The notes under the pieces were generated by a model. It made no database searches. It saw only the letters and a list, made by a program, of their open reading frames with translations, and was not told where the DNA came from. Positions 1 to 64,000 of a stretch of DNA of 64,000 nt are shown one piece after another. How positions within the stretch are numbered: the stretch's first letter is position 1; the number at the start of each line of letters is the position of its first letter. Made by a program: the position numbers and the translations under genes. The DNA is taken from NCBI RefSeq assembly GCF_018304765.1, contig NZ_CP072642.1, positions 2,075,819 to 2,139,818 of the forward strand, read 5' to 3'. The DNA is from Chloracidobacterium sp. N. Lineage in GTDB: Bacteria > Acidobacteriota > Blastocatellia > Chloracidobacteriales > Chloracidobacteriaceae.

Positions 1-1
1 C

Positions 2-145
2 CGGACAGCCGTCAAGGTCAGCTTCGCCACGGACAAGCCAGCCAAACCGGAAGCGGAAGCCTCCCCGGCTCCACCACTTTCCATTGCCTACAAGCCAAAC
101 GGGGCAACGGACACCACGCCCGAACTGGCCAACGCCAACTCCTGA
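2..145 (+). CDS. C-terminal tail of an unknown protein (partial)
   Basis: An open frame enters from the left edge and ends in TGA at 143-145, giving 47 residues (RTAVKVSFATDK at the start, ELANANS at the end). The tail is rich in Ala, Pro, Lys and Glu and looks like a disordered C-terminus. The start lies outside the window. A terminator-like hairpin follows about 90 bases downstream, which supports a real gene end. The family cannot be recognised from so short a piece; reading the frame as coding is an inference. Confidence 0.5.
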   Translation, partial: RTAVKVSFATDKPAKPEAEASPAPPLSIAYKPNGATDTTPELANANS

Positions 146-230
146 GCGCCAGCCGGCACGCCTCGGACAAGCCCGGCTGAACCCTTGCATCGGTGAATGG
201 CTCGGCCCTGTTCCCTGCCGGGAGGCGATC

Positions 231-256
231 AAGTGACGGACACCATCCGTCATTTT
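231..256 (+). terminator. Rho-independent terminator candidate
   Basis: Seven-base perfect arms TGACGGA (234-240) and TCCGTCA (246-252) enclose a five-base loop and are followed by TTTT. The stem can be extended by a G-U and two A-U pairs. It lies between the partial gene ending at 145 and ispH, in the orientation to stop the upstream transcript. The rest of 146-370 holds nothing I can name. Confidence 0.5.
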
Positions 257-370
257 GGCTTGGCGGCTGTGGCATGTGGCGATTAGATTTCCTTTTACGT
301 CGTGACCGCTGGCGCGATCGCGTCGGTCTTGCCCCCAAGCCATCCTGCAAGACGAGGGCACTCGGTCAAC

Positions 371-1597
371 ATGGCCAGTCAGGTTGCGCTCACGCTTCCC
401 GAAAGCGTCCACACGCGGTCACGTTTATTCGTCCAGTCCAGCACCCGTCAAACTGTCGCGCACCACTTCGGCAGCGCGATTGTCGAAGCCGTTCGTCAGC
501 AGGATTACACCTGCCGGGCCGGCCGCCTCACCCTCCACCTGGCGCGTGAGTTTGGCTTCTGCTACGGCGTGGACGATGCCCTTGAGCTGGCTTACGAGGC
601 ACGGCGTCGGTTCCACGACCGAAAGATTTATCTGGCCGGGGAAATCATCCACAATCCGATGGTCAACGGGCAGCTTGCCGCCGTCGGAATTCACCCGCTC
701 GACGGGTTGGCCCACCTCACCCCCCAGGATGTCGTCATCATTCCGGCCTTTGGCTTACCTACCCCGGAGTTGTCCCGGCTGCGCCAGACGGGCTGCACCC
801 TCATTGACACCACGTGCGGTTCGGTCGTTCACGTGTGGAAACGGGTGGAACGCTACGCGCGCGACGGTTTCACCACCGTCATTCACGGGAAATACGACCA
901 CGAAGAAACCGCAGCAACCCGCTCGCAGGTACTGGCGGTGCCTGGTGGACGCTATGTTGTCGTCCGTGACCTGTCAGAAGCAGAGCGTCTGGCCGATGTC
1001 ATCAGTGGACTGCAACCGGTGGACATGTTGCACGACTTCTTCGCCCGGTTCGCCTCGCCCGGCTTTGACCCCCGGCGTGACCTGGAAAAGATCGGTCTGG
1101 CCAACCAGACCACCATGCTGGCGAGCGAGTCCCTGGCGATTGCCGAGCGCCTGCGCGCGGCCATGGCCGTACGGTACGGCGAAGATGAAGTGCCGTTCCG
1201 TTTCCGGTCCTTCGACACAATTTGCAGCGCCACGCAGGTTCGGCAGGATGCCGTGGCGCAGTTGCTGGCGCACGGCCCCGACCTGATGCTCGTTGTCGGC
1301 GGCTACAACAGCAGCAACACCGGCCACCTCTGCGAAATGGCTTCGGCGGTCTGCCCGACCTACCACATTACGGGGGCGGACTGTCTGGTGTCGGCCGAAC
1401 GCATCCGCCACAAGCCGGCTTTCCAGACCGGTGAAGTTGAGTCCCGACACTGGCTACCTGCCGGCAAGCTCACCATCGGGTTGACCTCCGGCGCCTCCAC
1501 ACCCGACCGCATCCTTGGGGAAGTGATGGCACGGCTCATTGACGTGGCCGGCGAGTCCCTTCCCCCGGAATGGTCTGTTCGGGCCGGCGGAGCGTAA
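371..1597 (+). CDS. ispH: 4-hydroxy-3-methylbut-2-enyl diphosphate reductase
   Basis: This is the last enzyme of the MEP isoprenoid pathway; it reduces HMBPP to IPP and DMAPP with a 4Fe-4S cluster. The three cluster cysteines are visible in GFCYGVD, DTTCGS and DTICSA, together with IHNPMVN and HGKYDHEET. The HGKYxHEET motif and a length of 408 residues match the long cyanobacterial/plant-type branch rather than the roughly 310-residue E. coli form. The second cysteine motif reads TCG where TCP is common. ATG 371 (MASQVALT) is chosen; the frame is open upstream to 302 but that part looks non-coding. It converges on the Fe-S oxidoreductase gene with only 14 bases between stops. Confidence 0.93.
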   Translation: MASQVALTLPESVHTRSRLFVQSSTRQTVAHHFGSAIVEAVRQQDYTCRAGRLTLHLAREFGFCYGVDDALELAYEARRRFHDRKIYLAGEIIHNPMVNGQLAAVGIHPLDGLAHLTPQDVVIIPAFGLPTPELSRLRQTGCTLIDTTCGSVVHVWKRVERYARDGFTTVIHGKYDHEETAATRSQVLAVPGGRYVVVRDLSEAERLADVISGLQPVDMLHDFFARFASPGFDPRRDLEKIGLANQTTMLASESLAIAERLRAAMAVRYGEDEVPFRFRSFDTICSATQVRQDAVAQLLAHGPDLMLVVGGYNSSNTGHLCEMASAVCPTYHITGADCLVSAERIRHKPAFQTGEVESRHWLPAGKLTIGLTSGASTPDRILGEVMARLIDVAGESLPPEWSVRAGGA

Positions 1598-1611
1598 AAA
1601 CCGCTTACGCG

Positions 1612-3690
1612 CTACCTGTCGCCACCCGTTGCCTGATCGAGCAGTTCGGCGATGTCAAAGGCTTTGACCCGCTCTTCGTTGTGGGCTTTGAGGCCGTCGG
1701 TCAGCATCGTCAGGCAGAAGGGACAGGCGGCCGCGATCATATCGGGCTTGGTTTCGAGCGCCTGGCGCGTCCGTTCGACGTTGACACGCGGGGCCGCTTC
1801 TTCCATCCACATGCGCGCACCGCCCGCGCCACAGCACATGCCCTTGTCGCGGGAGCGCTCCATTTCGGTCAGTTTCGTGCCGATTTGGACGAGCACCTGG
1901 CGCGGCTCCTCATAGACACCATTCGACCGTCCCAAGTAACAGGAATCGTGATAGACCGCTGTGGCTTCAATCTTCTGCGTGGGCGTGATGCGCCCGTCGG
2001 CCACGAGTTTCGACAGGTACTGGCTGTGATGCATGACCTCGAACGTGCCGCCAAACTGTGACCATTCATTCTTGATGGCGTTGAAGCAGTGTGGACAGGA
2101 CGTGAGCACCGTCTTGAAACGAGGCTTGTAGTTGTTCAGTGTTTCGACGTTTTCCTGAATGAGCATCTGGGCCAGGTACTCATTGCCGGCACGGCGGGCC
2201 GGATCGCCGGTACATTTCTCCTCCTTGCCGAGAATGGCAAAGGAAATCCCGGCCTTTTTGAGCAGGCGCGCCACAGACTGGACGACCTTGCGGTAGCGAT
2301 CATCGTACGACCCGGCGCAACCCACCCAGAACAGCACTTCGACCTGTTTCTGGTCGGCTTCGATCATGGACATCAGTGGTATTTCCAGTCCTTCGGCCCA
2401 GTCGGCGCGCCCGTCATGGCTGAAAGCCCACGGCGAGTATTTGTTTTCGAGGTTTGTAAACAGCGTGTTCAGTTCGCTGGGGAAGTCGGCTTCCTGCAGG
2501 ACGAGGTTGCGGCGCATATCCACAATCGTGGGCACGTGCTCGATGCTGACCGGGCACTCCTGCATGCAGGCCTGGCAGGTCGTACAGGCCCAGAGTTCTT
2601 CGGGTGTGATGAACCGTTCGCTGATGATTTTCTGCGCCAGTACGTCTTTGACATGTTCGGGCAGTTCCCCGTTGCCATTGCCGTGGCCGTTGGCCGCAAT
2701 GCCTTTGGTGAACGTCCCCAGCTTGCCGATGGTCAGCTCGCCCTTTTCCTCGATGCGGTGGCGGATGTCCATCATGATCTTGCGCGGCGACAGTGGCTTG
2801 CCCGTGTTGTTGGCCGGACACACGGACGTGCAGCGCCCGCACTCCGTACAGGTGTAGCTGTCAAACAACTGCTTCCAGGTGAGGTGTTCGATGTCCGAAG
2901 CGCCGAAGGTTTCGATGTCCTCGGCTTCGAGGTCCATTTTGGGTAGTACGCCTGACGATTGATGTGAGGCGAAAAAGACATTCGGCAGGGAGGCAATGAC
3001 GTGCAGGTGCTTTGAGAACGGCAGATAGTTGAGAAACACGAAGAGCACGACGGCATGCCCCCACCACGCGGCTTCAAACAGCAGTTCGTTCTGGTTTCCA
3101 CCCAGGTAAAGTCCGACGACATCCGAAATCGGACGGAAGCCGAAAATGACGCTGTTGGTGGCCGGATGCGTGCCGTTGGCGATGAACATCGTCACCATCA
3201 GGGCAATGATCATGAGTAGGATGATGGTGGCATCCAGCCGGCTGGCCGGGGTCATCTCGCGCCCGGAAAACCGCTTGGGCTTGGTGACGTAGCGGCGGAA
3301 CAGGAAGGTCACAGAAGCGACGAGGACGAGCACGCCAAAGATGTCCTGCAAACAGGTCAGGACGCCATAGCCGGGCAGAAAGTACAGTGAAGCCTGCGGA
3401 TGGAAGCCTTCCAGCACGACCTCGAAGGAAGCCAGCGTCAGGATGCAGAAGCCCCAGAAGACGGCGACGTGGAGCGCGCCGGCCCACCAGTGGCGCATGA
3501 TTTTGGTCTGGGCAAACCCGATGACGAGCAGGTCCCAGAGCCGACGGGGCAGATTGTCAAAGCGGTTTTCCGGCTTGCCGACCCGGATGTATTCGATGAG
3601 CCGCCAGGCATTGAACAGGAAGTAGCCGACGGCGGCGAAGAACAACACGATGAAGATGGCGTTTTTGATGGTCATGGCGAAAGCGCGCAT
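1612..3690 (-). CDS. fadF: FadF-type membrane Fe-S oxidoreductase (HdrD-like CCG protein)
   Basis: A 692-residue protein with about six N-terminal membrane helices (NarI-like, residues 10-240), two 4Fe-4S motifs (CTECGRCTSVCP near 280 and CTTCQACMQECP near 367), and two Cys-rich CCG domains (VGCAGSYDD near 455, MCCGAGGARMW near 620). This layout matches the Bacillus FadF/YwjF group, thought to pass electrons from acyl-CoA dehydrogenase/ETF to the quinone pool. A perfect FadR-like operator lies just before the start, which supports a fatty-acid oxidation role. The start may be ATG 3690 or ATG 3675 (MTIKNAIF); a GGAG is too close to the first and rather far from the second. No acd or etf gene is adjacent. 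Confidence 0.85.
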   Translation of the reverse strand: MRAFAMTIKNAIFIVLFFAAVGYFLFNAWRLIEYIRVGKPENRFDNLPRRLWDLLVIGFAQTKIMRHWWAGALHVAVFWGFCILTLASFEVVLEGFHPQASLYFLPGYGVLTCLQDIFGVLVLVASVTFLFRRYVTKPKRFSGREMTPASRLDATIILLMIIALMVTMFIANGTHPATNSVIFGFRPISDVVGLYLGGNQNELLFEAAWWGHAVVLFVFLNYLPFSKHLHVIASLPNVFFASHQSSGVLPKMDLEAEDIETFGASDIEHLTWKQLFDSYTCTECGRCTSVCPANNTGKPLSPRKIMMDIRHRIEEKGELTIGKLGTFTKGIAANGHGNGNGELPEHVKDVLAQKIISERFITPEELWACTTCQACMQECPVSIEHVPTIVDMRRNLVLQEADFPSELNTLFTNLENKYSPWAFSHDGRADWAEGLEIPLMSMIEADQKQVEVLFWVGCAGSYDDRYRKVVQSVARLLKKAGISFAILGKEEKCTGDPARRAGNEYLAQMLIQENVETLNNYKPRFKTVLTSCPHCFNAIKNEWSQFGGTFEVMHHSQYLSKLVADGRITPTQKIEATAVYHDSCYLGRSNGVYEEPRQVLVQIGTKLTEMERSRDKGMCCGAGGARMWMEEAAPRVNVERTRQALETKPDMIAAACPFCLTMLTDGLKAHNEERVKAFDIAELLDQATGGDR

Positions 3691-3698
3691 TCTCCAGT

Positions 3699-3720
3699 AA
3701 TGAATGACGGTTCATTCATT
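3699..3720 (-). promoter_or_regulatory. FadR-like (TetR-family) operator
   Basis: A perfect inverted repeat has nine-base arms AATGAATGA and TCATTCATT around CGGT. The inner part, TGAATGA-N4-TCATTCA, has the form of the Bacillus FadR (YsiA) operator as I know it. It sits 8 bases upstream of the 3690 start of the FadF-type gene, where a bound repressor would block transcription or early elongation. No tetR-family gene is in the window. The symmetry is read from sequence; the identity of the regulator is inference. Confidence 0.65.
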
Positions 3721-3793
3721 CTCCCTGCCACAACCCTGCCCGGCGGGGCGGACCGGGGAGGACCAGCAGGTACGTGGAGGTGAGGTGGAATGT

Positions 3794-3815
3794 CGGCTGA
3801 AGCTGCCTTCAGCCG
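3794..3815. repeat. Perfect hairpin in the fadF / restriction-island intergenic region
   Basis: Arms CGGCTGAAG and CTTCAGCCG (9 bases) flank the loop CTGC, with no T tract on either side. It lies in the 381-base gap between fadF and the methyltransferase gene. The gap otherwise contains the FadR-like operator near 3700 and the methyltransferase promoter near 4011-4040. The role of the hairpin is unknown; it may be a structured leader or a transcription end. Confidence 0.35.
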
Positions 3816-4010
3816 GTGGAGCGTATCCAGCCTAACACTCTCCGGCTCGGTTGTCTTGTCGAACTGCTGGAAAATTTCCGAAACATCGCCACCCATCACG
3901 CCTGCCTGGATTATCTCCGGCTGCAGGTAACACCTCTTTGGGACAAGTGTTTGCTGCCCGATTGTATGTGAGCGGCTTTGCCGACTGAGACGGGTGAACA
4001 AAAGCTTCAC

Positions 4011-4040
4011 TTGACGGGCAATGACCCGATACGTATAGTC
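4011..4040 (+). promoter_or_regulatory. Sigma-70-type promoter of the methyltransferase gene with an overlapping C-box
   Basis: TTGACG (4011-4016) and TATAGT (4034-4039) are separated by exactly 17 bases, with the ATG 32 bases after the -10. The -10 is embedded in GATACGTATAGTC (4028-4040), which differs at one base from GATACCTATAGTC in the controller-gene promoter. A controller protein bound here would cover the -10 and repress the methyltransferase, as is known for Esp1396I-type systems. Confidence 0.7.
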
Positions 4041-4071
4041 ATCAAACGCCGCAGGGGTTCACAGGTTTCTG

Positions 4072-4839
4072 ATGACGGCCAGGAAAAAGCGTAAATCGCC
4101 GGACGGCACACCTACCAACGATCTCGTTTTCAGTGCATACGTCGGCACAAACGACGAGGTATTCCCGTTTGTCCTTTCTCTCTATGTTGAGCCTGGCAGC
4201 ACTGTCGCTGACGTAACCTATGGGAAGGGGGTTTTCTGGCGAAATGTCCCTCCCGATGCGTACAAGCTCCTGGCGACTGACCTCCAGTCCGGGGTGGACT
4301 GTCGAAGCCTCCCATACCAGGATGGGTCTATTGACTGCGTTGTTTTCGACCCACCGTACATGCACACGCCCGGCGGGACAGCGCATGTTGACCATCAAAA
4401 CTACGAGGGTTACTACAAGAACAATCTCACCAGGTCAGAGAAGAAGTACCACGAGGCAGTCCTTGACCTCTACTTCAAAGCAGCCCGCGAGGCGTGGCGG
4501 GTTCTAAGGGAAGGTGGGACTTACGTGGTCAAGTGCCAGGACGAGGTATGTGCCAATCAGCAACGCCTGACCCACGTTGAGATCATCAACGAACTTCAAA
4601 GTTATGGCTTTGTTGTGGAAGACCTCTTTGTTGTCGTGCGCAACGGAAGACCGGGGGTAAGCCGCCTGCTGAAGCAGGCTCACGCAAGAAAAAACCACTC
4701 CTATTTCCTTGTGTTTCTCAAGCCCAAGGGCCGGAAGCGATGGGCGGGACTCAAGAACCGACTGCAGATCACGACCAACGGTACAGGGAAACCACGGCTG
4801 CCCCCTGCTAAGAATGAAGAATTTCCTCTCTTTCACTGA
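4072..4839 (+). CDS. Type II DNA methyltransferase (DPPY-motif)
   Basis: A 255-residue amino-methyltransferase predicted to protect host DNA at the site cut by the adjacent nuclease. The catalytic motif IV DPPYMH lies near residue 92. A glycine-containing SAM-loop candidate, [10 protein letters not shown], lies before it near 45, so the order resembles the gamma class although the motif is atypical. FLVFLKPKG lies near the C-terminus. The start ATG 4072 has AGG six bases upstream. Its 3' end overlaps the convergent nuclease gene by 32 bases. Base composition is visibly less GC-rich than the flanking genes, which suggests acquisition by transfer. Whether it makes m6A or m4C cannot be decided from the sequence. 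Confidence 0.8.
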
Positions 4840-5665
4840 AAAACTCCCCGAACTGTTTGATGGATATCAGGTTCGGGAATTGCTGCATCAGCTTTTGGTA
4901 TCGGACAGGAATATCAAAGTAGTAGATGCGGTCCATGCGGGCGAGCAAACTCTGATAGACCAGCCATTGGTCAGGCACACATATCTCAACAACTTTCAGG
5001 GACCGCGAGTCAAGTTTCGTCTCAGAAAATAGCACCATTATTCCTTGGTACGCATGGCTCCTATAGGCTTCATTGAGAAGCCGCTGGTGCGCCCACGCCT
5101 GGACTACCCGCTCCCTGGAAGACATCTTCACCGGCAGGTGCACTTTCTTCCTGCCGATGTCCATCAAAAAGTCCATGGTCATCAGAACATCCCGCCCGTG
5201 AACGGGCAATCTGGCGCGCTTTGTCGGATTTACACTTACGGCTCGAGCGAAAAGATGTCCTACGTAGCACTCAAAGAATGTCGCCGGACCTTTTTTGTTC
5301 TGGCGGTCAAATATCTCCAGCGCCAGGCATGGTGCAAGCGCCACGGTGTAGGTCAATTGCCCAAACTCCACGGTGGTGATGGTTTCCGCCTGCCACCTCT
5401 CCCACAGCCGGGATACGGCGTCAGGACAGAGTAGAAAGAATTCCTTGTTCGCGGGACGTGCGACGATGTTGTCCTTCCTGAAGCTGAAATACTTCTTTTC
5501 GGGAACACAGGAGACAAGATTAGTCTGCTGGCATTCGTTTACGAGGAATGTCAGCGACTTGAGCGCAAGCTGCAATATCGCGCATCCAGCAGCGTTGCTC
5601 TTCAAATCAACGCGGCACTGCTGCTTTACTTCGCCATAAGCTTCCTTGATCAAATCTTCCGTCAT
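4808..5665 (-). CDS. Type II restriction endonuclease (predicted)
   Basis: A 285-residue protein placed between the methyltransferase and the controller gene, as expected for the cleavage subunit. The central stretch [20 protein letters not shown] followed by [12 protein letters not shown] could hold a PD-(D/E)XK-like active site (Asp in MDFLMD, Lys in LPVKMS), but the motif is not canonical. The family is inferred mainly from context. ATG 5665 begins four bases after the controller stop; a GTG at 5680 overlapping the controller gene is the alternative. The two would be co-transcribed from the C-box promoter. The recognition site is unknown. Confidence 0.65.
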
Positions 5666-5669
5666 GTCT

Positions 5670-5891
5670 TTAGAGTCCACGCATCAATTCTGAGAGGGAT
5701 ATATCCAAGGCTTTCGCAATGTTCTCGATATTGCGAAGGGCGAGGTTCCGTTCGCCGCGCTCAATACCGCCAACGTAGGTCCGGTCCAAACCACACTTGG
5801 CCGCAAAAGACTCCTGTGAGTAGCCTTTGCTCAAGCGCAACTCCCGGACCCGGGATCCAAACCGAACGAGAATATCCTGCCGACGTTCCAT
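5670..5891 (-). CDS. Restriction-modification controller protein (XRE-family HTH)
   Basis: A 73-residue single-domain HTH protein: [36 protein letters not shown], then [17 protein letters not shown]. Size and sequence match C proteins, which bind as dimers to C-boxes, first activating and later repressing their own promoter and that of the nuclease. ATG 5891 (MERRQD) is preferred over a TTG at 5903. The C-box pair lies 23-51 bases upstream of the ATG. It is followed directly by the nuclease gene. Confidence 0.85.
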
Positions 5892-5913
5892 GCTCCGACT
5901 CAACCAAAGCTGC

Positions 5914-5942
5914 TGTCTATAGGGCTACGGACTATAGGTATC
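5914..5942 (-). promoter_or_regulatory. Tandem C-boxes and promoter of the controller/nuclease operon
   Basis: On the minus strand there are two sites, GATACCTATAGTC (5930-5942) and a weaker GCCCTATAGACAG downstream, with the TATAG cores 15 bases apart, the spacing I know from C.Esp1396I operators; the shared core TATAGTCCGT is also like that system. A possible -35 TTTGAT and -10 TATAGA (18-base spacer) overlap the two sites, so the upstream one could serve activation and the downstream one repression. Confidence 0.7.
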
Positions 5943-5977
5943 AAACCTGCGCACGGGCTGTCCTGCCGGGAACCGCG

Positions 5978-8374
5978 TCAGGTTTTGGCGGACAGCAGGA
6001 GATACAGCCCGCCGCTGCCGAACAACAGGTTCGGCCCCCAGGCCGCCCAGAACAGCGGCAGCAGGCGATAGTAACCGAGTTGCTCAAACAGGTTGACCGT
6101 CCCCCAGAACGCCACGGCCAGCCCAATACCGATGGCAATTCCCACCATGGCCCCGCGCCGCCCGACGGTAAGAGCAAAAGGAATGCCAACCAGCACCATG
6201 ATGAAGCAGGCCAGCGGAGCGGCAATTTTCACCTGAATAGCCCTTTGCAGGTTTTCGACATCCAGCCCCTGCGCGGTGAGTTCCGCCACCTGTTGCTGCA
6301 ACTGGCCGATACTCATTTTGGCGATGTCCGTCGTGCTTTGCCGGAAGTAATCCGGCGTTTCTGCCAGTTTGAGGCGCAGTTCGCCGATGGGCTGGCGCCG
6401 GGTTTCCAGCCCGTCGCCCGAAAACGTCCGGCGCCAGCCATTGGTCAGTACCCACTCTTCGGTTACGGCGTCCCACCGGGCTTTGGCCGCATAGGTACGT
6501 GACATCAGCCGGGCCGTCGTGGGATGAAGTTCATACATGCCAAAACTCGTAAACTCGTTGCGCTCGGTGTCGAAGACGGCAAAGTTGAACATCCGGTGGT
6601 CGCGCCCGCGAAACCACTTGCGGTTTTTCTGATGGAAGGTCTGCGGCGGCAATGTCCCGCCGCGAATCTGGTAACGCAGGTAATCCTGACGCGGATTCGA
6701 GACAGGCAGGACGAGTTCCTGCAGGCCAGCCATCAGCAGCGCAGCCAGCCCGCCACCCAGAAACAGCGGCAGCGACAGCCGGTAAAGGCTCTGCCCGCTG
6801 GCATAGAGCACCACGAGCTGGGCGGATTTCGCCAGCAGCCCCAGGGTGACAAGCGTGGCCACCAGCACGGCAAAGGGCAGCATGTAGTTCAGGATTTGGG
6901 GCGTCAGAAACAGCAGATAGCCGGCGACAATCCCGAAACCGATGCGGTTCTGGACAATCGGGTTGATGAGTTCAAACAGCGTGAACACGTGGAAGATACC
7001 CACCAACCCAAGCAGGACGAGCAGAAAGGCCCCCACGGCCTCACGAAACATCATGCCGTCCACGATCCGGGGAAATCCCAATCGGATGCGGGGCGCCGGG
7101 AATGCCGTTGACCTTCCCACAACCAGCCAGTTCGGAAGGTTCGTGTCAGAAGTCCGGCGCCACAGCCGCCGCCCCACATAGAGGATCAGTTCCCAGACCC
7201 AACGCCCCCCTCGCCAGAACCAGTTCCAGACCGCCCAGCGCGAGACCCACTGCCCGATGCCACCCGACATCACGCCGGCCAATCCCAGAAACAGCAGGTT
7301 GGGCAACCAGACCGCCAGCGCGACGGGCAGTGCGCCACTGCGCGCTGCCCGCTCGCCCCCCAGCATCAGCAGGTAAAAGGCCAGCGCCAGCACGATGCCA
7401 ATGAACAACCCCCCGGACCGCCCACTCCGCAGGGTCGTCACCCCCAGCGCCACCCCAAAGAGTGCAAATATCAGGCAGGCCGCCGGCAGGGCCATCCGTT
7501 TGTGTATCTCCGTCGCCACGGCCCGCGCCTGAGCCGGGCCGTTGGGCTTGAAACGCCACAGGTCGGGAAAGGCAAGCAACTCCGGCCCCGGCGGCGGGGC
7601 CTGCAGGTCAGGATTGCCCTCTTCCTTGCCAAGCGCAAAACTGGCCGTCAGGCTGCCCGAAGCATTCACGAAGTAGCTTGTCATCTCGTCCGGCTGCCGC
7701 GATTCCTGGCCATAGACCCGCGCCTTTTCCAGCCGCAGCTCACTGTCCTGCAACGTCCTGCCGACGATGATCTGCCCGGACTCGGCCGAGTAGATTTTGG
7801 GTTCCTCGTTCGGCTGGGCAGAAGTCTCGGCAATGAAAATCCGCTGCCACTTCCCCTCCCCGTCGCTCCGGTCAACGTAGAGAATCTTGCCTGGCAGGTC
7901 TTCGGTGAACGTGCCGGGCTTGATGTAGGTCTCGATACTGCGCAGCAACAGCTCGGAGCGCGTTTTCTTGAGTTGGCTGAGGGAGTTGACGGCCGTCGGC
8001 AGCAGATACAAGGTGTTGTAGCCGGTGATGCATGTCACGACGATGCCGACCAGCAGCGTCGGACGCAACAGCGCCCAGCGTCCCACTCCGCCCGCCTGCA
8101 GGGCCACGATTTCACGGTCGCCGGACAACCGTCCCATGGCCATCGTGACGCCCACCAGAAACGCAACCGGCAGGGTGAAGATGACAATGCCGGGCAGCAG
8201 CGACAGAACAAGTTTGATAAGCGGCGTGCTCGACAGACCACGCCGGGCAAAGACGACGAACAGTTCCGAGAAACGTCCGGCCTCGTGAATGAAAATCACC
8301 GCCGTCAGCAGAAAAAAGACGGTGGCGACGTAAGGCAGAATTTCACGGATGAGATAGCGGTCGAGAAGCCGCAT
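5978..8374 (-). CDS. LptF-LptG fused lipopolysaccharide export permease
   Basis: A protein of about 798 residues carrying two YjgP/YjgQ permease units in one chain. The first begins MRLLDRYLIREILPYVA with helices at about 10-120 and 290-390. The second begins FPRIVDGMMFREAVGAFLL near 430 with helices to about 560 and again near 690-790, each with a periplasmic beta-jellyroll between. LptF and LptG are normally separate proteins of roughly 360 residues that pair in the inner membrane and extract LPS using LptB. The fusion would supply both halves. ATG 8374 is chosen; a GTG at 8392 is possible. The partner lptD is at 61.8 kb; lptB is not in the window. Confidence 0.88.
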   Translation of the reverse strand: MRLLDRYLIREILPYVATVFFLLTAVIFIHEAGRFSELFVVFARRGLSSTPLIKLVLSLLPGIVIFTLPVAFLVGVTMAMGRLSGDREIVALQAGGVGRWALLRPTLLVGIVVTCITGYNTLYLLPTAVNSLSQLKKTRSELLLRSIETYIKPGTFTEDLPGKILYVDRSDGEGKWQRIFIAETSAQPNEEPKIYSAESGQIIVGRTLQDSELRLEKARVYGQESRQPDEMTSYFVNASGSLTASFALGKEEGNPDLQAPPPGPELLAFPDLWRFKPNGPAQARAVATEIHKRMALPAACLIFALFGVALGVTTLRSGRSGGLFIGIVLALAFYLLMLGGERAARSGALPVALAVWLPNLLFLGLAGVMSGGIGQWVSRWAVWNWFWRGGRWVWELILYVGRRLWRRTSDTNLPNWLVVGRSTAFPAPRIRLGFPRIVDGMMFREAVGAFLLVLLGLVGIFHVFTLFELINPIVQNRIGFGIVAGYLLFLTPQILNYMLPFAVLVATLVTLGLLAKSAQLVVLYASGQSLYRLSLPLFLGGGLAALLMAGLQELVLPVSNPRQDYLRYQIRGGTLPPQTFHQKNRKWFRGRDHRMFNFAVFDTERNEFTSFGMYELHPTTARLMSRTYAAKARWDAVTEEWVLTNGWRRTFSGDGLETRRQPIGELRLKLAETPDYFRQSTTDIAKMSIGQLQQQVAELTAQGLDVENLQRAIQVKIAAPLACFIMVLVGIPFALTVGRRGAMVGIAIGIGLAVAFWGTVNLFEQLGYYRLLPLFWAAWGPNLLFGSGGLYLLLSAKT

Positions 8375-8384
8375 AGGGCGGGCA

Positions 8385-8437
8385 GAAAACACAACGGGGC
8401 TTCCACTCCGGCGGACGGCCGTGAGCGGAAGCCCCGT
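8385..8437 (-). terminator. Terminator-like hairpin after the GWxTD gene
   Basis: Eleven-base perfect arms (8427-8437 and 8394-8404, ACGGGGCTTCC on the + strand) enclose 22 bases. On the minus strand the hairpin is followed by TTGTGTTTTC, an imperfect U tract. It begins 7 bases after the stop of the GWxTD gene and ends before lptFG, so it could terminate or attenuate read-through. Confidence 0.55.
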
Positions 8438-8443
8438 TCCCGG

Positions 8444-10096
8444 TCAGGATTTGGCCGGCTCGACAGTGAAGAACGTCTTGGGCGTGAGCGTCTTCCGGGC
8501 CACTTTGTCGGTCACGACCACGGTGACTTCATAGCTGCCCGGCTCCAGCTTTTCGAGCGGGATGAGCCGCCCCAGCACAATCTGCTGTCCGTAACCGCTC
8601 AGGTCGGAAATGCCATTTTTGCCGTCCTCACGGATACGCTGCACTTCCTGCCCGGTCTTGACATTGGTGATAACGTATTCGACTTCGATGGCCGGACGCA
8701 GTGAAGCCTGGTCAATCTGGACGTTGTACACCTGCATGTACACCCCCAACGACTGATTCTGCTTGAAGCGCTGCGTCACACTCGGCCGCACTTTGTTGGC
8801 GCCGATGATGAACTGGCTGCCCGAAACGCGCGTGACCGGCTCGACGAGGTCGGCCAGAATGAGTGAACTCGTCGAAAGCGCCTCCGGCGAGTAGCGCGGC
8901 ACTTCAAAACCCTGGCGGACGATGCCGGTGTGCCCGCTCGTCACATCGCGGACAACGAAGTCAATCTTGTAGTTGCCCGGCGGCAGGATCAGGCTTTTCT
9001 GATAGACGGAGTTGAGTTTGCGTCCGACCTCGAACTGGGACTGCTGATAGGTGATGATGGGCGCTTCCTCGAAAATCCCCACCCGTTTGCCGGTCAGCGC
9101 CGACACGCGGGCATAGATGTTGAGCTGGGCTTTCTGAATGCCACCCTCATCCTTGAAGCCCAGGTCGCCGTTGTTGAACATCAGGGTAAAGGTCGTCACG
9201 ATGGCGGATTCGCCGGCGCGCAGGAAGTCCGTGCGCACGTCGAACGGCAGCACGTCGAACTCCACCTGTTGGTCAACCCGCTCGGCCAACTGGCGATAGC
9301 GTACCGAGGGGGCGCGTTGGAGATTGGTGAGAATCGCCAGGCGCTCGAAGGGCATGTCCTGCGTCCGCATCGGATACAGCGGATTGTTGCCATACCGGTT
9401 GCCGGGATTGAAGAACGGCCGGTCCACCTTCGAGGCCAGCCCAAGCTGCTCAGCCAGGGTCAAGCCGGCGTTCGGAACAAACAACAGGGCATCCTTTTCA
9501 TCGGCGTTGCGGGCAATGCGGTATTCGCCGCTTCCCGTCGGGTCCACGAACTCGATCTCGATGCCCGAACCGACGCCTTCCAGATACCGGTAGAACCAAA
9601 TCTCGAACGGGTAGGTCGAGGTCGTTCCGCCGCCTTCGTAAATCGGGCGCTCGTAAGGCCCCCCGGCCGGACGCGATTCGACGCTATCCGGCGGCCCCCA
9701 GGTGATGTAAATACGCCCCCGGTCCGTCTTCCAGCCGGGAATGCCGGAGGTGAACTTTTCATTGGCATAGGCAATGCGCCGGTAGTATTCCTCGCGGTAC
9801 TCATTTTCCGGCGTGTCCGGGTCCGGGTCGCGCCGCAGCCAGAACTGCTCGATGAATTCCTCGCGCTCTTCGTCGGTCTGAAGTTTTTTGAAGGCTGCGC
9901 GCTCTTCCGGCGTGATGATGTAGTCCACGTCTTCGTTGACCCAACGCTGGTAAATTTTGTCGAGTTCAATCTTGCGCGGTTTCTTCTTCTTGGGTTGTGA
10001 ATCTTCCTGCGCGTACGTCGCCAGAGGCGCCAGCGCCGTAGCGATCCCCAGCCCGACGGCCAGCACCAAACGCCCAATATCCTTCAGATTTGACAT
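8444..10096 (-). CDS. Secreted GWxTD-domain protein
   Basis: A 550-residue exported protein. Residues 1-30 ([17 protein letters not shown], then [11 protein letters not shown]) form a signal peptide ending near AYAQ. A Lys/Glu-rich stretch follows, then the family motif in [21 protein letters not shown] near 125-145. The rest is predicted beta-rich. GWxTD proteins are frequent in Acidobacteriota and Bacteroidetes/Chlorobi; their function is unknown. ATG 10096 is preferred to an upstream GTG at 10114, with GGAGG 11 bases ahead. It lies upstream of lptFG on the same strand with a terminator between. Confidence 0.85.
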
Positions 10097-10341
10097 GGTC
10101 GGCAAAACCTCCACGACCGCTTCCGTGTTTTGAAACCAAGGGTCACGCTGCCCGGGCCGAAGCAGCCCCCGTCAGTGCGCTCCGGGAGCCGTTCGCCAAT
10201 GCAGACGTGAGTTTAGAACACTTGCCGGCCGGCGGCGCAAGCCCACGGGAACAGGACTTTGCAGCGGCGCGGCAGCTTCCGCCACCGCCACCTTTCCGGG
10301 CGCACATTCAGACGCGGCCGGGCCGCACAATGCCGGGTGCA

Positions 10342-11664
10342 CTATGCGGAGACAGGTTCAATGGCCACTGCGCGCCGCCGCAAAACCGGCGACACGCCGG
10401 CAAAGATAATCCCGCTGAGAGCCGTGGCGGCCACACACAGCAACATTGCCTGCCGGAGCGCCTCGGTCATCACCGCCGCCGAAGCCTGTTCACCGGCAAT
10501 CACGTCCGACAGGAATCCCACGATGACCGGCGAAGGCATATCCCCCAGGATGTGAATGGCGAACATGTAAAAGGCAATGGCCGTGGCACGCAGCGAAGCG
10601 GGGACGAGATCAGTGACAATGGCCGCGACGGGTCCGTGGTAGAAGCTCATAAAGAACGTGGCGATGAAACCGGCCGTGATGAACTGGCCCAACGTGGGGG
10701 CGTACAATCCCCAGTACAGGAAAGGGGCGCCGAGCAGAAAGGCCACGGCCATGGTGAGGGCGCGTCCGGCCGCAAACCGCTGCTGCAACCAGTCGGCGAT
10801 GACCCCTCCGGCAATCACTCCCAGGAACGCCGCAATCACGATGGGCGTCAGCCGCACGGCGGCCTGTGACGAGGGAACGGCATAGACTTCCGTGACCAGC
10901 TTCGGCAGGAAGTGCACCAGAGCCCCGGCGGCGAAGGTCACGCTGGCCGCTCCGGCAATGACCAGCCAGAACGACTTGATATGCAGCACCTGAACCATGT
11001 CGGCCCATTTTGGCGGTTCGGTCAGGTGACTGCGGGGCGGCTCACGAAACAGCCAGACGACAACGGTCAGGAGCAGGCCCGGCAGGCCGACGACGAAAAA
11101 ACAGGCCCGCCAGCCGATTTTCTCGCTCAACACGCCGCCCAGCACCAACCCCACGGCCGCGCCAATGACCAGTCCAAGATTGAAAATCCCGATGACCTTG
11201 GCCCACATCCGCGCCGGGAACATGTCACTGAGCAGGGAGGTGGCCGCCGGCGCATAAGCTGCTTCGCCCACCCCCACCGCGCCACGTGCCAGCAGGAGGT
11301 GACTGTAGGATGACGCAAATCCGGCCCCTGCCGTCGCCAGACTCCAGAAGCCGACACCGGCGGCAATGATTTTCCGGCGCGCCACACGGTCGGCAAGCAC
11401 CCCCAGTGGGATGGCCGCCAGGGAATGCACCAGCATAAAGGCCGTCCCGAGGAACCCGACCGCAGTGTTGCTCAGATTCAGCTCGTCCTGAATGGGCTTG
11501 AGTAAGGGCGGGATAATTTGCCGGTCAACGTAGTTGACCACCTGCACCAGGGTAAGGATGAACAGGATGTACCAGGCATAACGCGAAGCTGACGCCGAAG
11601 CCCCGGCGTCAGCCGCGTCCGTCGTCGCAGGCGCAACCCGATGGGGCGCCGGAACATGACTCAT
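10342..11664 (-). CDS. Spinster-like MFS transporter
   Basis: A 440-residue protein with about 12 membrane helices. The N-terminal signature VNYVDRQIIPPLLKPIQ and the MFS loop motif GVLADRVARRK are typical of the spinster-type (Spns) subfamily. VGVGEAAYAPAATSLLSDMFP is a second conserved segment of this group. Substrates of bacterial members are mostly unknown (lipids, sugars or organic anions). It lies 42 bases downstream of the bacilliredoxin gene and may be co-transcribed. The 245 bases on its downstream side (10097-10341) hold no recognised feature. Confidence 0.85.
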   Translation of the reverse strand: MSHVPAPHRVAPATTDAADAGASASASRYAWYILFILTLVQVVNYVDRQIIPPLLKPIQDELNLSNTAVGFLGTAFMLVHSLAAIPLGVLADRVARRKIIAAGVGFWSLATAGAGFASSYSHLLLARGAVGVGEAAYAPAATSLLSDMFPARMWAKVIGIFNLGLVIGAAVGLVLGGVLSEKIGWRACFFVVGLPGLLLTVVVWLFREPPRSHLTEPPKWADMVQVLHIKSFWLVIAGAASVTFAAGALVHFLPKLVTEVYAVPSSQAAVRLTPIVIAAFLGVIAGGVIADWLQQRFAAGRALTMAVAFLLGAPFLYWGLYAPTLGQFITAGFIATFFMSFYHGPVAAIVTDLVPASLRATAIAFYMFAIHILGDMPSPVIVGFLSDVIAGEQASAAVMTEALRQAMLLCVAATALSGIIFAGVSPVLRRRAVAIEPVSA

Positions 11665-11706
11665 AGGTTTTTCAATCGGACAACATCACCGGGGTTGTGA
11701 GGGAAA

Positions 11707-12159
11707 CTAGGCCGTCGCCACACCGGCGCGGTTACAGTGCTTCTGGAGGGCCGTACGGATGTCAGCCGCAATGTCACTGGCGCTCCGGTGCTCGATCTGG
11801 TGTCGCTCCAGCTTGAAGACCACCTCCCCCTCCTTGAGCAGCCAGACCGAAGGCGAAGAGGGCGCAAAACCCTTGAAGTACTCACGCGCCCGCGCCGTGG
11901 CTTCCTTGTCCTGCCCGGCAAAAACGGTGGTGATGTGGTCCGGCAGGACGGTACTGGTCTTGAGCGCCTCAACGACGCCCGGACGCGCCGCCCCAGCGGC
12001 GCACCCGCACACTGAGTTGACGACGACCAGCGCCGTGCCCTCTTTTTTGCCCAGAACGGCATCCACTTCTTCCGGCGTGCGCAGTTCCTGCACACCATGA
12101 TTGGTCAATTCCGCACGCATGGCGCGCAGCGCGCGCTCCATATCGAATCCGTACATCAT
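11707..12159 (-). CDS. Bacilliredoxin (BrxA/BrxB, YphP/YqiW family)
   Basis: A 150-residue thioredoxin-fold protein with the CGC active site in VNSVCGCAAGAARPGV near residue 55. The family removes bacillithiol from S-bacillithiolated proteins in Firmicutes and occurs in other phyla as a disulfide reductase. HITTVFAGQDKEATARAREYF and PSSPSVWLLKEGEVVFKLERHQIE are conserved family regions. Start ATG 12159 has GGAGG about 11 bases upstream. Whether this organism makes bacillithiol cannot be told from the window. Confidence 0.85.
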   Translation of the reverse strand: MMYGFDMERALRAMRAELTNHGVQELRTPEEVDAVLGKKEGTALVVVNSVCGCAAGAARPGVVEALKTSTVLPDHITTVFAGQDKEATARAREYFKGFAPSSPSVWLLKEGEVVFKLERHQIEHRSASDIAADIRTALQKHCNRAGVATA

Positions 12160-12318
12160 CGGGGGTCATTCCTCCACAAACAGAAAAAAATATAAGCCAG
12201 AACGGTGACGCAAAGCGATGCCCACGAAACTGGCCTGGTCATTCCTGCTTCACCCTAGCATGACCATCGGCATCCGTCGCCTTGTGCCGCCGTTTTGATT
12301 CCTAGTATCGTCCCGCCC

Positions 12319-13401
12319 ATGCGGACGGTACTGGGCATTGAAACATCCTGTGATGAAACGGCTGCCGCGGTCGTCATCGAGGGGCGACAGGTCATCTCGA
12401 ACATCATTGCCTCCCAAATGGAGGTTCATCGTCCCTACGGCGGTGTCGTTCCAGAAATTGCCTCCCGCCAGCACCTGGAGGCGATGGCGGACGTGGTGGC
12501 CAGCGCCGTGGCCGGGACTGGCTTTGACGGCCTCGACGGGATTGCCGTCACTTACGGACCCGGGCTGGTGGGCGCGCTGCTGGTCGGTTTGTCTTACGCC
12601 AAGGCGCTGTCTCTGGGGCTGGATGTTCCGCTGGTCGGCGTGCACCACATCGAAGGACACCTGTTCTCAACAGTTTTTGAATACGGCGACTGGGACTATC
12701 CGGCCCTGGCCCTGATTGTTTCCGGCGGGCATACGGACCTGTTCTATCTTCCGGCCGCACTGACTTATGAGCGTCTCGGACACACCCGTGATGACGCCGC
12801 CGGTGAAGCCTACGACAAAACCGCCCGCCGTCTGGGCCTTGGCTACCCTGGCGGCCCTATCCTCGACCGGCTGGCGCAGACCGGACGCCCGGAAGCTGCG
12901 CCGCTGGTGTACCGCCCGCCGCTCATCCCCGACGCCCCTTATGATTTTTCGTTCAGCGGACTCAAAACGGCCGTGCTGCGCTACATCCGCGAGCAGCAGA
13001 TTGCGCCGCTGCCGGAAGGGCTGAACCGGGACACCATCCTGGCGCAGGCCCCCGACGACATCCGCAACCTGGCCGCCAGCTTTCAGCAGGCGGTGGTCAA
13101 CACGCTGATCGGCGTACTGGAGCGGGCCATCGTGGCCTACCGTCCACGGGTGGTGCTCACGGGCGGGGGCGTGGTGTGCAATTCGGCCTTGCGGCGGGCG
13201 CTGGCCGAACTGGCGGAGCGCATGGGTGTCGGGATTCGCGTTCCACACCCCAGGTACACAACCGACAACGCTGCCATGATTGCGGCCGCCGGCTATGCCC
13301 ACCTCGTGCGCGGCGAACGGCACGACTGGTCGCTGGAACCTGCCCCGTCGCTGCGCCTTGGAAGCCACACTGCCGCGCGCCCGCAGCCCTTTCGAGCATG
13401 A
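12319..13401 (+). CDS. tsaD: tRNA N6-threonylcarbamoyladenosine transferase
   Basis: A 360-residue ASKHA-fold protein that transfers the threonylcarbamoyl group to A37 of ANN-decoding tRNAs, with TsaB and TsaE. MRTVLGIETSCDETAAAVV starts the fold; the metal-binding HxxxH is in VHHIEGH near residue 110; IVSGGHTDL, GEAYDKTARRLGLGYPGGP and DNAAMIAAAGY are all present. ATG 12319 is chosen over an upstream TTG. The stop overlaps the next start as ATGA. Confidence 0.95.
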   Translation: MRTVLGIETSCDETAAAVVIEGRQVISNIIASQMEVHRPYGGVVPEIASRQHLEAMADVVASAVAGTGFDGLDGIAVTYGPGLVGALLVGLSYAKALSLGLDVPLVGVHHIEGHLFSTVFEYGDWDYPALALIVSGGHTDLFYLPAALTYERLGHTRDDAAGEAYDKTARRLGLGYPGGPILDRLAQTGRPEAAPLVYRPPLIPDAPYDFSFSGLKTAVLRYIREQQIAPLPEGLNRDTILAQAPDDIRNLAASFQQAVVNTLIGVLERAIVAYRPRVVLTGGGVVCNSALRRALAELAERMGVGIRVPHPRYTTDNAAMIAAAGYAHLVRGERHDWSLEPAPSLRLGSHTAARPQPFRA

Positions 13402-15347
13402 CCGGAACCGACCGACCGACGGCACACCAGAAGAAAGCACCCGTTTGGGTTGTGTTCCTCTGGGGGCTGCTCATCGGCGTCCTGGGTTGGTACAGCTTTG
13501 AAAGGACCCTCACGCACGGCTATGTCATTGATGACGTAGGTATTGTGGAGAGCAACCCCAATGCAGCCGCAACGGCCAGTCTTCCGGCGCTGTTTCAGAA
13601 GCACTACTGGCAGGGCACCTTTTCAACGGAAAGAGGGCATCGGAACTTCCATTACCGACCGCTGGCCATTGCCTCTTATGTTCTCACGGCGCGTTCTCTG
13701 GGAAACGGCCCGGCTCCGCAGCACCTTGTGAATGTGGCGCTGCACATCATCGTTTCCTGGCTCATGCTCTGGGTGGTTTATGCCTGGCTTCAGGATACCC
13801 TTGTGGCCGGACTGGCCGGAGTCGTCTTTGTCACGCATCCGCTCCACACCGAAGTCATCGCCATGATCGTCGGTCGGGCTGAACTTCTGGCGGCCCTTGG
13901 CGCGCTCAGCGCCCTTGGGCTGGCGGTAGCCGCCCTGAAGCTCCCACCGGAACGACCCGTCTGGCAACACTGGCTCCTGGCAGGTGGAGCGGCCCTCTGT
14001 CTGTTTGCCGGATGGCTCGCCAAGGAATCCGCCGTGCTGTTTTTTCCGCTCTGGCTGCTCATCGGATGGGCCGGCACGCCCGGCACCGGCTGGCAGCGGC
14101 TGGGGGCGCTCGCCAAACGGGGCTGGCGAACGGGCATCGCATGTGCCGTAAGCACGGCCTTCTTCTGGTATCTCCACCAGCGGATTCAGTCCGGTGTGCA
14201 AATTGTACCGATTGACTTTGCCATGAATCCCCTCGCTTACGCCGGGCGGTGGGAGCGCTGGGCCACCGGACTTGTCCTGCTGGCGAAATACCTCGTCATG
14301 CACCTGTGGCCCTTTCCGCTGCAGGTGGACTATTCCTTCGACAGCATCCCTGTCGTGACCATGTGGCGCGACAGACGGCTGTGGTCGGCGACAGGCGTTC
14401 TTGCCGCAGCCGGCAGCCTGCTCGTGGTCAGCTACCGCCGCCGGTCGCCGGCCTGGGTTGGGCTGGCCTTTCTGATCGGCAGCGCCGCCATGTTTTCACA
14501 CTTCCTTCGGCCGTTGGGCTTCGTTTTCGCCGAGCGGGTGATGTACCTGCCCAGTGTGGGATATGCGCTGGCAGCGGCAGCCGGTTTCCATGCCCTCTGG
14601 AACGGCACCGCGTCACGTCCGTGGGCGCAGTGGCTGACAGCCGGGGCAATCGCCCTGCTGACCGGGCAGGCGTCCTGGCACACACGGCAGGAAAGCGTTT
14701 TTTACCGCGACAGCCTGACCGCTGTGGCCCGCTCGCTGACCACAGGCAACCAACGCAGCGTCTGGCTGTGGCAGGCCTACGGCACAGAACAGCTCAACGC
14801 CGGACGGTTGACCGAAGCCGTGACCGCCCTCGAACGCGCCCGCGCCATCCTTCCGCTGGCGGAAACGTGCGCGACGTTGGCCAAAGCCCACCTTGCGCTG
14901 GGCAATTCGGACGCCGCGCGGAAGGCGGCACATGAAGCCGTGACCCGCGACCCCACATGGATGCCCTACCGTGAATTGTTCGGTGTGATACTGTTCGAGG
15001 CAGGACAGTTGGATGCGGCCGCCGCCCAATTCGAGGCCGCACTCGTGCTTGTCCCGGAGGATGCCCGACTCCATGCCCAGCTTGCGGTTATCCGCCAGCG
15101 CCAGGGACAAACCCCCCAGGCCATCCGGCATTATGAACAGGCGCTCCGCTTTCAGCCTGATGAACTGCGCTGGTGGGCTGCCCTTGGTCGGCTGCACCTC
15201 GCCGCCGGAAACCCGGAGCGGGCGCGGTTCTGCTATCGTCAAGTTCTTGAAGGACGCCCTGACCCGGCGCTGCGCGACGCGGTCGAACAGCAGTTGAAAG
15301 ACCTCGACGCCCAGCGCCCAACCTTTTCCAGTCCCCTTCCGCACTGA
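13398..15347 (+). CDS. TMTC-like membrane protein with C-terminal TPR repeats
   Basis: A 649-residue protein. The N-terminal part (about 1-440) has roughly ten membrane helices and, after the first, YVIDDVGIVESNP, the acidic first loop of GT-C glycosyltransferases like TMTC/PMT. HPLHTEVIAMIVGRAELLAA is a second TMTC-like segment. Residues about 450-640 form TPR repeats (LHAQLAVIRQRQGQTPQAIRHYEQALRF is one). It may glycosylate extracytoplasmic proteins, but the substrate is unknown. The ATG overlaps the tsaD stop (ATGA), so translation is probably coupled. Confidence 0.75.
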   Translation: MTGTDRPTAHQKKAPVWVVFLWGLLIGVLGWYSFERTLTHGYVIDDVGIVESNPNAAATASLPALFQKHYWQGTFSTERGHRNFHYRPLAIASYVLTARSLGNGPAPQHLVNVALHIIVSWLMLWVVYAWLQDTLVAGLAGVVFVTHPLHTEVIAMIVGRAELLAALGALSALGLAVAALKLPPERPVWQHWLLAGGAALCLFAGWLAKESAVLFFPLWLLIGWAGTPGTGWQRLGALAKRGWRTGIACAVSTAFFWYLHQRIQSGVQIVPIDFAMNPLAYAGRWERWATGLVLLAKYLVMHLWPFPLQVDYSFDSIPVVTMWRDRRLWSATGVLAAAGSLLVVSYRRRSPAWVGLAFLIGSAAMFSHFLRPLGFVFAERVMYLPSVGYALAAAAGFHALWNGTASRPWAQWLTAGAIALLTGQASWHTRQESVFYRDSLTAVARSLTTGNQRSVWLWQAYGTEQLNAGRLTEAVTALERARAILPLAETCATLAKAHLALGNSDAARKAAHEAVTRDPTWMPYRELFGVILFEAGQLDAAAAQFEAALVLVPEDARLHAQLAVIRQRQGQTPQAIRHYEQALRFQPDELRWWAALGRLHLAAGNPERARFCYRQVLEGRPDPALRDAVEQQLKDLDAQRPTFSSPLPH

Positions 15348-15356
15348 CGTATTGGC

Positions 15357-16337
15357 ATGTCCAGCACCACACCTTCCACTGTTGCCCTTGCCGAGGCCAT
15401 TCTGGCCCGCAGTCCCCGCGCCGTGGCGCGCGGTATTTCCCTGGTCGAAAACGATGCCCCGGAAGCCACAGACCTGCTGAAGCTGATTTTTCCCCACACC
15501 GGACACAGCCGGGTGATTGGGCTGACCGGTGCCCCCGGCGCCGGCAAAAGCTCGCTCACCGACAAGCTGGCCCAGGTCTATGTTGACCGGGGGCAGCGGG
15601 TCGGCATCGTGGCGGTTGATCCGTCCAGTCCCTTCTCCGGTGGAGCCATTCTCGGCGACCGGATTCGCATGCCCAAACTGGCGACGCATCCGCAGGTGTT
15701 CATCCGCAGCATGGCCACACGCGGCAATCTGGGTGGGCTGGCGCGGGCGACGACGGAAGCCGTCCTGCTGCTCGACGCGGCCGGCTATGAGGTCATCATC
15801 GTGGAAACCGTCGGCGTGGGACAGGATGAAGTGGACATCGTCAAAACCGCCGATGTGACGGCCGTCGTCGTCGTTCCCGGCATGGGTGATGATGTGCAAT
15901 CCATCAAGGCCGGCATCATGGAAATCGGCGATGTGTTTGTCATCAACAAAGCCGACCGGGAGGGCGTCGAACGGACACAGATGGAACTCGAAGCCCTGCT
16001 TGAACTCGCCGCGCGCCCGGATGGCTGGCAACCGCCCATCGTGCGGACGATTGCCACGGCGACGCCACCGGTCGGACTCGATGCGCTGGCGACGGCTCTG
16101 GACAGCTACCTGACCTTTGTCGCTGAACACCCGGAGGTGCGCGCCGAGCGGCGGCGGCGCATCCTGGAGCGACGGCTGCTCGAACTCATCCGCGACCGCC
16201 TGCTGCGCCACGTCTGGCAGCGCGAACTGCACGACGGCAAACTGGAAGCGGCTGTCCAGCGCATCGTCAACCGCGAAACCGATCCCTACACCCTGGCCGA
16301 TGACATCGTCCGGCGGTTGACCGCCTCCCCGGCCTGA
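15357..16337 (+). CDS. meaB: Methylmalonyl-CoA mutase-associated GTPase
   Basis: A 326-residue G3E-family P-loop GTPase that protects and reloads B12 on methylmalonyl-CoA mutase. Visible motifs are Walker A GAPGAGKSSL near residue 60, VDPSSPFSGGAILGDRIRM, ETVGVGQDEVDI (Walker B region) and NKAD for guanine binding. It starts nine bases after the TPR gene stop. The mutase itself is not in the window. It is followed by a hairpin and the convergent murI. Confidence 0.93.
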   Translation: MSSTTPSTVALAEAILARSPRAVARGISLVENDAPEATDLLKLIFPHTGHSRVIGLTGAPGAGKSSLTDKLAQVYVDRGQRVGIVAVDPSSPFSGGAILGDRIRMPKLATHPQVFIRSMATRGNLGGLARATTEAVLLLDAAGYEVIIVETVGVGQDEVDIVKTADVTAVVVVPGMGDDVQSIKAGIMEIGDVFVINKADREGVERTQMELEALLELAARPDGWQPPIVRTIATATPPVGLDALATALDSYLTFVAEHPEVRAERRRRILERRLLELIRDRLLRHVWQRELHDGKLEAAVQRIVNRETDPYTLADDIVRRLTASPA

Positions 16338-16343
16338 AGTTAC

Positions 16344-16362
16344 GGGCGAACGCCATTCGCCC
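16344..16362. repeat. REP-like hairpin between meaB and murI
   Basis: Arms GGGCGAA and TTCGCCC (7 bases) surround CGCCA, followed by CCTACGCG. This form resembles dispersed intergenic palindromes seen in several bacterial phyla. It could also act as a two-way transcription stop between the convergent genes, though there is no T tract. Confidence 0.4.
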
Positions 16363-16404
16363 CTACGCGCCGTGTCTTCGCGTCCGGCCCGGGCTACGGC
16401 CCGA

Positions 16405-17217
16405 TTACAGCTCGATGCGGACCTTTTCCAACCGTGTCACTTCCTCGCCCAGACACAGCGTTGCCACGCGGCGGAAACGCTCACTGGCATCCGTGACGCA
16501 AAAGCGCGTTGCCGCCGGAAGGTTTCCGGGCGGTGCAAAACAGGCGTTCTGCTCCAGCACAGCCACGACTTCTTCGGCGGCGCAGGCGCCTGAATCCACA
16601 AGGGTGACGCCTTCCCCCATGACGCGCCGGATCACATCCTCCAGCACCGGATAGTGCGTGCACCCCAGAACGAGCGTGTCCACCTCGGCTTCCCGCAATG
16701 GTGTCAGGTATTCGGCAGCTACCGTCGCCGTCACCGGATGCTGCGCCCAGCCTTCTTCGACCAGTGGGACGAACAGGGGGCAACTCTGCGATGTGACGCG
16801 CACAGCCGGCGCTATGCGGCGAATCGCCCGTGGATAGGCCGCACTGGCCATGGTGGCTTCCGTGCCGATGACGCCGATGTGTCCACAGCGCGTCACGGCA
16901 GCAGCCTGCCGCGCGCCCGGCTCGATGACACCCACCACCGGCACTGGAGAGTTTGCCTGAAGCAGGTCAAGCGCCACCGAAGAGGCCGTATTGCAGGCAA
17001 TGACGATGAGCTTGACACCGCAGGCTAGCAGAAAAGCCGCATCCTGGCGGGCATACGCACAGACGGTTTCCGGCGAGCGCGTTCCGTAGGGGATGCGGGC
17101 CGTGTCGCCCAGATACACGAACGACTCCTGGGGCAGCCGGGCGCGGAGCGCACGATAGACCGTCAGACCGCCTACCCCGGAGTCGAAAATCCCAATCGGG
17201 CGGGCGTCACCGGGCAT
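16405..17217 (-). CDS. murI: Glutamate racemase
   Basis: A 270-residue enzyme making D-glutamate for peptidoglycan. Both catalytic cysteines are present: VIACNTASS near 75 and VLGCTHYPVL near 185. GIFDSGVGGLTV and GDTARIPYG are the N-terminal signature. ATG 17217 lies inside the end of the SUFU gene (ATGCCCGGTGA, 11-base overlap), so translation is probably coupled. An upstream TTG at 17232 is less likely. Confidence 0.93.
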   Translation of the reverse strand: MPGDARPIGIFDSGVGGLTVYRALRARLPQESFVYLGDTARIPYGTRSPETVCAYARQDAAFLLACGVKLIVIACNTASSVALDLLQANSPVPVVGVIEPGARQAAAVTRCGHIGVIGTEATMASAAYPRAIRRIAPAVRVTSQSCPLFVPLVEEGWAQHPVTATVAAEYLTPLREAEVDTLVLGCTHYPVLEDVIRRVMGEGVTLVDSGACAAEEVVAVLEQNACFAPPGNLPAATRFCVTDASERFRRVATLCLGEEVTRLEKVRIEL

Positions 17218-18238
17218 CGTCTGTCGGTACAACCGTCACCACCACCTCACCGCCAATGTTGAAGCGGTGGGTGGACGGAACCGGCTTGAGGGCCTGCGCC
17301 AGCGGCTCGATGAGTTCCGGGGTGATGTCCAGCACAAGCACGCCGCTGCCGGCATCCTGCATGCCGGGCATTGTTGCCGGACGAAACACCAGAGTCTGCT
17401 TGGGTCCCCAGATGAGAAACTCCCGGCCAAACTTGAGGCGCGCCGGAAAGAGTTCGGCAAAATCCCGCAGCCCTTCGGTATCGAGTTCAATCTCCACGCC
17501 CGGCCGGGGCGGCTCGGCCATCTGCCACCGGGCAATCTCGACATATTCGCCCTGCAGCGATGAGCCTTCTGCCGTGATGCCATCGCGGATGCGGGCCAGA
17601 ACGTCGGCGCGGTCCGTAATGGACGCCCGCTCCAGATCGGTAATCCACAGCGGACAACTTTCCTCCAGCAGTCCCAGAACGCCGCGCGTGTTCCAGCGTT
17701 TGACCGCCTGCAACTCGTCCTTTGTCAGCCCGACAATCTGCAAAAAGTGCATCCGCCCATTGGGGGTGTCAATCGGGGGCAGTTCCGGGTCATCCACAAA
17801 AGCTACGCCCGAAAGCAGGGTGTCCGGCGCTTCCGGCGTCAGCGGCCCGTGCAGGTCCATGTGGTGTCCGGGACGAAAGGGATTGCCAGAGTTGAACACA
17901 TACCGCGCCAGGTTGTTGAGAAACGGAATCACCCAGGTCGGAACCGTCTTGTCAGCCGCTCCCCGCGCCAGCCGGAACGTAAACTCAAAGCCCCACCCGC
18001 TCAAATCAGGCGCACTGCCGGGCGTTTTGGCATACAACTCGCTCATGCCAAAGGAAATACAGTGCCAGTGGGGGATGGGTGTGTCGCGTTCATAGAAGGA
18101 AATCCCATCGAGGGGATCGGGGCCGCCCAGACTGTACCGGACGATGGTTCCAAAATGCGTCGGTTCGGTGTGCGGATAAAGCCGTTCCAGCGCCTCACGA
18201 ATGGCATCAATGCCGTAATCTGCCGCAGGGGAACTCAC
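17207..18238 (-). CDS. Suppressor-of-fused (SUFU) domain protein
   Basis: A 343-residue protein with a SUFU fold over about residues 10-190: ALERLYPHTEPTHFGTIVRY, IPHWHCISFGMSELY, GWGFEFTFRLAR, VIPFLNNLARYVFNSGNPF. In animals SUFU acts in Hedgehog signalling; bacterial members are often linked to polymorphic toxin immunity, but no toxin gene is adjacent here. The C-terminal 150 residues match nothing I know. The GTG start is well supported by AAGGAAGG seven bases upstream. It overlaps murI downstream. Confidence 0.8.
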   Translation of the reverse strand: MSSPAADYGIDAIREALERLYPHTEPTHFGTIVRYSLGGPDPLDGISFYERDTPIPHWHCISFGMSELYAKTPGSAPDLSGWGFEFTFRLARGAADKTVPTWVIPFLNNLARYVFNSGNPFRPGHHMDLHGPLTPEAPDTLLSGVAFVDDPELPPIDTPNGRMHFLQIVGLTKDELQAVKRWNTRGVLGLLEESCPLWITDLERASITDRADVLARIRDGITAEGSSLQGEYVEIARWQMAEPPRPGVEIELDTEGLRDFAELFPARLKFGREFLIWGPKQTLVFRPATMPGMQDAGSGVLVLDITPELIEPLAQALKPVPSTHRFNIGGEVVVTVVPTDDAR

Positions 18239-18348
18239 GAAGCTGCCTTCCTTTCAGGATGAACCTTGTTCACATCATGCCAACGGGCGACGGCTGGCGC
18301 CGACACTATCCGGCCCATGTAACGTTTCCGTGACCGGTCATTCACCCT

Positions 18349-19425
18349 TCACCGCCATGACAGATGGTATTCCGGCCACTCGACGGCGCGGGCAGCCTCG
18401 GTGACGTGAAGTGGGCGGCGCGTGTCCACCATGACGGCATACTCATCCGTATGCGTCTTTGACCAGCTTTTTTCGATGGCCTTCGGATGCGGCCCGTGGT
18501 GGACGCCATGCGGATGCAGCGTCAGCATCCCGGCCGTGATGTTGTCGCGGCTGAAAAAGTCGCCGGCGTGGTAAAACAGCACTTCGTCGTAGTCAATGTT
18601 GCGGTGGTAAAACGGGACACGCTGCGCGCCGGGCGCCTCTTCCAGCGGACGCGGCACAAACGAACACACCACAAACCCCTCACCCACCAGCGTCACGTGA
18701 ACGCTTGGCGGCAGGTGGGCGCGGTGGCTCATCACCGGACAGAAGTCGGCAATGTTGAGCGCCCACGGATAGAGATCGCCTTTCCAGCCGGTGACATCGA
18801 GCGGATGAAAGGGATAGAAAATCCGCGTCAGCTTCCCTTCGCGCTGGACGCGCACTTCATATTCCTCCGCCTGGGTCGTGACGGGCACGAGGTCGGGCGT
18901 CCGTATTGCCGTTGCGTCATAGAGCGAATACTGCCCCAGCAGCCCCCGGTCGGGCTGGCGCAGGCGCGTCCCCAGGCTCTGAATCACGAAAAAGAAGCAC
19001 TCATCAGTGCCGACAAACCGGTAGGTCGTGCCGCGCGGAATCACCAGATAATCGCCAACCCCAAAGCGCAACTGTCCGTAGTCGGTTTCCAGAACGCCGC
19101 CTCCGACATGGACAAACCAGAGTTCGTCGCCGTCGGCATTGCGCTCAAAGTAGGGAGTCGCCCCACGCCGCCGCGCGACGCCAAGCCGGACATCGGCGTT
19201 TTCCAACAGCACCGCCGGCCGGTCAGCGGATGTTTCGACGCGGCTGGTGTAAAACGCCTGCGGACGACACTCGCCCTCGATGCGCGTCCAGCCGGTCGGG
19301 GGATGGCGGTGGTAAAGATGCGAAACCGGCCCGAAGAACCCCTCCCGTCCGTGCTGTTCCTCATACGTGCCGGCGGGAATTTCGACGTGGGCCTGCTTTG
19401 TGATGCGTCCTTTGGTCTGATACAT
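18349..19425 (-). CDS. hmgA: Homogentisate 1,2-dioxygenase family protein
   Basis: A 358-residue cupin-type non-heme iron dioxygenase that opens the ring of homogentisate in tyrosine/phenylalanine breakdown. The iron-site region is seen as NIDYDEVLFYHAGDFFSRDN and LHPHGVHHGPHP near 270-310; EYAVMVDTRRPL follows. It is shorter than the roughly 440-residue classical enzyme, like many bacterial forms, so substrate identity is not certain. ATG 19425 (MYQTKGRI) has GGAG nine bases upstream and is preferred to the 28-residue upstream extension. It is divergent from a SufR-like regulator. Confidence 0.78.
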   Translation of the reverse strand: MYQTKGRITKQAHVEIPAGTYEEQHGREGFFGPVSHLYHRHPPTGWTRIEGECRPQAFYTSRVETSADRPAVLLENADVRLGVARRRGATPYFERNADGDELWFVHVGGGVLETDYGQLRFGVGDYLVIPRGTTYRFVGTDECFFFVIQSLGTRLRQPDRGLLGQYSLYDATAIRTPDLVPVTTQAEEYEVRVQREGKLTRIFYPFHPLDVTGWKGDLYPWALNIADFCPVMSHRAHLPPSVHVTLVGEGFVVCSFVPRPLEEAPGAQRVPFYHRNIDYDEVLFYHAGDFFSRDNITAGMLTLHPHGVHHGPHPKAIEKSWSKTHTDEYAVMVDTRRPLHVTEAARAVEWPEYHLSWR

Positions 19426-19492
19426 GCAGGATAGCTCCGGGGTGGACTGCGCCTGGCAGACGGGCGCTGCCACGACGAGTGGGTTTATCAGA

Positions 19493-19508
19493 TGCCACGG
19501 CTGTGGCA
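19493..19508. promoter_or_regulatory. Small inverted repeat in the hmgA/regulator divergent region
   Basis: TGCCAC-GGCT-GTGGCA lies 10 bases before the regulator start, in the 93-base space shared by the two divergent genes. It could be an autoregulatory operator, but only the symmetry supports this. Confidence 0.25.
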
Positions 19509-19518
19509 AAATGCCGCC

Positions 19519-20166
19519 ATGAAAACCAGTGGCATCAGCGGAAAAGATACGCGCGAAAAGATTGTTTTTCTACTGAAAACCCGTGCGCCCCTGAGCGTCG
19601 AGGAACTGGCGACGGAACTGGCCACGTCCGGCGTCAACGTCCGGCGCTACCTCGAAGCCCTTGAACGGGATGGGCTGGTGGAGTCCACTCTCAAGCGCCG
19701 CGAGCGCGGCCGCCCGGTTCACCTCTACCGCCTGACTGAACGCGCCGATGAACTGTTCCCGCACGCCTACGATGTCCTGAGTGTCGAAATCCTCCAGCAG
19801 ATCGAACAACGCTTCGGACGCGACGTGGTGACATCCATTCTGCAGGGACGCGCCGACACGCTGGCCGCCAAAATCAAGCCCCGGCTGCAAGGCAAAACGC
19901 TGCGCAAGCGGGTCGAGGAATTTGCGCGCGCCTTCGAGGAAATGGGCTACCTGGTACGGGTCGAAAACGGCACGCCGGACAGCTATGTCGTCGTCATGCA
20001 CCACTGTCCGGTGCTGCTCATCGCGCGTGACTTTCCCGAAGTCTGCGATGGCGACTGCCTCATTGCCTCACAGTCACTCGATGCCGAGGTCATCCGTCAG
20101 TGCGCCCTTTCGGAAGGGGCTTCCTGCTGCCGCTTCATCATCCGCCGCCCCGGTGCGGAAGCCTGA
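19519..20166 (+). CDS. SufR-like HTH transcriptional regulator
   Basis: A 215-residue regulator. The N-terminal winged helix reads REKIVFLLKTRAPLSVEELATELATSGVNVRRYLEALERDGLVE, followed by a wing with RRERGRPVHLYRLTERADELFP. The C-terminal part contains several cysteines (HHCPVLL, EVCDGDC, RQCALSEGASCC) like the Fe-S-binding half of SufR. It could sense iron-sulfur status or iron. ATG 19519 is chosen over 19492. Its last 93 bases overlap the convergent glycosyltransferase gene antisense. The neighbouring iron enzyme hmgA is a possible target. Confidence 0.72.
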   Translation: MKTSGISGKDTREKIVFLLKTRAPLSVEELATELATSGVNVRRYLEALERDGLVESTLKRRERGRPVHLYRLTERADELFPHAYDVLSVEILQQIEQRFGRDVVTSILQGRADTLAAKIKPRLQGKTLRKRVEEFARAFEEMGYLVRVENGTPDSYVVVMHHCPVLLIARDFPEVCDGDCLIASQSLDAEVIRQCALSEGASCCRFIIRRPGAEA

Positions 20167-21216
20167 TGCGCGCGCCCACGCGGCGCGCAGCGCCATTTCT
20201 TCAGCCGGTTTGCGAAAGGTTTTGACGTAGGGACGCTGCCGTACGGCGGCAAAGATGGCGGCGACTTCCCGGTCCGTCCGGCGGCTGTGGGCCTGTTCCT
20301 CCCGCCGCCGCCGGAAGGCCAACCGCCGGCAGGCCCACGCCTGCCGGAATGCTTCCCGATAGCCGCGCCGCGTCACGACATCAGCCAGCAGCAGCAGGCC
20401 CGTCAGCGCCAGGTGGGCCAGCCACCAGCGCGGGTCGTGCAGGTGTATCCAGTGCATCAGCAGCCGGTTCCGGGCGGATGTCACCTCAATGGCACGTGCC
20501 TCGAAACGCGACCGGATCGTGGCACTCGACTGGTGAAACACCAGACTGCGCGGCTCGTAGCGGACTTCCCAGCCCCGTTTCCACGCGCGGTAGCACAGTT
20601 CAATATCTTCCCAGTAAAACGGAGCCAGCAGTTCCTCGAAGCCGCCCAGTGCGCGCAGCTTGGCCGCGTCAAAGAGGCTGTAGCCGCCGCTTGCCGCAAA
20701 GGTCGGCAGAATCGCCTCCGGGGGCATCCGGTCGGGAAAGACATCGTAGCCTTCAAACACCTTCCAGTAGCCCTGGACACACCGCCCCAGCCGTCCGGCC
20801 CCGTCAATGGCGTCGCTTCCCAAACGCTGTGCCCGCGACGCCACGGCAAAGACCGTGGGCGTCGAAAAATGCTCCACCAGCGGAAACAGTGCGTCCGGCA
20901 TGACTTCAATATCGTTGTTGAGCAGCCAGATGAGGTCGTGGCGGGCGGCGGCGAAGCCCTGGTTGCACGTCGGCGCAAAACCCCGGTTGACCGGCAGGGC
21001 GAGCACCCGTACGAAGTCGAAGGCAGTCGCCGTCAGCCAGTCCACGGTGTCGTCCTGGCTGCCGTCATCCACCACGAGGATTTCCACTGGCGCACCCGTG
21101 GCCGTCGTGTAGGTACGCAGCGCCTTCACCACCGAGGGCAAAAAACGCGCCAGAAGGGCCTTGCCCTTGTAGGTTGGAATGACAACGCTGACGGAAAACG
21201 GCATACGAGGCGTCAT
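20074..21216 (-). CDS. Family 2 glycosyltransferase
   Basis: A 380-residue GT-A fold enzyme: VVIPTYKGKALL at the start, EILVVDDGSQDDT near 45, NRGFAPTCNQGFAAARHDLIWLLNNDIEVMPDALFPLV with the DxD-like NNDIE near 95, and FYWEDIELCYRAWKRGWEV near 200 containing the ED catalytic pair. This is the rhamnosyltransferase-like subgroup that works on cell-surface glycans. The C-terminal region has a possible membrane helix (WLAHLALTGLLLLADVV). The start is ATG 21216 or ATG 21204. The 3' end overlaps the SufR-like gene by 93 bases. Confidence 0.85.
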   Translation of the reverse strand: MTPRMPFSVSVVIPTYKGKALLARFLPSVVKALRTYTTATGAPVEILVVDDGSQDDTVDWLTATAFDFVRVLALPVNRGFAPTCNQGFAAARHDLIWLLNNDIEVMPDALFPLVEHFSTPTVFAVASRAQRLGSDAIDGAGRLGRCVQGYWKVFEGYDVFPDRMPPEAILPTFAASGGYSLFDAAKLRALGGFEELLAPFYWEDIELCYRAWKRGWEVRYEPRSLVFHQSSATIRSRFEARAIEVTSARNRLLMHWIHLHDPRWWLAHLALTGLLLLADVVTRRGYREAFRQAWACRRLAFRRRREEQAHSRRTDREVAAIFAAVRQRPYVKTFRKPAEEMALRAAWARASGFRTGAADDEAAAGSPFRKGALTDDLGIE

Positions 21217-21336
21217 GGCAGGCGACTTTAGGCGAGCTGCGGAGAACGGCCAAACCCGATGCCTCCCTGCCTTTCAACGGCGATGCGACCGGGCCGGCCG
21301 CAGGCAAACCGGGACACAGCGTTCTGAACAACGACC

Positions 21337-21807
21337 ATGCAGGTGACTTTTTTCGTCGTGGGCAAAACCAAATCACCACACTGGGAGGCCTTGGCGCGCG
21401 AGTACGAACAGCGCATCGCGCGTTTCCTGCCGTGTGGCACCAAAATCGTACGCGCGGCGGAAGGGTCTCTGGCGGCGCAGCCTAATCCGGCCCGCGCCTA
21501 CGAAGGCAAGCACCTTCTGGCGGCGCTGCCGGCCGAAGCCCAGGTCGTGCTGCTCGATGTGGCCGGCGACATGGTTGCTTCCGAAGCCTTTGCCGAAAAA
21601 CTGCGCCGGTGGCGCGACGGCGGCGCGCGCCATCTCGCCTTCATCATCGGCGGCCACTGGGGCGTGGCGGAGGAAGTCCGGCAGCGCGCCGACTGGTGCT
21701 GGTCGCTGTCGAAACTCACCTTTACGCACGAAATGGCGCGCGTCCTGGCGGCCGAACAGGTCTATCGCGCGCTGGCCCGGCTGGGGAACGTCCCTTACGC
21801 AAAGTGA
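21337..21807 (+). CDS. rlmH: 23S rRNA pseudouridine-1915 N3-methyltransferase
   Basis: A 156-residue SPOUT methyltransferase (YbeA family) that methylates pseudouridine 1915 of 23S rRNA. The SAM-binding knot is shown by HLAFIIGGHWGVAEEV; LSKLTFTHEMARVLAAEQVYRA and the C-terminal PYAK (usually PYHK or PYHR) are characteristic. Length fits the family. The 3' end overlaps the convergent response-regulator gene by 13 bases. Confidence 0.93.
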   Translation: MQVTFFVVGKTKSPHWEALAREYEQRIARFLPCGTKIVRAAEGSLAAQPNPARAYEGKHLLAALPAEAQVVLLDVAGDMVASEAFAEKLRRWRDGGARHLAFIIGGHWGVAEEVRQRADWCWSLSKLTFTHEMARVLAAEQVYRALARLGNVPYAK

Positions 21808-22427
21808 AACATCTTGGCCTGGCCGCTGAACAGCCGCCGCAACTGCTCTTCAAGTGGCGCGCCGCCATCGCCCACCACAGCGGCGGCTTTTCCCTCGCGG
21901 AAGGCAATCTGTCCGCGCGAACCGTCCTGAAGCAGGAAGTGGAGCGTTCCATCCCGCGCGTTATGCACAACGTCCCGCAGCAACGCATCGAGCGTCTTCT
22001 GCTCCAGCGGATTCGGCGCCTCTGTGCCGTCGGCGCTCCCGGAAGAAGAGTTCTGCAAAAGCCAGTTGACGCGCGCGATGAGTTCATCGAGCGCGAACGG
22101 TTTGGCCAGGTAGTCGTTGGCCCCGCGCGAAAGACCGGCCAGCCGCTGCTCGGTCGCTCCCAAACCGCTCAGAAAGAGAAACGGCACTCCCGCAAGCCGG
22201 GGATCAAGCCGCACGAGGTCGCACACTGAAAGCCCTGACAGACTCGGCAACCGGATGTCGCAGATGACCAGTGAAAATGGCTGCCTGTCCCGGAGGGGGT
22301 CTTTGAGCAGGACGATGGCCGCAATCCCATCGCCCGTCGCCGTAACGTCGTGCCCTTCGGCTTTCAGGGCCGCGACAACGACCTCACACACGTCCTGTTC
22401 ATCTTCAACCACCAGAATGTGAGCCAT
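21795..22427 (-). CDS. Response regulator with C-terminal DUF4388/PATAN-like domain
   Basis: A 210-residue protein. The receiver domain MAHILVVEDEQDVCEVV has the phosphoacceptor Asp in SLVICDIRLP near 55 and Lys in DYLAKPF near 108. A short linker leads to a domain (LLRDVVHNARDGTLHFLLQ, GQIAFREGKAAAVVGD) like DUF4388/PATAN modules. There is no DNA-binding domain. ATG 22427 has GGAG six bases upstream. The frame is open 140 bases further upstream through an intergenic repeat that is not coding. No kinase is adjacent. Confidence 0.8.
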   Translation of the reverse strand: MAHILVVEDEQDVCEVVVAALKAEGHDVTATGDGIAAIVLLKDPLRDRQPFSLVICDIRLPSLSGLSVCDLVRLDPRLAGVPFLFLSGLGATEQRLAGLSRGANDYLAKPFALDELIARVNWLLQNSSSGSADGTEAPNPLEQKTLDALLRDVVHNARDGTLHFLLQDGSRGQIAFREGKAAAVVGDGGAPLEEQLRRLFSGQAKMFHFA

Positions 22428-22509
22428 TTTCAGCTCCATCCCTTCTCTACGGCAGGTGTGGTGTAACCTTGAACTGTCCACCTGGGGAAGTTTTCCCATG
22501 GTACGAGCC

Positions 22510-22540
22510 AAGAGCGCGGGCAGGATGCCCGCACTCCCAG
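22510..22540. repeat. Dispersed intergenic palindrome (GCGGGCAGGATGCCCGC type)
   Basis: Arms GCGGGCA and TGCCCGC (22516-22532) with flanking GAGC and ACTCCCAG form a well-known type of dispersed repeat found in many Cyanobacteria, Acidobacteria and others. When translated it gives SAGILPALLA, a recurrent false N-terminus. It lies between the response regulator and the VWFA gene. Family membership is from memory. Confidence 0.55.
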
Positions 22541-22564
22541 AAAAGACACTATTCAAGCCAACGA

Positions 22565-24172
22565 TCATTTCGGCATGACGTACCCTTGGCGCGTACGCAC
22601 CACCGCGCCTTCACGCCGCACCTTGACGTGAATCCGCCGGAAGCGACCATCCCGCTGTGCCTGTTTCGGATAGTATCCAAAACTATAAACGGCGCGCAGT
22701 TCGGCTGCCACAGCCGCATAGCAATCTTCGAGGTCTTCGACGGTTTTGGCGTAAAACAGCCGTCCGCCGGTCAGGGCGGCGAGTTCGCGCAACTGGTTGC
22801 GTGCAATAGCGTAACCCAGTCGCGCGCGCGCGCCGTAGCGCTCCACCACCTCGGCTTCGGTGTCGAGATAAATCGGCAGCAGCATGGCATCGCATTCCTG
22901 GGCCAGACGGCGCAACTCCTCGTAGGTGGTCACTGAGCCATAGTCAGGGCCGCCCGGCGGCAGGACGTTGTCCATCCCGTCGGTGACGAGCACGACGGCA
23001 TTGCGCTCGCCACGGACTTCACGCAGGACGGAGTTCATCGTACCGGCCAGCGCGTCATAGAAGTTGGTTCCGCCTTCCGGCCGGCGGATTTCATCAAGGC
23101 GCTCCCGCAGTTTCCGGCGGTCATTGGTCAACGGGCACAGCAGGCGCGCCGTATCAGAAAACGTCACAATCGCCATGCGGTCTTCCGGCCGCAGCGTGGC
23201 CAGAAACCCCAGCGCCGCCCGGCGGATGACGGCCAGCTTTTCACGGGTACTGCCGCTGAGATCGAGCAGCAACACCAGGTTGAACGGCGTTTCCAGCGTA
23301 CCGAAATAGGTGATGTCCTGTGGCTCGCCGTCCTCCAGAACGACGACATCCTCAAGCTGTAACCCGCGAATGGGCGCTCCGTTGGGCGTCGTCACCACGG
23401 CGTTGAGCACCACCAGCGTCGTTTCCAGAACGACATCGCTGCCTTCAGCCGCACTGACCGGCTCCTCAACCGTAGCTGTTGCCGGCCGATGCAGCACCGG
23501 CCGCTCACGGGCGCTGTTTTCCGGCGGCAGGGCCGTGGCGACGACATCCCCCCGGTCGGCCTGAGCCACCAGAATCGCGCCACCACGTCCCATCTGCCCG
23601 TGCAGCGCGCGGTCATCCGGCGTGCCGAACTGTCGGAGCGGCACTTCGGCGCGCACCCGGCCGTGGACGCTCGTCCAGGTCACGTCCGCATCCGCCTCCG
23701 GTGGAAGGCACAGCTCGATGTTGCCGTAGTAGGCCGTGGCGATGAGTCCGGCCGGCAGGCCCTCCACGCGCAACGTGCCGATTTCACTCATCAGGCGCAG
23801 ATAGGTCTGCTCCGGCACGAGCACTTCCAGGTCCACGCCGGTTGTGGTGTCGGGCGGGTCCGTGGTGATGTTGAGCTGCTGCGGGAGTTCTTCAATGATG
23901 ACTTCTTCAGCGCGCACCGGCGGCCCCGGCGCAGCATGCCGGGTTGCCGTGATGAACACATCCGGGCGCGGGACGATGCGGACAGAAATGTTGCCCCGTG
24001 GATTGCGGATGCGCACCGTGCTTTTGGGCGGCAGCAACGTCCGGGTGTCGTCGAAGTAACGCTTGACGGGCATCCGTGGCTCGAACCCCTGCTGGGCGCG
24101 GCTTTCGGCACTCCAGAGCATCCACGCCGCCAGCACTCCAACCATGGCGCGAAGCCATCCCACACACCGCAT
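22565..24172 (-). CDS. Secreted VWFA-domain protein (acidobacterial VWFA-related type)
   Basis: A 535-residue exported protein. Signal peptide MRCVGWLRAMVGVLAAWMLW (mature end near SRAQ). A beta-rich middle (about 30-230) resembles a DUF4097-type adhesin region (STVRIRNPRGNISVRI). The VWA domain starts at TTLVVLNAVVTTPNGAPI, with ITYFGTLETPFNLVLLLDLSGSTREK containing the MIDAS DLSGS near residue 305 and VLVTDGMDN near 410. Such proteins are expanded in Acidobacteriota; their role is unknown. It is last but one of a leftward run of genes from mlaE. Confidence 0.85.
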   Translation of the reverse strand: MRCVGWLRAMVGVLAAWMLWSAESRAQQGFEPRMPVKRYFDDTRTLLPPKSTVRIRNPRGNISVRIVPRPDVFITATRHAAPGPPVRAEEVIIEELPQQLNITTDPPDTTTGVDLEVLVPEQTYLRLMSEIGTLRVEGLPAGLIATAYYGNIELCLPPEADADVTWTSVHGRVRAEVPLRQFGTPDDRALHGQMGRGGAILVAQADRGDVVATALPPENSARERPVLHRPATATVEEPVSAAEGSDVVLETTLVVLNAVVTTPNGAPIRGLQLEDVVVLEDGEPQDITYFGTLETPFNLVLLLDLSGSTREKLAVIRRAALGFLATLRPEDRMAIVTFSDTARLLCPLTNDRRKLRERLDEIRRPEGGTNFYDALAGTMNSVLREVRGERNAVVLVTDGMDNVLPPGGPDYGSVTTYEELRRLAQECDAMLLPIYLDTEAEVVERYGARARLGYAIARNQLRELAALTGGRLFYAKTVEDLEDCYAAVAAELRAVYSFGYYPKQAQRDGRFRRIHVKVRREGAVVRTRQGYVMPK

Positions 24173-24178
24173 AGCCCG

Positions 24179-24793
24179 CTACGCTTGCCCGTCGGGTTCA
24201 GACGCTGCGGCCGCCGTGGCTGCCAGGATGATGTCGGCGATGAACTGACGCTTGCCAGTGGGGTCAAAGGCCAGACTGGCGGCGACCAGACGGGTGTTGA
24301 CCACCGTCATGTCGAAGACATCCCAGTGCGTGATGGCATCCGCATCGTCTGTGAAGTTGAGCGGACAGACATCAAGGATGCCGTCGGTTGGGTCATCCTC
24401 ATCCAGGTAAAGCAGCGGAAACCCGTGGGTGCGGCACAGCACCGGCCGCGCCGGATAGACGGCACAGGCGCCATCCACCAGCGCCGGGCAGGGCACCGCC
24501 GCAGGCGTCGGCGCGGCTTCCTGTTCCTGTGCTGCTTGTGCCTGCTGACGCAGACGCGCCCGGGTTGGGGCGTCCAGACGGGACACATACTCGTGCAACG
24601 CGGCAGCTTCGATGGGCAGAACCGTCAGATGCTGCTGGCAGCAGCCGGTACAACCCAGGCGGCAGGTGATGGACGTTGGAAAACGCCGGCGCAGCACGGC
24701 GGCAAAACGCGCGATGTCCGCCAGCAACTGACGGTAGGCCGCCTGCGGTGCGGCTTCCGGTGAACATTCCGGTGAAGGCAGGGCTTCAGACAT
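24179..24793 (-). CDS. YkgJ-family cysteine cluster protein
   Basis: A 204-residue protein with the Cys cluster CRLGCTGCCQQHLTVLP near 40 and further cysteines in PCPALVDGACAVYPARPVLCRTHGFPL near 115-140 and LDVCPLNF. The family binds a metal, probably zinc or Fe-S; its function is unknown. ATG 24793 overlaps the purC stop (ATGTCTGA), suggesting translational coupling. A 65-residue N-terminal extension in the same frame is antisense-like and rejected. Confidence 0.8.
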   Translation of the reverse strand: MSEALPSPECSPEAAPQAAYRQLLADIARFAAVLRRRFPTSITCRLGCTGCCQQHLTVLPIEAAALHEYVSRLDAPTRARLRQQAQAAQEQEAAPTPAAVPCPALVDGACAVYPARPVLCRTHGFPLLYLDEDDPTDGILDVCPLNFTDDADAITHWDVFDMTVVNTRLVAASLAFDPTGKRQFIADIILAATAAAASEPDGQA

Positions 24794-25706
24794 GTTGTGG
24801 ATCGCCTTGTGGTTCTCCAACCAGCCGGCGGTAGGCCTCCCAGTAGCGTTGGCGGGTCGCCTCGATAATAGCATCCGGCAGCGCCGGCGCGGGCGGCTGC
24901 TTGTTCCAGTCAAGCGTTTCGAGGTAGTCCCGGACGAACTGCTTGTCAAACGAGGGCGGGCTGCCCCCCGGCGCATAAGCGACCGCATCCCAGTAGCGTG
25001 AAGAATCGGGCGTCAGGGCTTCGTCAATCCAGACGAGTTGCCCGTCGCCGTCCAGCCCGAACTCAAACTTGGTGTCGCACAAAATCAGTCCACGGGTGCG
25101 CGCATAGGCCGCGGCTGCCGTGTAGAGCGCCAGCGTCAGTTCCGCCAGCCGGCGGGTGAGTTCCGACCCAATCCGGTCAGCCATCTGCACCAGCGAGATG
25201 TTTTCATCGTGGCCGGTCGCCGCTTTGGTCGCCGGTGTGAACAGCGGTTCGGGCAGCGGGTCGGCCTCCCGGAGGCCCGGCGGCAGGGGATGTCCGCAGA
25301 CCTGGCCGGTACGCTGGTAATCCTTCCAGCCGGAGCCGGCCAGATAGCCCCGGGCCACACACTCGACCGGCAGCGGCATGGTCTTGCGGACGAGCATCGC
25401 GCGCCCGGCGAGTTGGTCGCGGTAGGGCCGGACGGCGGCCGGAAAGTCCTCCGGGGCACAGGACAGCATGTGATGCGGCACGAAGTTGCCCAGGCGGTTG
25501 AACCAGAAGGCCGAAAGCGCCGTCAGAATCCTTCCCTTGTCCGGGATGGGGGTCGGCAGCACACAGTCAAAAGCCGAGATACGGTCAGTGGCGACGATGA
25601 GCAGCGTCTCCCCGAGGTCATAAACTTCGCGTACCTTGCCGGAGCGGAAGTGCGGAAGCGGGAGAAAACCAGTCTCCATCAGTGGCGGCAGGGGGCTGGG
25701 CAGCAT
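24786..25706 (-). CDS. purC: Phosphoribosylaminoimidazole-succinocarboxamide synthase
   Basis: SAICAR synthetase of purine biosynthesis, 306 residues, the longer form seen in many bacteria and yeast. Visible signatures are FRSGKVREVYDLGETLLIVATDRISAFD, PLPVECVARGYLAGSGWKDY, GHDENIS and LCDTKFEFGLD. The start is ATG 25706, or ATG 25679 nine residues in. It lies 21 bases downstream of pgsA and overlaps ykgJ. Confidence 0.95.
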   Translation of the reverse strand: MLPSPLPPLMETGFLPLPHFRSGKVREVYDLGETLLIVATDRISAFDCVLPTPIPDKGRILTALSAFWFNRLGNFVPHHMLSCAPEDFPAAVRPYRDQLAGRAMLVRKTMPLPVECVARGYLAGSGWKDYQRTGQVCGHPLPPGLREADPLPEPLFTPATKAATGHDENISLVQMADRIGSELTRRLAELTLALYTAAAAYARTRGLILCDTKFEFGLDGDGQLVWIDEALTPDSSRYWDAVAYAPGGSPPSFDKQFVRDYLETLDWNKQPPAPALPDAIIEATRQRYWEAYRRLVGEPQGDPQHV

Positions 25707-25727
25707 AGGGCAATCAGGGAGGCCGGC

Positions 25728-26504
25728 TTAGGGCGCTTCAGGCAGATCAGGCGTCGTTTTCCGCGCCCGCACCCGGGCAAACAGCGGACGCCGCCAGCGG
25801 ATGCGCGGGCGCACCCGCCAGCGTTCCCGCAGGGGGATGCGCGGCGCGGTTTCAATCCGGTCGCGGACGGCAACGTAGAAGTCCTTGAAGTAGTTCCACA
25901 TGGACCACAGCGCCGAAATCACCACGATCCACAGCATGAGCCTGCCGGCGCCGTAGGCAATGATCCGCAGGGCTTCGACGCCAAAGGCTCCCTGCCACAG
26001 GGCGCGGAACGCCTGCTGCACGGCCGTCACGGACGAAGTACCCACCGGCAGCGGCGGCCGCCCCTCGTGGCTGCCCAGCATCAGGCAGGTAATGGCCACG
26101 ACCTGGGAGAGCATCTTGAACTTGGCCATTTTGGAGGCGGCAATCGTCACGCCCTGCTGGGCGGCAATGCTGCGCAGACCGGAGACGGCAAACTCCCGGC
26201 CGATGATGATGACTACGGCCCAGCCTGGCGCGAGCTTGTTTTCGACGAGCGAGATCAGGGCCGCAGAAATGAGCAGCTTGTCGGCAATGGGGTCGAGCAG
26301 CGTTCCCAGGGTCGTGACCTGTCCCCGGCGCCGCGCCAGGTAGCCGTCGAGCAGGTCCGTCAGCGATGCGCCCAGAAAGAGCGTCACGGCAATCAACTGA
26401 CGGGGCAGCCCAAAGACGGACTCCGAGACGCTCGTCATCAGCACGACCACCATGAGGGGGACGATGAAAATGCGCGAAACCGTCAGGGTGTTGGGCAGAT
26501 TCAT
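25728..26504 (-). CDS. pgsA: CDP-diacylglycerol-glycerol-3-phosphate 3-phosphatidyltransferase
   Basis: An integral membrane enzyme of phosphatidylglycerol synthesis. The CDP-alcohol phosphotransferase motif is intact: DLLDGYLARRRGQVTTLG followed by TLLDPIADK near residues 50-78. MNLPNTLTVSRIFIVPLMV is the usual N-terminus. At 258 residues it is about 60 longer than most PgsA; the extra is a basic tail (FKDFYVAVRDRIE, then RWRVRPRIRWRR). Confidence 0.9.
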   Translation of the reverse strand: MNLPNTLTVSRIFIVPLMVVVLMTSVSESVFGLPRQLIAVTLFLGASLTDLLDGYLARRRGQVTTLGTLLDPIADKLLISAALISLVENKLAPGWAVVIIIGREFAVSGLRSIAAQQGVTIAASKMAKFKMLSQVVAITCLMLGSHEGRPPLPVGTSSVTAVQQAFRALWQGAFGVEALRIIAYGAGRLMLWIVVISALWSMWNYFKDFYVAVRDRIETAPRIPLRERWRVRPRIRWRRPLFARVRARKTTPDLPEAP

Positions 26505-26546
26505 GGCCAGTCACCAGGGGCGCCGGGCGCGCCGGAAACCAAGCGA

Positions 26547-26574
26547 CGCTTGCCGGTCAGGTGACCGGCAAGCG
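26547..26574. repeat. Strong hairpin between mlaD and pgsA
   Basis: Thirteen-base perfect arms CGCTTGCCGGTCA and TGACCGGCAAGCG are separated by only two bases. It lies 18 bases after the mlaD stop and before pgsA. There is no clean U tract in either direction, so it may end or stabilise the mla transcript, or be a protein-binding palindrome. Confidence 0.45.
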
Positions 26575-26591
26575 CAGGCTCACAACGGGTG

Positions 26592-27710
26592 TCAAAATAG
26601 CTTGAGACGAATGGTGAGGTACTTTTTCGGGTCCTGGCGAAAGTCTATCAGCAACTGGTTGGCCTGGGCAGAGGTTGCCGTCAGGTTATCGTAAAGTTGC
26701 GGATCGCGCAGCAGCTTTCCGGCTGAACCATCGCCGCGCTCCAGTCCGGCGAGAACGTTGTTGAGGCTGACCAGCGTCTGCTCGGCTTCGCGGTAGAGCT
26801 TGTCGTCGCGGAGCAAACGCCCGGCCGTGCCTTCCCCCCGCTCCAGACGGGTCATGGCATCTTCGAGCTTGGCGGATGTCCGGTCCAGCCGCTCCAGCAC
26901 GGAGAGCACTTCCTGGTAGGCCCGGTCATCCGTGGCCAGTTTGCCAAGCGTGCCGCGTCCGTCGCTGATGTCCGCCAGCAACTTTTCGACGCGCCGCACC
27001 GAAGCGTCAAGATCGTCATACAGGCGGGGGTCATTGATGAGTCTGGCAGCCGTGCCCTGTCCCGTCCGCACTTCCTGCACCAGACGGGACGCCTCGGCTA
27101 CGGTGCGCGTCAGGTTGTCATACAGCTCCGCGTCGGAAACGAGTCGTCCCACCGTTCCCTGGCCGCGATTGATCTTGTCGGCAATCTGCTTGAGCGAATC
27201 CGAAAGGGTTGTGAAGTTGGCCAGAATGTCATCGGCACCGGAGATGATCTGGCGGATGGTCGTCTCGGAAGCCCCACCAATCAGATCGCCATCCTTGACG
27301 GGAGCCGCAGCCAGTGTGCCGGGGGTGATGTCCACCACCTTGTCGCCCAACAGACCGACCGAACCCAGAATGACCTGCGAATCCTGCCGGACGCGCTCTC
27401 CGGCCGGCTTGCCGTCAATGACCGGATCGAGTGCGAGTTCCAGCTCCACGGTCTGGGCGGCATTCTGGTCCGGGGGGACGGGCAGCAGCACAATCCGCTG
27501 TACCTTGCCCACCTTGACGCCGGCCAACCGCACTTCCGCCCCCGGACGCAGACCATCCACATTGGCGAGTCGCGTGCGCACAGTGAGTTCCCGCCGGAAG
27601 GGATTGAGGTCGCCGCTGATGGTCAGAATGGTGGCAATGAGCACGCCGATGGCCACCAGGGTCATCAGTCCCACCCGCAAGTCGAGAATGGAGAGCTTTT
27701 TTTTCGCCAT
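26592..27710 (-). CDS. mlaD: MCE/MlaD-family lipid transport protein
   Basis: A 372-residue periplasmic substrate-binding subunit. One N-terminal membrane helix (VGLMTLVAIGVLIATILTIS, residues 13-32) anchors an MCE domain (YRVR-like VRTRLANVDGLRPGAEVRLAGVKVGKV, about 45-125). A long region follows with repeats of GxGTAGRLxxDxxLYxxL that probably form an alpha-helical barrel. Together with MlaE and MlaF it would move phospholipids across the envelope. AGGAG lies six bases before the ATG. Confidence 0.9.
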   Translation of the reverse strand: MAKKKLSILDLRVGLMTLVAIGVLIATILTISGDLNPFRRELTVRTRLANVDGLRPGAEVRLAGVKVGKVQRIVLLPVPPDQNAAQTVELELALDPVIDGKPAGERVRQDSQVILGSVGLLGDKVVDITPGTLAAAPVKDGDLIGGASETTIRQIISGADDILANFTTLSDSLKQIADKINRGQGTVGRLVSDAELYDNLTRTVAEASRLVQEVRTGQGTAARLINDPRLYDDLDASVRRVEKLLADISDGRGTLGKLATDDRAYQEVLSVLERLDRTSAKLEDAMTRLERGEGTAGRLLRDDKLYREAEQTLVSLNNVLAGLERGDGSAGKLLRDPQLYDNLTATSAQANQLLIDFRQDPKKYLTIRLKLF

Positions 27711-27736
27711 ACACCGCTCCTGCGTGTTGTCCCGGT

Positions 27737-28543
27737 TCAGTCCAGCTCCAGGAACGTCCGAATGTAGGGGTCCGTCGAATTCCAGAAGGTATCGGCGTCC
27801 CCTTCCAGCAGGACCTTTCCGTGGCGCAACATGATGAACTGCGTGGAAGTGTCGGCCTGCCCGCGCGGGTTCTTCGCAATGACGACTTCGCCATCATCGC
27901 CAATGGTGGCGTGGTGGTCGGCCAACACCACGGCATCCTGAATCCGGTGGGTGACAAACAGCGAACTGACGCCTTCGAGGTCCCGCAGCTTGATGGCCAA
28001 CTCGCAGATCGTGCGGGCCGTGGGCGGGTCCAGTCCGGCGGTCGGTTCATCGTAGAGGATAATCTTGGGATTGCCCACCAGGGCGCGGGCAATCCCGACG
28101 CGGCGGCGCATCCCGCCGGAAAGCTCGGAGGGCATCTTGTTGATGGCCTGTTCCAGGTTGACGAAACGCAGCATCCGCCGCACGGTTTCCTCGATTTCCT
28201 CCTCATCGGCACCCTGCTCGAACAGGCGGTAGCCGACATTTTCATACACCGAAAGGCTGTCAAACAGCGCCCCTTCCTGAAAGACCATGCCGATCTTCTG
28301 ACGCATCACCGTCAACTGTGATTCGCTGAAGTCCGTGATGTCTTCGTTGTCCACAAAGATGCGGCCACTATCCGGCTTGAGCAGCCCCAGGACGAGCTTG
28401 AGCACGGTGGATTTGCCCGTCCCGGACCCTCCCATGAGAATCTTGGTTTCGCCCGGATGCACGCCAAAACTCACGCCGTCGAGCACCTTCTGCTCCCCAA
28501 ACGCAAGGCAAACATCCCGGAACTCGATGGCGTATTCGCTCAT
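27737..28543 (-). CDS. mlaF: ABC transporter ATP-binding protein, MlaF type
   Basis: A 268-residue ATPase. Walker [10 protein letters not shown] near 38, Q-loop [17 protein letters not shown], signature [15 protein letters not shown] near 140, Walker [13 protein letters not shown] and H-loop THR are all intact. GALFDSLTVxENV is typical of the MlaF/Mkl group. ATG 28543 (MSEYAIEF) is preferred to an upstream in-frame start. It lies between mlaE and mlaD. Confidence 0.93.
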
Positions 28544-28577
28544 CGTCCTCTCGGAGGGCAGCACGCCGCCTGGGCGC

Positions 28578-29342
28578 TTATGCCGTCCCGCTCAGCGTCA
28601 GAATCAGTCGGGTGAGGAAAAAATCCGACACCAGAATCAGCACGATGGAGACGACGACCGAAGTCGTCGTGGACTGCCCGACGCCAACCGTCCCCCCGCG
28701 CGTCCGCAGCCCACACCGGCAGCCCACCACGGCCACAATCAGACCAAACACACCGGTTTTGAGAAATGTCCCCAGAATGTCCTCGTAATTGAGCGCCTCG
28801 CGCGCCGACGACAGATACACCGACGACGGGATTTGCAACAGGGTTATCGCCACAATCAGGCCGCCAATGATGCCTACGACATTGGCAAAAATCGTCAGCA
28901 CGGGCGCCATGGTGATGAGCGCCAGCAGGCGCGGCCGCACCAGCTTGCGGAACGGGTCCGTGCCCAGGGCGCGCATGGCGTCAATCTGCTCGCTGACACA
29001 CATCGCCCCCAGCTCGGCAGCAATGCCCGAACCGGCGCGCCCGGCCAGCAGAATGCAGGTCAGGACGGGTCCCAGTTCCCGCAACAGTGACGTGGCCACC
29101 AGCCGCCCGGTGTAATTCTGCGCCCCAAAGGACCGCAGCGTGCCGGCCGTCTGCAAGGCCAGCACCGCCCCGATGAAAAAGCCGGCCAGCAGCACGATGG
29201 GCAGCGTGCCGAACCCAATCGAATCCATCTGGGCCACCGTTTCACGCCAGTAGCGCGGACGCCGGAATGGATGCCGCAGGGCGCGCCAGACAAGCAGGGT
29301 ACTTTCCTGAAGCTCTACCAGAATGAGCAGAAAGAAGTTCAC
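28578..29342 (-). CDS. mlaE: MlaE-family ABC transporter permease
   Basis: A 254-residue inner-membrane permease with about five helices. Characteristic segments: [66 protein letters not shown] and the EQIDA motif. The start is GTG 29342. It is the first gene of mlaE-mlaF-mlaD, with a candidate promoter about 100 bases upstream. Confidence 0.92.
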
Positions 29343-29421
29343 GGACGGCGGAACAAAACCGGGGAAATCATCAGCCCGCGACGGGTTTCGTTCAGAGACA
29401 CCGCCGACAACGCCACTTTTA

Positions 29422-29445
29422 CGGACGGAAGCCGTCCGGTGTCAA
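29422..29445 (-). promoter_or_regulatory. Candidate mlaE promoter with internal palindrome
   Basis: On the minus strand a perfect TTGACA (29440-29445) is followed after about 17-18 bases by the weak -10 TAAAAG. The spacer contains the palindrome CGGACGG-CTT-CCGTCCG (29422-29438). The palindrome could be an operator for the mla operon or a carB transcription end. Only pattern evidence is available. Confidence 0.35.
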
Positions 29446-29506
29446 GCCTCCGGCAAGTCACAAGTTTTTGCATTCCGTACACTTTCCACCTCATGGTGCG
29501 CCGCCT

Positions 29507-32500
29507 TCACGAAGCCGAAGCCGCCTGCGCCGGGTAGGTCAGGCTGGGTTTCCCGGCGTGGTAGTCCTGCAACCGCCCTACGCTGAACTGGTCATGTTGC
29601 AGGGCATGGATGGCGCTGGTGACGGCAATGGCACCCGTAATGGTGGTGATACAGGGGACGTTGTACTGGATAGCCGCCGACCGGATGGCTTTTTCGTCAA
29701 AGTGTGACGCCTTGCCCAGCGGGGTGTTCACGATGAGGTCTATGCGCCGGCTGCGGATGAGGTCCACGATATTCGGGCGGCCTTCGTTGACCTTGAAGAC
29801 GGGTTCAACCGGCAGACCGGCTGCCGCCAGCATTTCCTGCGTGCCACGGGTTGCCACGAGCTTGAAGCCCAACCGGTGCAGCCGCTGGGCCACTTTCAGG
29901 GCAGCCGGTTTGTCGCGGTTGTTGACACTGAGAAACACGGTTCCCGTACGCGGCAGCGGCACGCCAGCGCCGAGTTGCGCTTTCCAGTAGGCCATTCCGA
30001 AGCTGTCCGCCACGCCCATCACTTCGCCAATCGAGCGCATTTCGGGGCCCAGCACCGGGTCCACACCGGGAAACTTGATGAACGGAAACACCGGCGCCTT
30101 GATGAAGAAGCGCCCGACGGAGAGCATCGGCGGCAGGTTGAAATCCGCCAGACGGCGGCCAATCATCAGCCAGGCGGCAATCTTGGCTATTGGCACGCCG
30201 GTGGCCTTGCTTACGAAGGGCACCGTCCGCGAAGCGCGGGGGTTGACTTCCAGGACGTACACGATGTCGTCCTTGACGGCAAACTGGATGTTCATCAGCC
30301 CCACGACCCGCAGGGCGCGGGCCAACTGCCGGGTGTACTGCCGCATGACATCCAGATGCCACGGCTCAATCAGGTAGGTCGGCAGCACACTGGAGCTGTC
30401 GCCGGAGTGAACGCCGGCTTCCTCGATGTGCTCCTGAATGCCGGCAATACACACGTCTTCGCCATCGGAGAGCGCATCCACATCCACTTCCACGGCCGAT
30501 TCCAGAAAGTGGTCAATGAGCACGGCGCGTCCCGGCGAAGCGCCCATGGCTTCCGCCACATAGGCGGCCAGGCTGGGTTCGTCGTAGGCAATCATCATCG
30601 CCCGTCCGCCCAGCACGTAACTGGGACGCACCAGCACCGGATAGCCAACCTGGCGTGCCACGGCGCAGGCCTCATCCACCGTGGTCGCCATCCCCGACGG
30701 CGGCTGGGGAATTTCCAGCTCCCGCAGCAGGCGGCCGAACCGTTCCCGGTCTTCGGCCAGGTCAATGCTTTCGGGTGAAGTGCCGATGATCGGCACGCCC
30801 GCCTGCCGCAGGCCATAGGCGAGGTTGAGCGGCGTCTGTCCGCCAAACTGCACGATGACACCGTCCGGCTGCTCCCGTTCGATGATGTGCATGACATCCT
30901 CGAAAGTAACAGGCTCGAAGTACAGCCGGTCGGAAGTGTCGTAGTCGGTTGAAACCGTTTCCGGGTTGCAGTTGACCATGATGGTTTCGTAGCCGGCTTC
31001 CTGCAACGCGAAACTGGCGTGACAGCAGCAATAGTCAAACTCGATGCCCTGCCCGATTCGGTTCGGGCCGCTGCCCAGAATGACAATCTTGCGGCGGCTG
31101 GTAGGCTCGGCTTCGCACGCTTCCTCGTAAGTCGAGTAAAGATAGGGCGTGTGCGAGGCAAACTCGGCAGCGCAGGTGTCAATGCGCTTGAAGACCGGAC
31201 GAATGCCGCTGCGCAGGCGCCGGGTGCGCACGTCCGCCTCGCTACAGCCAATCGTGCGCGCCACCCGGCGATCTGAAAACCCCAGCCGTTTGACGTGCCG
31301 CAGCTCGGCATCGGGGATGTCTTCGAGCGTCCGCCCCCGCAGGGCGTTCTGGGCGTCGGCAATTTCCTTGAGCTGGTGCAGAAACCACGGGTCAATGGCG
31401 GTGAGTTCGTGCAGTTCGGCGCAGCCCCAGCCGCGTTCGAGCGCCATTTGCAGGTAGCGCACCCGTTCGGGGTTGGGCGTGATGAGATGCCGCCGCAGGT
31501 CGTCGTCATTGGTGTAGGTCGGCACGCGCGCCGCGCTGGCTTCCAACGACCGCAGTGCCTTCATGAAGGCTTCCTTGAAGGTGCGGCCGATGGCCATGGC
31601 TTCTCCCACGGATTTCATCTGCGTTCCCAGCACCGGCTCGGCCGCCTGGAACTTCTCGAAGGCCCACTTCGGAATCTTGACGACGACGTAATCGAGCGTC
31701 GGCTCAAAGCTGGCTGGTGTTTTGCGGGTGATGTCGTTGGGAATTTCGTCCAGGGTGTAACCGACGGCGAGCTTGGCGGCAATCTTGGCAATGGGAAAGC
31801 CCGTGGCCTTCGAGGCCAGCGCCGAGGAACGGGACACCCGTGGGTTCATCTCGATGACCCGCACCCGTCCGTCTCTGGGATTGACCGCAAACTGGATGTT
31901 GGAGCCGCCGGTTTCCACCCCGATGCGGCGGATGATTTTCAGGCTGGCGTCGCGCAGGGTCTGGTATTCGCGGTCGGTCAGGGTTTGCGCCGGCGCGACG
32001 GTAATCGAGTCGCCGGTGTGAACGCCCATCGGATCGAAATTCTCAATCGAACACACGATCACGATGTTGTCGGCGGCATCGCGCATGACTTCGAGTTCGT
32101 ACTCTTTCCAGCCCAGGACCGACTCCTCGACGACCACTTCGTGAACCGGACTCAACGCCAGGCCCCGCTCGACAATCTGGTAGAACTCCTCGTCGTTGTA
32201 GGCAATGCCGCCGCCGGCCCCGCCCAGCGTGAAGCTCGGCCGTACGATGGCCGGATAGCCAATCGCCGCCCGGACTTCTTCCAGGTTGGTTTCCGGCGTC
32301 ACGAACATGGCCTTGGTCATTTCGAGACCGATGTCTTCCATGGCGGCTTTGAACTGCCGCCGGGATTCGGCCAGCTCGATGGCGGCAATGTTGGCCCCGA
32401 TAAGCTGTACTCCAAGGCGGTCGAGAACGCCGGTCTGCGCAAGCTGCATGGCCAGATTGAGCGCCGTCTGACCGCCGACGGTCGGCAGCAGCGCGTCCGG

Positions 32501-32746
32501 GCGCTCGCGCTCCAGGACGGCGGTGACGGCTTCCAGCGTGAGGGGTTCGATGTAGGTGCCGTCGGCCATCTCCGGGTCGGTCATGATGGTGGCCGGGTTG
32601 GAGTTGATGAGCACCACCTCATAACCTTCGGCGCGGAGCGCCTTGCAGGCCTGGGTCCCGGAATAGTCGAATTCACAGGCCTGGCCGATGACAATCGGGC
32701 CGGAACCAATGACGAGAATCTTGCGGAGATCAGTGCGTTTGGGCAT
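29507..32746 (-). CDS. carB: Carbamoyl-phosphate synthase large subunit
   Basis: A 1079-residue enzyme that makes carbamoyl phosphate for pyrimidine and arginine synthesis. Two ATP-grasp halves are visible: [30 protein letters not shown] opens the first, [29 protein letters not shown] the second near residue 550. An MGS-like allosteric domain ([21 protein letters not shown]) ends the protein. Length matches the family. carA is not in the window. It lies 12 bases downstream of corA. Confidence 0.97.
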
Positions 32747-32758
32747 GGGAACAAGCGG

Positions 32759-33865
32759 TCAGAGCCATTTCTTGCGCCGGAAAAACATGAGCATCCCGCC
32801 GACGATGCCAATCATGACCACCCAGAGAAACGGGTAAAACCACCACACCTTGAGTTCAGGCATATAGTCGAAGTTCATCCCATACACACCGACGATAAAG
32901 GTCAGTGGCATCCAGATGGTCGAAAAAATCGTGAGAAACTTCATCACCTCGTTGGTACGCCGGGAAGCCACAGCCAGGTGCGCTTCGGCGACGTTCGTCG
33001 CCAGTTCGATGAGCATGACACAGGTTTCTTCGAGCCGGACGGCGTGGTCGTACACATCCCGGAAGTAAATGGCCGTCTTGGCTTCAATGCAGGGCAGGTC
33101 CTCCCGCCGGCTGAGCCGGAGCAGCATTTCGCGCTGAAGCCCCATCAGCCGCCGCAGGGTCATCAGTTCCCGCTTGGTTTTGAGGACAGTGGGCAGAACA
33201 TCCTGATCCTGCTCTGTGAAGATATGAGCCTCGATTTCCTGAATCCGGTCTTCGACCCCGGACAGCACGGGAAACACCTGATCGATCATGCGGTCCACGA
33301 TGGCATGCAGCACCAGGTCAAGGTGCTGGTCCATCGTGGTATCGCGTGCGTCCACAATCTCGGCCACTTCTTCTACGGGCGCAAAGCCACGGTCATGAAC
33401 CGTGACCAGAAAGCCGACGCCGAGATAGACCGCCAGGCGATTGGTGGCGCAGTGCCCGACGCCCGCCGTGGGCAACACGGTTTCATCGCTGATGCCGGCC
33501 ACGCTCTGAAACATCATGAACAGGTAGTCTTCATGCTCATCAATCTTCGGGCGATGTTCTGGACTGAGGGCGTCTTCGACGGTCAGCAGGTGAAAGCCGA
33601 ACAGCGTTGCCACCGCCTGAAGGGCCGCCGGCGTCGGCGCGGTCAAATCCAGCCAGAAGGCCCGTTGCCGGCGCATCTGCCAGCATTCACGCAGGACAGT
33701 TTCGGTGAGTTCCTCCGGCACAGGGCGCAACCCGACACCGTTGTGGATGCGCAGGGTGGCCGCCCGCCGGAGGTCGGCCATGGGGTCAGACACCGGCCGG
33801 TGCTCCCCGGTCAGGTGGAGGTTGTCAAGCCGCGTCAGACGGCTGCTCGTCGAGAGTTGCTCCAT
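32759..33865 (-). CDS. corA: CorA-type magnesium/cobalt transporter
   Basis: A 368-residue CorA protein: cytoplasmic alpha/beta and long helical region, then two C-terminal membrane helices (FLTIFSTIWMPLTFIVGVYGMNF and VWWFYPFLWVVMIGIVGGMLMFF). The essential GMN motif is present near residue 310, followed by the loop Asp/Glu-bearing DYMPEL. A cytoplasmic basic end RRKKWL closes the protein. ATG 33865 is chosen; GTG 33877 would overlap the mgtC stop as GTGA. It is next to mgtC, so this is a magnesium-handling pair. Confidence 0.93.
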   Translation of the reverse strand: MEQLSTSSRLTRLDNLHLTGEHRPVSDPMADLRRAATLRIHNGVGLRPVPEELTETVLRECWQMRRQRAFWLDLTAPTPAALQAVATLFGFHLLTVEDALSPEHRPKIDEHEDYLFMMFQSVAGISDETVLPTAGVGHCATNRLAVYLGVGFLVTVHDRGFAPVEEVAEIVDARDTTMDQHLDLVLHAIVDRMIDQVFPVLSGVEDRIQEIEAHIFTEQDQDVLPTVLKTKRELMTLRRLMGLQREMLLRLSRREDLPCIEAKTAIYFRDVYDHAVRLEETCVMLIELATNVAEAHLAVASRRTNEVMKFLTIFSTIWMPLTFIVGVYGMNFDYMPELKVWWFYPFLWVVMIGIVGGMLMFFRRKKWL

Positions 33866-33873
33866 GGCTGGCG

Positions 33874-34626
33874 TCACCCTTCATCACTTGTCACGCGGCG
33901 CGATTCGAGCGTCGGGGTGGATTCATCATCCACAAGCGTTTCCCACCCAATGGCTGTAACGGAAGGTTCCATCGCCAGGCGGGCCGTAATGTCTTCGAGG
34001 CGGCGGGCTTCACTGGCCGTATTGCCGTCGCCGCTGAAGGTCGCTTCGAGGCGAACCTTGTCCGAACCCAGTAAGTCCACACTCCGCAGTGACTGCAACT
34101 TGAACTGACTGCGGGCAATCTCCTGGACGAGCAGCGGTCGGATGGTGGCCTGTTGGGAGTCGCCACACGTCAGCTCAATCTGGTATCGGGTTTCAAGGTC
34201 AGCCCCCTCGATGGGTTGCCGGTTGATGAGCCGCGCCAGCGGCCGCAGCGTCAGGTGTGCAGCCAGAACAAACATCGTCAGCAACACAGCTTCCAGCGGT
34301 AGCCCGGAGCCGGACAGAACACCAATGGCGGAAGAACACCACAGGGTCGCGGCGGTGTTGAGGCCGCGCACCGACGCCCCCTCTTTCAAAATCACGCCCC
34401 CGGCCAGAAAGCCAATGCCCGAAACGACCTGGGCGGCGACGCGGGTCGGGCTGGTGTCGGTTTTGTCCACCAGCGCCGGCAGCGCAACATAGGCCGCTGC
34501 GCCAATGGCCACGAGAGCATTCGTACGCAACCCGGCCTGTCGTTGCCGCCACTGGCGTTCCAGCCCGACGGCAGCACCGCAGAGCGCCGCCAGCAGGAGA
34601 TGTCCCGCAAAAATCAACCAGGCCAT
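33874..34626 (-). CDS. mgtC: MgtC/SapB-family membrane protein
   Basis: A 250-residue protein. About four N-terminal helices carry the MgtC signature AAVGLERQWRQRQAGLRTNALVAIGAAAYV and GIGFLAGGVILKEGASVRGLNTAATLW. The C-terminal 100 residues form an ACT-like cytoplasmic domain. The family is linked to growth in low Mg and to membrane-potential control. ATG 34626 has GGGAGG five bases upstream and replaces a longer frame that starts in the intergenic region. It is upstream of corA. Confidence 0.88.
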   Translation of the reverse strand: MAWLIFAGHLLLAALCGAAVGLERQWRQRQAGLRTNALVAIGAAAYVALPALVDKTDTSPTRVAAQVVSGIGFLAGGVILKEGASVRGLNTAATLWCSSAIGVLSGSGLPLEAVLLTMFVLAAHLTLRPLARLINRQPIEGADLETRYQIELTCGDSQQATIRPLLVQEIARSQFKLQSLRSVDLLGSDKVRLEATFSGDGNTASEARRLEDITARLAMEPSVTAIGWETLVDDESTPTLESRRVTSDEG

Positions 34627-34655
34627 GCCTGCCTCCCGATAAGCACGCGCGCTGC

Positions 34656-35684
34656 CTAGTGGGCTTCCGGTTGGCGCTCGCGGAGCAGGGCCATGACCTG
34701 CTTGATGTCTTCCCACACTTCGCGCTTTTTGTCCGGCGCGCGCAACAGATACGCCGGGTGAAACGTCGGCATGAGGGGGATGCCGTGGTAGTCCTGGAAG
34801 CGCCCGCGAATCTTGGAAATGCCACCCAGTTTGGGATCACCCAGCAACGCGCTTGCGGCTGAAGCACCCAGCGCGACGATAACATGGGGACGGATGACCG
34901 CCAACTGACGATGAAGAAAGCCCACACAGGCGGCCACTTCATCCGGTTCCGGCGTCCGGTTTTCCGGGGGACGGCACTTGACGACGTTGCAGATATAGAC
35001 CTCCTCCCGGCGCAAGCCCATGGCGGCAATGATTTTGTCGAGCAACTGCCCGGCGCGTCCGACGAACGGCCGCCCGGTGGCATCTTCTTCCGCGCCCGGC
35101 CCTTCGCCGACAAAGACCACCGGCGCCCGGGCCGCCCCTTCGCCAAAGACGAGGTTGGTCCGACAAGCCGCCAGCTTGCAGCGTTGACAATCCCCCAGAT
35201 CGGCGCGGATGGCTTCCAACGTTACGTCCGAAGAAACCGGCAGCGATGGGGGCGGGACTTCCTCAAACAACGAGTCCTGTTGGGGTTTGGGAGTGGTGTG
35301 GGCAGGCTGGTTGCAGTTCACCGGGGTTCTGGATAAAGTTTCGCCATCGTCTTTCGAGTGACTTGACGGTGTAAGCTGGCGGTGCGAGGAGGGGTCCATA
35401 AGCGGTTGGTGGCCACCACTTGGCCGTCCGGCGCCCGGAGACTCCACGGCTGAGGGCACGCCCAAGCTCGTATCAGCCGTACCAGGGAGTTCGGGTACGT
35501 GGGCACCGGGAACAACTGAAGCAGGATGCGATGCACTGGAGGGTGCAGGACTGGGTGGCGGCGAAGCTGCTGCATGCCCTGCACTGACAAAAGAAACCCC
35601 GTTCCCGGTCAGAAACCGAAGCTGGCGGGCAATGTCTTCCAGTAAGGCGTGGATTTCAGTTTCCGGTGTGTTTTTCACAGGCAT
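34656..35684 (-). CDS. Uracil-DNA glycosylase, family 4 (UdgA type)
   Basis: A 342-residue protein. The last 200 residues are a type-4 UDG: CQRCKLAACRTNLVFGEG (two Fe-S cysteines), FVGEGPGAEEDATGRPFVGRAGQLLDKII motif 1, YICNVVKCRPPENRTP (third Cys region) and TFHPAYLLR motif 2. The N-terminal 140 residues are Ser/Pro-rich and look disordered. The enzyme removes uracil from DNA. GGAG lies before the ATG. It heads a leftward run UDG-mgtC-corA-carB. Confidence 0.9.
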   Translation of the reverse strand: MPVKNTPETEIHALLEDIARQLRFLTGNGVSFVSAGHAAASPPPSPAPSSASHPASVVPGAHVPELPGTADTSLGVPSAVESPGAGRPSGGHQPLMDPSSHRQLTPSSHSKDDGETLSRTPVNCNQPAHTTPKPQQDSLFEEVPPPSLPVSSDVTLEAIRADLGDCQRCKLAACRTNLVFGEGAARAPVVFVGEGPGAEEDATGRPFVGRAGQLLDKIIAAMGLRREEVYICNVVKCRPPENRTPEPDEVAACVGFLHRQLAVIRPHVIVALGASAASALLGDPKLGGISKIRGRFQDYHGIPLMPTFHPAYLLRAPDKKREVWEDIKQVMALLRERQPEAH

Positions 35685-36054
35685 CCCACTCCATACGATT
35701 TCTGCACAGGCTGGACAACTCGGCTTTGAGACGGAAGTCAGTTTGGAGTAATCTTGAGAAAAGTCTCACATGACACGGCGTAGCGTAGTCCACTGGGCCA
35801 CAATCCACCAAAGGTTGCGACGCACGACACTTTTCTATGGTCTTTTGCCGGGCAACTTGTATATAAACCACCTACCCACTCGCTGGCTTCATTGACAAGC
35901 ATCATGCTCGCTGTCGTCACAAACGCCGGTCTTTGCTTCCTGGAAGCAATGGCGTGTGGTCACGGTGAGAGCGCCAACGTGTCATGGGACTGACTGCCGT
36001 AGGTCCGCCAGCCGCCGGCGCTGTCCGTCAGGGGGGAAGACCAAGGGTACGATT
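35685..36054. other. Gene-free region between udg and the scaffold-like gene
   Basis: This 370-base stretch separates two divergent genes and so should carry both promoters. It is less GC-rich than the surroundings. A TATATAAA-like tract occurs near 35860 and a TTGACA at 35892-35897, but neither has a convincing partner element. No RNA gene or conserved motif was recognised. Confidence 0.3.
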
Positions 36055-37617
36055 ATGGGTTTTTTCGACCGCTTTTTTGGCAAGAAAAAAGAAGAACCAC
36101 CCAGCACACCGTCTCCTACCTACGTTCCACCGGAACCGCCACCGCTTCCGGCACCTCCGCCGCCCCGTCAGGAACCAAGGGAGCAAGTGCCACCACCGCC
36201 GGTCGAGTCGCGTTTTGAGACCCAGCCGCTGACGCCCCAACCGGTTCTGGAAACTCCTGCCCCGGCACCAGCGGCAGAAGCCCCCACCACGGCTCCCGCC
36301 GCCGAAGCAACGGTCTCTGAAGAATCCGCGGTCTCTGAAGAAACAGCGGATGCCCTGCTCCCTGACGCACTCGCGGAAGAAGAGGACTTCTCACTTTCAG
36401 AGCTGACCCCGGATACCCACCACACGGCACGGCCCCAGGCTGAGGAATCGCAGGATGTGTCAGCCGCCGGGATGATTGAAGTCGTTGGTGTCGGCACGCG
36501 GCTTGAAGTCACCCCTTCCGGCACGCGGGGACTGGACATCACGGATACCAGTTCTACGTTGGACGAAGCCGGGGCGGATGAGGCGGATTTCGATCTCGCC
36601 CTGGCGCGTACCGATGGCGACGGTCGGACGGAAGCCTCCCAGCTCGACGGACAGGCCGGCCTGCTTGCCATGGAGGGTGACGACGACCTGGAAGGCTTTG
36701 ACGACGCCTTCGACCGCATTCTCGCGCAGGGCGAAATGGATGACCTCGGCGAAGACACCGAGCCGGCCGTTGCGACGGACCAGACCGAGGTGCGGACGCT
36801 CTTTTCCGAAATTGCCGCCAACTACATCCGTCCGGTCAAAGCCTTCATCATCGAGCTGAGGTCCGGTGCCGCCCGCAAGGAATGGCTCGAAATGTGCCAA
36901 CCGGCCATCAGCAGCCTGGGCAAGTCCGCCTTGGGCATGGGCATGGAGGATGTCAGCGATGCCGTTCACGATTTTGAAGCGCTGCTCTCCGAAGCCCGGG
37001 CTTCCCGGGAAGGAACGGTCGGCGGCGAACTGCGGGAACGCATCCTGCAGAACTACCAGACGCTGACGGAGATGCTTCCGGCCACCTTTGTCATTGACGA
37101 CACCACGCTTCAGTCCGAGGGCATGATCGTCAACTCGTTGCTGAAGCAAATCCCGGAAGTCGGAAAGGTGACGATTGACAAACTCTACCGGGCCGGACTG
37201 ATCACCATCGAAAGCTTCCTCGTGGGGGCCAAGGAAGACCTGGCCGTGGCCACCGGGCTGCCGATCTGGCTGGCCGAAAAAATTGTCGAGAAGTTCAAGT
37301 CCTACCAGCAACAACTGGAAAGCGGTCTGGTTCAAAGCGGCAAGGATGGGCTGCTCAACCGGCTTGAGCAACTCGTGCGTGACCTCCAGGACGCCCACGA
37401 AGCCTACGAAATTGCCACGGCGGAAGAATCCAGCAACCCTTCGGCGGCCGAAGACCGACGGTTCTACCGTCAGGCGCGCCAGGAAACACAGCTTCAAATC
37501 AACGTTCTCCTGGCCGAGCTGGGAGCCGTCGAACTGGCCAATGAGATTCAGCGCCTTTCGTTCGAGAAGCGTATCGAGCGATTGCGGCGCTACATAGCAG
37601 ATGAACGGCGGTCATGA
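36055..37617 (+). CDS. Unknown protein with disordered N-terminus and helix-hairpin-helix-like region
   Basis: A 520-residue protein I do not recognise. It starts MGFFDRFFGKKKEE (amphipathic, possibly membrane-associating), followed by about 200 residues rich in Pro, Ala, Glu and Asp, probably disordered and acidic. Residues about 245-350 are helical and somewhat HPt-like. Near 360-430 IPEVGKVTIDKLYRAGLITIESFLVGAKEDLAVATGLP resembles tandem helix-hairpin-helix motifs of the Rad51/RuvA kind. A coiled-coil C-terminus ends at YIADERRS. The start has AAGGG seven bases upstream. It lies upstream of two bactofilin-related genes and may be a scaffold or partner of that system. Confidence 0.7.
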   Translation: MGFFDRFFGKKKEEPPSTPSPTYVPPEPPPLPAPPPPRQEPREQVPPPPVESRFETQPLTPQPVLETPAPAPAAEAPTTAPAAEATVSEESAVSEETADALLPDALAEEEDFSLSELTPDTHHTARPQAEESQDVSAAGMIEVVGVGTRLEVTPSGTRGLDITDTSSTLDEAGADEADFDLALARTDGDGRTEASQLDGQAGLLAMEGDDDLEGFDDAFDRILAQGEMDDLGEDTEPAVATDQTEVRTLFSEIAANYIRPVKAFIIELRSGAARKEWLEMCQPAISSLGKSALGMGMEDVSDAVHDFEALLSEARASREGTVGGELRERILQNYQTLTEMLPATFVIDDTTLQSEGMIVNSLLKQIPEVGKVTIDKLYRAGLITIESFLVGAKEDLAVATGLPIWLAEKIVEKFKSYQQQLESGLVQSGKDGLLNRLEQLVRDLQDAHEAYEIATAEESSNPSAAEDRRFYRQARQETQLQINVLLAELGAVELANEIQRLSFEKRIERLRRYIADERRS

Positions 37618-37752
37618 CGGCTTTGACAGCAACGGCCCTGTATTGGATTTCCAGACCATCCAGCGTGACGTGCTGGGGCGCAAGGGCGATGCGTCAGACT
37701 GCGCGACACGCCCCAACCACCATATTCAAAAAACGGCGAAAGGGGTTCCTCC

Positions 37753-39012
37753 ATGCCTGAGTTCACCTTGGAAGAAGTCATCGAACGAGTAGCGCGCGGC
37801 GAATCGCTCGAACGTGCCGACTTGCGCGAACTCGACCTGGCAAAAGCCAACCTGGACAACGCCAACCTGCGGCGCGCCGACCTCGAAGGGGCCAATCTGG
37901 AAGAAGCCACACTGCGACGTGCCAACCTCGCCAGTGTCAGCTTGCGGGATGCGTTTCTCGTGCGGGCCAACCTCGAAGGCGCGAACCTCCGGGGCGCCGA
38001 TCTGGAAAGTGCCAACCTTGAAGGGGCCAACCTCCGGGGTGCCGACCTGTCCCGGGCCAACCTCGAAGGGGCGAACCTCGAAGGGGCGGACCTGACCGGA
38101 GCACGCCTCCCCTCGGCCCAGTTGATAGACGCCAAACTGGGCGTGGCCACCCTCGAAAATGCGGTCTTCGCCAATGCTGACCTGCGCAACGCCTATCTGG
38201 GCGGTGCCAATCTCACGGCGGTTGACTTCCAGAATGCCATCCTGGAATCAGCCAACTTCGAGGAAGCCCTGCTGACCGGGGCCAACCTGCGGGATGCCGT
38301 TCTCCGGCGGGCGGCACTGCCCGGCGCTGACCTCTCCGGCGCCAAGCTGGAGCGGGCCGTTCTCGAAGGGGCCGACCTTTCCCAGGTGAGTCTGCTCGAA
38401 GCTGACTGCCGGCACGCTACCTTTCACGGTGCACGGCTCAAAGGGGCCAAGTTCAGCCGGACACACCTCTACGGCAGCGACTTCTCCATTGAGGTGGCAG
38501 ACGGCGCCGAGGTGGATGAAGTGGATTTCAGCGTTGCCGGTGATGGCTCGCAGTTGATTCCGGCTTCGGCCCTGGCTGCCTTTCTCAACGGCAAAACCGA
38601 TGGCGGAACGGCCTCTCCCCAGGCCGCTGCCGTGGCGGTGGCTCCCATCCCAACCAATCGCCGCTACTTCGGTCATGGAGACGTACTGCGGGATGCCTCG
38701 CTCGAATTCGATGCCGATTCCATCGTTGAAGTGGATGGACGCTTTTTGAAGTGCAATATCACGCTCGGTCAGGGTGCACAGCTCATCATTGGCCGCGAGG
38801 GACTGCTGGACGGCTGCCAGGTTCACGGGAGTGGCATCCTGGTGATTCACGGGCGGTTCACGTCTGAGGCCTCACCCGGCATCGATGGCGCGCGCCGCAT
38901 CATCGTCGGTGCCACCGGCTGCCTCCGGGCAACCGTCAAACAGCCCGCAGGACATACCCACTTTGCCTTTGAACCAGGCTGCGTCCTGCGCCTCAAAACC
39001 GAAACGGCCTAA
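37753..39012 (+). CDS. Pentapeptide-repeat protein with bactofilin-like C-terminus
   Basis: A 419-residue protein. Residues about 18-235 are a long run of A(D/N)LxG pentapeptide repeats forming a right-handed quadrilateral beta-helix (for example RANLEGANLRGADLESANLE). A low-complexity linker follows (SALAAFLNGKTDGGTAS, then AVAVAPIPTN). Residues about 310-415 (DADSIVEVDGRFLKCNITLG, GILVIHGRFTSEASPG, RIIVGATGCLRATV) have hydrophobic/glycine spacing like a bactofilin beta-helix. AAGGGG lies before the ATG. The next gene is a true bactofilin, so the two may co-assemble. Confidence 0.85.
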   Translation: MPEFTLEEVIERVARGESLERADLRELDLAKANLDNANLRRADLEGANLEEATLRRANLASVSLRDAFLVRANLEGANLRGADLESANLEGANLRGADLSRANLEGANLEGADLTGARLPSAQLIDAKLGVATLENAVFANADLRNAYLGGANLTAVDFQNAILESANFEEALLTGANLRDAVLRRAALPGADLSGAKLERAVLEGADLSQVSLLEADCRHATFHGARLKGAKFSRTHLYGSDFSIEVADGAEVDEVDFSVAGDGSQLIPASALAAFLNGKTDGGTASPQAAAVAVAPIPTNRRYFGHGDVLRDASLEFDADSIVEVDGRFLKCNITLGQGAQLIIGREGLLDGCQVHGSGILVIHGRFTSEASPGIDGARRIIVGATGCLRATVKQPAGHTHFAFEPGCVLRLKTETA

Positions 39013-39084
39013 GCCTCACCGGAATCCAGGCAACCCGGCCGGGAACAACCCGACGCTTTCAACCCCTGACACCGAGGAAACGTC

Positions 39085-39510
39085 ATGGCGGAGAAACTCA
39101 CAATCGTTGAAGAAGGTAGTGAACTGACTGGCACACTGAAGTCCACCTGCGGTGTCACCGTCAGCGGCAAGGTCAGCGGCGAACTTCATGCGCCAGCGCT
39201 GGTGGTTGCCACCACGGGCGCCGTACACGGCACGGTCAAGGTGGAAAAGCTGCATTCCCAAGGTGAACTTTCGGGACGGATTGACGCCGACACCATCGAA
39301 CTTTCGGGCCGCATCAACGACCAGACCACCATTACGGCCCGCTCCCTTGAAGTCAAAAGCTCAAGCGGCGAGCAACCAACGGCTCTTTTTGGCAACTGTG
39401 TCATCGAGGTCGGTGTTGATCCCAACGAGCCTGCCCTGCCAACCGCACCACCTGCCAAGGAAGGCAAAGGCAAGAAAGGGCAGCCGACACCCGAGCCGAC
39501 GGGTGAATGA
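39085..39510 (+). CDS. Bactofilin (polymer-forming cytoskeletal protein)
   Basis: A 141-residue bactofilin. The core about 10-112 has the family pattern: LTIVEEGSELTGTLKSTCGVTVSGKVSGELHAPALVV, then VHGTVKVEKLHSQGELSGRIDADTIELSGRI. The C-terminal tail is rich in Lys, Glu and Pro (PAKEGKGKKGQPTPEP), as is usual. Bactofilins form non-polar filaments without nucleotide and position cell-envelope enzymes. It is the last gene of the rightward set with the pentapeptide fusion. Confidence 0.92.
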   Translation: MAEKLTIVEEGSELTGTLKSTCGVTVSGKVSGELHAPALVVATTGAVHGTVKVEKLHSQGELSGRIDADTIELSGRINDQTTITARSLEVKSSSGEQPTALFGNCVIEVGVDPNEPALPTAPPAKEGKGKKGQPTPEPTGE

Positions 39511-39620
39511 CATTCGGCAAGTGACGCGAATATATCGGTCGGGCAAGCCTTGCCTGATAGGTGGTTCTCCGACACTTGGACTGCCGGCAAGGACACCCGA
39601 CCAGTGGCACCCCGTGACTG

Positions 39621-39953
39621 TCAGGATTTGGCTTTAGCCATCCGGCGCTGTTTGGCTTCCAGAGCGCGGATGTACCGGCGCGGGTTCTTGTCGAACTTCG
39701 GTTTGCAGGCCGGGCAGCAGAAGTAATACCGCTTCCCCTGATAGTCGCTGTAAGCCGCGTCCGCAGGGTCTTCAACTTCATCCAGCATGATCGGACAGAT
39801 AGGTTTGCCGGAGGGAGCGGTCGCCGCCAGCGGTGGCGGTTCGGCCTGTGCTCCAGTTTGTGCTCCGGTCTGGGGCAGGGCGGCAAAGGTTGCTCCGGGC
39901 AGCATCAGCATCGCACCAGCGAGCAGGCTGGATGTCAGAAAACGGCGAAACAT
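39621..39953 (-). CDS. Exported YHS-domain protein
   Basis: A 110-residue protein. Signal peptide MFRRFLTSSLLAGAMLMLPG ends near TFAALP. A YHS-type metal-binding domain follows: CPIMLDEV then YQGKRYYFCCPACKPKFDKNPRRYI, with CCPAC as the thiol cluster. Such small periplasmic YHS proteins bind copper or other metals; a specific role is not known. ATG 39953 is chosen over an upstream frame extension. Confidence 0.82.
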   Translation of the reverse strand: MFRRFLTSSLLAGAMLMLPGATFAALPQTGAQTGAQAEPPPLAATAPSGKPICPIMLDEVEDPADAAYSDYQGKRYYFCCPACKPKFDKNPRRYIRALEAKQRRMAKAKS

Positions 39954-40052
39954 AACTTCAGAAAACTCTCCTGATTTGGGTTTGGCACAACCGGCAGCCA
40001 ACGGTTTGTGTAGCGCAGATTGAAGCTTTCCAAAGAAAAACTTTCTGTATGC

Positions 40053-40463
40053 CTAACCACGCAACATGGCCCACCCGGAAACCAGTCCGTGGCCGGTAAC
40101 TTCCCCCAAAAGCAACCCAATCGCCCCACACAGGACACTGGCGACAACATATCCAACCGACCAGAGCGCACCGTGCTCGCGCCACACCGTTACGGTTTCG
40201 TATTCAAAGGTCGAGAAGGTCGTAAAGGCCCCCAGAAAGCCTGTGGTAAGCGTCAGCCGCAGCCACACGGGCATACCAAGGGCGTCTTTCAGCAAGGCCA
40301 TGACCAGCCCAAAGAGAAAAGACCCCATGACATTGATGAAAAAGGTCGGAACGGGAAAACGGAGCGACCACGTTCCCAAAGCGGAAATGCTGATGACATA
40401 CCGGAGCACCGCGCCCCCTGCTCCCCCAAGGGCAACGACGGCATAGCTTTTGAGAGAAGCCAT
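40053..40463 (-). CDS. fluC: Fluoride ion channel FluC (CrcB)
   Basis: A 136-residue four-helix membrane protein that exports fluoride as a dual-topology dimer. GGAGGAVLRYVIS, FPVPTFFINVMGSFLFGLV and GFLGAFTTFSTFEYE are the family motifs, with the TTFSTF polar track. ATG 40463 is chosen. No fluoride riboswitch was found in the upstream region. Confidence 0.93.
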   Translation of the reverse strand: MASLKSYAVVALGGAGGAVLRYVISISALGTWSLRFPVPTFFINVMGSFLFGLVMALLKDALGMPVWLRLTLTTGFLGAFTTFSTFEYETVTVWREHGALWSVGYVVASVLCGAIGLLLGEVTGHGLVSGWAMLRG

Positions 40464-40639
40464 CACACAAAACCTTGCAGGCGATTTCAGACACAAGGCA
40501 ACCCCCGCAACGGCGCGAAGCGCTCGCCGGGGACAGCCAGAGTATCAGGAAAAACAATACGGCCGCCGTACGGTGGGATACCAGGTGCAGTTCAGCACCG
40601 TTCCCGGTTCGCCAGACGCGCCAGGGATTCAGATAACCT

Positions 40640-41557
40640 TCAGCAGCCGGAAAGGGACATCTCCGCCCCGGCGTCAACCGGTTCGCCGGCGTCTGTTTCC
40701 ACGGCTGACGGACACAGTGGACGGGCAGCGTACTTCCCGTCTCCCGTAGCGACAATGTACCCCCAGGGGCAGTAGTGGTCATGCTCAAACACGTTGATCC
40801 ACCCTTCAGCGGCTGCCTGGGGAATAAGACGCTTCTTGTTTTCCAGCAACTCAACCGGGTAGAGGTCGTAGCCCATCACCCAAGCAAAGGGAATGTGGGC
40901 CGTGGTGGGCAGGATGTCCGCCCAGAAAAACACCGTCTGCCCACCCGGCGCGACGACCCGGACACATTGCAGGAAGTCGTTGTGGCCGCGCACCGGAACC
41001 ACCCACACGCCCGGTGACACCTCGGCTTCGCCCTCGATGAAAATGAACTTCCCGGCAGCGGCAATCGGCTCCCAGTCCTCTGGACGGTAACTGGCCCGGT
41101 CGCGTTCGTGCGGGTTGCGCGCATGCTCATATTCGGCACGCTGCACGACGTACCGCGCGCGGGGGAAGGTGGGACAAAGCTGCCCATCCGGTGCGCGGTA
41201 GGCATTGCCTCCAGCGTGGTCAAAATGCAGGTGCGTGTTGATCACCAGGGTGATGTCCTGCGGCGCAAGGCCCAACGCCGCCAGCGAGTCCGGAACGGTT
41301 GTTTCGTGGGCAATCCCGTACATTTCGATGTGCTTGGCCTGCCAGTTCGAGCCAATACCGGTATCCACCAGAATGGTATCGTGGGGCGTCCGTACCAGCA
41401 GCGTATTCAGCCCCAGCACAATCCGGTGCCGGTCATCGGGCGGCATGACCTTTTCCCAGAGCACACGCGGCACGACGCCAAACATGGCACCACCATCCAG
41501 GCGGAATGTGCCGTCCGAAATGATGTCGAAGCGAAAGTCACCGATTGTCAGGCCCAT
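40640..41557 (-). CDS. MBL-fold metallo-hydrolase
   Basis: A 305-residue metallo-beta-lactamase-fold hydrolase. The zinc-binding motif THLHFDHAGGN lies near residue 105, with a later His in VPVRGHNDF near 190 and a Asp in FFWADILPT near 212. HDTILVDTGIGS is the strand before it. The group resembles quorum-quenching lactonases and related hydrolases; the substrate is unknown. ATG 41557 (MGLTIGDF) has AAGGGA seven bases upstream. Its 5' end is duplicated as a remnant at about 42015-42117. Confidence 0.85.
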   Translation of the reverse strand: MGLTIGDFRFDIISDGTFRLDGGAMFGVVPRVLWEKVMPPDDRHRIVLGLNTLLVRTPHDTILVDTGIGSNWQAKHIEMYGIAHETTVPDSLAALGLAPQDITLVINTHLHFDHAGGNAYRAPDGQLCPTFPRARYVVQRAEYEHARNPHERDRASYRPEDWEPIAAAGKFIFIEGEAEVSPGVWVVPVRGHNDFLQCVRVVAPGGQTVFFWADILPTTAHIPFAWVMGYDLYPVELLENKKRLIPQAAAEGWINVFEHDHYCPWGYIVATGDGKYAARPLCPSAVETDAGEPVDAGAEMSLSGC

Positions 41558-41582
41558 CCGGGATCCCTTCCTCCAAGCGTGG

Positions 41583-41966
41583 TCAATAGCCCCCAGCCGC
41601 ACTAAATATACTGATGCCAACGACAAAGGCAGCACAAGCGCCGACGAGCAGGACAGGCACCAGAAACGCCAGCGCAGCCCCGGCCAACACGCCCCACCAG
41701 CGAAAATACAAGGTTACGAAGAGGATAATGGCCACGCCCAAGCCCGCCCCGCCAAAAAAAATGAGTTCGGTGATGATTTGCGGCACATAACTCAGGGCCG
41801 TGAACAGCACGAGAAAGAAGATGACTGTGCCGTAAGCCAGCGTTCCCAGAAAGCCAAGCACAAGCTGGATGAGGAAGCGCAGGTTCGGCCCTCCCCCTCC
41901 GGGAGGTGGCACGTGGCCATAGGGCGGCGGGGCCCCATAAGTTGGCAGAGGCGGGCGATCTGACAT
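41583..41966 (-). CDS. Small proline-rich membrane protein (intact copy of a duplicated gene)
   Basis: A 127-residue protein of unknown function. The N-terminus is Pro/Gly-rich (MSDRPPLPTYGAPPPYGHVP), followed by three predicted helices (LIQLVLGFLGTLAYGTVIFF, IITELIFFGGAGLGVAIILF, VLAGAALAFLVPVLLVGAC). The gene, its upstream flank and the start of the MBL gene form a unit that is repeated just to the right in degenerate form. It is 25 bases upstream of the MBL gene and probably co-transcribed. Confidence 0.72.
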   Translation of the reverse strand: MSDRPPLPTYGAPPPYGHVPPPGGGGPNLRFLIQLVLGFLGTLAYGTVIFFLVLFTALSYVPQIITELIFFGGAGLGVAIILFVTLYFRWWGVLAGAALAFLVPVLLVGACAAFVVGISIFSAAGGY

Positions 41967-42012
41967 ACAACCTCTCAGGTATGGGCAAACGGTTTTGAAA
42001 GCAACGCAACCG

Positions 42013-42117
42013 TCTCCCGAAACACGCGCGACATGATGCCCAACAGGGTGCTGCGCTCCAAGCGAAATGTGCCATCTGAAGTGATGCTGAAGCGGAAGTC
42101 ACCAAATTGTTAGGCCC
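42013..42117 (-). pseudogene. Remnant of the MBL-hydrolase 5' end (duplicated)
   Basis: On the minus strand GDFRFSITSDGTFRLERSTL aligns with GDFRFDIISDGTFRLDGGAM of the intact MBL protein, and the shared upstream GGAAGGGAT is also present. The start ATG is now ACG and one base is inserted six codons in. Alignment continues without gaps to about 42015. This is a broken copy, not a gene. Confidence 0.8.
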
Positions 42118-42390
42118 GTCCAGAATCCCTTCCTCCAAACAGGGCGAATATCCCCCGCCAAACACAAATATGCCGACGCCAAAGACCCCGTATGCACAAG
42201 GGCGATGAGCAGGAAGGCCGCCCAAAATGCAGGCATTGCCCCGGCCAATACGCCGCACCAGCGAAAACACAGGGTGAAGAAGCGATGACGGCAATCCCCA
42301 CCAACCTACGACCGCCGAAGAAAATCAGCTTGGGAACGCTTTGTGGTACTTCATAAAAATGGTCAGGAACAGTAACTACCATGAGAAAAA
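42118..42390 (-). pseudogene. C-terminal half of a degenerate small-membrane-protein copy
   Basis: The minus strand reads LFLMVVTVPDHFYEVPQSVPKLIFFGG, matching FFLVLFTALSYVPQIITELIFFGG of the intact gene, then after a frameshift CFRWCGVLAGAMPAF against YFRWWGVLAGAALAF. DNA alignment with 41590-41830 is clear (shared GCCCCGGCCAA and ACCAGCGAAAA). Homology stops near 42390 where the inserted segment starts. Confidence 0.75.
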
Positions 42391-42531
42391 GGGTCCGTGT
42401 GTGTCATGTTGTCTGTGCGTTTTGTGTTATGGGGGACAGTCCTTGTCAGGAACGGCGGCGGCTGATGCGCGCACCGTCAGCCAGCGCAGTGTAGTCTCAA
42501 GTGTGATAATGTCCAACCTGGAGGTGGAAAG

Positions 42532-42756
42532 ATGAACACAGTGATTACCATTCCTTTGGATGCAGATACAGCGAGACTTTACCATCAGACTTCTGCTGAC
42601 ATGCAAAGAAAGCTTCAGTTATTACTTACCCTGTGGCTGCGCGACCTCATCGTATCACCGCGTCCCCTTCAGGTTGTCATTGATGAAATCAGCCAAAAGG
42701 CACAGGAGCGCGGTTTGACTTCCGAGGTTCTGGAATCCCTGCTCAATGGCGAATGA
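42532..42756 (+). CDS. Antitoxin of a PIN-type toxin-antitoxin pair
   Basis: A 74-residue protein: MNTVITIPLDADTARLYHQ with a beta-strand start, then helices (MQRKLQLLLTLWLRDLIV, VVIDEISQKAQERGLTSEVLESLLNGE). This resembles small antitoxins paired with COG1569-type PIN toxins, common in Cyanobacteria. GGAGG lies seven bases before the ATG. The stop overlaps the toxin start by 11 bases, as is usual for such pairs. A GATAAT-like -10 near 42505 may belong to its promoter. Confidence 0.75.
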   Translation: MNTVITIPLDADTARLYHQTSADMQRKLQLLLTLWLRDLIVSPRPLQVVIDEISQKAQERGLTSEVLESLLNGE

Positions 42757-43162
42757 ACCACGCTTTGTCTTTGATACCAATGTTGTTATCAGCGCGCTCC
42801 TGATGAGACAGTCCATCGCTCGTCAAGCTTTTGACAGGGCAACACAAACCGGCAAATTGCTTGTTTCACATGTGACCGTTGGAGAATTGAATGATGTCTT
42901 ACAGCGCAAAGGGTTTGAAAGGTACATAACTGGGGAAGAACGGATGGAATTCCTGAGTGCTTTTGTCAGGGATGGCATTTTGGTGGAAATCGTAGAGCGT
43001 GTGGTGGCGTGTCGTGACCCCAAAGACGAAAAGTTCCTTGAACTGGCTGTAAATGGCAAGGCAGCCTGTATGGTAAGTGGTGACAAAGACCTGCTCGTTT
43101 TGCACCCGTTTCGCGGGACAGCGATTGTGACACCTCGGCAATTTGTGGAATTCCCGCTCTAA
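42746..43162 (+). CDS. PIN-domain toxin (putative ribonuclease)
   Basis: A 138-residue PIN nuclease. Acidic active-site residues are seen in VFDTNVVISALL (Asp near 10), VGELNDVL (Glu near 45), RDPKDEKFLELAV (Asp near 90) and VSGDKDLL (Asp near 112), all in the family positions. It is predicted to cut RNA and to be neutralised by the 74-residue protein just upstream. The base composition is unlike the flanks, suggesting recent arrival. Confidence 0.83.
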   Translation: MANEPRFVFDTNVVISALLMRQSIARQAFDRATQTGKLLVSHVTVGELNDVLQRKGFERYITGEERMEFLSAFVRDGILVEIVERVVACRDPKDEKFLELAVNGKAACMVSGDKDLLVLHPFRGTAIVTPRQFVEFPL

Positions 43163-43165
43163 AGC

Positions 43166-43417
43166 ACTGGCTAACCAGCCCTGGAGCCGATGCTGCCTGC
43201 GGCAGCGCGAAAAGGATGCCTCCGTAATAAGCGACTGTCCCCAGAAACCCCAACACCACCTGGAGTATAAACTTGGAGTATAAAAAGGGCGCTCTTGCCC
43301 ACGATGTCAGCAGATTTGTCAAGTGGACTCAGTTGGTATGGTGGCTGTTGTCCGTGAGGCGGCAGAGGGGAATGAGAGAGGACATGGCAGCTCAGGAACG
43401 GGCAAACAGTTTTGAAA
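43166..43417 (-). pseudogene. N-terminal half of a degenerate small-membrane-protein copy
   Basis: The minus strand gives a Pro-rich start (PLPPHGQQPPYQL), then after a frameshift SKFILQVVLGFLGTVAYYGGILF, matching RFLIQLVLGFLGTLAYGTVIFF of the intact gene. The region just upstream of the intact gene (GGCAAACGGTTTTGAAA) matches the end of the next gene here (GGCAAACAGTTTTGAAA). The matching C-terminal half lies on the other side of the toxin-antitoxin pair. Confidence 0.72.
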
Positions 43418-44162
43418 TGAGTTCCATGACCTCGGCATAGCCACATGGCTTGCCTGATGACTGCTCAATGGCCTTGAGTTTCCGCGCCATCTGCAGGGTT
43501 GGGGCTTCCAGTTCCCCGAAAGCAATCTGAAGCGCCGTGTGCCGGGCGGCTTTGTCCTCCGGCGGAAGCTGGTTGACCCGGTCGTTGAGGTAGTTCACAA
43601 ACAGACTCAGCATGGCTGCGGCCGTTTCTGCCATCGTCTGCATAGCCTGCTGCTGCTGCTTGAGCAATTCGGCCAACTGCCGCGTCCGGCGGCGGTAAAT
43701 GTCGGCCTCAGCCGCGATTTCGGGCGCCGCATAGGCGTTCTGGTCAAAGTTGACCGGCGGCAACTCCTGGGTGATGCGCCGGTACTTGCCGGAGACATAC
43801 TCCTTGAGGATGGCGTCCGATTCCGTCACGCCACGAATCTGAAGCTGCTCCTGCAACTCATGCCGGTAGCCAAAGACGCTGCGCAGGTAATCCTGAAGAT
43901 CAGGGCGCTCCATGGCCCCCAGCTCCAGCAGCAGAAGGCGCAGAAAGTCTTTGTCCTCTACCAGCCGCGCCAGCCGTTCAAGACGCTGGCGGTACTCGCC
44001 GACCAGAAAGCGCGTGAGTTTTTCTCCAAGTTCGGGCTGGAAATGGGCCACCCGCTGACTCTGCTCAAACGCCAACAGCAGCTCCATGTCGTTGATGAGC
44101 GAGAGCAGCAGTTCACCAGCGATGGCGTCTTGGTCTGGATGAAAAGACTCAGGAACTCCCAT
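43392..44162 (-). CDS. Unknown helical protein
   Basis: A 256-residue protein not recognised. It is largely alpha-helical with possible coiled coils (QYRRRLxRLARLVEDKDFLRLLLLE-like and RRRTRQLAELLKQQQQAMQTMAE stretches) and no membrane segment or signal peptide. ATG 44162 (MGVPESFHPDQ) is preferred; the frame is open to a TTG at 44246 that would overlap the PotC-PotD fusion. The last codons (ISKLFARS) are duplicated as a relic at 41970-42000, so the tandem duplication began inside this gene. Confidence 0.6.
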   Translation of the reverse strand: MGVPESFHPDQDAIAGELLLSLINDMELLLAFEQSQRVAHFQPELGEKLTRFLVGEYRQRLERLARLVEDKDFLRLLLLELGAMERPDLQDYLRSVFGYRHELQEQLQIRGVTESDAILKEYVSGKYRRITQELPPVNFDQNAYAAPEIAAEADIYRRRTRQLAELLKQQQQAMQTMAETAAAMLSLFVNYLNDRVNQLPPEDKAARHTALQIAFGELEAPTLQMARKLKAIEQSSGKPCGYAEVMELISKLFARS

Positions 44163-44221
44163 AAACGTCGCGCAAGCAGCAGCCTTTTGAGATTTGGCAC
44201 CGGGCTCGAGGGGATTGGTGA

Positions 44222-46096
44222 CTACTTGGACTTGATGACCGTCCAATAGTAATCGTATCGCGGTAAAATTGCACCGACATCTTCAATGACGGCACAGCGC
44301 CGCAGCCACGTCTCCGGCGGAAACACATAGGGGTTGTTGGCCCAATCCGGCGGAAGGAAGTCCCGGACGGCGCGGTTGGGTGTTCCGTAACCTGTGACCT
44401 GCACGATTTCAGCCGAGGCCTGTGGTTCGAGGACGTAGTCAATGAACTGTTCTGCCAGCTCCGGGTGGGCCGCATTGACCGGAATGGCCAGGCAGTCCAC
44501 GGCCCGCGTCCCGCCTTCCTGCGGCACAACAAAGGCAATGTTGGGATTCTGGCGCGCAGCTTTGGCAATCTGACCGTTGAACCCGTGGACCAGCCAGGCT
44601 TCGCCATTGAGCAAAAGCTGCTCAAACGTCGCGCTGTCGTAGGTTTTGACCAGCGGCTTCTGCGCTGCCAAGTCACTAGCCGCGCGCGCAATTTCCTGCT
44701 CATCCTGGCTGTTGGGCGAAGCGCCGCGCCGGCGCAGGGCCGCCGCAAAGCACTCCCGCTGATCATCCAGCATGGCAATACGCCCCCGGTAGCGGGCATC
44801 CCATAGTGCGTCCCAATGCTCCACTGGCTCTGGCACTTTGTCGCGCCGGTAGCCAATGCCGGTGACGACAAAGGTGTAAGGCACGGTGTAGCGGTTGTCG
44901 GGATCGTAGGGCGCATGCAGGAAAGCCGGATCGAGGTGGTGCCAGTTCGTCAACCGGGACCGGTCAATCGGACGCAGCAAGCCCTGCCGGATGAGCACGC
45001 CCGCCATGTAATCGCTCGGAACGATGAGATCGTAGCGGGCCACCCCGGTCTGAAGCTTGGCCAGCAAAGCCTCGTTCGAGTCGTAGGTTTCAACCGCGAC
45101 CCGGCAGCGATACCGCGTCTCAAAGTCGCGGAGCAGCTTTTCCGAGGTGTAGTTCGACCAGATGTAGATATGCAGGGTCGTGGCGGCCGCCCCGTGCGGC
45201 GTCGGACCGACGGCCACGACGAGCAGTCCCAGGCAGGTCGTGCCCAGGCTGACGCGGCCCCACCGTGGCAGGCGCTGAAGCCGCTGCACGAGCTGCGCCG
45301 TCCCCACCACCCCCACCGTCAGGATGAGCAGCAGGCTGGCAGCGGCGTTGATTTCCGGCGATACCCCCGTTTTCATTTTCGAGTAGAGCAGCACCGGCAG
45401 CGTGGTGACGCCATCCCCAGCGACGAAACTCGTCACGATGCAGTCATCGAGCGACAGGGCAAAGCACAGCAGGCCGCCGCCGACCAGCGCCGGCAGCAAC
45501 CAGGGCAACGTCACATGCCAGAAGACCGCCGCCGGCGTCGCCCCCAGGTCGAGCGCCGCATCGCGCCACCGTTCGTCAAAACCAGCCAGCCGCGCCCGGA
45601 CGATGAACACGACATACGGCGTACAGAAGGCCACGTGGACGATGAGCACCGACCAGAAGCCCAGCGGCCGCCCAAGTTGCGCCAGCAGCGCCACCGAAGC
45701 AAAGCCAACCACGACTTCCGGGGCGACAACCGGCAGGTACAAGAGCCACTCGATCCAGGTCTGACCCCGGAACCGGTGCCGGCCCAGCGCCAGAGCCGCT
45801 GCCGTTCCCAACACCAGGGCAATCAACGTGGCAGAGAGCGCCACGCGCAGACTCGTCTGGATGGCCGCCAGAAAGGCCGGGCTGCGCAGTACCTTCACGT
45901 ACCACGCGCCGACAAAGCCGGCCTCGAAGTTCGCCGCCGGCGCCGCCGTGAGGGAAAGACAGAGAAGCACCAGCAGCGGCACATAAAGATACAGATAGAC
46001 CGCCCCCGCCACACCTTTCAGGCCCGTGGCTCCCCAGCCGGGGCGTGGTGCGTGATGCCGATTCATCCACAACGCGCGCCGGGGCCGGAAAGACAT
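44222..46096 (-). CDS. Fused PotC-like permease and PotD-like binding protein
   Basis: A 624-residue protein joining two parts of a polyamine-type ABC importer. Residues about 20-270 are a PotC/PotI permease with six helices and the EAA loop DAALDLGATPAAVFWHVTLPWLLPAL. After another helix near 300, residues about 310-620 are a PotD-like binding protein (LHIYIWSNYTSEKLLRDFETRY, DLIVPSDYMAGVLIRQGLL, YTVPYTFVVTGIGYRRDKV, FIDYVLEPQASAEI). The binding domain would be tethered to the permease. PotA and PotB genes are not adjacent. Start ATG 46096 or 46066. Polyamine specificity is inferred. Confidence 0.83.
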   Translation of the reverse strand: MSFRPRRALWMNRHHAPRPGWGATGLKGVAGAVYLYLYVPLLVLLCLSLTAAPAANFEAGFVGAWYVKVLRSPAFLAAIQTSLRVALSATLIALVLGTAAALALGRHRFRGQTWIEWLLYLPVVAPEVVVGFASVALLAQLGRPLGFWSVLIVHVAFCTPYVVFIVRARLAGFDERWRDAALDLGATPAAVFWHVTLPWLLPALVGGGLLCFALSLDDCIVTSFVAGDGVTTLPVLLYSKMKTGVSPEINAAASLLLILTVGVVGTAQLVQRLQRLPRWGRVSLGTTCLGLLVVAVGPTPHGAAATTLHIYIWSNYTSEKLLRDFETRYRCRVAVETYDSNEALLAKLQTGVARYDLIVPSDYMAGVLIRQGLLRPIDRSRLTNWHHLDPAFLHAPYDPDNRYTVPYTFVVTGIGYRRDKVPEPVEHWDALWDARYRGRIAMLDDQRECFAAALRRRGASPNSQDEQEIARAASDLAAQKPLVKTYDSATFEQLLLNGEAWLVHGFNGQIAKAARQNPNIAFVVPQEGGTRAVDCLAIPVNAAHPELAEQFIDYVLEPQASAEIVQVTGYGTPNRAVRDFLPPDWANNPYVFPPETWLRRCAVIEDVGAILPRYDYYWTVIKSK

Positions 46097-46118
46097 GGCT
46101 TGCCAGGGACTTCGGACG

Positions 46119-47405
46119 CTACTCGTCAGGCCGCTCCGGGACCGGCTGACGGATGACGGCGGTGGTGGACTGATTCTCGATGACGCCAATCTTTTCCAGC
46201 AGCTTGCGTTTCACCATGGCGTCGTAGATTTTCCACTTCGAGCGCATGAAGTCTTCGTCGTATGTCCCCGACAGAAAACCGATGGGAATCTCAAAGCCAC
46301 CGGCCTCGTGCTTGCCGCCGCCGTAGTAGTTCCCGTTGGCGTCACGACCGAGCGCCGACTTCAGGAACTGATCCGGGTTGAGGGTGACTTTCGAGGTGCG
46401 CAGGCTTCCGATGATGACTTCGCGCTCGCCTTCCTTGGTGATGATGCCATAGACCACGGCCGTGTGGATGTTCTCCTCGGTCAGCAGGAAATCAGCCGCC
46501 TGCGGGATGGCATCCCGGTCCTCATACCGGACGTAGCCCACCCCGGCAATGCTGTAGTTGTCGCGGACGATCCGCTTCTCCAGCGCCAGGTTGATGATGT
46601 CAATCGCCCGCTTCGACCGCTTGACGTTCAGAATTTCACTCAGCAGGGTCGCATCCACGAACTGCGACAGGTAGCCGGCCGCCTGAAAATCACTTTCCCG
46701 CGCCCGAATCATCCCGTTGGTTTCCGTGCGGATGGCATGCATCAACGCCGTGGCGAGCCGTACGTGCTGGGGATTGTTCTTTTCGAGCGGGAAGGCATCC
46801 CGCAGATATTCGGCATAGATCGTCGCCGTGGCGCCAACCTTGCGGATGTCGGTGAAGACGGCGTCAATGAGTCCCTGCCGCTCGTGGTGGTCCACAATCA
46901 CTAGGGGCTTGACGCCGGCTTCGCGGAGCTTGCTGGTGAGGGTCGTGGTCGTGCCCTGGTTGTCAATGAAAATGCTGGCGCGATACTGCTTCAGGTCAAT
47001 CGTCGGGTCGTAGTGCAGCAGTTCGATTTGCAAAAGCTGGACGAGCGCCAGGTTTTCCTGATGGCTGATAAAGCCGTCATAGACGATGTCCACCGTAATC
47101 CCGAAGGTGGCGGCAATCATCTGGTGGGCAAGCGCCGAAGCAATGGCGTCCGGGTCGGGAAAGTTCTGAATGGCGACGATGTGGCGCTCACCGCGACAGG
47201 CGTCCAGCGTGGCGATCAGCTCCAGCACCGGACGCCGTTCATGATACCCACTCGTGCCATTGACAGATTCCTTCCCCTCGCGGCGGGGCAGTTCAACTTC
47301 CATCACTGATGCCGGAACGAGACTCAGGGAAGCCGGTTCCGCTTCCACCTTCTCGGCCGCAGCCGTTTTTTCGCGTCCTGCCGCAGCACTTTTCTCGCGT
47401 GACAT
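46119..47405 (-). CDS. DHH-family phosphoesterase (NrnA-like)
   Basis: A 428-residue protein with the DHH motifs NFPDPDAIASALA near 85 and VIVDHHERQG near 165 that bind catalytic metals, and a DHHA1-like C-terminal part containing GGGKHEAGGFEIPIGF near 380. The N-terminal 60 residues are Ala/Glu/Lys-rich and poorly conserved. The family includes oligoribonucleases, pAp phosphatases and cyclic di-AMP hydrolases; which one applies here cannot be told. ATG 47405 is chosen. It lies between the YbdK gene and the PotC-PotD fusion. Confidence 0.85.
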   Translation of the reverse strand: MSREKSAAAGREKTAAAEKVEAEPASLSLVPASVMEVELPRREGKESVNGTSGYHERRPVLELIATLDACRGERHIVAIQNFPDPDAIASALAHQMIAATFGITVDIVYDGFISHQENLALVQLLQIELLHYDPTIDLKQYRASIFIDNQGTTTTLTSKLREAGVKPLVIVDHHERQGLIDAVFTDIRKVGATATIYAEYLRDAFPLEKNNPQHVRLATALMHAIRTETNGMIRARESDFQAAGYLSQFVDATLLSEILNVKRSKRAIDIINLALEKRIVRDNYSIAGVGYVRYEDRDAIPQAADFLLTEENIHTAVVYGIITKEGEREVIIGSLRTSKVTLNPDQFLKSALGRDANGNYYGGGKHEAGGFEIPIGFLSGTYDEDFMRSKWKIYDAMVKRKLLEKIGVIENQSTTAVIRQPVPERPDE

Positions 47406-47526
47406 ATTCAATGAACCTTTCCAAGTCCTGCCGAGTCATTTCTTTTTGCAGACCCGCGGCTCAAGTATAGCGCAATCCGGCCCGGCTGGGGCACCTGGGC
47501 GCACCAACCCGGCGGACGCCAGACAT

Positions 47527-48672
47527 TCATGCCGGTTGTGACGAGGCCGTGGAGACCGCGCCAGGCTCCATGACGCCCTGCAGGGTCTCCGCGATGAGGT
47601 TGTCCACAACGGCATGCAGATCGCCGTTGGTTTCCTGAAAAATCCGCAGTTGGCGGTCGGCGCTCGTTCCCTCCCTGAGAATCGTGTGGACGTATTCCAG
47701 CTCCGACCGGCTTCCGAGCTCGTCCACCACGTCATCCACGAACTCAAGCAGCTCCAGAATGAGGGACCGCACCGGCACTTCCGCCTGCTTGCCCAAATCC
47801 AGCAGCTTCCCATCCAGCCCGTAGCGTACGGCGCGCCATTTGTTTTCCTCGATGAGCATGCGGCGGTAGAGCCGGAAGCCCATGTTCTGGCGCAGCAACT
47901 TGTAGAGCTTGGCCACCACGGCCTGAAAGAGCGCCGCAATGGCAATGACCTCATCCACCTTGGCCGGCAGGTCGCAAATCCGGAATTCGAGCGTGGGGAA
48001 AACGGGATGGGGACGCAGGTCCCACCAGATTTTCTTGCCGTTGTCAATGCAACCCGTCTTGATGAGCAGCTTGACGTAGTTATCGAACTCGCTGGACGAG
48101 CCGAAGTAATCTGGAATGCCAGTGCGTGGAAACTGCTTGAAGACTTCGGAGCGATAGGACTTCAGCCCGGTGTTGCGTCCGATCCAGAAAGGCGAACTCG
48201 TGGTCAGCGCCAGAATGTGCGGCAGAAAGTAACGCGCCGCATTCATAATGTGGATGGCGTCGTCGCGGTTTTCAATCCCGACATGAACGTGCAGCCCATA
48301 GATGGACAGCGCCCGCGCCAACTGCTGCATTTCCTCGATGAGCTGAAAATACCGCTCATTGGGCGTGATTTCCTGGTCTTTCCAGTGGGAAAACGGATGG
48401 GTCGAAGCCGCCACGATCCGCAGGTTTTTCTTGTGGGCCAGCGTCGCCACCGTGCGGCGCAGCCTGACCACATCCGCGCGCGCTTCCTGAATGTTGTGAC
48501 AAATCCCCGTGCCCACCTCGACCATGGACTGGTGCATTTCCGGCTTGAGCTGCTCGCCGAGCAGCATCATGCCTTCGTCCAGAATTTCGGCGACCCGCGA
48601 ACGCAACTCACGGGTGTCGGGGTCAACGATTTGGAACTCCTCTTCGATACCAAGTGTGAACTCCTGAGCCAT
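47527..48672 (-). CDS. YbdK-type carboxylate-amine ligase (GCS2 family)
   Basis: A 381-residue glutamate-cysteine-ligase-like enzyme. LGIEEEFQIVDPDTRELRSRV at the start and STHPFSHWKDQEITPNERYFQL with LHVHVGIENRDDAI are family signatures of the glutamine-synthetase-like fold that joins glutamate to an amine or amino acid. Members form gamma-glutamyl bonds, but the acceptor is often unknown. ATG 48672 has GAGG eight bases upstream; a 64-residue extension is rejected. Two ATP-grasp ligase genes lie upstream in the same direction. Confidence 0.88.
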   Translation of the reverse strand: MAQEFTLGIEEEFQIVDPDTRELRSRVAEILDEGMMLLGEQLKPEMHQSMVEVGTGICHNIQEARADVVRLRRTVATLAHKKNLRIVAASTHPFSHWKDQEITPNERYFQLIEEMQQLARALSIYGLHVHVGIENRDDAIHIMNAARYFLPHILALTTSSPFWIGRNTGLKSYRSEVFKQFPRTGIPDYFGSSSEFDNYVKLLIKTGCIDNGKKIWWDLRPHPVFPTLEFRICDLPAKVDEVIAIAALFQAVVAKLYKLLRQNMGFRLYRRMLIEENKWRAVRYGLDGKLLDLGKQAEVPVRSLILELLEFVDDVVDELGSRSELEYVHTILREGTSADRQLRIFQETNGDLHAVVDNLIAETLQGVMEPGAVSTASSQPA

Positions 48673-48809
48673 ACGCGATCCTCTTGTTGCCAATACAGAC
48701 TGACTAACCAAACTCCCGGCCAAACTCCCAGCACACCAAACACCCTGCCACAAACCAACCCGGACCAACTCCCGCCCGGCAACACCGGCGGCGGGCACCG
48801 GCCTGAGCG

Positions 48810-50168
48810 TCAATCCTTCAGAACAAACGTCGGCACCATGCCGCCGCCGGAGGTGACGTTGCACAGCGCCGTGCTCGACAGCCGGGTAAAAGCGCCGCCC
48901 ACCTTGCCGTGAAACAGTAACGGGTCGAGGTCCACAAGCTGCTCAATGAAGTCAATCCCGCCTTCCGGCGTGAAGTGGGGAAAAACCTCGTGGGCGGTGG
49001 GGACTTTTTCCTGTACGAGGCAGTCGCCGTGCAGCCCTTCGGCAATTGCCGTCTCCCATTCCGCCGGCGTGGCTTCCCAGCCGACGACCACCCCCTTGCC
49101 GCCGTATTCGTCATTGGGCTTGATGACCAGCCGCGTCTGATGGGCGCGGATGAACTCCAGCAAGTCCACCGTTTCGCCGGCGTAGGTCGTCTTCCCTTCA
49201 GCCAGACGGCGCGTCCACGGAATATGCGCCCGGATGGCCGCCTGCTGCTCCGGCGTAAACAGCTCCGCATACCGTTCATCGGTCAGGACGCCAAAAAACA
49301 TCTTCTTGTGGACGAACTTCGTGCGGAAGCCATTGACCACACACACCGCGCGGTCGCGGTAGGCATTCACCAGCGCCTTGCATTCCTCCGGGCGCTCCAG
49401 GATGTCATTCGTCAACACACGCCGGTACACCAGATCAATCCTGAAATCCCCACAGCAGAGCCGGCCCCCGTGGTAATCCAGCTTTTCCGGTGGTGCAATG
49501 ATGCACTCGAAACCTTCACTTTGGAAGTAGGCCTGAAACTGCTCGAACTCGCACTGCGTGGGCAGTCCTTCCCAGTCCACGATGGCAATGCGGGGCTTGT
49601 CCGTTCCACCGCTCCATTCCCGGTATGCCGTCAGGAGCGTCTCCAGCAGCAGATGCCGCGCATAGAGCGGCATGACCGGATACTTCTCCACAAACCGCTG
49701 CATCACCGGTAGGTCCATAAAGATGCGCGCCATGACCTCGCAGTAGGAAATTCCGGCCGGATTTTCGGCATTGAGTTCGACAAAGGAAAACGCCTCTTCG
49801 GTCAGAAACGAATCGAGCCGGGAGGTGATGGAAATCCCCGTGTAGCCGGGGTCAATTTCAATCAGGCGGGCTTCGCCGTCGGTGATGCCCAGGTCGTCAT
49901 AAATACGGCGGTCCGTCAGCGCCGTGCGCCCCACAATCTCCACACACTCCCAGATGCGCGCACATTCGGCACACAGGTAACGCCACTGTTCGGCCGTTAT
50001 GAAGTGGGGGCGCAGGTAGGGCGAAAGCGGCCGTCCGCCAAAAATCATCTTCTCTTCGGCGCTGCGGGCAGCCAGAACATCACGGGCTTCAGTCAGCGTG
50101 GTGGGTGTTTCCTGAAGCAGAGCGTCGTAGTGGGCAATCGCAGCTTTCAACGTCGGGGTGCTTTCCAT
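48810..50168 (-). CDS. Circularly permuted ATP-grasp protein
   Basis: A 452-residue protein. The ATP-binding lysine/glycine loop LVIKPNDEYGGKGVVVGWE comes late, near residue 350, followed by GLHGDCLVQEKV, while the substrate/acidic part (SFVELNAENPAGISYCE near 130) comes first: this reversed order is that of circularly permuted ATP-grasp enzymes. Such proteins are thought to form peptide or amide bonds. It starts with GGAG five bases before the ATG. It sits between a methyltransferase and the YbdK ligase. Confidence 0.78.
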   Translation of the reverse strand: MESTPTLKAAIAHYDALLQETPTTLTEARDVLAARSAEEKMIFGGRPLSPYLRPHFITAEQWRYLCAECARIWECVEIVGRTALTDRRIYDDLGITDGEARLIEIDPGYTGISITSRLDSFLTEEAFSFVELNAENPAGISYCEVMARIFMDLPVMQRFVEKYPVMPLYARHLLLETLLTAYREWSGGTDKPRIAIVDWEGLPTQCEFEQFQAYFQSEGFECIIAPPEKLDYHGGRLCCGDFRIDLVYRRVLTNDILERPEECKALVNAYRDRAVCVVNGFRTKFVHKKMFFGVLTDERYAELFTPEQQAAIRAHIPWTRRLAEGKTTYAGETVDLLEFIRAHQTRLVIKPNDEYGGKGVVVGWEATPAEWETAIAEGLHGDCLVQEKVPTAHEVFPHFTPEGGIDFIEQLVDLDPLLFHGKVGGAFTRLSSTALCNVTSGGGMVPTFVLKD

Positions 50169-50235
50169 GGCTTCTCCAAAAAGGGTGTGTCAACGATAGA
50201 ACGTTTCGAGTGCCCGGCCGCCCGCCGCGGCCACC

Positions 50236-50865
50236 TTACTCCAGGCGCTCAAGGATGGCGGCATACTCAAAAAATCCCGTCGGATGGGGCACTGTGCGCT
50301 GGGGCGGCTCCACCCACCGCCAACGCTCCAGCGCAAACAGCACGCGCATCGCTTCCAGCCCGCAGTGGTAGGGCGGCCCGCCGGGCCGGTCGGTCTGCAT
50401 CCACAGGGCAAACAACCGCCCGCCCGGTCGCAGCCAGCGGCACAGTTGCGCCTCGTAACGGGGCCAGTCCTCCGGCGACAGCGCACACAGGCAGGTCTGC
50501 TCATACACCGCATCGAAGGGCACCGCATCGAAGGGCACCGCATCGAAGGGCGGCTCCGGCTGCCAGGTGCGGACATCCCCCTCGACCACGTGGGCCGTCA
50601 GTCCCGCCTGCGCCAGCTTCTCCCGTACCCGCTGCACCGGAGTCGGCGCAATATCCAGTCCCCAGACCTCAAAACCGCGCCGGGCCAACGCCAGCACCTC
50701 ATGACCGTAGCCACAACCGGGGATGAGAATCCGGCCGGGCTTCAGCGCCCCTTCGTCCAGCCAGTCCTCCAAGGCCGGGCTGACGCCACCGCGATCCCAG
50801 GCGGTCAGGTCGGCCCGGTATTTCTCATCCCAGAACGATACTGTGTCCGCGTCCATGCCCGGCAT
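50236..50865 (-). CDS. SAM-dependent methyltransferase, TPMT-like
   Basis: A 209-residue class I methyltransferase of the thiopurine-methyltransferase group: FWDEKYRADLTAWDRGGVSPAL, motif I RILIPGCGYGHEVLALARRGFEVWGLDIAP near 45-75, and FDAVYEQTCLCALSPEDWPRY after it. The segment before VYE contains PFDAV three times, from a 15-base DNA repeat, whereas relatives have it once. Substrates in this group include thiols, selenium and other small nucleophiles. It lies 9 bases downstream of the RimK-like gene. Confidence 0.82.
   Translation of the reverse strand: MPGMDADTVSFWDEKYRADLTAWDRGGVSPALEDWLDEGALKPGRILIPGCGYGHEVLALARRGFEVWGLDIAPTPVQRVREKLAQAGLTAHVVEGDVRTWQPEPPFDAVPFDAVPFDAVYEQTCLCALSPEDWPRYEAQLCRWLRPGGRLFALWMQTDRPGGPPYHCGLEAMRVLFALERWRWVEPPQRTVPHPTGFFEYAAILERLE
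50506..50550. repeat. Three perfect 15-base tandem repeats inside the methyltransferase gene
   Basis: CACCGCATCGAAGGG occurs three times in a row and encodes PFDAV-type units in frame on the minus strand. The perfect identity of the copies suggests a recent slippage expansion. It lies beside the SAM-binding part of the enzyme. Confidence 0.9.
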
Positions 50866-50874
50866 GATAGGCCG

Positions 50875-51828
50875 CTACATCCGCTCGGCAATCATCTCCT
50901 GCCACCGGAAGATGTGCGTCCGCTCCTGGGGACGGCCTTCCTGCGCCAACCGGATGAGCATCTGGCTGACGGTTGAAACCATCCACTCGAAGTTCACCGG
51001 GCCGACCGAGAACGAATCGGCGTCCGGTGCGGGATTCATGAAGTCAATGGCATAGGGAATGCCATCCTGAATCGCAAACTCGATGGTGTTGATGTCGTAG
51101 CCAAGGGCTTCGCACAACATGCGGCACTCGCGGACAATCCGGGCATGCAGGTCCGGTTCGAGATAGTCTTCGGGGCGGATGTCGAGGTACTGCGTCGGAT
51201 AGGGCCGCGCCGGATCGTACGGCATGATGAGCACGTGCTGCTTGGCAATGCAGTAGCACCGTACGTAACGGTCGAATTTGACAAACTCCTGAAGCGTCAT
51301 GCAGAGCTGTCCCGTCCGGTCATAGACCTGAATCAGCTCCTCCAGCGAGTTGATGCGATAGACATCGCGCCAGCCGCCGCCATCGTGCGGTTTGAGAATC
51401 GCCGGCAGCCCCACGTAGTCCACAATCGCCTGCCAGTCGAGTGGAAATTGCAGGTTGCGCAACGACTGTGAAGTGATGCGCTCCATGTACTCTTTCTGGG
51501 GCAGCAGTGCCGTCCGGGGAATGGCCACGCCCAGCCGGAGCGCCATGGAGTAGTTGAAAAACTTGTCGTCCGCCGACCACCAGAAGGGATTGTTGACAAT
51601 GACCGTTCCTGACAGATAGGCGTTTTTCAGATACGCCCGATAGAACGGGATTTCATGGGAGATGCGGTCAATGATGACGGCATAGGGGCACACGGCATCC
51701 ATACGGATGCCGCCGATAGTGACATACTCGGCCGTCACCCCCGTGTCCTGCGACTGCATGTTGATGCGCTCGATGAGTGCTGGCGGAAAGGTGTTTTCAC
51801 GCCCGACCAAAACGCCGACCTTTTTCAT
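50875..51828 (-). CDS. RimK-like ATP-grasp ligase
   Basis: A 317-residue protein: MKKVGVLVGRENTFPPALIERIN at the start (pre-ATP-grasp fold), LPAILKPHDGGGWRDVYRI near 165 (ATP-binding Lys and Gly-rich loop), TLQEFVKFDRYVRCYCI near 205 and EFAIQDGIPYAIDFMNPAPD near 270 for Mg-binding acidic/Asn residues. Such enzymes ligate an amine to a carboxylate. ATG 51828 (MKKVGVL) is chosen over a 30-residue upstream extension. It is first of a leftward set with a methyltransferase and two other ligases. Confidence 0.78.
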   Translation of the reverse strand: MKKVGVLVGRENTFPPALIERINMQSQDTGVTAEYVTIGGIRMDAVCPYAVIIDRISHEIPFYRAYLKNAYLSGTVIVNNPFWWSADDKFFNYSMALRLGVAIPRTALLPQKEYMERITSQSLRNLQFPLDWQAIVDYVGLPAILKPHDGGGWRDVYRINSLEELIQVYDRTGQLCMTLQEFVKFDRYVRCYCIAKQHVLIMPYDPARPYPTQYLDIRPEDYLEPDLHARIVRECRMLCEALGYDINTIEFAIQDGIPYAIDFMNPAPDADSFSVGPVNFEWMVSTVSQMLIRLAQEGRPQERTHIFRWQEMIAERM

Positions 51829-51954
51829 AACGATTGACGAATCCTTTACGGCAGGACGACGTGCAGACTTCGGCGGTCTGCCTGTCTGCCGGGAAATGGG
51901 ATGAACTGGATATGGCAACGGTGCGACGCAGCCACGCCATTGTCAAGCGTTCCG

Positions 51955-51975
51955 CTGCAAGGTTACAGCTTGCAG
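51955..51975. promoter_or_regulatory. Inverted repeat in the ATP-grasp/pmbA divergent region
   Basis: CTGCAAG and CTTGCAG are separated by seven bases, in the 205-base gap between divergent genes. This is a plausible operator but nothing else supports it. No other feature was recognised in the gap. Confidence 0.25.
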
Positions 51976-52033
51976 TTGCCAGAGGACACCTTCTAGCATA
52001 ACCCCGGATTCAGTTCACCTTTGGGAGACCCAC

Positions 52034-53401
52034 GTGGAACGCACTGCGCCGCAGAGTACGGCTTCCGACCTGGCCATCTCGGTCATCGAACGGGCGCGTC
52101 GCCTGGGGGCCACGGCCGCCGAAGTCATTTTCCGTGAGAGCATCGAGTTTTCAGCGTCCGTGCGCCTGGGCGACATTGAAACCGTCAAGGAAGCCGGCAG
52201 TCGCGGTCTGGGGCTGCGCGTCCTGCTCGATGGCCGGCAGGCGTCGGTCTCCACTTCGGACTTTTCTCCGGCGGCTCTGGATGAACTCGTCGAGACGGCG
52301 CTGACGCTGGCGCGCGCCACTTCGGTGGACGAAACCGCCGGGCTTCCCGACCCGGCCGATCTGGCGACGGAAATCCCTGACCTCGACCTGTATGACCCGG
52401 CGGTGCTGGCGCTGTCGGCCGAGGAAAAAATCCGGCTGGCGCTCACGGCCGAGCAGGCCGCGCAGGCGTATGACCCGCGCATTGTCAACTTTGAAGGCGG
52501 CGGCGTGGACAGCGGCGCCGGGCACACGGTGCTGGCCAACTCGCTGGGCTTTGTCGGCGAATACCGCAGCACCTCGCTTTCCCTGGCCACGGTGCCGGTG
52601 GCGCGCGACGCCGACGGCCGCCTCCAGCGGGATTACTGGTACGACGCCCGCCGCCGGCTCGCCAGCCTCGAAGACCCGGCCAGCGTGGGCCGCCGGGCAG
52701 CCGAGCGCACGCTACGCAAGCTCGGCGCGCGCCGCGTCCCGACCCAGACCTGCCCGGTTGTCTTTGCGCCGGAAGTCGCCGCCAGCCTCATCGGACACGT
52801 CTTCGGCGCAGTCTCCGGCGACGCCATCTTCCGCAAGGCGTCTTTTCTGGTCGGCAAACTGGGCGAGCAGGTGGCCTCGGCGCTGGTGACGATCATAGAC
52901 GACGGCCGGATGCCCAACGGCCTCGGCTCGCGGCCTTTCGACGGGGAAGGCGTGCCGACCCGCCAGACAACGGTCATCCGCGAAGGCCGGCTCGAAAGCT
53001 ACCTGCACAACACCTACACGGCGCGCAAGCTGGGCGAACGCACCACCGGCAACGCCGCACGCGGCCTGACCGGCGCGCCCTCCGTGGGCGTCAACAACAT
53101 GTACCTCGTTCCCGGCCCGCACCCGCCGGAAGCCATCATCGCTTCCGTCCGCCATGGCTTCTACGTGACGGAACTCATCGGCTTTGGCGTCAACGGCGTC
53201 ACCGGAGACTATTCACGTGGGGCAGCCGGACGCTGGATTGAAAACGGTGAACTCACCTTCCCCGTCGAGGAAGTCACCATTGCCGGCAACCTGCTGACCA
53301 TGCTCAAACAGATTGAAATGATCGGCAATGACCTCGACTTTCGCGGACGCATGGCCGCGCCAACGCTCAAAATTGCCGAAATGACCATCAGCGGCACATG
53401 A
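52034..53401 (+). CDS. pmbA: TldE/PmbA-family protein
   Basis: A 455-residue protein of the TldD/TldE family. SVRLGDIETVKEAGSRGLGLRVLLDGRQASVSTSD is the N-terminal signature, and VPTRQTTVIREGRLESYLHNTYTARKLG the C-terminal barrel. The HExxxH metalloprotease motif of TldD is absent, so this is the TldE (non-catalytic) partner. TldD/E process small peptides such as microcin B17 or CcdA. GTG 52034 has GGGAG six bases upstream. tldD is not in the window. Confidence 0.87.
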   Translation: MERTAPQSTASDLAISVIERARRLGATAAEVIFRESIEFSASVRLGDIETVKEAGSRGLGLRVLLDGRQASVSTSDFSPAALDELVETALTLARATSVDETAGLPDPADLATEIPDLDLYDPAVLALSAEEKIRLALTAEQAAQAYDPRIVNFEGGGVDSGAGHTVLANSLGFVGEYRSTSLSLATVPVARDADGRLQRDYWYDARRRLASLEDPASVGRRAAERTLRKLGARRVPTQTCPVVFAPEVAASLIGHVFGAVSGDAIFRKASFLVGKLGEQVASALVTIIDDGRMPNGLGSRPFDGEGVPTRQTTVIREGRLESYLHNTYTARKLGERTTGNAARGLTGAPSVGVNNMYLVPGPHPPEAIIASVRHGFYVTELIGFGVNGVTGDYSRGAAGRWIENGELTFPVEEVTIAGNLLTMLKQIEMIGNDLDFRGRMAAPTLKIAEMTISGT

Positions 53402-53472
53402 TGCCCGCGGCACCTCGCCGTCTGCTGATGCCGGCTGTCCCTCCCTTGACACCCAACCCGGAACCACCCGCC

Positions 53473-54021
53473 ATGTCTCTCCCGAAAACACTGCTGGCCG
53501 CCGCCCTTGGTCTGGGGCTTGGTTTTCTGCCCTTGGCTTCAACTCCGCCCACAACCACGGCGGCCCAGAGCCAGAAGATGCTCTGCGCCGCCAACGAAGA
53601 ACTCATCTTCGGCGCGGTGACGACGGGCGGCAAAATGGCCTGCCTGTGCGGCTCGCCCAATCTCACGGCCCAGCGCGGCTATCTTCAGTACCGGTTTGGA
53701 CGGCCCGGCCGGATCGAACTCGAATACCCCGCCGAGCGCGCCGGCTCGCAGCAACGCTTCTACTATGCGCACTACACGCGCTTCCAACGGGAGTGGGCGT
53801 CCGTCCGCTTTCGGAACCGTGAGTACAACTACCGGCTGTTCTACAGCTTCGACGGTGAAACCGGGCGGCCGACGACCGAATACGGGCTGAACGTCTATCT
53901 GGGTGAAGGCGACAAGGGCACAAACTTCACCCTGCGGCGCAACACTGTCGTGGGACGGCTTCAGGCGCTGGAAGACATCCTGCCCTGCGATCGCGAAGAC
54001 CCAACCAACGATTGTCCCTGA
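53473..54021 (+). CDS. Exported protein of unknown function
   Basis: A 182-residue protein with a signal peptide (MSLPKTLLAAALGLGLGFLP, cleavage near STPP or AAQS) and a mature part containing MLCAANEELIF, MACLCGSP and ILPCDREDPTNDCP, so several possible disulfide cysteines. Many Tyr/Arg residues (FYYAHYTRFQREW, YNYRLFYSFDGE) suggest a beta-rich fold. The family is not recognised. ATG 53473 gives a clean signal peptide; an ATG at 53398 overlapping the pmbA stop is possible. Confidence 0.6.
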   Translation: MSLPKTLLAAALGLGLGFLPLASTPPTTTAAQSQKMLCAANEELIFGAVTTGGKMACLCGSPNLTAQRGYLQYRFGRPGRIELEYPAERAGSQQRFYYAHYTRFQREWASVRFRNREYNYRLFYSFDGETGRPTTEYGLNVYLGEGDKGTNFTLRRNTVVGRLQALEDILPCDREDPTNDCP

Positions 54022-54054
54022 ACCTCCACCCGGCGTCGGGTGGGCGCACCGGTT

Positions 54055-54864
54055 ATGTCCGGTCATGCCTGGAAAGTCATGGTTGGAAAGCTGTACCAGT
54101 CCGCCCGCCACATCCTCGAAGCCGGAAGCGATGCGGTGCTGCTGCTGCTCGCGCCGCAGGTCTGCCGCCAGTGTGGCGCGTGGGTTGAACGGCAGGCCGA
54201 CGGCACAGCCTGCCGCGCCTGCTGGGAAGCATGGTTCGCTGAGCAGTCGCGCTACCGTCCGGGCTGTCACCGCTGCGGGCGTTGGGTTGCTGCGGACGCC
54301 ACCATGGTTCAGCCCCAGAAACAGTGCGCCCAGTGCGCCAACTGGTCCCTGACCCGGGCGCGGTCGGGCGGCGCATACACCGGCGCGCTGCGCGCAGCGC
54401 TGCTGGCGCTCAAACACACGCCCCGGCTGCCGACGCCGCTGGTGCAGCGTCTTCACGCCACCTGGCATGAGCAGTCTGTGCTGCACACGAGCGACATCCT
54501 CGTGCCCATTCCGCTTGCGCCGCGCCGGGAACGGGCGCGTGGCTACAATCAGGCCGTACGGCTGGCCGAAGCCGTGGCGCAGGTGGCGCGCCGTCCCGTG
54601 GTGACGGAAGCCGTGGCGCGGGTCATCGAGACCTATCCCCACCGGGCGGGACTCGATGCGCGCGCCCGGCGGCAGGCGCTGGAGGGCGCGTTTCGGGTGA
54701 TTCGTCCGCGCCTGATTGCCAACCGGCGCGTCCTGTTGGTGGACGACGTGCTCACTTCCGGGGCCACGCTCGATACGGCAGCCCGGGCGTTGCTGGCGGC
54801 CGGGGCCGCGGAAGTCAGTGCGTTGACGGCGGCCCGGACCTTACGCCACACATCTCTGGTATGA
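54055..54864 (+). CDS. comF: ComF-family phosphoribosyltransferase-like protein
   Basis: A 269-residue protein. Four CxxC pairs near the start (CRQCG, CRACW, CHRCG, CAQC) form a zinc finger. The PRTase domain follows with DILVPIPLAPRRERARGYNQAVRLA and the PRPP loop RVLLVDDVLTSGATLDTA near 235. ComF proteins help bring single-stranded DNA into the cytoplasm in competent bacteria. ATG 54055 is one option (GTG 54040 and ATG 54079 are others). The stop overlaps the next start as ATGA. Confidence 0.87.
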   Translation: MSGHAWKVMVGKLYQSARHILEAGSDAVLLLLAPQVCRQCGAWVERQADGTACRACWEAWFAEQSRYRPGCHRCGRWVAADATMVQPQKQCAQCANWSLTRARSGGAYTGALRAALLALKHTPRLPTPLVQRLHATWHEQSVLHTSDILVPIPLAPRRERARGYNQAVRLAEAVAQVARRPVVTEAVARVIETYPHRAGLDARARRQALEGAFRVIRPRLIANRRVLLVDDVLTSGATLDTAARALLAAGAAEVSALTAARTLRHTSLV

Positions 54865-55559
54865 AACCGTTGCGTGTTCTGTCGCTGCGGCATCAGCTTG
54901 GTCTGGCGGCCGGATTGGCGGCGCTGGCGATGTCCGGGCTGGTGCTGGCGCATCCGCAGCCGTGGGCCTGGGAACTGGCCCTGACCCGGCAGGTACAGGG
55001 CTGGATGTGGCTGCATACCCCGTTGCAGGTCATTTCGTGGCCGGGCAACGATGTCCTGCGGCAGGGACTGCTGATGCTGGTTGTTTGCAGCCTTCTGGCG
55101 CGGCACGGCTGGCGACGGGAAGCGCGGACGCTCGCCGTCGCCGGCAGCGGGGCCTTTCTGCTCAATCTGGGTCTCAAGGCGCTGGTGGCGCGCGCCCGTC
55201 CGGCAGCGGACGCCGTTCAGCTCTACGTGACGGCCAACGGATGGAGCTTTCCTTCCGGGCACGTCATGTTCTACACGGCCTTCTATGGCGGGCTGGGCGG
55301 CTTTGCCTGCCGGAAGCTGCCGCCGGGAAGCAGGCGTACGGTCATTCTGTCCCTTTGTGCCATACTCGTCGGGCTGGTCGGGCTGTCACGCATCTTTCTG
55401 GGCGCGCACTGGCTGCTGGATGTCGTCGCCGGCTACGGTTTCGGGCTGGCGTGGCTGCTCGCTGTCGGCGCTCCCCTGTGGCAGGCGGACGGGTTGGCGT
55501 CACCGGCTGCGCACACAACACCGTCGGCGGCGCCCCGGCAGGTCGAACACCACGGATGA
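54861..55559 (+). CDS. PAP2-family membrane phosphatase
   Basis: A 232-residue protein with about six helices. The three phosphatase motifs are intact: KALVARARP near 110, SFPSGHVMF near 132 and SRIFLGAHWLLDV near 175. Substrates may be phosphatidic acid, phosphatidylglycerol phosphate or undecaprenyl diphosphate. The ATG overlaps the comF stop (ATGA), so the two are translationally coupled. Confidence 0.88.
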   Translation: MKPLRVLSLRHQLGLAAGLAALAMSGLVLAHPQPWAWELALTRQVQGWMWLHTPLQVISWPGNDVLRQGLLMLVVCSLLARHGWRREARTLAVAGSGAFLLNLGLKALVARARPAADAVQLYVTANGWSFPSGHVMFYTAFYGGLGGFACRKLPPGSRRTVILSLCAILVGLVGLSRIFLGAHWLLDVVAGYGFGLAWLLAVGAPLWQADGLASPAAHTTPSAAPRQVEHHG

Positions 55560-55571
55560 AAGGTTGCCCCT

Positions 55572-56030
55572 ATGTCGGAAACATGGCTTCCACCCTGGCT
55601 CTTACCCTGGCTTCCGGGCATTCCCTGGATGCGCATCTGGACCTACTTCATCGTCTTCTATGTGACCTATTCCCTCTTCACGCTCTGGTCCTACCGCTTC
55701 GCCATCCAGTCCACAGGCATGCGCGAAGCCACCTTCCGGCAGGCGGCGGCGGCGCGGGCCGTGGACATCGGGCTGCTCATCGTGGCGTTTCTGGCGCCGG
55801 TGTCGTGGCTTATCAAGTTCCCCCTGCTCTTTCTGGGACAGATCATCGCCTTTGCCGTGGTGTTCCGGGCGCCGCTGGGACGCGCCATCATCGGCGCGAT
55901 GCTGACGTGGCTGATGGGCGGTCTCTTCACGCTCATCTACCTCGGCCTGCTGGTGCTCTACATCTGGTTTTTCCGCAGTCTGCCCTACGGAGCGCCCTCC
56001 GGAGACGGCTACGTACCGGGTGTGGCATAA
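55572..56030 (+). CDS. Small membrane protein of unknown function
   Basis: A 152-residue protein with about four hydrophobic segments (MRIWTYFIVFYVTYSLFTLW, VDIGLLIVAFLAPVSWLIKF, PLLFLGQIIAFAVVF, MLTWLMGGLFTLIYLGLLVLYIWFF). The family is not recognised. It starts 12 bases after the PAP2 gene and its end overlaps the convergent carbonic anhydrase gene by 22 bases. Confidence 0.62.
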   Translation: MSETWLPPWLLPWLPGIPWMRIWTYFIVFYVTYSLFTLWSYRFAIQSTGMREATFRQAAAARAVDIGLLIVAFLAPVSWLIKFPLLFLGQIIAFAVVFRAPLGRAIIGAMLTWLMGGLFTLIYLGLLVLYIWFFRSLPYGAPSGDGYVPGVA

Positions 56031-56554
56031 CGCCCCGGCGCGGCCGCGTGCAGGTAGATGTTCTTGAGTTCAACGTAGTGCCGGACGCCTTCGGCAATCC
56101 GGGCACGCTCCACGTCGGTGACGGGACGCTTGACCTTCGCCGGCACACCGGCAACGAGCATCCCGGCCGGCACCACCATCCCTTCCGGGACGACCGCTCC
56201 GGCGGCCACGATGCTGCCTTCGCCAATGACCGCGCCATCGAGAAGGATCGCGCCCATCCCAATCAGGCAGTGGTCGCCAATCGTGCAGCCGTGCGCAATG
56301 ACGCGATGCCCAACGACCACGCCCTGCCCAATGCGCAGCGGAAACTGCCCGCCCGTCACATGAAGCACGCTGTTATCCTGGATGTTCGTCTCCCGCCCGA
56401 TGCGGATGTCGTTGACATCGCCGCGCACCGTACAGTGAAACCAGATGCTGACATCCGCACCAAGTTCGACATCCCCGATGACATCCGCCGACGGTGCGAC
56501 GTACACCCCACCGGCCAGTTTTGGAAAGGTCTGCTGAAAAGCGAGAATGGCCAT
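56009..56554 (-). CDS. Gamma-class carbonic anhydrase-family protein
   Basis: A 181-residue left-handed beta-helix protein of hexapeptide repeats. Zinc-site histidines lie in SVLHVTGG and VGHRVIAHGCTIGDHCLIGMGA near 65-95. It starts MAILAFQQTFPKLAGGVYVAPSADVIGDVELG, like the YrdA/PaaY group, whose carbonic anhydrase activity varies. ATG 56554 is chosen. It diverges from the bilin-reductase-like gene with 50 bases between. Confidence 0.88.
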   Translation of the reverse strand: MAILAFQQTFPKLAGGVYVAPSADVIGDVELGADVSIWFHCTVRGDVNDIRIGRETNIQDNSVLHVTGGQFPLRIGQGVVVGHRVIAHGCTIGDHCLIGMGAILLDGAVIGEGSIVAAGAVVPEGMVVPAGMLVAGVPAKVKRPVTDVERARIAEGVRHYVELKNIYLHAAAPGRYATPGT

Positions 56555-56604
56555 AACCACCTTTGCTGATTTGGATGTATCACCCTTAGCCTACAGGCCA
56601 ACCT

Positions 56605-57339
56605 ATGTCGGAAGCCAAGCCCAAAGATGTCGTCGGATGGACGTTGCCCATGGCTGAAGCCCGGCTTGGCGATCTCGCCTGGCAACGCGAAGCGCGCCCG
56701 GATGAGTTTCGCCGGGCTGTGTTTGGCGAAGGAGCCAAACGGCTGTGGGTCACGGCTGACGGCTGGCAGCTTGCCGGCGGCCGCCTGAGCGCCCGTTATG
56801 CGCGCATCCAGACGGCGCTGGCCGATGTGGCTACGCTGATGGTTTATCCGACGGCCAGCCCCGACCGGTTGCCCGTCTTTGCATGTGAGTGGGTCATGCT
56901 GGGCGACCGCGCCCACGTGCTCGTGCTCGACGTTGAATGCCTGGGCAACGCAGCGGACCGCCTGCGGGAACGCGCCCGGTCTGTCCTGATGCCGCTCCAC
57001 GCCCGCTATGCCGACGCCCTGCCCCTGCCGGACGACCTGCCGCCGTGGTTTGCCGAAATTCGGGAAGCCTGGGCGCTGTTCACTTCCGGCGACCTGACGC
57101 GGCTCGCCGTGATGCAGCAGGCGTTTGAAGCCTATCTGCAGGCCACGGCCGGGAACCTTTACCGGCCGGAGCTGGCCCATGCGCAGGCCGGAGACGAACA
57201 TCCGGCCGTAACCGCCTACAAACAGCACCACGCCGCCCATTCGCCGGGCTATGCCCTGCTGGCGCCCAAGGCCGGCGAAGTCTGGACGCGGGCCTTTCTC
57301 TGGGAATGGCACTTCGGCCCGCTGCATCCGCCAGCCTGA
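56605..57339 (+). CDS. Ferredoxin-dependent bilin reductase-like protein
   Basis: A 244-residue protein that resembles the FDBR superfamily (PcyA, PebA/B, HY2, RCC reductase). A central segment RLSARYARIQTALADVATLMVYP then SPDRLPVFACEWVMLGDRAHVLVLDVECL matches the pattern of a basic strand, a P...D.P.FG-type strand and a following D..P/L strand. The C-terminus YKQHHAAHSPGYALLAPKAGEVWTRAFLWEWHFGPL matches the YxxYxxxxxPxxxLLxxxFGxxWxxxFLxxxLF form. The catalytic Asp/His pattern cannot be confirmed by eye. Alternative: a chlorophyll-related reductase of the same fold. It is followed by a V4R gene. Confidence 0.5.
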   Translation: MSEAKPKDVVGWTLPMAEARLGDLAWQREARPDEFRRAVFGEGAKRLWVTADGWQLAGGRLSARYARIQTALADVATLMVYPTASPDRLPVFACEWVMLGDRAHVLVLDVECLGNAADRLRERARSVLMPLHARYADALPLPDDLPPWFAEIREAWALFTSGDLTRLAVMQQAFEAYLQATAGNLYRPELAHAQAGDEHPAVTAYKQHHAAHSPGYALLAPKAGEVWTRAFLWEWHFGPLHPPA

Positions 57340-57361
57340 AACTCCCTGCCTGAAACTCCCT
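57334..57361. repeat. 14-base tandem repeat at the end of the FDBR-like gene
   Basis: GCCTGAAACTCCCT occurs twice in tandem, the first copy covering the stop codon. It suggests a small recent duplication. The following gap to 57505 holds no recognised promoter or hairpin. Confidence 0.7.
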
Positions 57362-57505
57362 GGCCACACCCGACGCCCTGCCTTTTATCGGCTTGGTTTC
57401 CGGCCGGGCAGGTGTGGTATCTTCCGGTTTCCGATGTACCCTTGACCTGTACGCTCTGCCGCTCCCGACTTCTGCGCGGCGCGTTTCTGACGCCGCCCAC
57501 GGACT

Positions 57506-58099
57506 ATGACTGCACATGTTGCCCTGCCATTGCCGGTGGATCATTCGCCTGCCATGTGGTGGCCAGCCGACCTGGTTCTTGCCCTGCACCGGACACTCCG
57601 CCAGCGTCTGCCGGATGATGTGGCCCGCACGCTCTATCGCCTGGGCCGGTTTACGGGAGCACGTCTCGCCCGCGAGCAGGCCTGCGACCCGGATGATGTG
57701 CATCCGACCGGAGCAACCCCGGCGTCCATCAGCCGCCGCCTGCAGGTCTGGGACGAATGGTTTGCCAATGCCGGCTGGGGCCGCTTTGATGCCATCCCGC
57801 TGGGCCCGGCGACGGTCATCAACCACTACGACTCGCCCATCGCCATGGCGCTGCGCACGGAGGGACCGGCCGACAGCCCCGTGGATGACTTCTTTGCCGG
57901 TCTGTTCGCCGAACTTCTGACCCAACAAACCGGGCAGACCCAGGAAAGTGTGGAAATCAGTTGCCTGACCAGCCACGCCCACTACTGCTGTTTTGTCGTT
58001 GGTGAAGCCGGCATCGTCCGCAAGGTGTATGCCTGGCTCACCTATCACCTCGCACCCCACGACATTCTCAAGCGTCTCGCCGACGAGACGGCCCAGTGA
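57506..58099 (+). CDS. V4R-domain protein (BchJ-like)
   Basis: A 197-residue protein. It begins with a helical part (LHRTLRQRLPDDVARTLYRLGRFTGARLARE) and ends in a V4R-type domain (QESVEISCLTSHAHYCCFVVGEAGIVRKV), where the usual form is EIxCxxxGxxxCxFxVG. V4R proteins bind small hydrophobic ligands; BchJ of bacteriochlorophyll synthesis is one member. The role here is unknown. It follows an FDBR-like gene and is followed after seven bases by a small Pro-rich gene. Confidence 0.68.
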   Translation: MTAHVALPLPVDHSPAMWWPADLVLALHRTLRQRLPDDVARTLYRLGRFTGARLAREQACDPDDVHPTGATPASISRRLQVWDEWFANAGWGRFDAIPLGPATVINHYDSPIAMALRTEGPADSPVDDFFAGLFAELLTQQTGQTQESVEISCLTSHAHYCCFVVGEAGIVRKVYAWLTYHLAPHDILKRLADETAQ

Positions 58100-58106
58100 A
58101 CCAGCC

Positions 58107-58514
58107 ATGGCGCGTTTTACGGAAACCGATGAGGCCGCCCAGCTTTTGCAGCAGATTCTCAGCATGCCCACGGACGCACGGCCGACCTACCCCGGCAGCG
58201 CCCCGGAAGCTCCGGCAGACTGGGATGAACACGCCACCAACGATGCCCAGTCTGCGGACGAAGCCGTAACCCTGCCCTTGGTCACCGGGCCAACACCGGA
58301 CACTCCGGCCGAACCGGCGCCGGCCCCGCCGCCGCTGCCGGCGGCTTCGGAAACGGTCATCCGGGAACTCGTCACCACCCATGCCGGGCAGGTACAACTG
58401 ACGCTGCGCACCTCTGCACCGACCTTGCCGGGAAGTTCAGACGCGGAAACCGTGGCGGCTTTCTTCCGGCGTGTCGTGCGCCCGCTTCCCAACGCCAACC
58501 TTTCTGCCATGTAG
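58107..58514 (+). CDS. Small acidic Pro/Ala-rich protein
   Basis: A 135-residue protein of unknown family. MARFTETDEAAQLLQQILSMP is a short helix, the middle (about 25-80) is acidic and rich in Pro and Ala and probably disordered, and the end (VIRELVTTHAGQVQLTLRT, then DAETVAAFFRRVVRPL) may fold. It sits between V4R and ParA genes with gaps of seven bases on each side, so it is a good candidate for an adaptor of the ParA protein. Confidence 0.6.
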   Translation: MARFTETDEAAQLLQQILSMPTDARPTYPGSAPEAPADWDEHATNDAQSADEAVTLPLVTGPTPDTPAEPAPAPPPLPAASETVIRELVTTHAGQVQLTLRTSAPTLPGSSDAETVAAFFRRVVRPLPNANLSAM

Positions 58515-58521
58515 GGTTGTC

Positions 58522-59328
58522 ATGCCGAAAACGCTGGCCGTAGTGAGCCTCAAAGGGGGCGTCGGAAAGACGACGACCTGCACGAATCTGGCCGCTTATG
58601 TGGCGGCGATGGGCATTCCGACGCTGCTCGTGGACCTCGATGTACAAAACGGCGTGCGGTTTGGCGTCGGGCTGGACGACTATGCCGGCCTCACCCTCGA
58701 AGATGTCCTGCTGCATCAGGGACGCCCTTCCGAGGCGCTCGTGCTCACCAACCGCTCGGAGTTGTCGGTCGTGCTTTCCGGCCGCTTCACCAGCGACCAC
58801 GCGCTGGAAAGTTATGAACGCAACTTTGAGCAGGATGTCACCTGGCTGGCCCGCCGGCTGCCGCACTTCACTACGCCGGACTTTTCGCCCCAGCTCGTGC
58901 TGCTGGACACCCCCGCCGGCCTCGGTGCTGTAACAACCAGCGCCATCGTGGCCGCCGATGGCCTCATCCTGCCCATCCAGTGCGAGCCACTGAGCCTGCG
59001 CACCCTGCCGCCGCTGTTGCGCCGTATTGTCCAGCTCAAGGCCCAGTACAACCCGCGCCTGACCATCGAAGGCATCCTGCTGACGATGTATGACGAGCGC
59101 CAGGGCGCGGCAACCGATGTCGTCCGGCAGGTGCGCGAAGCCTTCCCCGGCGAACTCGTCTTTGACACCGTTATCCCGCGCCACGAGGAACTGTCCCTGT
59201 CGTTTGCCGTCGGCGCTCCGGCTGTCACCCTCAAGACCCGCGCCGCCGGCGCACAGGCTTATATTCAGCTTGGGCGGGAAATCATCATGCGGCTGCCGGA
59301 AGAAGTCGGCTACGCCATGTCGGGCTGA
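58522..59328 (+). CDS. ParA/Soj-like ATPase (orphan)
   Basis: A 268-residue deviant Walker A ATPase: SLKGGVGKTTTCTNLAAYVA near 8-28, LLVDLDVQNGV (Walker A' Asp), LVLLDTPAGLGAVTTSA (Walker B) and ILLTMYDERQGAATDVVRQVREAF with VFDTVIPRHEELSLSF as in Soj/ParA. No parB is adjacent. ParA proteins place chromosomes, plasmids or protein assemblies; in this setting a cargo linked to the V4R or Pro-rich partner is possible. ATG 58522 (MPKTLAVV) is chosen over an upstream extension. Confidence 0.85.
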   Translation: MPKTLAVVSLKGGVGKTTTCTNLAAYVAAMGIPTLLVDLDVQNGVRFGVGLDDYAGLTLEDVLLHQGRPSEALVLTNRSELSVVLSGRFTSDHALESYERNFEQDVTWLARRLPHFTTPDFSPQLVLLDTPAGLGAVTTSAIVAADGLILPIQCEPLSLRTLPPLLRRIVQLKAQYNPRLTIEGILLTMYDERQGAATDVVRQVREAFPGELVFDTVIPRHEELSLSFAVGAPAVTLKTRAAGAQAYIQLGREIIMRLPEEVGYAMSG

Positions 59329-59332
59329 CCCG

Positions 59333-60325
59333 TCAGGCTTCGTCAGCGTCGCCCGGAGATGATGCCGGTTTTTTGGACTTGAAGAAGGTGCTCCGGCAGG
59401 ACGGGCAAATACCGTGCGTGAACTGGTAGTTGCACATCCGCCGGAAGTAGGTCTCGAACCGGACCGTGACCGTCTGGCCGCTGGCGTCCCGCTCCATGAT
59501 GTCGCGGCAGTAGGCGCACACCCGGATGAATTCGGGCAGGCCCGTCTGAAGCGAAGTCAGCGGCAGGGCGTGCAGCAGCAGGACCACATCCAGCTTATCG
59601 CTGCCGGACTCTGCCGCCGGCTCCTCTGGAATCGGGATGACATCCACCTGCACGTGGGCGCGTTTTCCGCTGCGGGTCTGGCACCACACGTGGTCAAGGG
59701 TCACTTCCTGCTGCAGCGTCAGGCACTGACCCACCGGGTCAAGCCGTTCACCGGCTTCATTGACGAAAGCCAGTACTTCGTCAATCGAGAAAGTGTCCGG
59801 GTTTCCGGCTTCGACACCGGTCAGCGCCATGGCGGCCGGATTGAGAAAGCACACCCGCCCGGCCGCATCCAGCACGAAAACGGCCGATTCCAGCTTGGCC
59901 AGCGTTGACAGATAGTGCCGTTCGCGCCGCCGGTAGGTGCGCTCCAGCTCGGATTTCTGGAAGGCAATGCTGAGCGTTGACCGCAGCGTGGCATCGTCAA
60001 TGGGCTTGGAGATGTAGCCGTAGGGCTGGCTGCGGATGACACGCTCGATGGTTTCCGGGTCGCTGTTGGCTGTCAGATAAACGACCGGCAGCCCAAAGCG
60101 GCTGTGGATGTGCTCGCCTGCCGTGATGCCATCCATCGGGCCCGCCAGACGAATGTCCATGAGCACGAGGTCGGGTGTGGTGTTCGCCACAAGATTCAGG
60201 GCCTCCTCCCCACTGTCCACAGTGCCGACCACCTCGCAGCCCATTCTTTCCAGCCGCAGACGGAGCGCCTCGGCAATCAGGATTTCATCCTCGACAATCA
60301 TCACCCGCCGGTTGTTTGACGACAT
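59333..60325 (-). CDS. Response regulator with PAS domain and Cys-rich tail
   Basis: A 330-residue protein. A receiver domain (RVMIVEDEILIAEALRLRLERMG; Asp in DLVLMDIRLAGPMDGI; Lys in YISKPIDD) is followed by a PAS domain (LESAVFVLDAAGRVCFLNPAAMALTG) and a tail with CAYCRDI and FTHGICPSCRSTF, which resembles the motif often seen after sensor domains in environmental bacteria. There is no DNA-binding domain. It starts 12 bases after the histidine kinase stop, so the two form a pair. Confidence 0.85.
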   Translation of the reverse strand: MSSNNRRVMIVEDEILIAEALRLRLERMGCEVVGTVDSGEEALNLVANTTPDLVLMDIRLAGPMDGITAGEHIHSRFGLPVVYLTANSDPETIERVIRSQPYGYISKPIDDATLRSTLSIAFQKSELERTYRRRERHYLSTLAKLESAVFVLDAAGRVCFLNPAAMALTGVEAGNPDTFSIDEVLAFVNEAGERLDPVGQCLTLQQEVTLDHVWCQTRSGKRAHVQVDVIPIPEEPAAESGSDKLDVVLLLHALPLTSLQTGLPEFIRVCAYCRDIMERDASGQTVTVRFETYFRRMCNYQFTHGICPSCRSTFFKSKKPASSPGDADEA

Positions 60326-60337
60326 CACCTCAACCTT

Positions 60338-61762
60338 TCAGCCATATCCCGGCGGAGTGCCTGCCGGCTCCCCATCCGGTCCAAGTGGAAACGTCAGGGC
60401 AGCACAGAAGCGGCCCGTCTCCGGCATGAAATCCACGCTCCCGTGCAGTTGTCGCGCCAGCAGCCGTACCATCCGCAGGCCAAAGTGCCGACTGCCTTCC
60501 AGTTGCGCCGGCAAGTCTGGCGGATGATGCCGGCCATCGTCAATGACCTCGATGGTGACCGCATCGGCCGTGCGCCGGAACTGAACGGCAATGTGGTGCG
60601 CCCCGGCAGCCACGCCGTGCTTGAATGCATTCAGCAGCAGTTCGTGGACGATGAGCGCCACGGGCACGGCCCGGTTGAGCGGCAGGGCTATGTGCCCCGG
60701 CCGCACCTCCGCCCGGACAGACGCCGCCGCAGTCACCTGCTGCATGTGCGCCACCAGCGAAGCACACAGCTCGTCCAGCAGCACGTGGCTGAAGTCGCTT
60801 TGCTGGTAAAGCTGCTCGTGAATGAGCGCCATGGCCCGGATGCGCGAAGCCATGTCGTACAGAAGACGGTCGAAGCCGGGCTGTTCGAGATGCACCGCCT
60901 GCAACTCCAGCAGGCTGATGATGGTCTGGAAGTTGTTTTTCACCCGGTGGTGCACTTCCTGAAGCAGCACCTGCCGTTCCTCAAGGGCATCCTGCAGGAT
61001 GTCCACCATGGCCTTTTCCCGCGTAACATCCCGCTGAATGGCCACCCAGCAGACGACCTTCCCGGTCGGGTCCCTGACTGGCGAGATGCTGATGTCCACG
61101 AGGAATTCCCGCCCGTCCTTGCGGTAGTTGACGAGTTCGACCCGAACCGGCTGCCACTGTTCGAGTGCGGCCCGCAGCCGGTCGAGTTCTTCACGCCGGG
61201 TGCGCGGCCCCTGCAGGATGCGCGGCGTCTGACCGATGACTTCCGCCCGCGTGTAGCCCGTCATGCGCTCGAAGGCTTCGTTGACGTAGAGAATGCGCGG
61301 CCCGCCTTCATCGGCGTCAATCGGCCAGGCTTCGGTGACAAGCACGGCATCCTGCATCTGCGCAAGGATGACTTCCAGCCGCTGCAAAAATTCCCGTTCC
61401 TGCTTCCGGGCAGTGACATCCTGGCCCCACGCCAGAATGCCGATGACCTGCCCATGGTCATCCCGCACAGGCCGGCAGTGGATTTCCCAGATTTCAACGG
61501 CTTCCCCAAAGTGCACCGTGTATTCGGCCGTGACCGGTTCGCCGGCTGCGGCCCGCCGACGATATTTCTCTATTTCCGCACGTAATTCCGGGTCAGGCAG
61601 GAAATCAACCGTTGGCTCACCCAGTTGCGGCACACGCCCGGTCAGCCGCAGATATTGGGAGGCAAAGGCATCGTTGAAAAACCTGATCCGCTGGTTCAGG
61701 TCGTGGCAGAACAACGTGCCGGGAATGCCTTCACCAACGGAACGTAGAATGAACTCCAGCAT
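60338..61762 (-). CDS. PAS-PAS sensor histidine kinase (HisKA_2 type)
   Basis: A 474-residue cytoplasmic kinase. Two PAS domains: FCHDLNQRIRFFNDAFASQYL (about 20-140) and PRILYVNEAFERMTGYTRAEVIGQTPRILQGP with a PAC part VCWVAIQRDVTREK (about 160-275). The HisKA_2 dimer region has the phosphoacceptor in LLQEVHHRVKNNFQTIISLL near 295. HATPase N-box is ELLLNAFKHG; the G1 box DDGRHHPPD lacks the usual second Gly. It has no membrane helix. ATG 61762 is chosen because the longer frame overlaps lptD. Confidence 0.87.
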   Translation of the reverse strand: MLEFILRSVGEGIPGTLFCHDLNQRIRFFNDAFASQYLRLTGRVPQLGEPTVDFLPDPELRAEIEKYRRRAAAGEPVTAEYTVHFGEAVEIWEIHCRPVRDDHGQVIGILAWGQDVTARKQEREFLQRLEVILAQMQDAVLVTEAWPIDADEGGPRILYVNEAFERMTGYTRAEVIGQTPRILQGPRTRREELDRLRAALEQWQPVRVELVNYRKDGREFLVDISISPVRDPTGKVVCWVAIQRDVTREKAMVDILQDALEERQVLLQEVHHRVKNNFQTIISLLELQAVHLEQPGFDRLLYDMASRIRAMALIHEQLYQQSDFSHVLLDELCASLVAHMQQVTAAASVRAEVRPGHIALPLNRAVPVALIVHELLLNAFKHGVAAGAHHIAVQFRRTADAVTIEVIDDGRHHPPDLPAQLEGSRHFGLRMVRLLARQLHGSVDFMPETGRFCAALTFPLGPDGEPAGTPPGYG

Positions 61763-61794
61763 AGCGGTCAATCCAAGGCTTGCGCCGATGCCCT

Positions 61795-64000
61795 TCACAG
61801 ATTCCGGATGCGGCTGCCGGCGTTCTGGTCCGGCTGCGTGCCGAACGTTCCCAGTCCACGCAGGGCAAAGGTGAAGGTCAGGCGTCCGGCGCTGGCCACA
61901 CCCAGGTTGACGCTCGCGTAGTTGACCTGCACAGCCGCGCAACGGAAGGCATAACCCAGTGAAAACGACGTGAAAATCAGCCCCTTTTGCTGAAGACGGC
62001 CGGTGGTTGGGCTTGGAGATCGGGAGAAATCATAGGCCACGGCGGCGCTGCCGAAAAGCCCCCGCGTCGGGTCGCCCAGCGCCAGATTCGTAAAGGACTG
62101 GCTGCCAGTGAACGTGCCCGGCTCCGGTTGTCCGTCGGCCAGCCGGCGCGGCTGGCTGTAGTACCAGGTCTGGCTCAGTTGGAAGCGCCGCCGGTACAGC
62201 CCGCCGGTAAACCCAAAGCTGCGCACGCCACCCAGCACCGGATCAAAATCCAGGCGCAGGTCGGCGGCAAAGGTGGACTGGGGCATCACGCGCAGCTTGA
62301 CGTTGACGGGCGAAAAGCGCCGCCCGACGCCGCCGTAGGCAAAGCCGCTGAAGGTCAGCAGCGGCGCAATCTGGTTGCGCTGGCCCGGCACGAGCGCGCC
62401 GCCAAAGGTCGGGTCGAAAAAGTATTTCTGGCTGATGGTCAGGCTCAGCACCTCCCGCGCCTGGCGCGTCTGCCCGGTCTCATCGCGGACCGGCGCCAGC
62501 AGGCGGTTGACGACCGAATACTCCAGCTCGTTTGTGTTGGCAAAGACATCGAGGGCATCGAAACGCAGGATGCGTGGAAAGTCCTCGATACCGGCCACCC
62601 GCCGGTAGATGACCGCCGATTCGATGACGTGCCTGAAACGGGCCCGGCCATCCCTGGCGTAGAAGGTCCGCCCAAGGGCCGGCGGACGGACTTCGAGCGC
62701 AAAGTCCACAAACCGCCGGAACAGCGATTCGCCGGACGTTCCCAAGCGCGTCCCCGGCGGCACCACGGACGGCGGCGACGGCAGACCAAAGGCCAGCGGC
62801 GGACGCGGCGTGAAGGTTGTTTCGGGATCGAACGTCGCGCCGTAGTAGGTGGCCCGGACGCCCAGCGTCGGCGTGATGCTCCAGCCGCCCAGATCGGGCA
62901 GCAGCGCCGTCAGGCGCGGCGCGGCATCCAGGCGCTGCACGAACTCCGGCGTGGTGAAGGTGCGCTGGTTCGTATCAGTACGGGTTTCCGTCCGGCGCAG
63001 CCCGGCCAGACTTGCCTCGCCGCCGGCATACCAGGTCAGACCGGCAAAGCGGCCGAGATAGGTGGGCAGCCAGTCGAAGTTCAGCGCAGGGCTTTTGCGA
63101 ATGGAAAACTCGACCAGGGTGGAGCCACGTGCGCCTTGGGGAATGTTCACCCGTGTCGTCCGGTTTTCGTAAAGCGTGCGGAAGCCAAACGTCGGCGTCT
63201 GCCGGGTCAGGTGCAGAACGATTTTCGACTCCGGGTTGAAGGCATCCTCGAAGGTGTTGCCGAAAATGGCGCGGAAGTCGAAGCTTGACGTGTAGTTGAC
63301 ATCGGCGACGCCGACGAAGCCGTTGGCAAAGTGGTTGATGGCTTTGGCAAAGAACAGTGTCCCGCCCTGGTTGACGCCCGGCCGTCCAAACAGGCGGTCA
63401 GCCACGGTGTAGGTGCCCAGCCGGATGAAGGAATCTTCCGCGAGGGCGGCGCGCAGGGTGGCGCCAAAGCCGAGGCCCCGCGCGCTGTACAGATCGCCCT
63501 GCACGGTCAGGTCGGCGCTGTCGCCCAGGGTCTGGTAGTAGCCCAGCCCGATGGTTCGTCCCTGCAGGGTGTTGTTGCCGAGCGTCGGCAGAAGAAAGCC
63601 GGATTTCCGTTCCCGGCGGTCAATGGGCAGCGCCACGTATGGCAACGGCAGAATGGGCGTTCCCTTGATGCGAAAGGCGGCCCGGCGCGCCGAAGCGTAG
63701 TCGTTGACCCGGATGCGCGCCTCGCGGGCCGTCACCGTCCAGAGCGGAACGGTGTCTTCGCAGCAGGAAGTCAGCTTGGCTTCATAGAGGATGTAGGTAT
63801 CGCGTCCGGTGCGTTCCACCCGCGCGGCGGTGAAGGTCAGCAGCCCGCCGTCGGCGGTCTGGTCGGTGTAGCCGGTCACGTCGTAGAACGTTCCGGTTTT
63901 GCTGCGCACATTGACTTCGGCCCGCCGCGCGGTCAGGCGCTGGTTGGGTTGTGGGTCATAGATGACATTGCCTTCGGCGCGGGCGTCACCGCTGGTTTCG
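61795..64000 (-). CDS. lptD: LPS-assembly protein LptD (partial, N-terminus outside window)
   Basis: The frame is open to the right edge, giving about 735 residues of an outer-membrane LPS translocon. The N-terminal part in the window (GDARAEGNVIYDPQPNQRLTARRAEVNV) belongs to the LptA/OstA-like domain. It is followed by SCCEDTVPLWTVTAREARIRVND (cysteine pair) and RIKGTPILPLPYVALPIDRRERKSGFLLPTLG, typical of LptD, and then the beta-barrel ending near GSRIRNL. LPS is received from the periplasmic bridge and inserted into the outer leaflet. The kinase-regulator pair lies directly downstream. Confidence 0.9.
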   Translation of the reverse strand, partial: ETSGDARAEGNVIYDPQPNQRLTARRAEVNVRSKTGTFYDVTGYTDQTADGGLLTFTAARVERTGRDTYILYEAKLTSCCEDTVPLWTVTAREARIRVNDYASARRAAFRIKGTPILPLPYVALPIDRRERKSGFLLPTLGNNTLQGRTIGLGYYQTLGDSADLTVQGDLYSARGLGFGATLRAALAEDSFIRLGTYTVADRLFGRPGVNQGGTLFFAKAINHFANGFVGVADVNYTSSFDFRAIFGNTFEDAFNPESKIVLHLTRQTPTFGFRTLYENRTTRVNIPQGARGSTLVEFSIRKSPALNFDWLPTYLGRFAGLTWYAGGEASLAGLRRTETRTDTNQRTFTTPEFVQRLDAAPRLTALLPDLGGWSITPTLGVRATYYGATFDPETTFTPRPPLAFGLPSPPSVVPPGTRLGTSGESLFRRFVDFALEVRPPALGRTFYARDGRARFRHVIESAVIYRRVAGIEDFPRILRFDALDVFANTNELEYSVVNRLLAPVRDETGQTRQAREVLSLTISQKYFFDPTFGGALVPGQRNQIAPLLTFSGFAYGGVGRRFSPVNVKLRVMPQSTFAADLRLDFDPVLGGVRSFGFTGGLYRRRFQLSQTWYYSQPRRLADGQPEPGTFTGSQSFTNLALGDPTRGLFGSAAVAYDFSRSPSPTTGRLQQKGLIFTSFSLGYAFRCAAVQVNYASVNLGVASAGRLTFTFALRGLGTFGTQPDQNAGSRIRNL

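Follow-up and report, generated by a model that had tools for sequence, protein, structure and literature searches.

Closest described systems

Ferredoxin-dependent bilin reductases (FDBRs) are a family of enzymes that make bilin pigments, and ParA with a small partner is a protein kit that bacteria use for intracellular scaffolding or positioning. Relatives with the ParA fold also serve as maturation or delivery NTPases (NifH, CooC and ArsA). In 2023, Rockwell, Martin and Lagarias (PMC10151467) described pre-PcyA FDBRs in the company of V4R proteins and bilin-binding globins. The pre-1 members of these enzymes have no equivalents of PcyA Glu76, His88 and Asp105; Thr in the His88 column is a feature of the pre-3 group, which however retains Asp105, and Chloracidobacterium is mentioned there as an organism without heme oxygenase (PMC10151467). 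The Synechocystis slr0144–slr0152 operon carries homologous V4R, Fe-S and globin genes (PMC13326532, PMC10151467), but the operon has no FDBR (PMC10151467), and the passages on it in these two papers leave ParA unmentioned.

The locus described here resembles the pre-1 cluster of PMC10151467 in an FDBR that lacks the three PcyA residues, in V4R pairs, in an Fe-S protein and in a phycobiliprotein-like, bilin-binding globin (BBAG). Different from that cluster, the FDBR is located ∼1 Mb away from the BBAG cluster of the same genome and sits with a further V4R gene, an adaptor gene and a ParA gene; the main text of PMC10151467 does not mention ParA and uses ‘linker’ in other senses. Like the McdA-McdB and PpfA/ParC systems, ParA/MinD positioning ATPases treated in PMC10241942, the locus contains a ParA without ParB and a low-complexity neighbor gene, and its gene neighborhood hints at a cargo. 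However, the putative cargo is an assembly of bilin and V4R proteins, and the ParA appears to lack one of the conserved DNA-binding Arg residues. The BcsD-BcsP/BcsH-BcsQ cellulose-secretion scaffold (PMC11470070) likewise joins a ParA-like ATPase to a Pro-rich partner and a protein whose fold is similar, but the ParA of our locus scores under the BcsQ cut-off. A tetrapyrrole-linked, positioned cargo had been proposed as a new kind of system; the tetrapyrrole half was already in print in 2023 (PMC10151467), whereas the idea of a ParA with a small partner gains support from the results below.

Organization of the locus

The window is a 64,000-nucleotide stretch of contig NZ_CP072642.1 (assembly GCF_018304765.1) of Chloracidobacterium sp. 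N, a photosynthetic acidobacterium. Four intact ORFs, all on the + strand, occupy window positions 56605–59328; the gaps between them are 166, 7 and 7 bp. The prediction of four rightward genes in one cluster thus holds, and the seven-base spacing given for the last three genes is exact.

Bilin reductase and V4R protein

Gene 1 (56605–57339, + strand, 244 aa) encodes a candidate pre-1-like FDBR. Against Pfam Fe_bilin_red (PF05996) it scores 45.4 bits (E 9.9e-12; cut-off 31). The orthologues of G001, G003, G004, G006, G007 and G008 also exceeded this cut-off, and that of G002 falls just under it with 30.5 bits. A PF05996 survey of the class gave at least 8 of 162, which is a lower bound because the first pass missed both the window's own genome (G000) and G005. 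Profile A3 matched PDB 6qwq at 2e-20 and PcyA at 5e-18. The AF2 model (pLDDT 73.4, pTM 0.72) has the FDBR alpha/beta/alpha sandwich, and all 40 of the 40 PDB chains matching it with E ≤ 0.001 are FDBR or RCCR. Pfam, the PDB profile and the fold all bear out the original prediction of an FDBR-fold reductase.

The columns of PcyA Glu76, His88 and Asp105, read by hand from the HMM alignment, are occupied by Arg64, Thr77 and Glu95 in gene 1. Despite the Thr in the His88 column, gene 1 has no equivalent of Asp105, unlike the pre-3 enzymes. In phmmer searches it scored 53–63 bits to the FDBRs of planctomycete clusters and 12.8 bits to the best FDBR in the PDB. Judged by sequence, gene 1 is probably a pre-1 member of the pre-PcyA enzymes as grouped in PMC10151467. 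Canonical heme oxygenase (PF01126) was found in none of the 14 genomes of the order that were searched.

Gene 2 (57506–58099, + strand, 197 aa) encodes a V4R-domain protein, V4R1. It scores 24.3 bits against Pfam V4R (PF02830), under the cut-off of 31; its orthologues in G007 (L028) and G008 (L099) are over it, with 35.5 and 39.1 bits. The AF2 model (pLDDT 81.9) matches the MopR/PoxR/DmpR sensor domains, Bet3/TRAPP, MJ1460 and BcsD in the PDB, which gives the protein a V4R/TRAPP-like fold. A ligand-binding V4R protein like BchJ had been predicted: fold and orthologue scores support the V4R identity, but gene 2 is only weakly similar to BchJ itself (E 0.014), and BchJ proper was rejected. PMC13326532 describes V4R domains as binders of small hydrophobic compounds. 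In a V4R tree that carries long-branch warnings, the second V4R protein of the module (V4R2) joins V4RA, and V4R1 lies beside V4RB of the BBAG clusters (89/89). With moderate support, this suggests that the V4R pair of the module is paralogous to that of the BBAG cluster ∼1 Mb away.

Adaptor and ParA

Gene 3 (58107–58514, + strand, 135 aa) encodes a Pro-rich adaptor or linker. Its 135 residues include 19 Pro, 17 Asp/Glu and 7 Arg and no Lys, a composition that agrees with the small acidic protein expected, and no Pfam or NCBIfam family matched it above cut-off. Each of the 10 genomes from the family has its conserved segments, ET..AA.LL-like at the N-terminus and E[ST]V..FF[RQ]R at the C-terminus; one or two basic residues precede the ET..AA segment in the four genera. 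Among 121 proteins predicted from portions of the window's own genome, the motif [ST][AV]..FF..[ILVM] occurs three times, always in the window adaptor or in the linker of the BBAG cluster. Profiles of the linker families gave no significant hhalign match (probability 1.6–3.9%), and profile-based homology between them was set aside.

Gene 4 (58522–59328, + strand, 268 aa) encodes a ParA-type ATPase with the P-loop KGGVGKTT. By phmmer, its matches to ParA/Soj structures reach E 1.2e-34 (PDB 8ray) and 1.5e-33. Three other ParAs of the same genome each adjoin a Pfam ParB_N gene, but no ParB gene adjoins gene 4, and a role as part of a ParABS system was therefore rejected. Gene 4 is thus the orphan that was predicted when the genome's four ParA matches with E < 1e-8 are compared (a fifth, weak match of 20 bits, G000:C1:2273751, is outside this count). 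All nine module ParAs possess KGGVGKTT, the deviant Walker A with the signature Lys, and keep the Walker A′ and B columns with small changes. With columns assigned by spacing, CcParA itself being absent from the alignment, the R195 column of CcParA is Arg in eight of the nine module ParAs and Lys in G009; the R224 column is Glu or Gln in all nine and Arg in the chromosomal ParA of the same genome. DNA-binding determinants are often poorly conserved (PMC7229837). The best NCBIfam match of gene 4 is BcsQ (TIGR03371, 1.3e-22), and its 80.5 bits are far under the cut-off of 157.85, so that BcsQ proper was rejected. NifH/ArsA-type profiles match weakly, and the gene 4 sequence has no CxxC motif. 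The module ParAs form one clade (99/99) in a tree that took in five of the nine module ParAs and five of eight planctomycete ParA1 proteins and carries long-branch warnings. A more distant ParA (G472, 42% identity) was rejected as a module member owing to its unrelated neighbors.

Conservation in the genus and in sister genera

The four-gene order, whose conservation in relatives had been named as a check, is kept in seven of seven genomes of the genus, where the wider neighborhood beyond the cluster is also syntenic. The sister genera retain parts of it. G007 has FDBR-V4R-V4R-adaptor up to the end of the contig. G008 has V4R-V4R-adaptor-ParA with the FDBR on another contig, and no BBAG. In G009, V4R-V4R-adaptor is followed by another gene, the ParA orthologue is on another contig, and FDBR is absent.

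ParA genes at planctomycete BBAG clusters

A search for the V4RA type yielded 2 of 392 genomes in a sample of the planctomycete phylum; therefore, one planctomycete order was examined, where 19 of 102 genomes had it. Of the evaluable BBAG clusters of type A, the type that includes FDBR-bearing clusters, 8 of 10 encode ParA-type ATPases downstream of V4RB. The count leaves out 3 of 13 clusters in which the contig stops short of the place for ParA (L154, L175, and L152 from the phylum sample rather than the order list). ParA-bearing clusters contain ParA1, plus ParA2 where the contig continues; the evaluable clusters L153 and L174 contain no ParA. In the sister type B, ParA-type ATPases were found in 0 of 12 clusters, or 0 of 9 without L176, L178 and L181, where the sequence past V4RB is shorter than 3.3 kb. 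Fisher p for type A versus type B is 1.4e-4 with 12 type B clusters and 7e-4 with 9, both values ignoring shared ancestry. Within the stretch examined, FDBR is present in only four of the eight ParA-bearing loci.

In six of the eight loci, the gene preceding ParA1 encodes a protein with F-x-W or F-x-W-D/E at its C-terminus (a small protein in four, a kinase in two), resembling the tail of BBAG-cluster linkers; the corresponding protein of L187 and L188 has no such tail. Among 359 called proteins, 15 possess an end of this type: 8 BBAG-cluster linkers, the 6 before ParA1 and 1 unrelated protein. The planctomycete ParA at type A BBAG clusters and the F-x-W tail are new here. No ParA was found near the BBAG clusters of Chloracidobacterium, Opitutales or G012, and the large proteins encoded next to the FDBR of G012 were rejected as multi-globins (unfiltered E values 0.17 and 0.43). 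In the tree, acidobacterial and planctomycete ParAs fall into clades of their own; therefore, either ParA was replaced or the pairing has two or more origins.

Possible function of the module

With a rough probability of 0.45, the ParA, adaptor and V4R proteins scaffold or position a bilin-handling assembly, in the manner of BcsQ-BcsP-BcsD or McdA-McdB. The cluster would couple a pre-1-like bilin reductase to a V4R-adaptor-ParA module. The cargo would be the V4R protein, with its small-ligand-binding fold, and the FDBR, probably also the unlinked BBAG/V4R/ferredoxin assembly. The Pro-rich adaptor may dock on V4R, or on the globin, via its aromatic C-terminal FF segment and present its N-terminus to ParA, whose ATPase cycle would scaffold, space or partition the assembly. 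We infer that the module proteins form one complex on which ParA acts, that the motifs have these partners and that the substrate is a bilin. Counted against this explanation were the linker profile comparison, the ParA-free BBAG clusters, the FDBR in only half of the ParA-bearing loci, the missing F-x-W tail at L187 and L188, the gaps in G008 and G009, the Glu or Gln at the R224 column and the absence of PF01126.

The original prediction took ParA plus a small partner for the pattern of cargo-positioning systems. The pattern is strengthened by the conserved adaptor ends, the recurrence in planctomycetes and the F-x-W tails; active positioning of a cargo may follow from it, but a static scaffold like BcsD-BcsP-BcsQ fits about as well. 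In such a scaffold, V4R would oligomerize along the Pro-rich adaptor and the ParA-like ATPase would stabilize or activate it with no dynamic positioning. The V4R model does match BcsD (8pkd, 7zzq and 3aj2, E about 4e-5 to 3e-4). BcsP, a Pro-rich protein, brings in BcsD and acts together with BcsQ (PMC11470070), and BcsQ is the best NCBIfam match of a ParA that appears to have lost one canonical DNA-binding Arg. However, BcsD is a poorer match to the model than the V4R sensor domains are, the best PDB relatives of gene 4 are ParA/Soj, and its BcsQ score is far under the cut-off. A purely static scaffold is somewhat less probable than the explanation given first.

Neighbors with no joint function, in which FDBR and V4R serve bilin metabolism, adaptor-ParA serves another cargo and gene order decays slowly, would account for the separated FDBR of G008, the FDBR-free module parts of G009 and the extended synteny within the genus. 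This is improbable, as FDBR adjoins V4R in another genus too (G007), the V4R proteins show paralogy with the BBAG cluster, the gaps are 7 bp, and a ParA of another clade recurs at V4R/globin clusters in another phylum. Least probable is a maturation or delivery NTPase that loads a ligand or cofactor on V4R or FDBR and does not organize space: such uses of ParA-fold relatives and the ligands ascribed to V4R domains speak for it, but in the PDB gene 4 is closest to ParA/Soj of partition systems, NifH/ArsA-type matches are weak, CxxC is missing and the gene next to ParA encodes a low-complexity protein whose ends are conserved.

The function of BBAG was stated to be unknown (PMC10151467); ParA-type genes and similar-tailed adaptors in two phyla suggest a scaffolded or positioned assembly. 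More tentatively, and somewhat doubtfully, at least two phyla may have independently recruited ParA so that an assembly of FDBR, V4R pair, bilin-binding globin and aromatic-motif linker that handles bilins is actively positioned or partitioned, a positioned tetrapyrrole body with parts related to the phycobilisome toolkit. An assembly that is scaffolded or positioned would give the ParA systems a pigment-related cargo and would bear on how phycobiliproteins first assembled. The ParA/adaptor association names genes for tagging and deletion. In the window cluster, ParA is flanked by the adaptor gene on one side and, as seen by eye, by a response-regulator gene on the other side.

The four-gene module and its conservation

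The genome of Chloracidobacterium sp. N is 3.7 Mb in size, contains bchL and is assembled in two contigs; the window lies on contig 1. As predicted originally, four rightward ORFs were found, the last three of which are only seven bases apart (the gaps are 166, 7 and 7 bp). They encode a putative ferredoxin-dependent bilin reductase (FDBR; gene 1, 56605–57339), a V4R protein (gene 2, 57506–58099), a 135-residue adaptor (gene 3, 58107–58514) and ParA (gene 4, 58522–59328).

The 244-residue gene 1 product scores 45.4 bits against Pfam Fe_bilin_red (cut-off 31), and its ten-row profile retrieves a Guillardia bilin reductase (2e-20) and PcyA (5e-18). The suggested FDBR fold was borne out by the AlphaFold2 model (pLDDT 73.4), as all 40 PDB chains matched at E ≤ 0.001 are FDBRs or red chlorophyll catabolite reductases. 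Read from the HMM alignment, Arg64, Thr77 and Glu95 occupy the positions of PcyA Glu76, His88 and Asp105. In PMC10151467, pre-1 enzymes, a subgroup of pre-PcyA FDBRs, are described as lacking all three PcyA residues; Thr at the second site is a feature of the pre-3 subgroup, which retains Asp105. The same paper notes that Chloracidobacterium lacks heme oxygenase; likewise, PF01126 matched none of the 14 order genomes, while three control genomes were positive.

The V4R protein of the window scores under the Pfam cut-off, orthologues in G007 and G008 above it. Its model (pLDDT 81.9) is best matched in the PDB by V4R sensor domains (1.4e-7), followed by Bet3/TRAPP, MJ1460 and BcsD. No family scored above cut-off for the adaptor, whose ends are conserved across all 10 genomes of the family. 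ParA possesses an intact P-loop; its closest PDB matches are partition ATPases, and its top NCBIfam match, BcsQ, is under the cut-off. The proposal that this ParA lacks a ParB held up against three other ParAs of the same genome, each of which has a ParB_N neighbor; a fifth ParA match is weak.

FDBR is present in 9/10 family and 10/14 order genomes. The FDBR-V4R-adaptor-ParA order, expected to be conserved in relatives, is retained in all seven genus genomes, inside a wider syntenic stretch. In one of them, G001, the ParA match contains one internal TGA, and the gene call stops the protein at 261 residues. Three genomes of other genera carry parts of the module, with a second V4R gene (V4R2) behind the first (V4R1). 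In G007, FDBR-V4R1-V4R2-adaptor runs into the contig end, and the genome, which is 90% complete, yielded no close ParA match (best, 35% identity). G008 has V4R1-V4R2-adaptor-ParA (ParA 56% identical), with FDBR on a separate contig. In G009, a different gene comes after V4R1-V4R2-adaptor, a ParA sharing 55% identity is on a separate contig, and the order-genome search found no FDBR. Since bchL is confined to the genus and G007 (8/14 order genomes), G008 and G009 retain their module genes without this phototrophy gene; neither has a PF00502 globin or PF01126 heme oxygenase match. With six candidates scored per genome, ParA matches at 1e-45 or better occur in 6/396 phylum genomes; the sixth, in G472, was rejected as a module member, as its neighbors are unrelated.

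The BBAG cluster and its relation to the module

Roughly 1 Mb away from the module, the same genome carries a cluster (L031:7898–12882) encoding a flavin reductase, a 2Fe-2S ferredoxin, V4RA, a linker, a globin, V4RB and a Ser/Thr kinase, followed by an HtrA-like protease gene (assigned by eye). The phycobiliprotein-like globin matches Pfam Phycobilisome (1.4e-21) and has a CVRD motif; the cluster is of the published bilin-binding globin (BBAG) type. The nearest V4RA relatives are on contigs named Chloracidobacterium (97% identity), and loci L119 and L120 share the gene order.

In a 29-row V4R tree, drawn midpoint-rooted and with some long branches, module V4R2 groups with V4RA (89/89) and V4R1 falls on the V4RB side; the module pair therefore appears to be a duplicate of the V4R pair in the cluster. 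In the genus genomes the module lacks V4R2. Across 121 proteins from those stretches of the genome in which genes were called, the motif [ST][AV]..FF..[ILVM] has three occurrences, one in the adaptor and two in the BBAG-cluster linker; as it was derived from these proteins, the count shows rarity elsewhere and is no independent proof. An hhalign comparison of the linker families was not significant.

The Cys of the CxRD motif is present in the examined globins of Chloracidobacterium and genome G012, and absent from those of G007 (L122), Opitutales (L124) and planctomycetes; covalent bilin binding may therefore not be general among BBAGs. Beside the FDBR and flavin reductase genes of G012, two long proteins (L030:1450–5555) have KCSRDLxYI-like stretches. 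The first has no Pfam match, and the globin profile does not support either as a globin homologue (E 0.17 and 0.43).

Proposed role of the V4R protein, adaptor and ParA

Gene content and structure prediction are best read as a system in which the V4R protein, adaptor and ParA would jointly organize a bilin-handling assembly, by dynamic positioning or by static scaffolding. ParA/MinD positioning systems are one precedent that fits: their partners are diverse and are thought to touch the ATPase through a positively charged, disordered N-terminus (PMC10241942). All nine module ParAs carry Glu or Gln where spacing places CcParA R224, whereas the chromosomal ParA of the same genome has Arg; this weakens a plain nucleoid-gradient model. 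As to scaffolding, the BcsD-BcsP-BcsQ scaffold (PMC11470070) also fits as a precedent: it combines BcsD, whose fold the V4R model matches, with a Pro-rich protein and an ATPase resembling ParA. Against this reading, none of the stretches examined around the BBAG clusters of Chloracidobacterium, Opitutales and G012 contained a ParA, and the co-occurrence of FDBR, BBAG and module is not constant (G008, G009).

The FDBR/V4R/globin gene set has been described before. The literature searched, which covered few subscription papers, yielded no account of a neighboring ParA-adaptor module, and a word search of the main text of PMC10151467 did not return ParA. ParA/adaptor organization is itself of a known kind; its probable cargo here would be new.

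ParA genes beside planctomycete BBAG clusters

A V4RA search of genome contigs returned 12 loci. Several planctomycete loci read kinase-FDBR-heme oxygenase-Fe-S-V4RA-linker-BBAG-V4RB-kinase, and three continue into ParA-like genes. By phmmer, the gene 1 product scores 53–63 bits against FDBRs of the planctomycete clusters, versus 12.8 bits for the best PDB FDBR. At 1e-50, V4RA was found in 19/102 genomes of one planctomycete order. We examined 25 clusters, including two (L148 and L152) from outside the order list, and divided them into type A (V4RA nearest that of L127; 13 clusters) and type B (nearest L149; 12 clusters). FDBR was seen in 8/13 type A and 0/12 type B clusters.

Eight type A clusters from seven genomes (L148, L150, L151, L172, L173, L187, L188 and L189) carry ParA1 on the same strand, 0.3–3.3 kb downstream of V4RB, and ParA2 too where the contig continues; FDBR is in the examined stretch of four (L151, L172, L173 and L189). 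ParA is absent from two evaluable type A clusters (L153 and L174), and three type A contigs end too early for evaluation. None of the 12 type B clusters has ParA; nine of them extend 3.3 kb or more past V4RB. Ignoring ancestry, the Fisher p for ParA in type A versus B is 1.4e-4 (12 type B clusters) or 7e-4 (nine). In the ParA tree, module ParAs (99/99), ParA1 (100/99) and ParA2 (80/93) form separate clades; the association was therefore made at least twice, or ParA was replaced.

The protein directly before ParA1 (a small protein in four cases, a kinase in two) ends in F-x-W or F-x-W-D/E in 6/8 clusters. Among 359 proteins called in the planctomycete loci, 15 have [FI]-x-W(D/E) ends: eight BBAG-cluster linkers, six pre-ParA1 proteins and one unrelated protein. 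The common tail suggests that linkers and pre-ParA1 proteins dock on one partner.

In all eight ParA1 proteins, the P-loop Lys is replaced by Arg (KGGTGRTT), and KGGVGKTT is kept in the five aligned ParA2 proteins; ParA1 is possibly an inactive partner of an active second ATPase. At L148:4737–5528 and L154:1403–2191, an oxygenase gene, PhyH-like by eye, lies between V4RB and the kinase.
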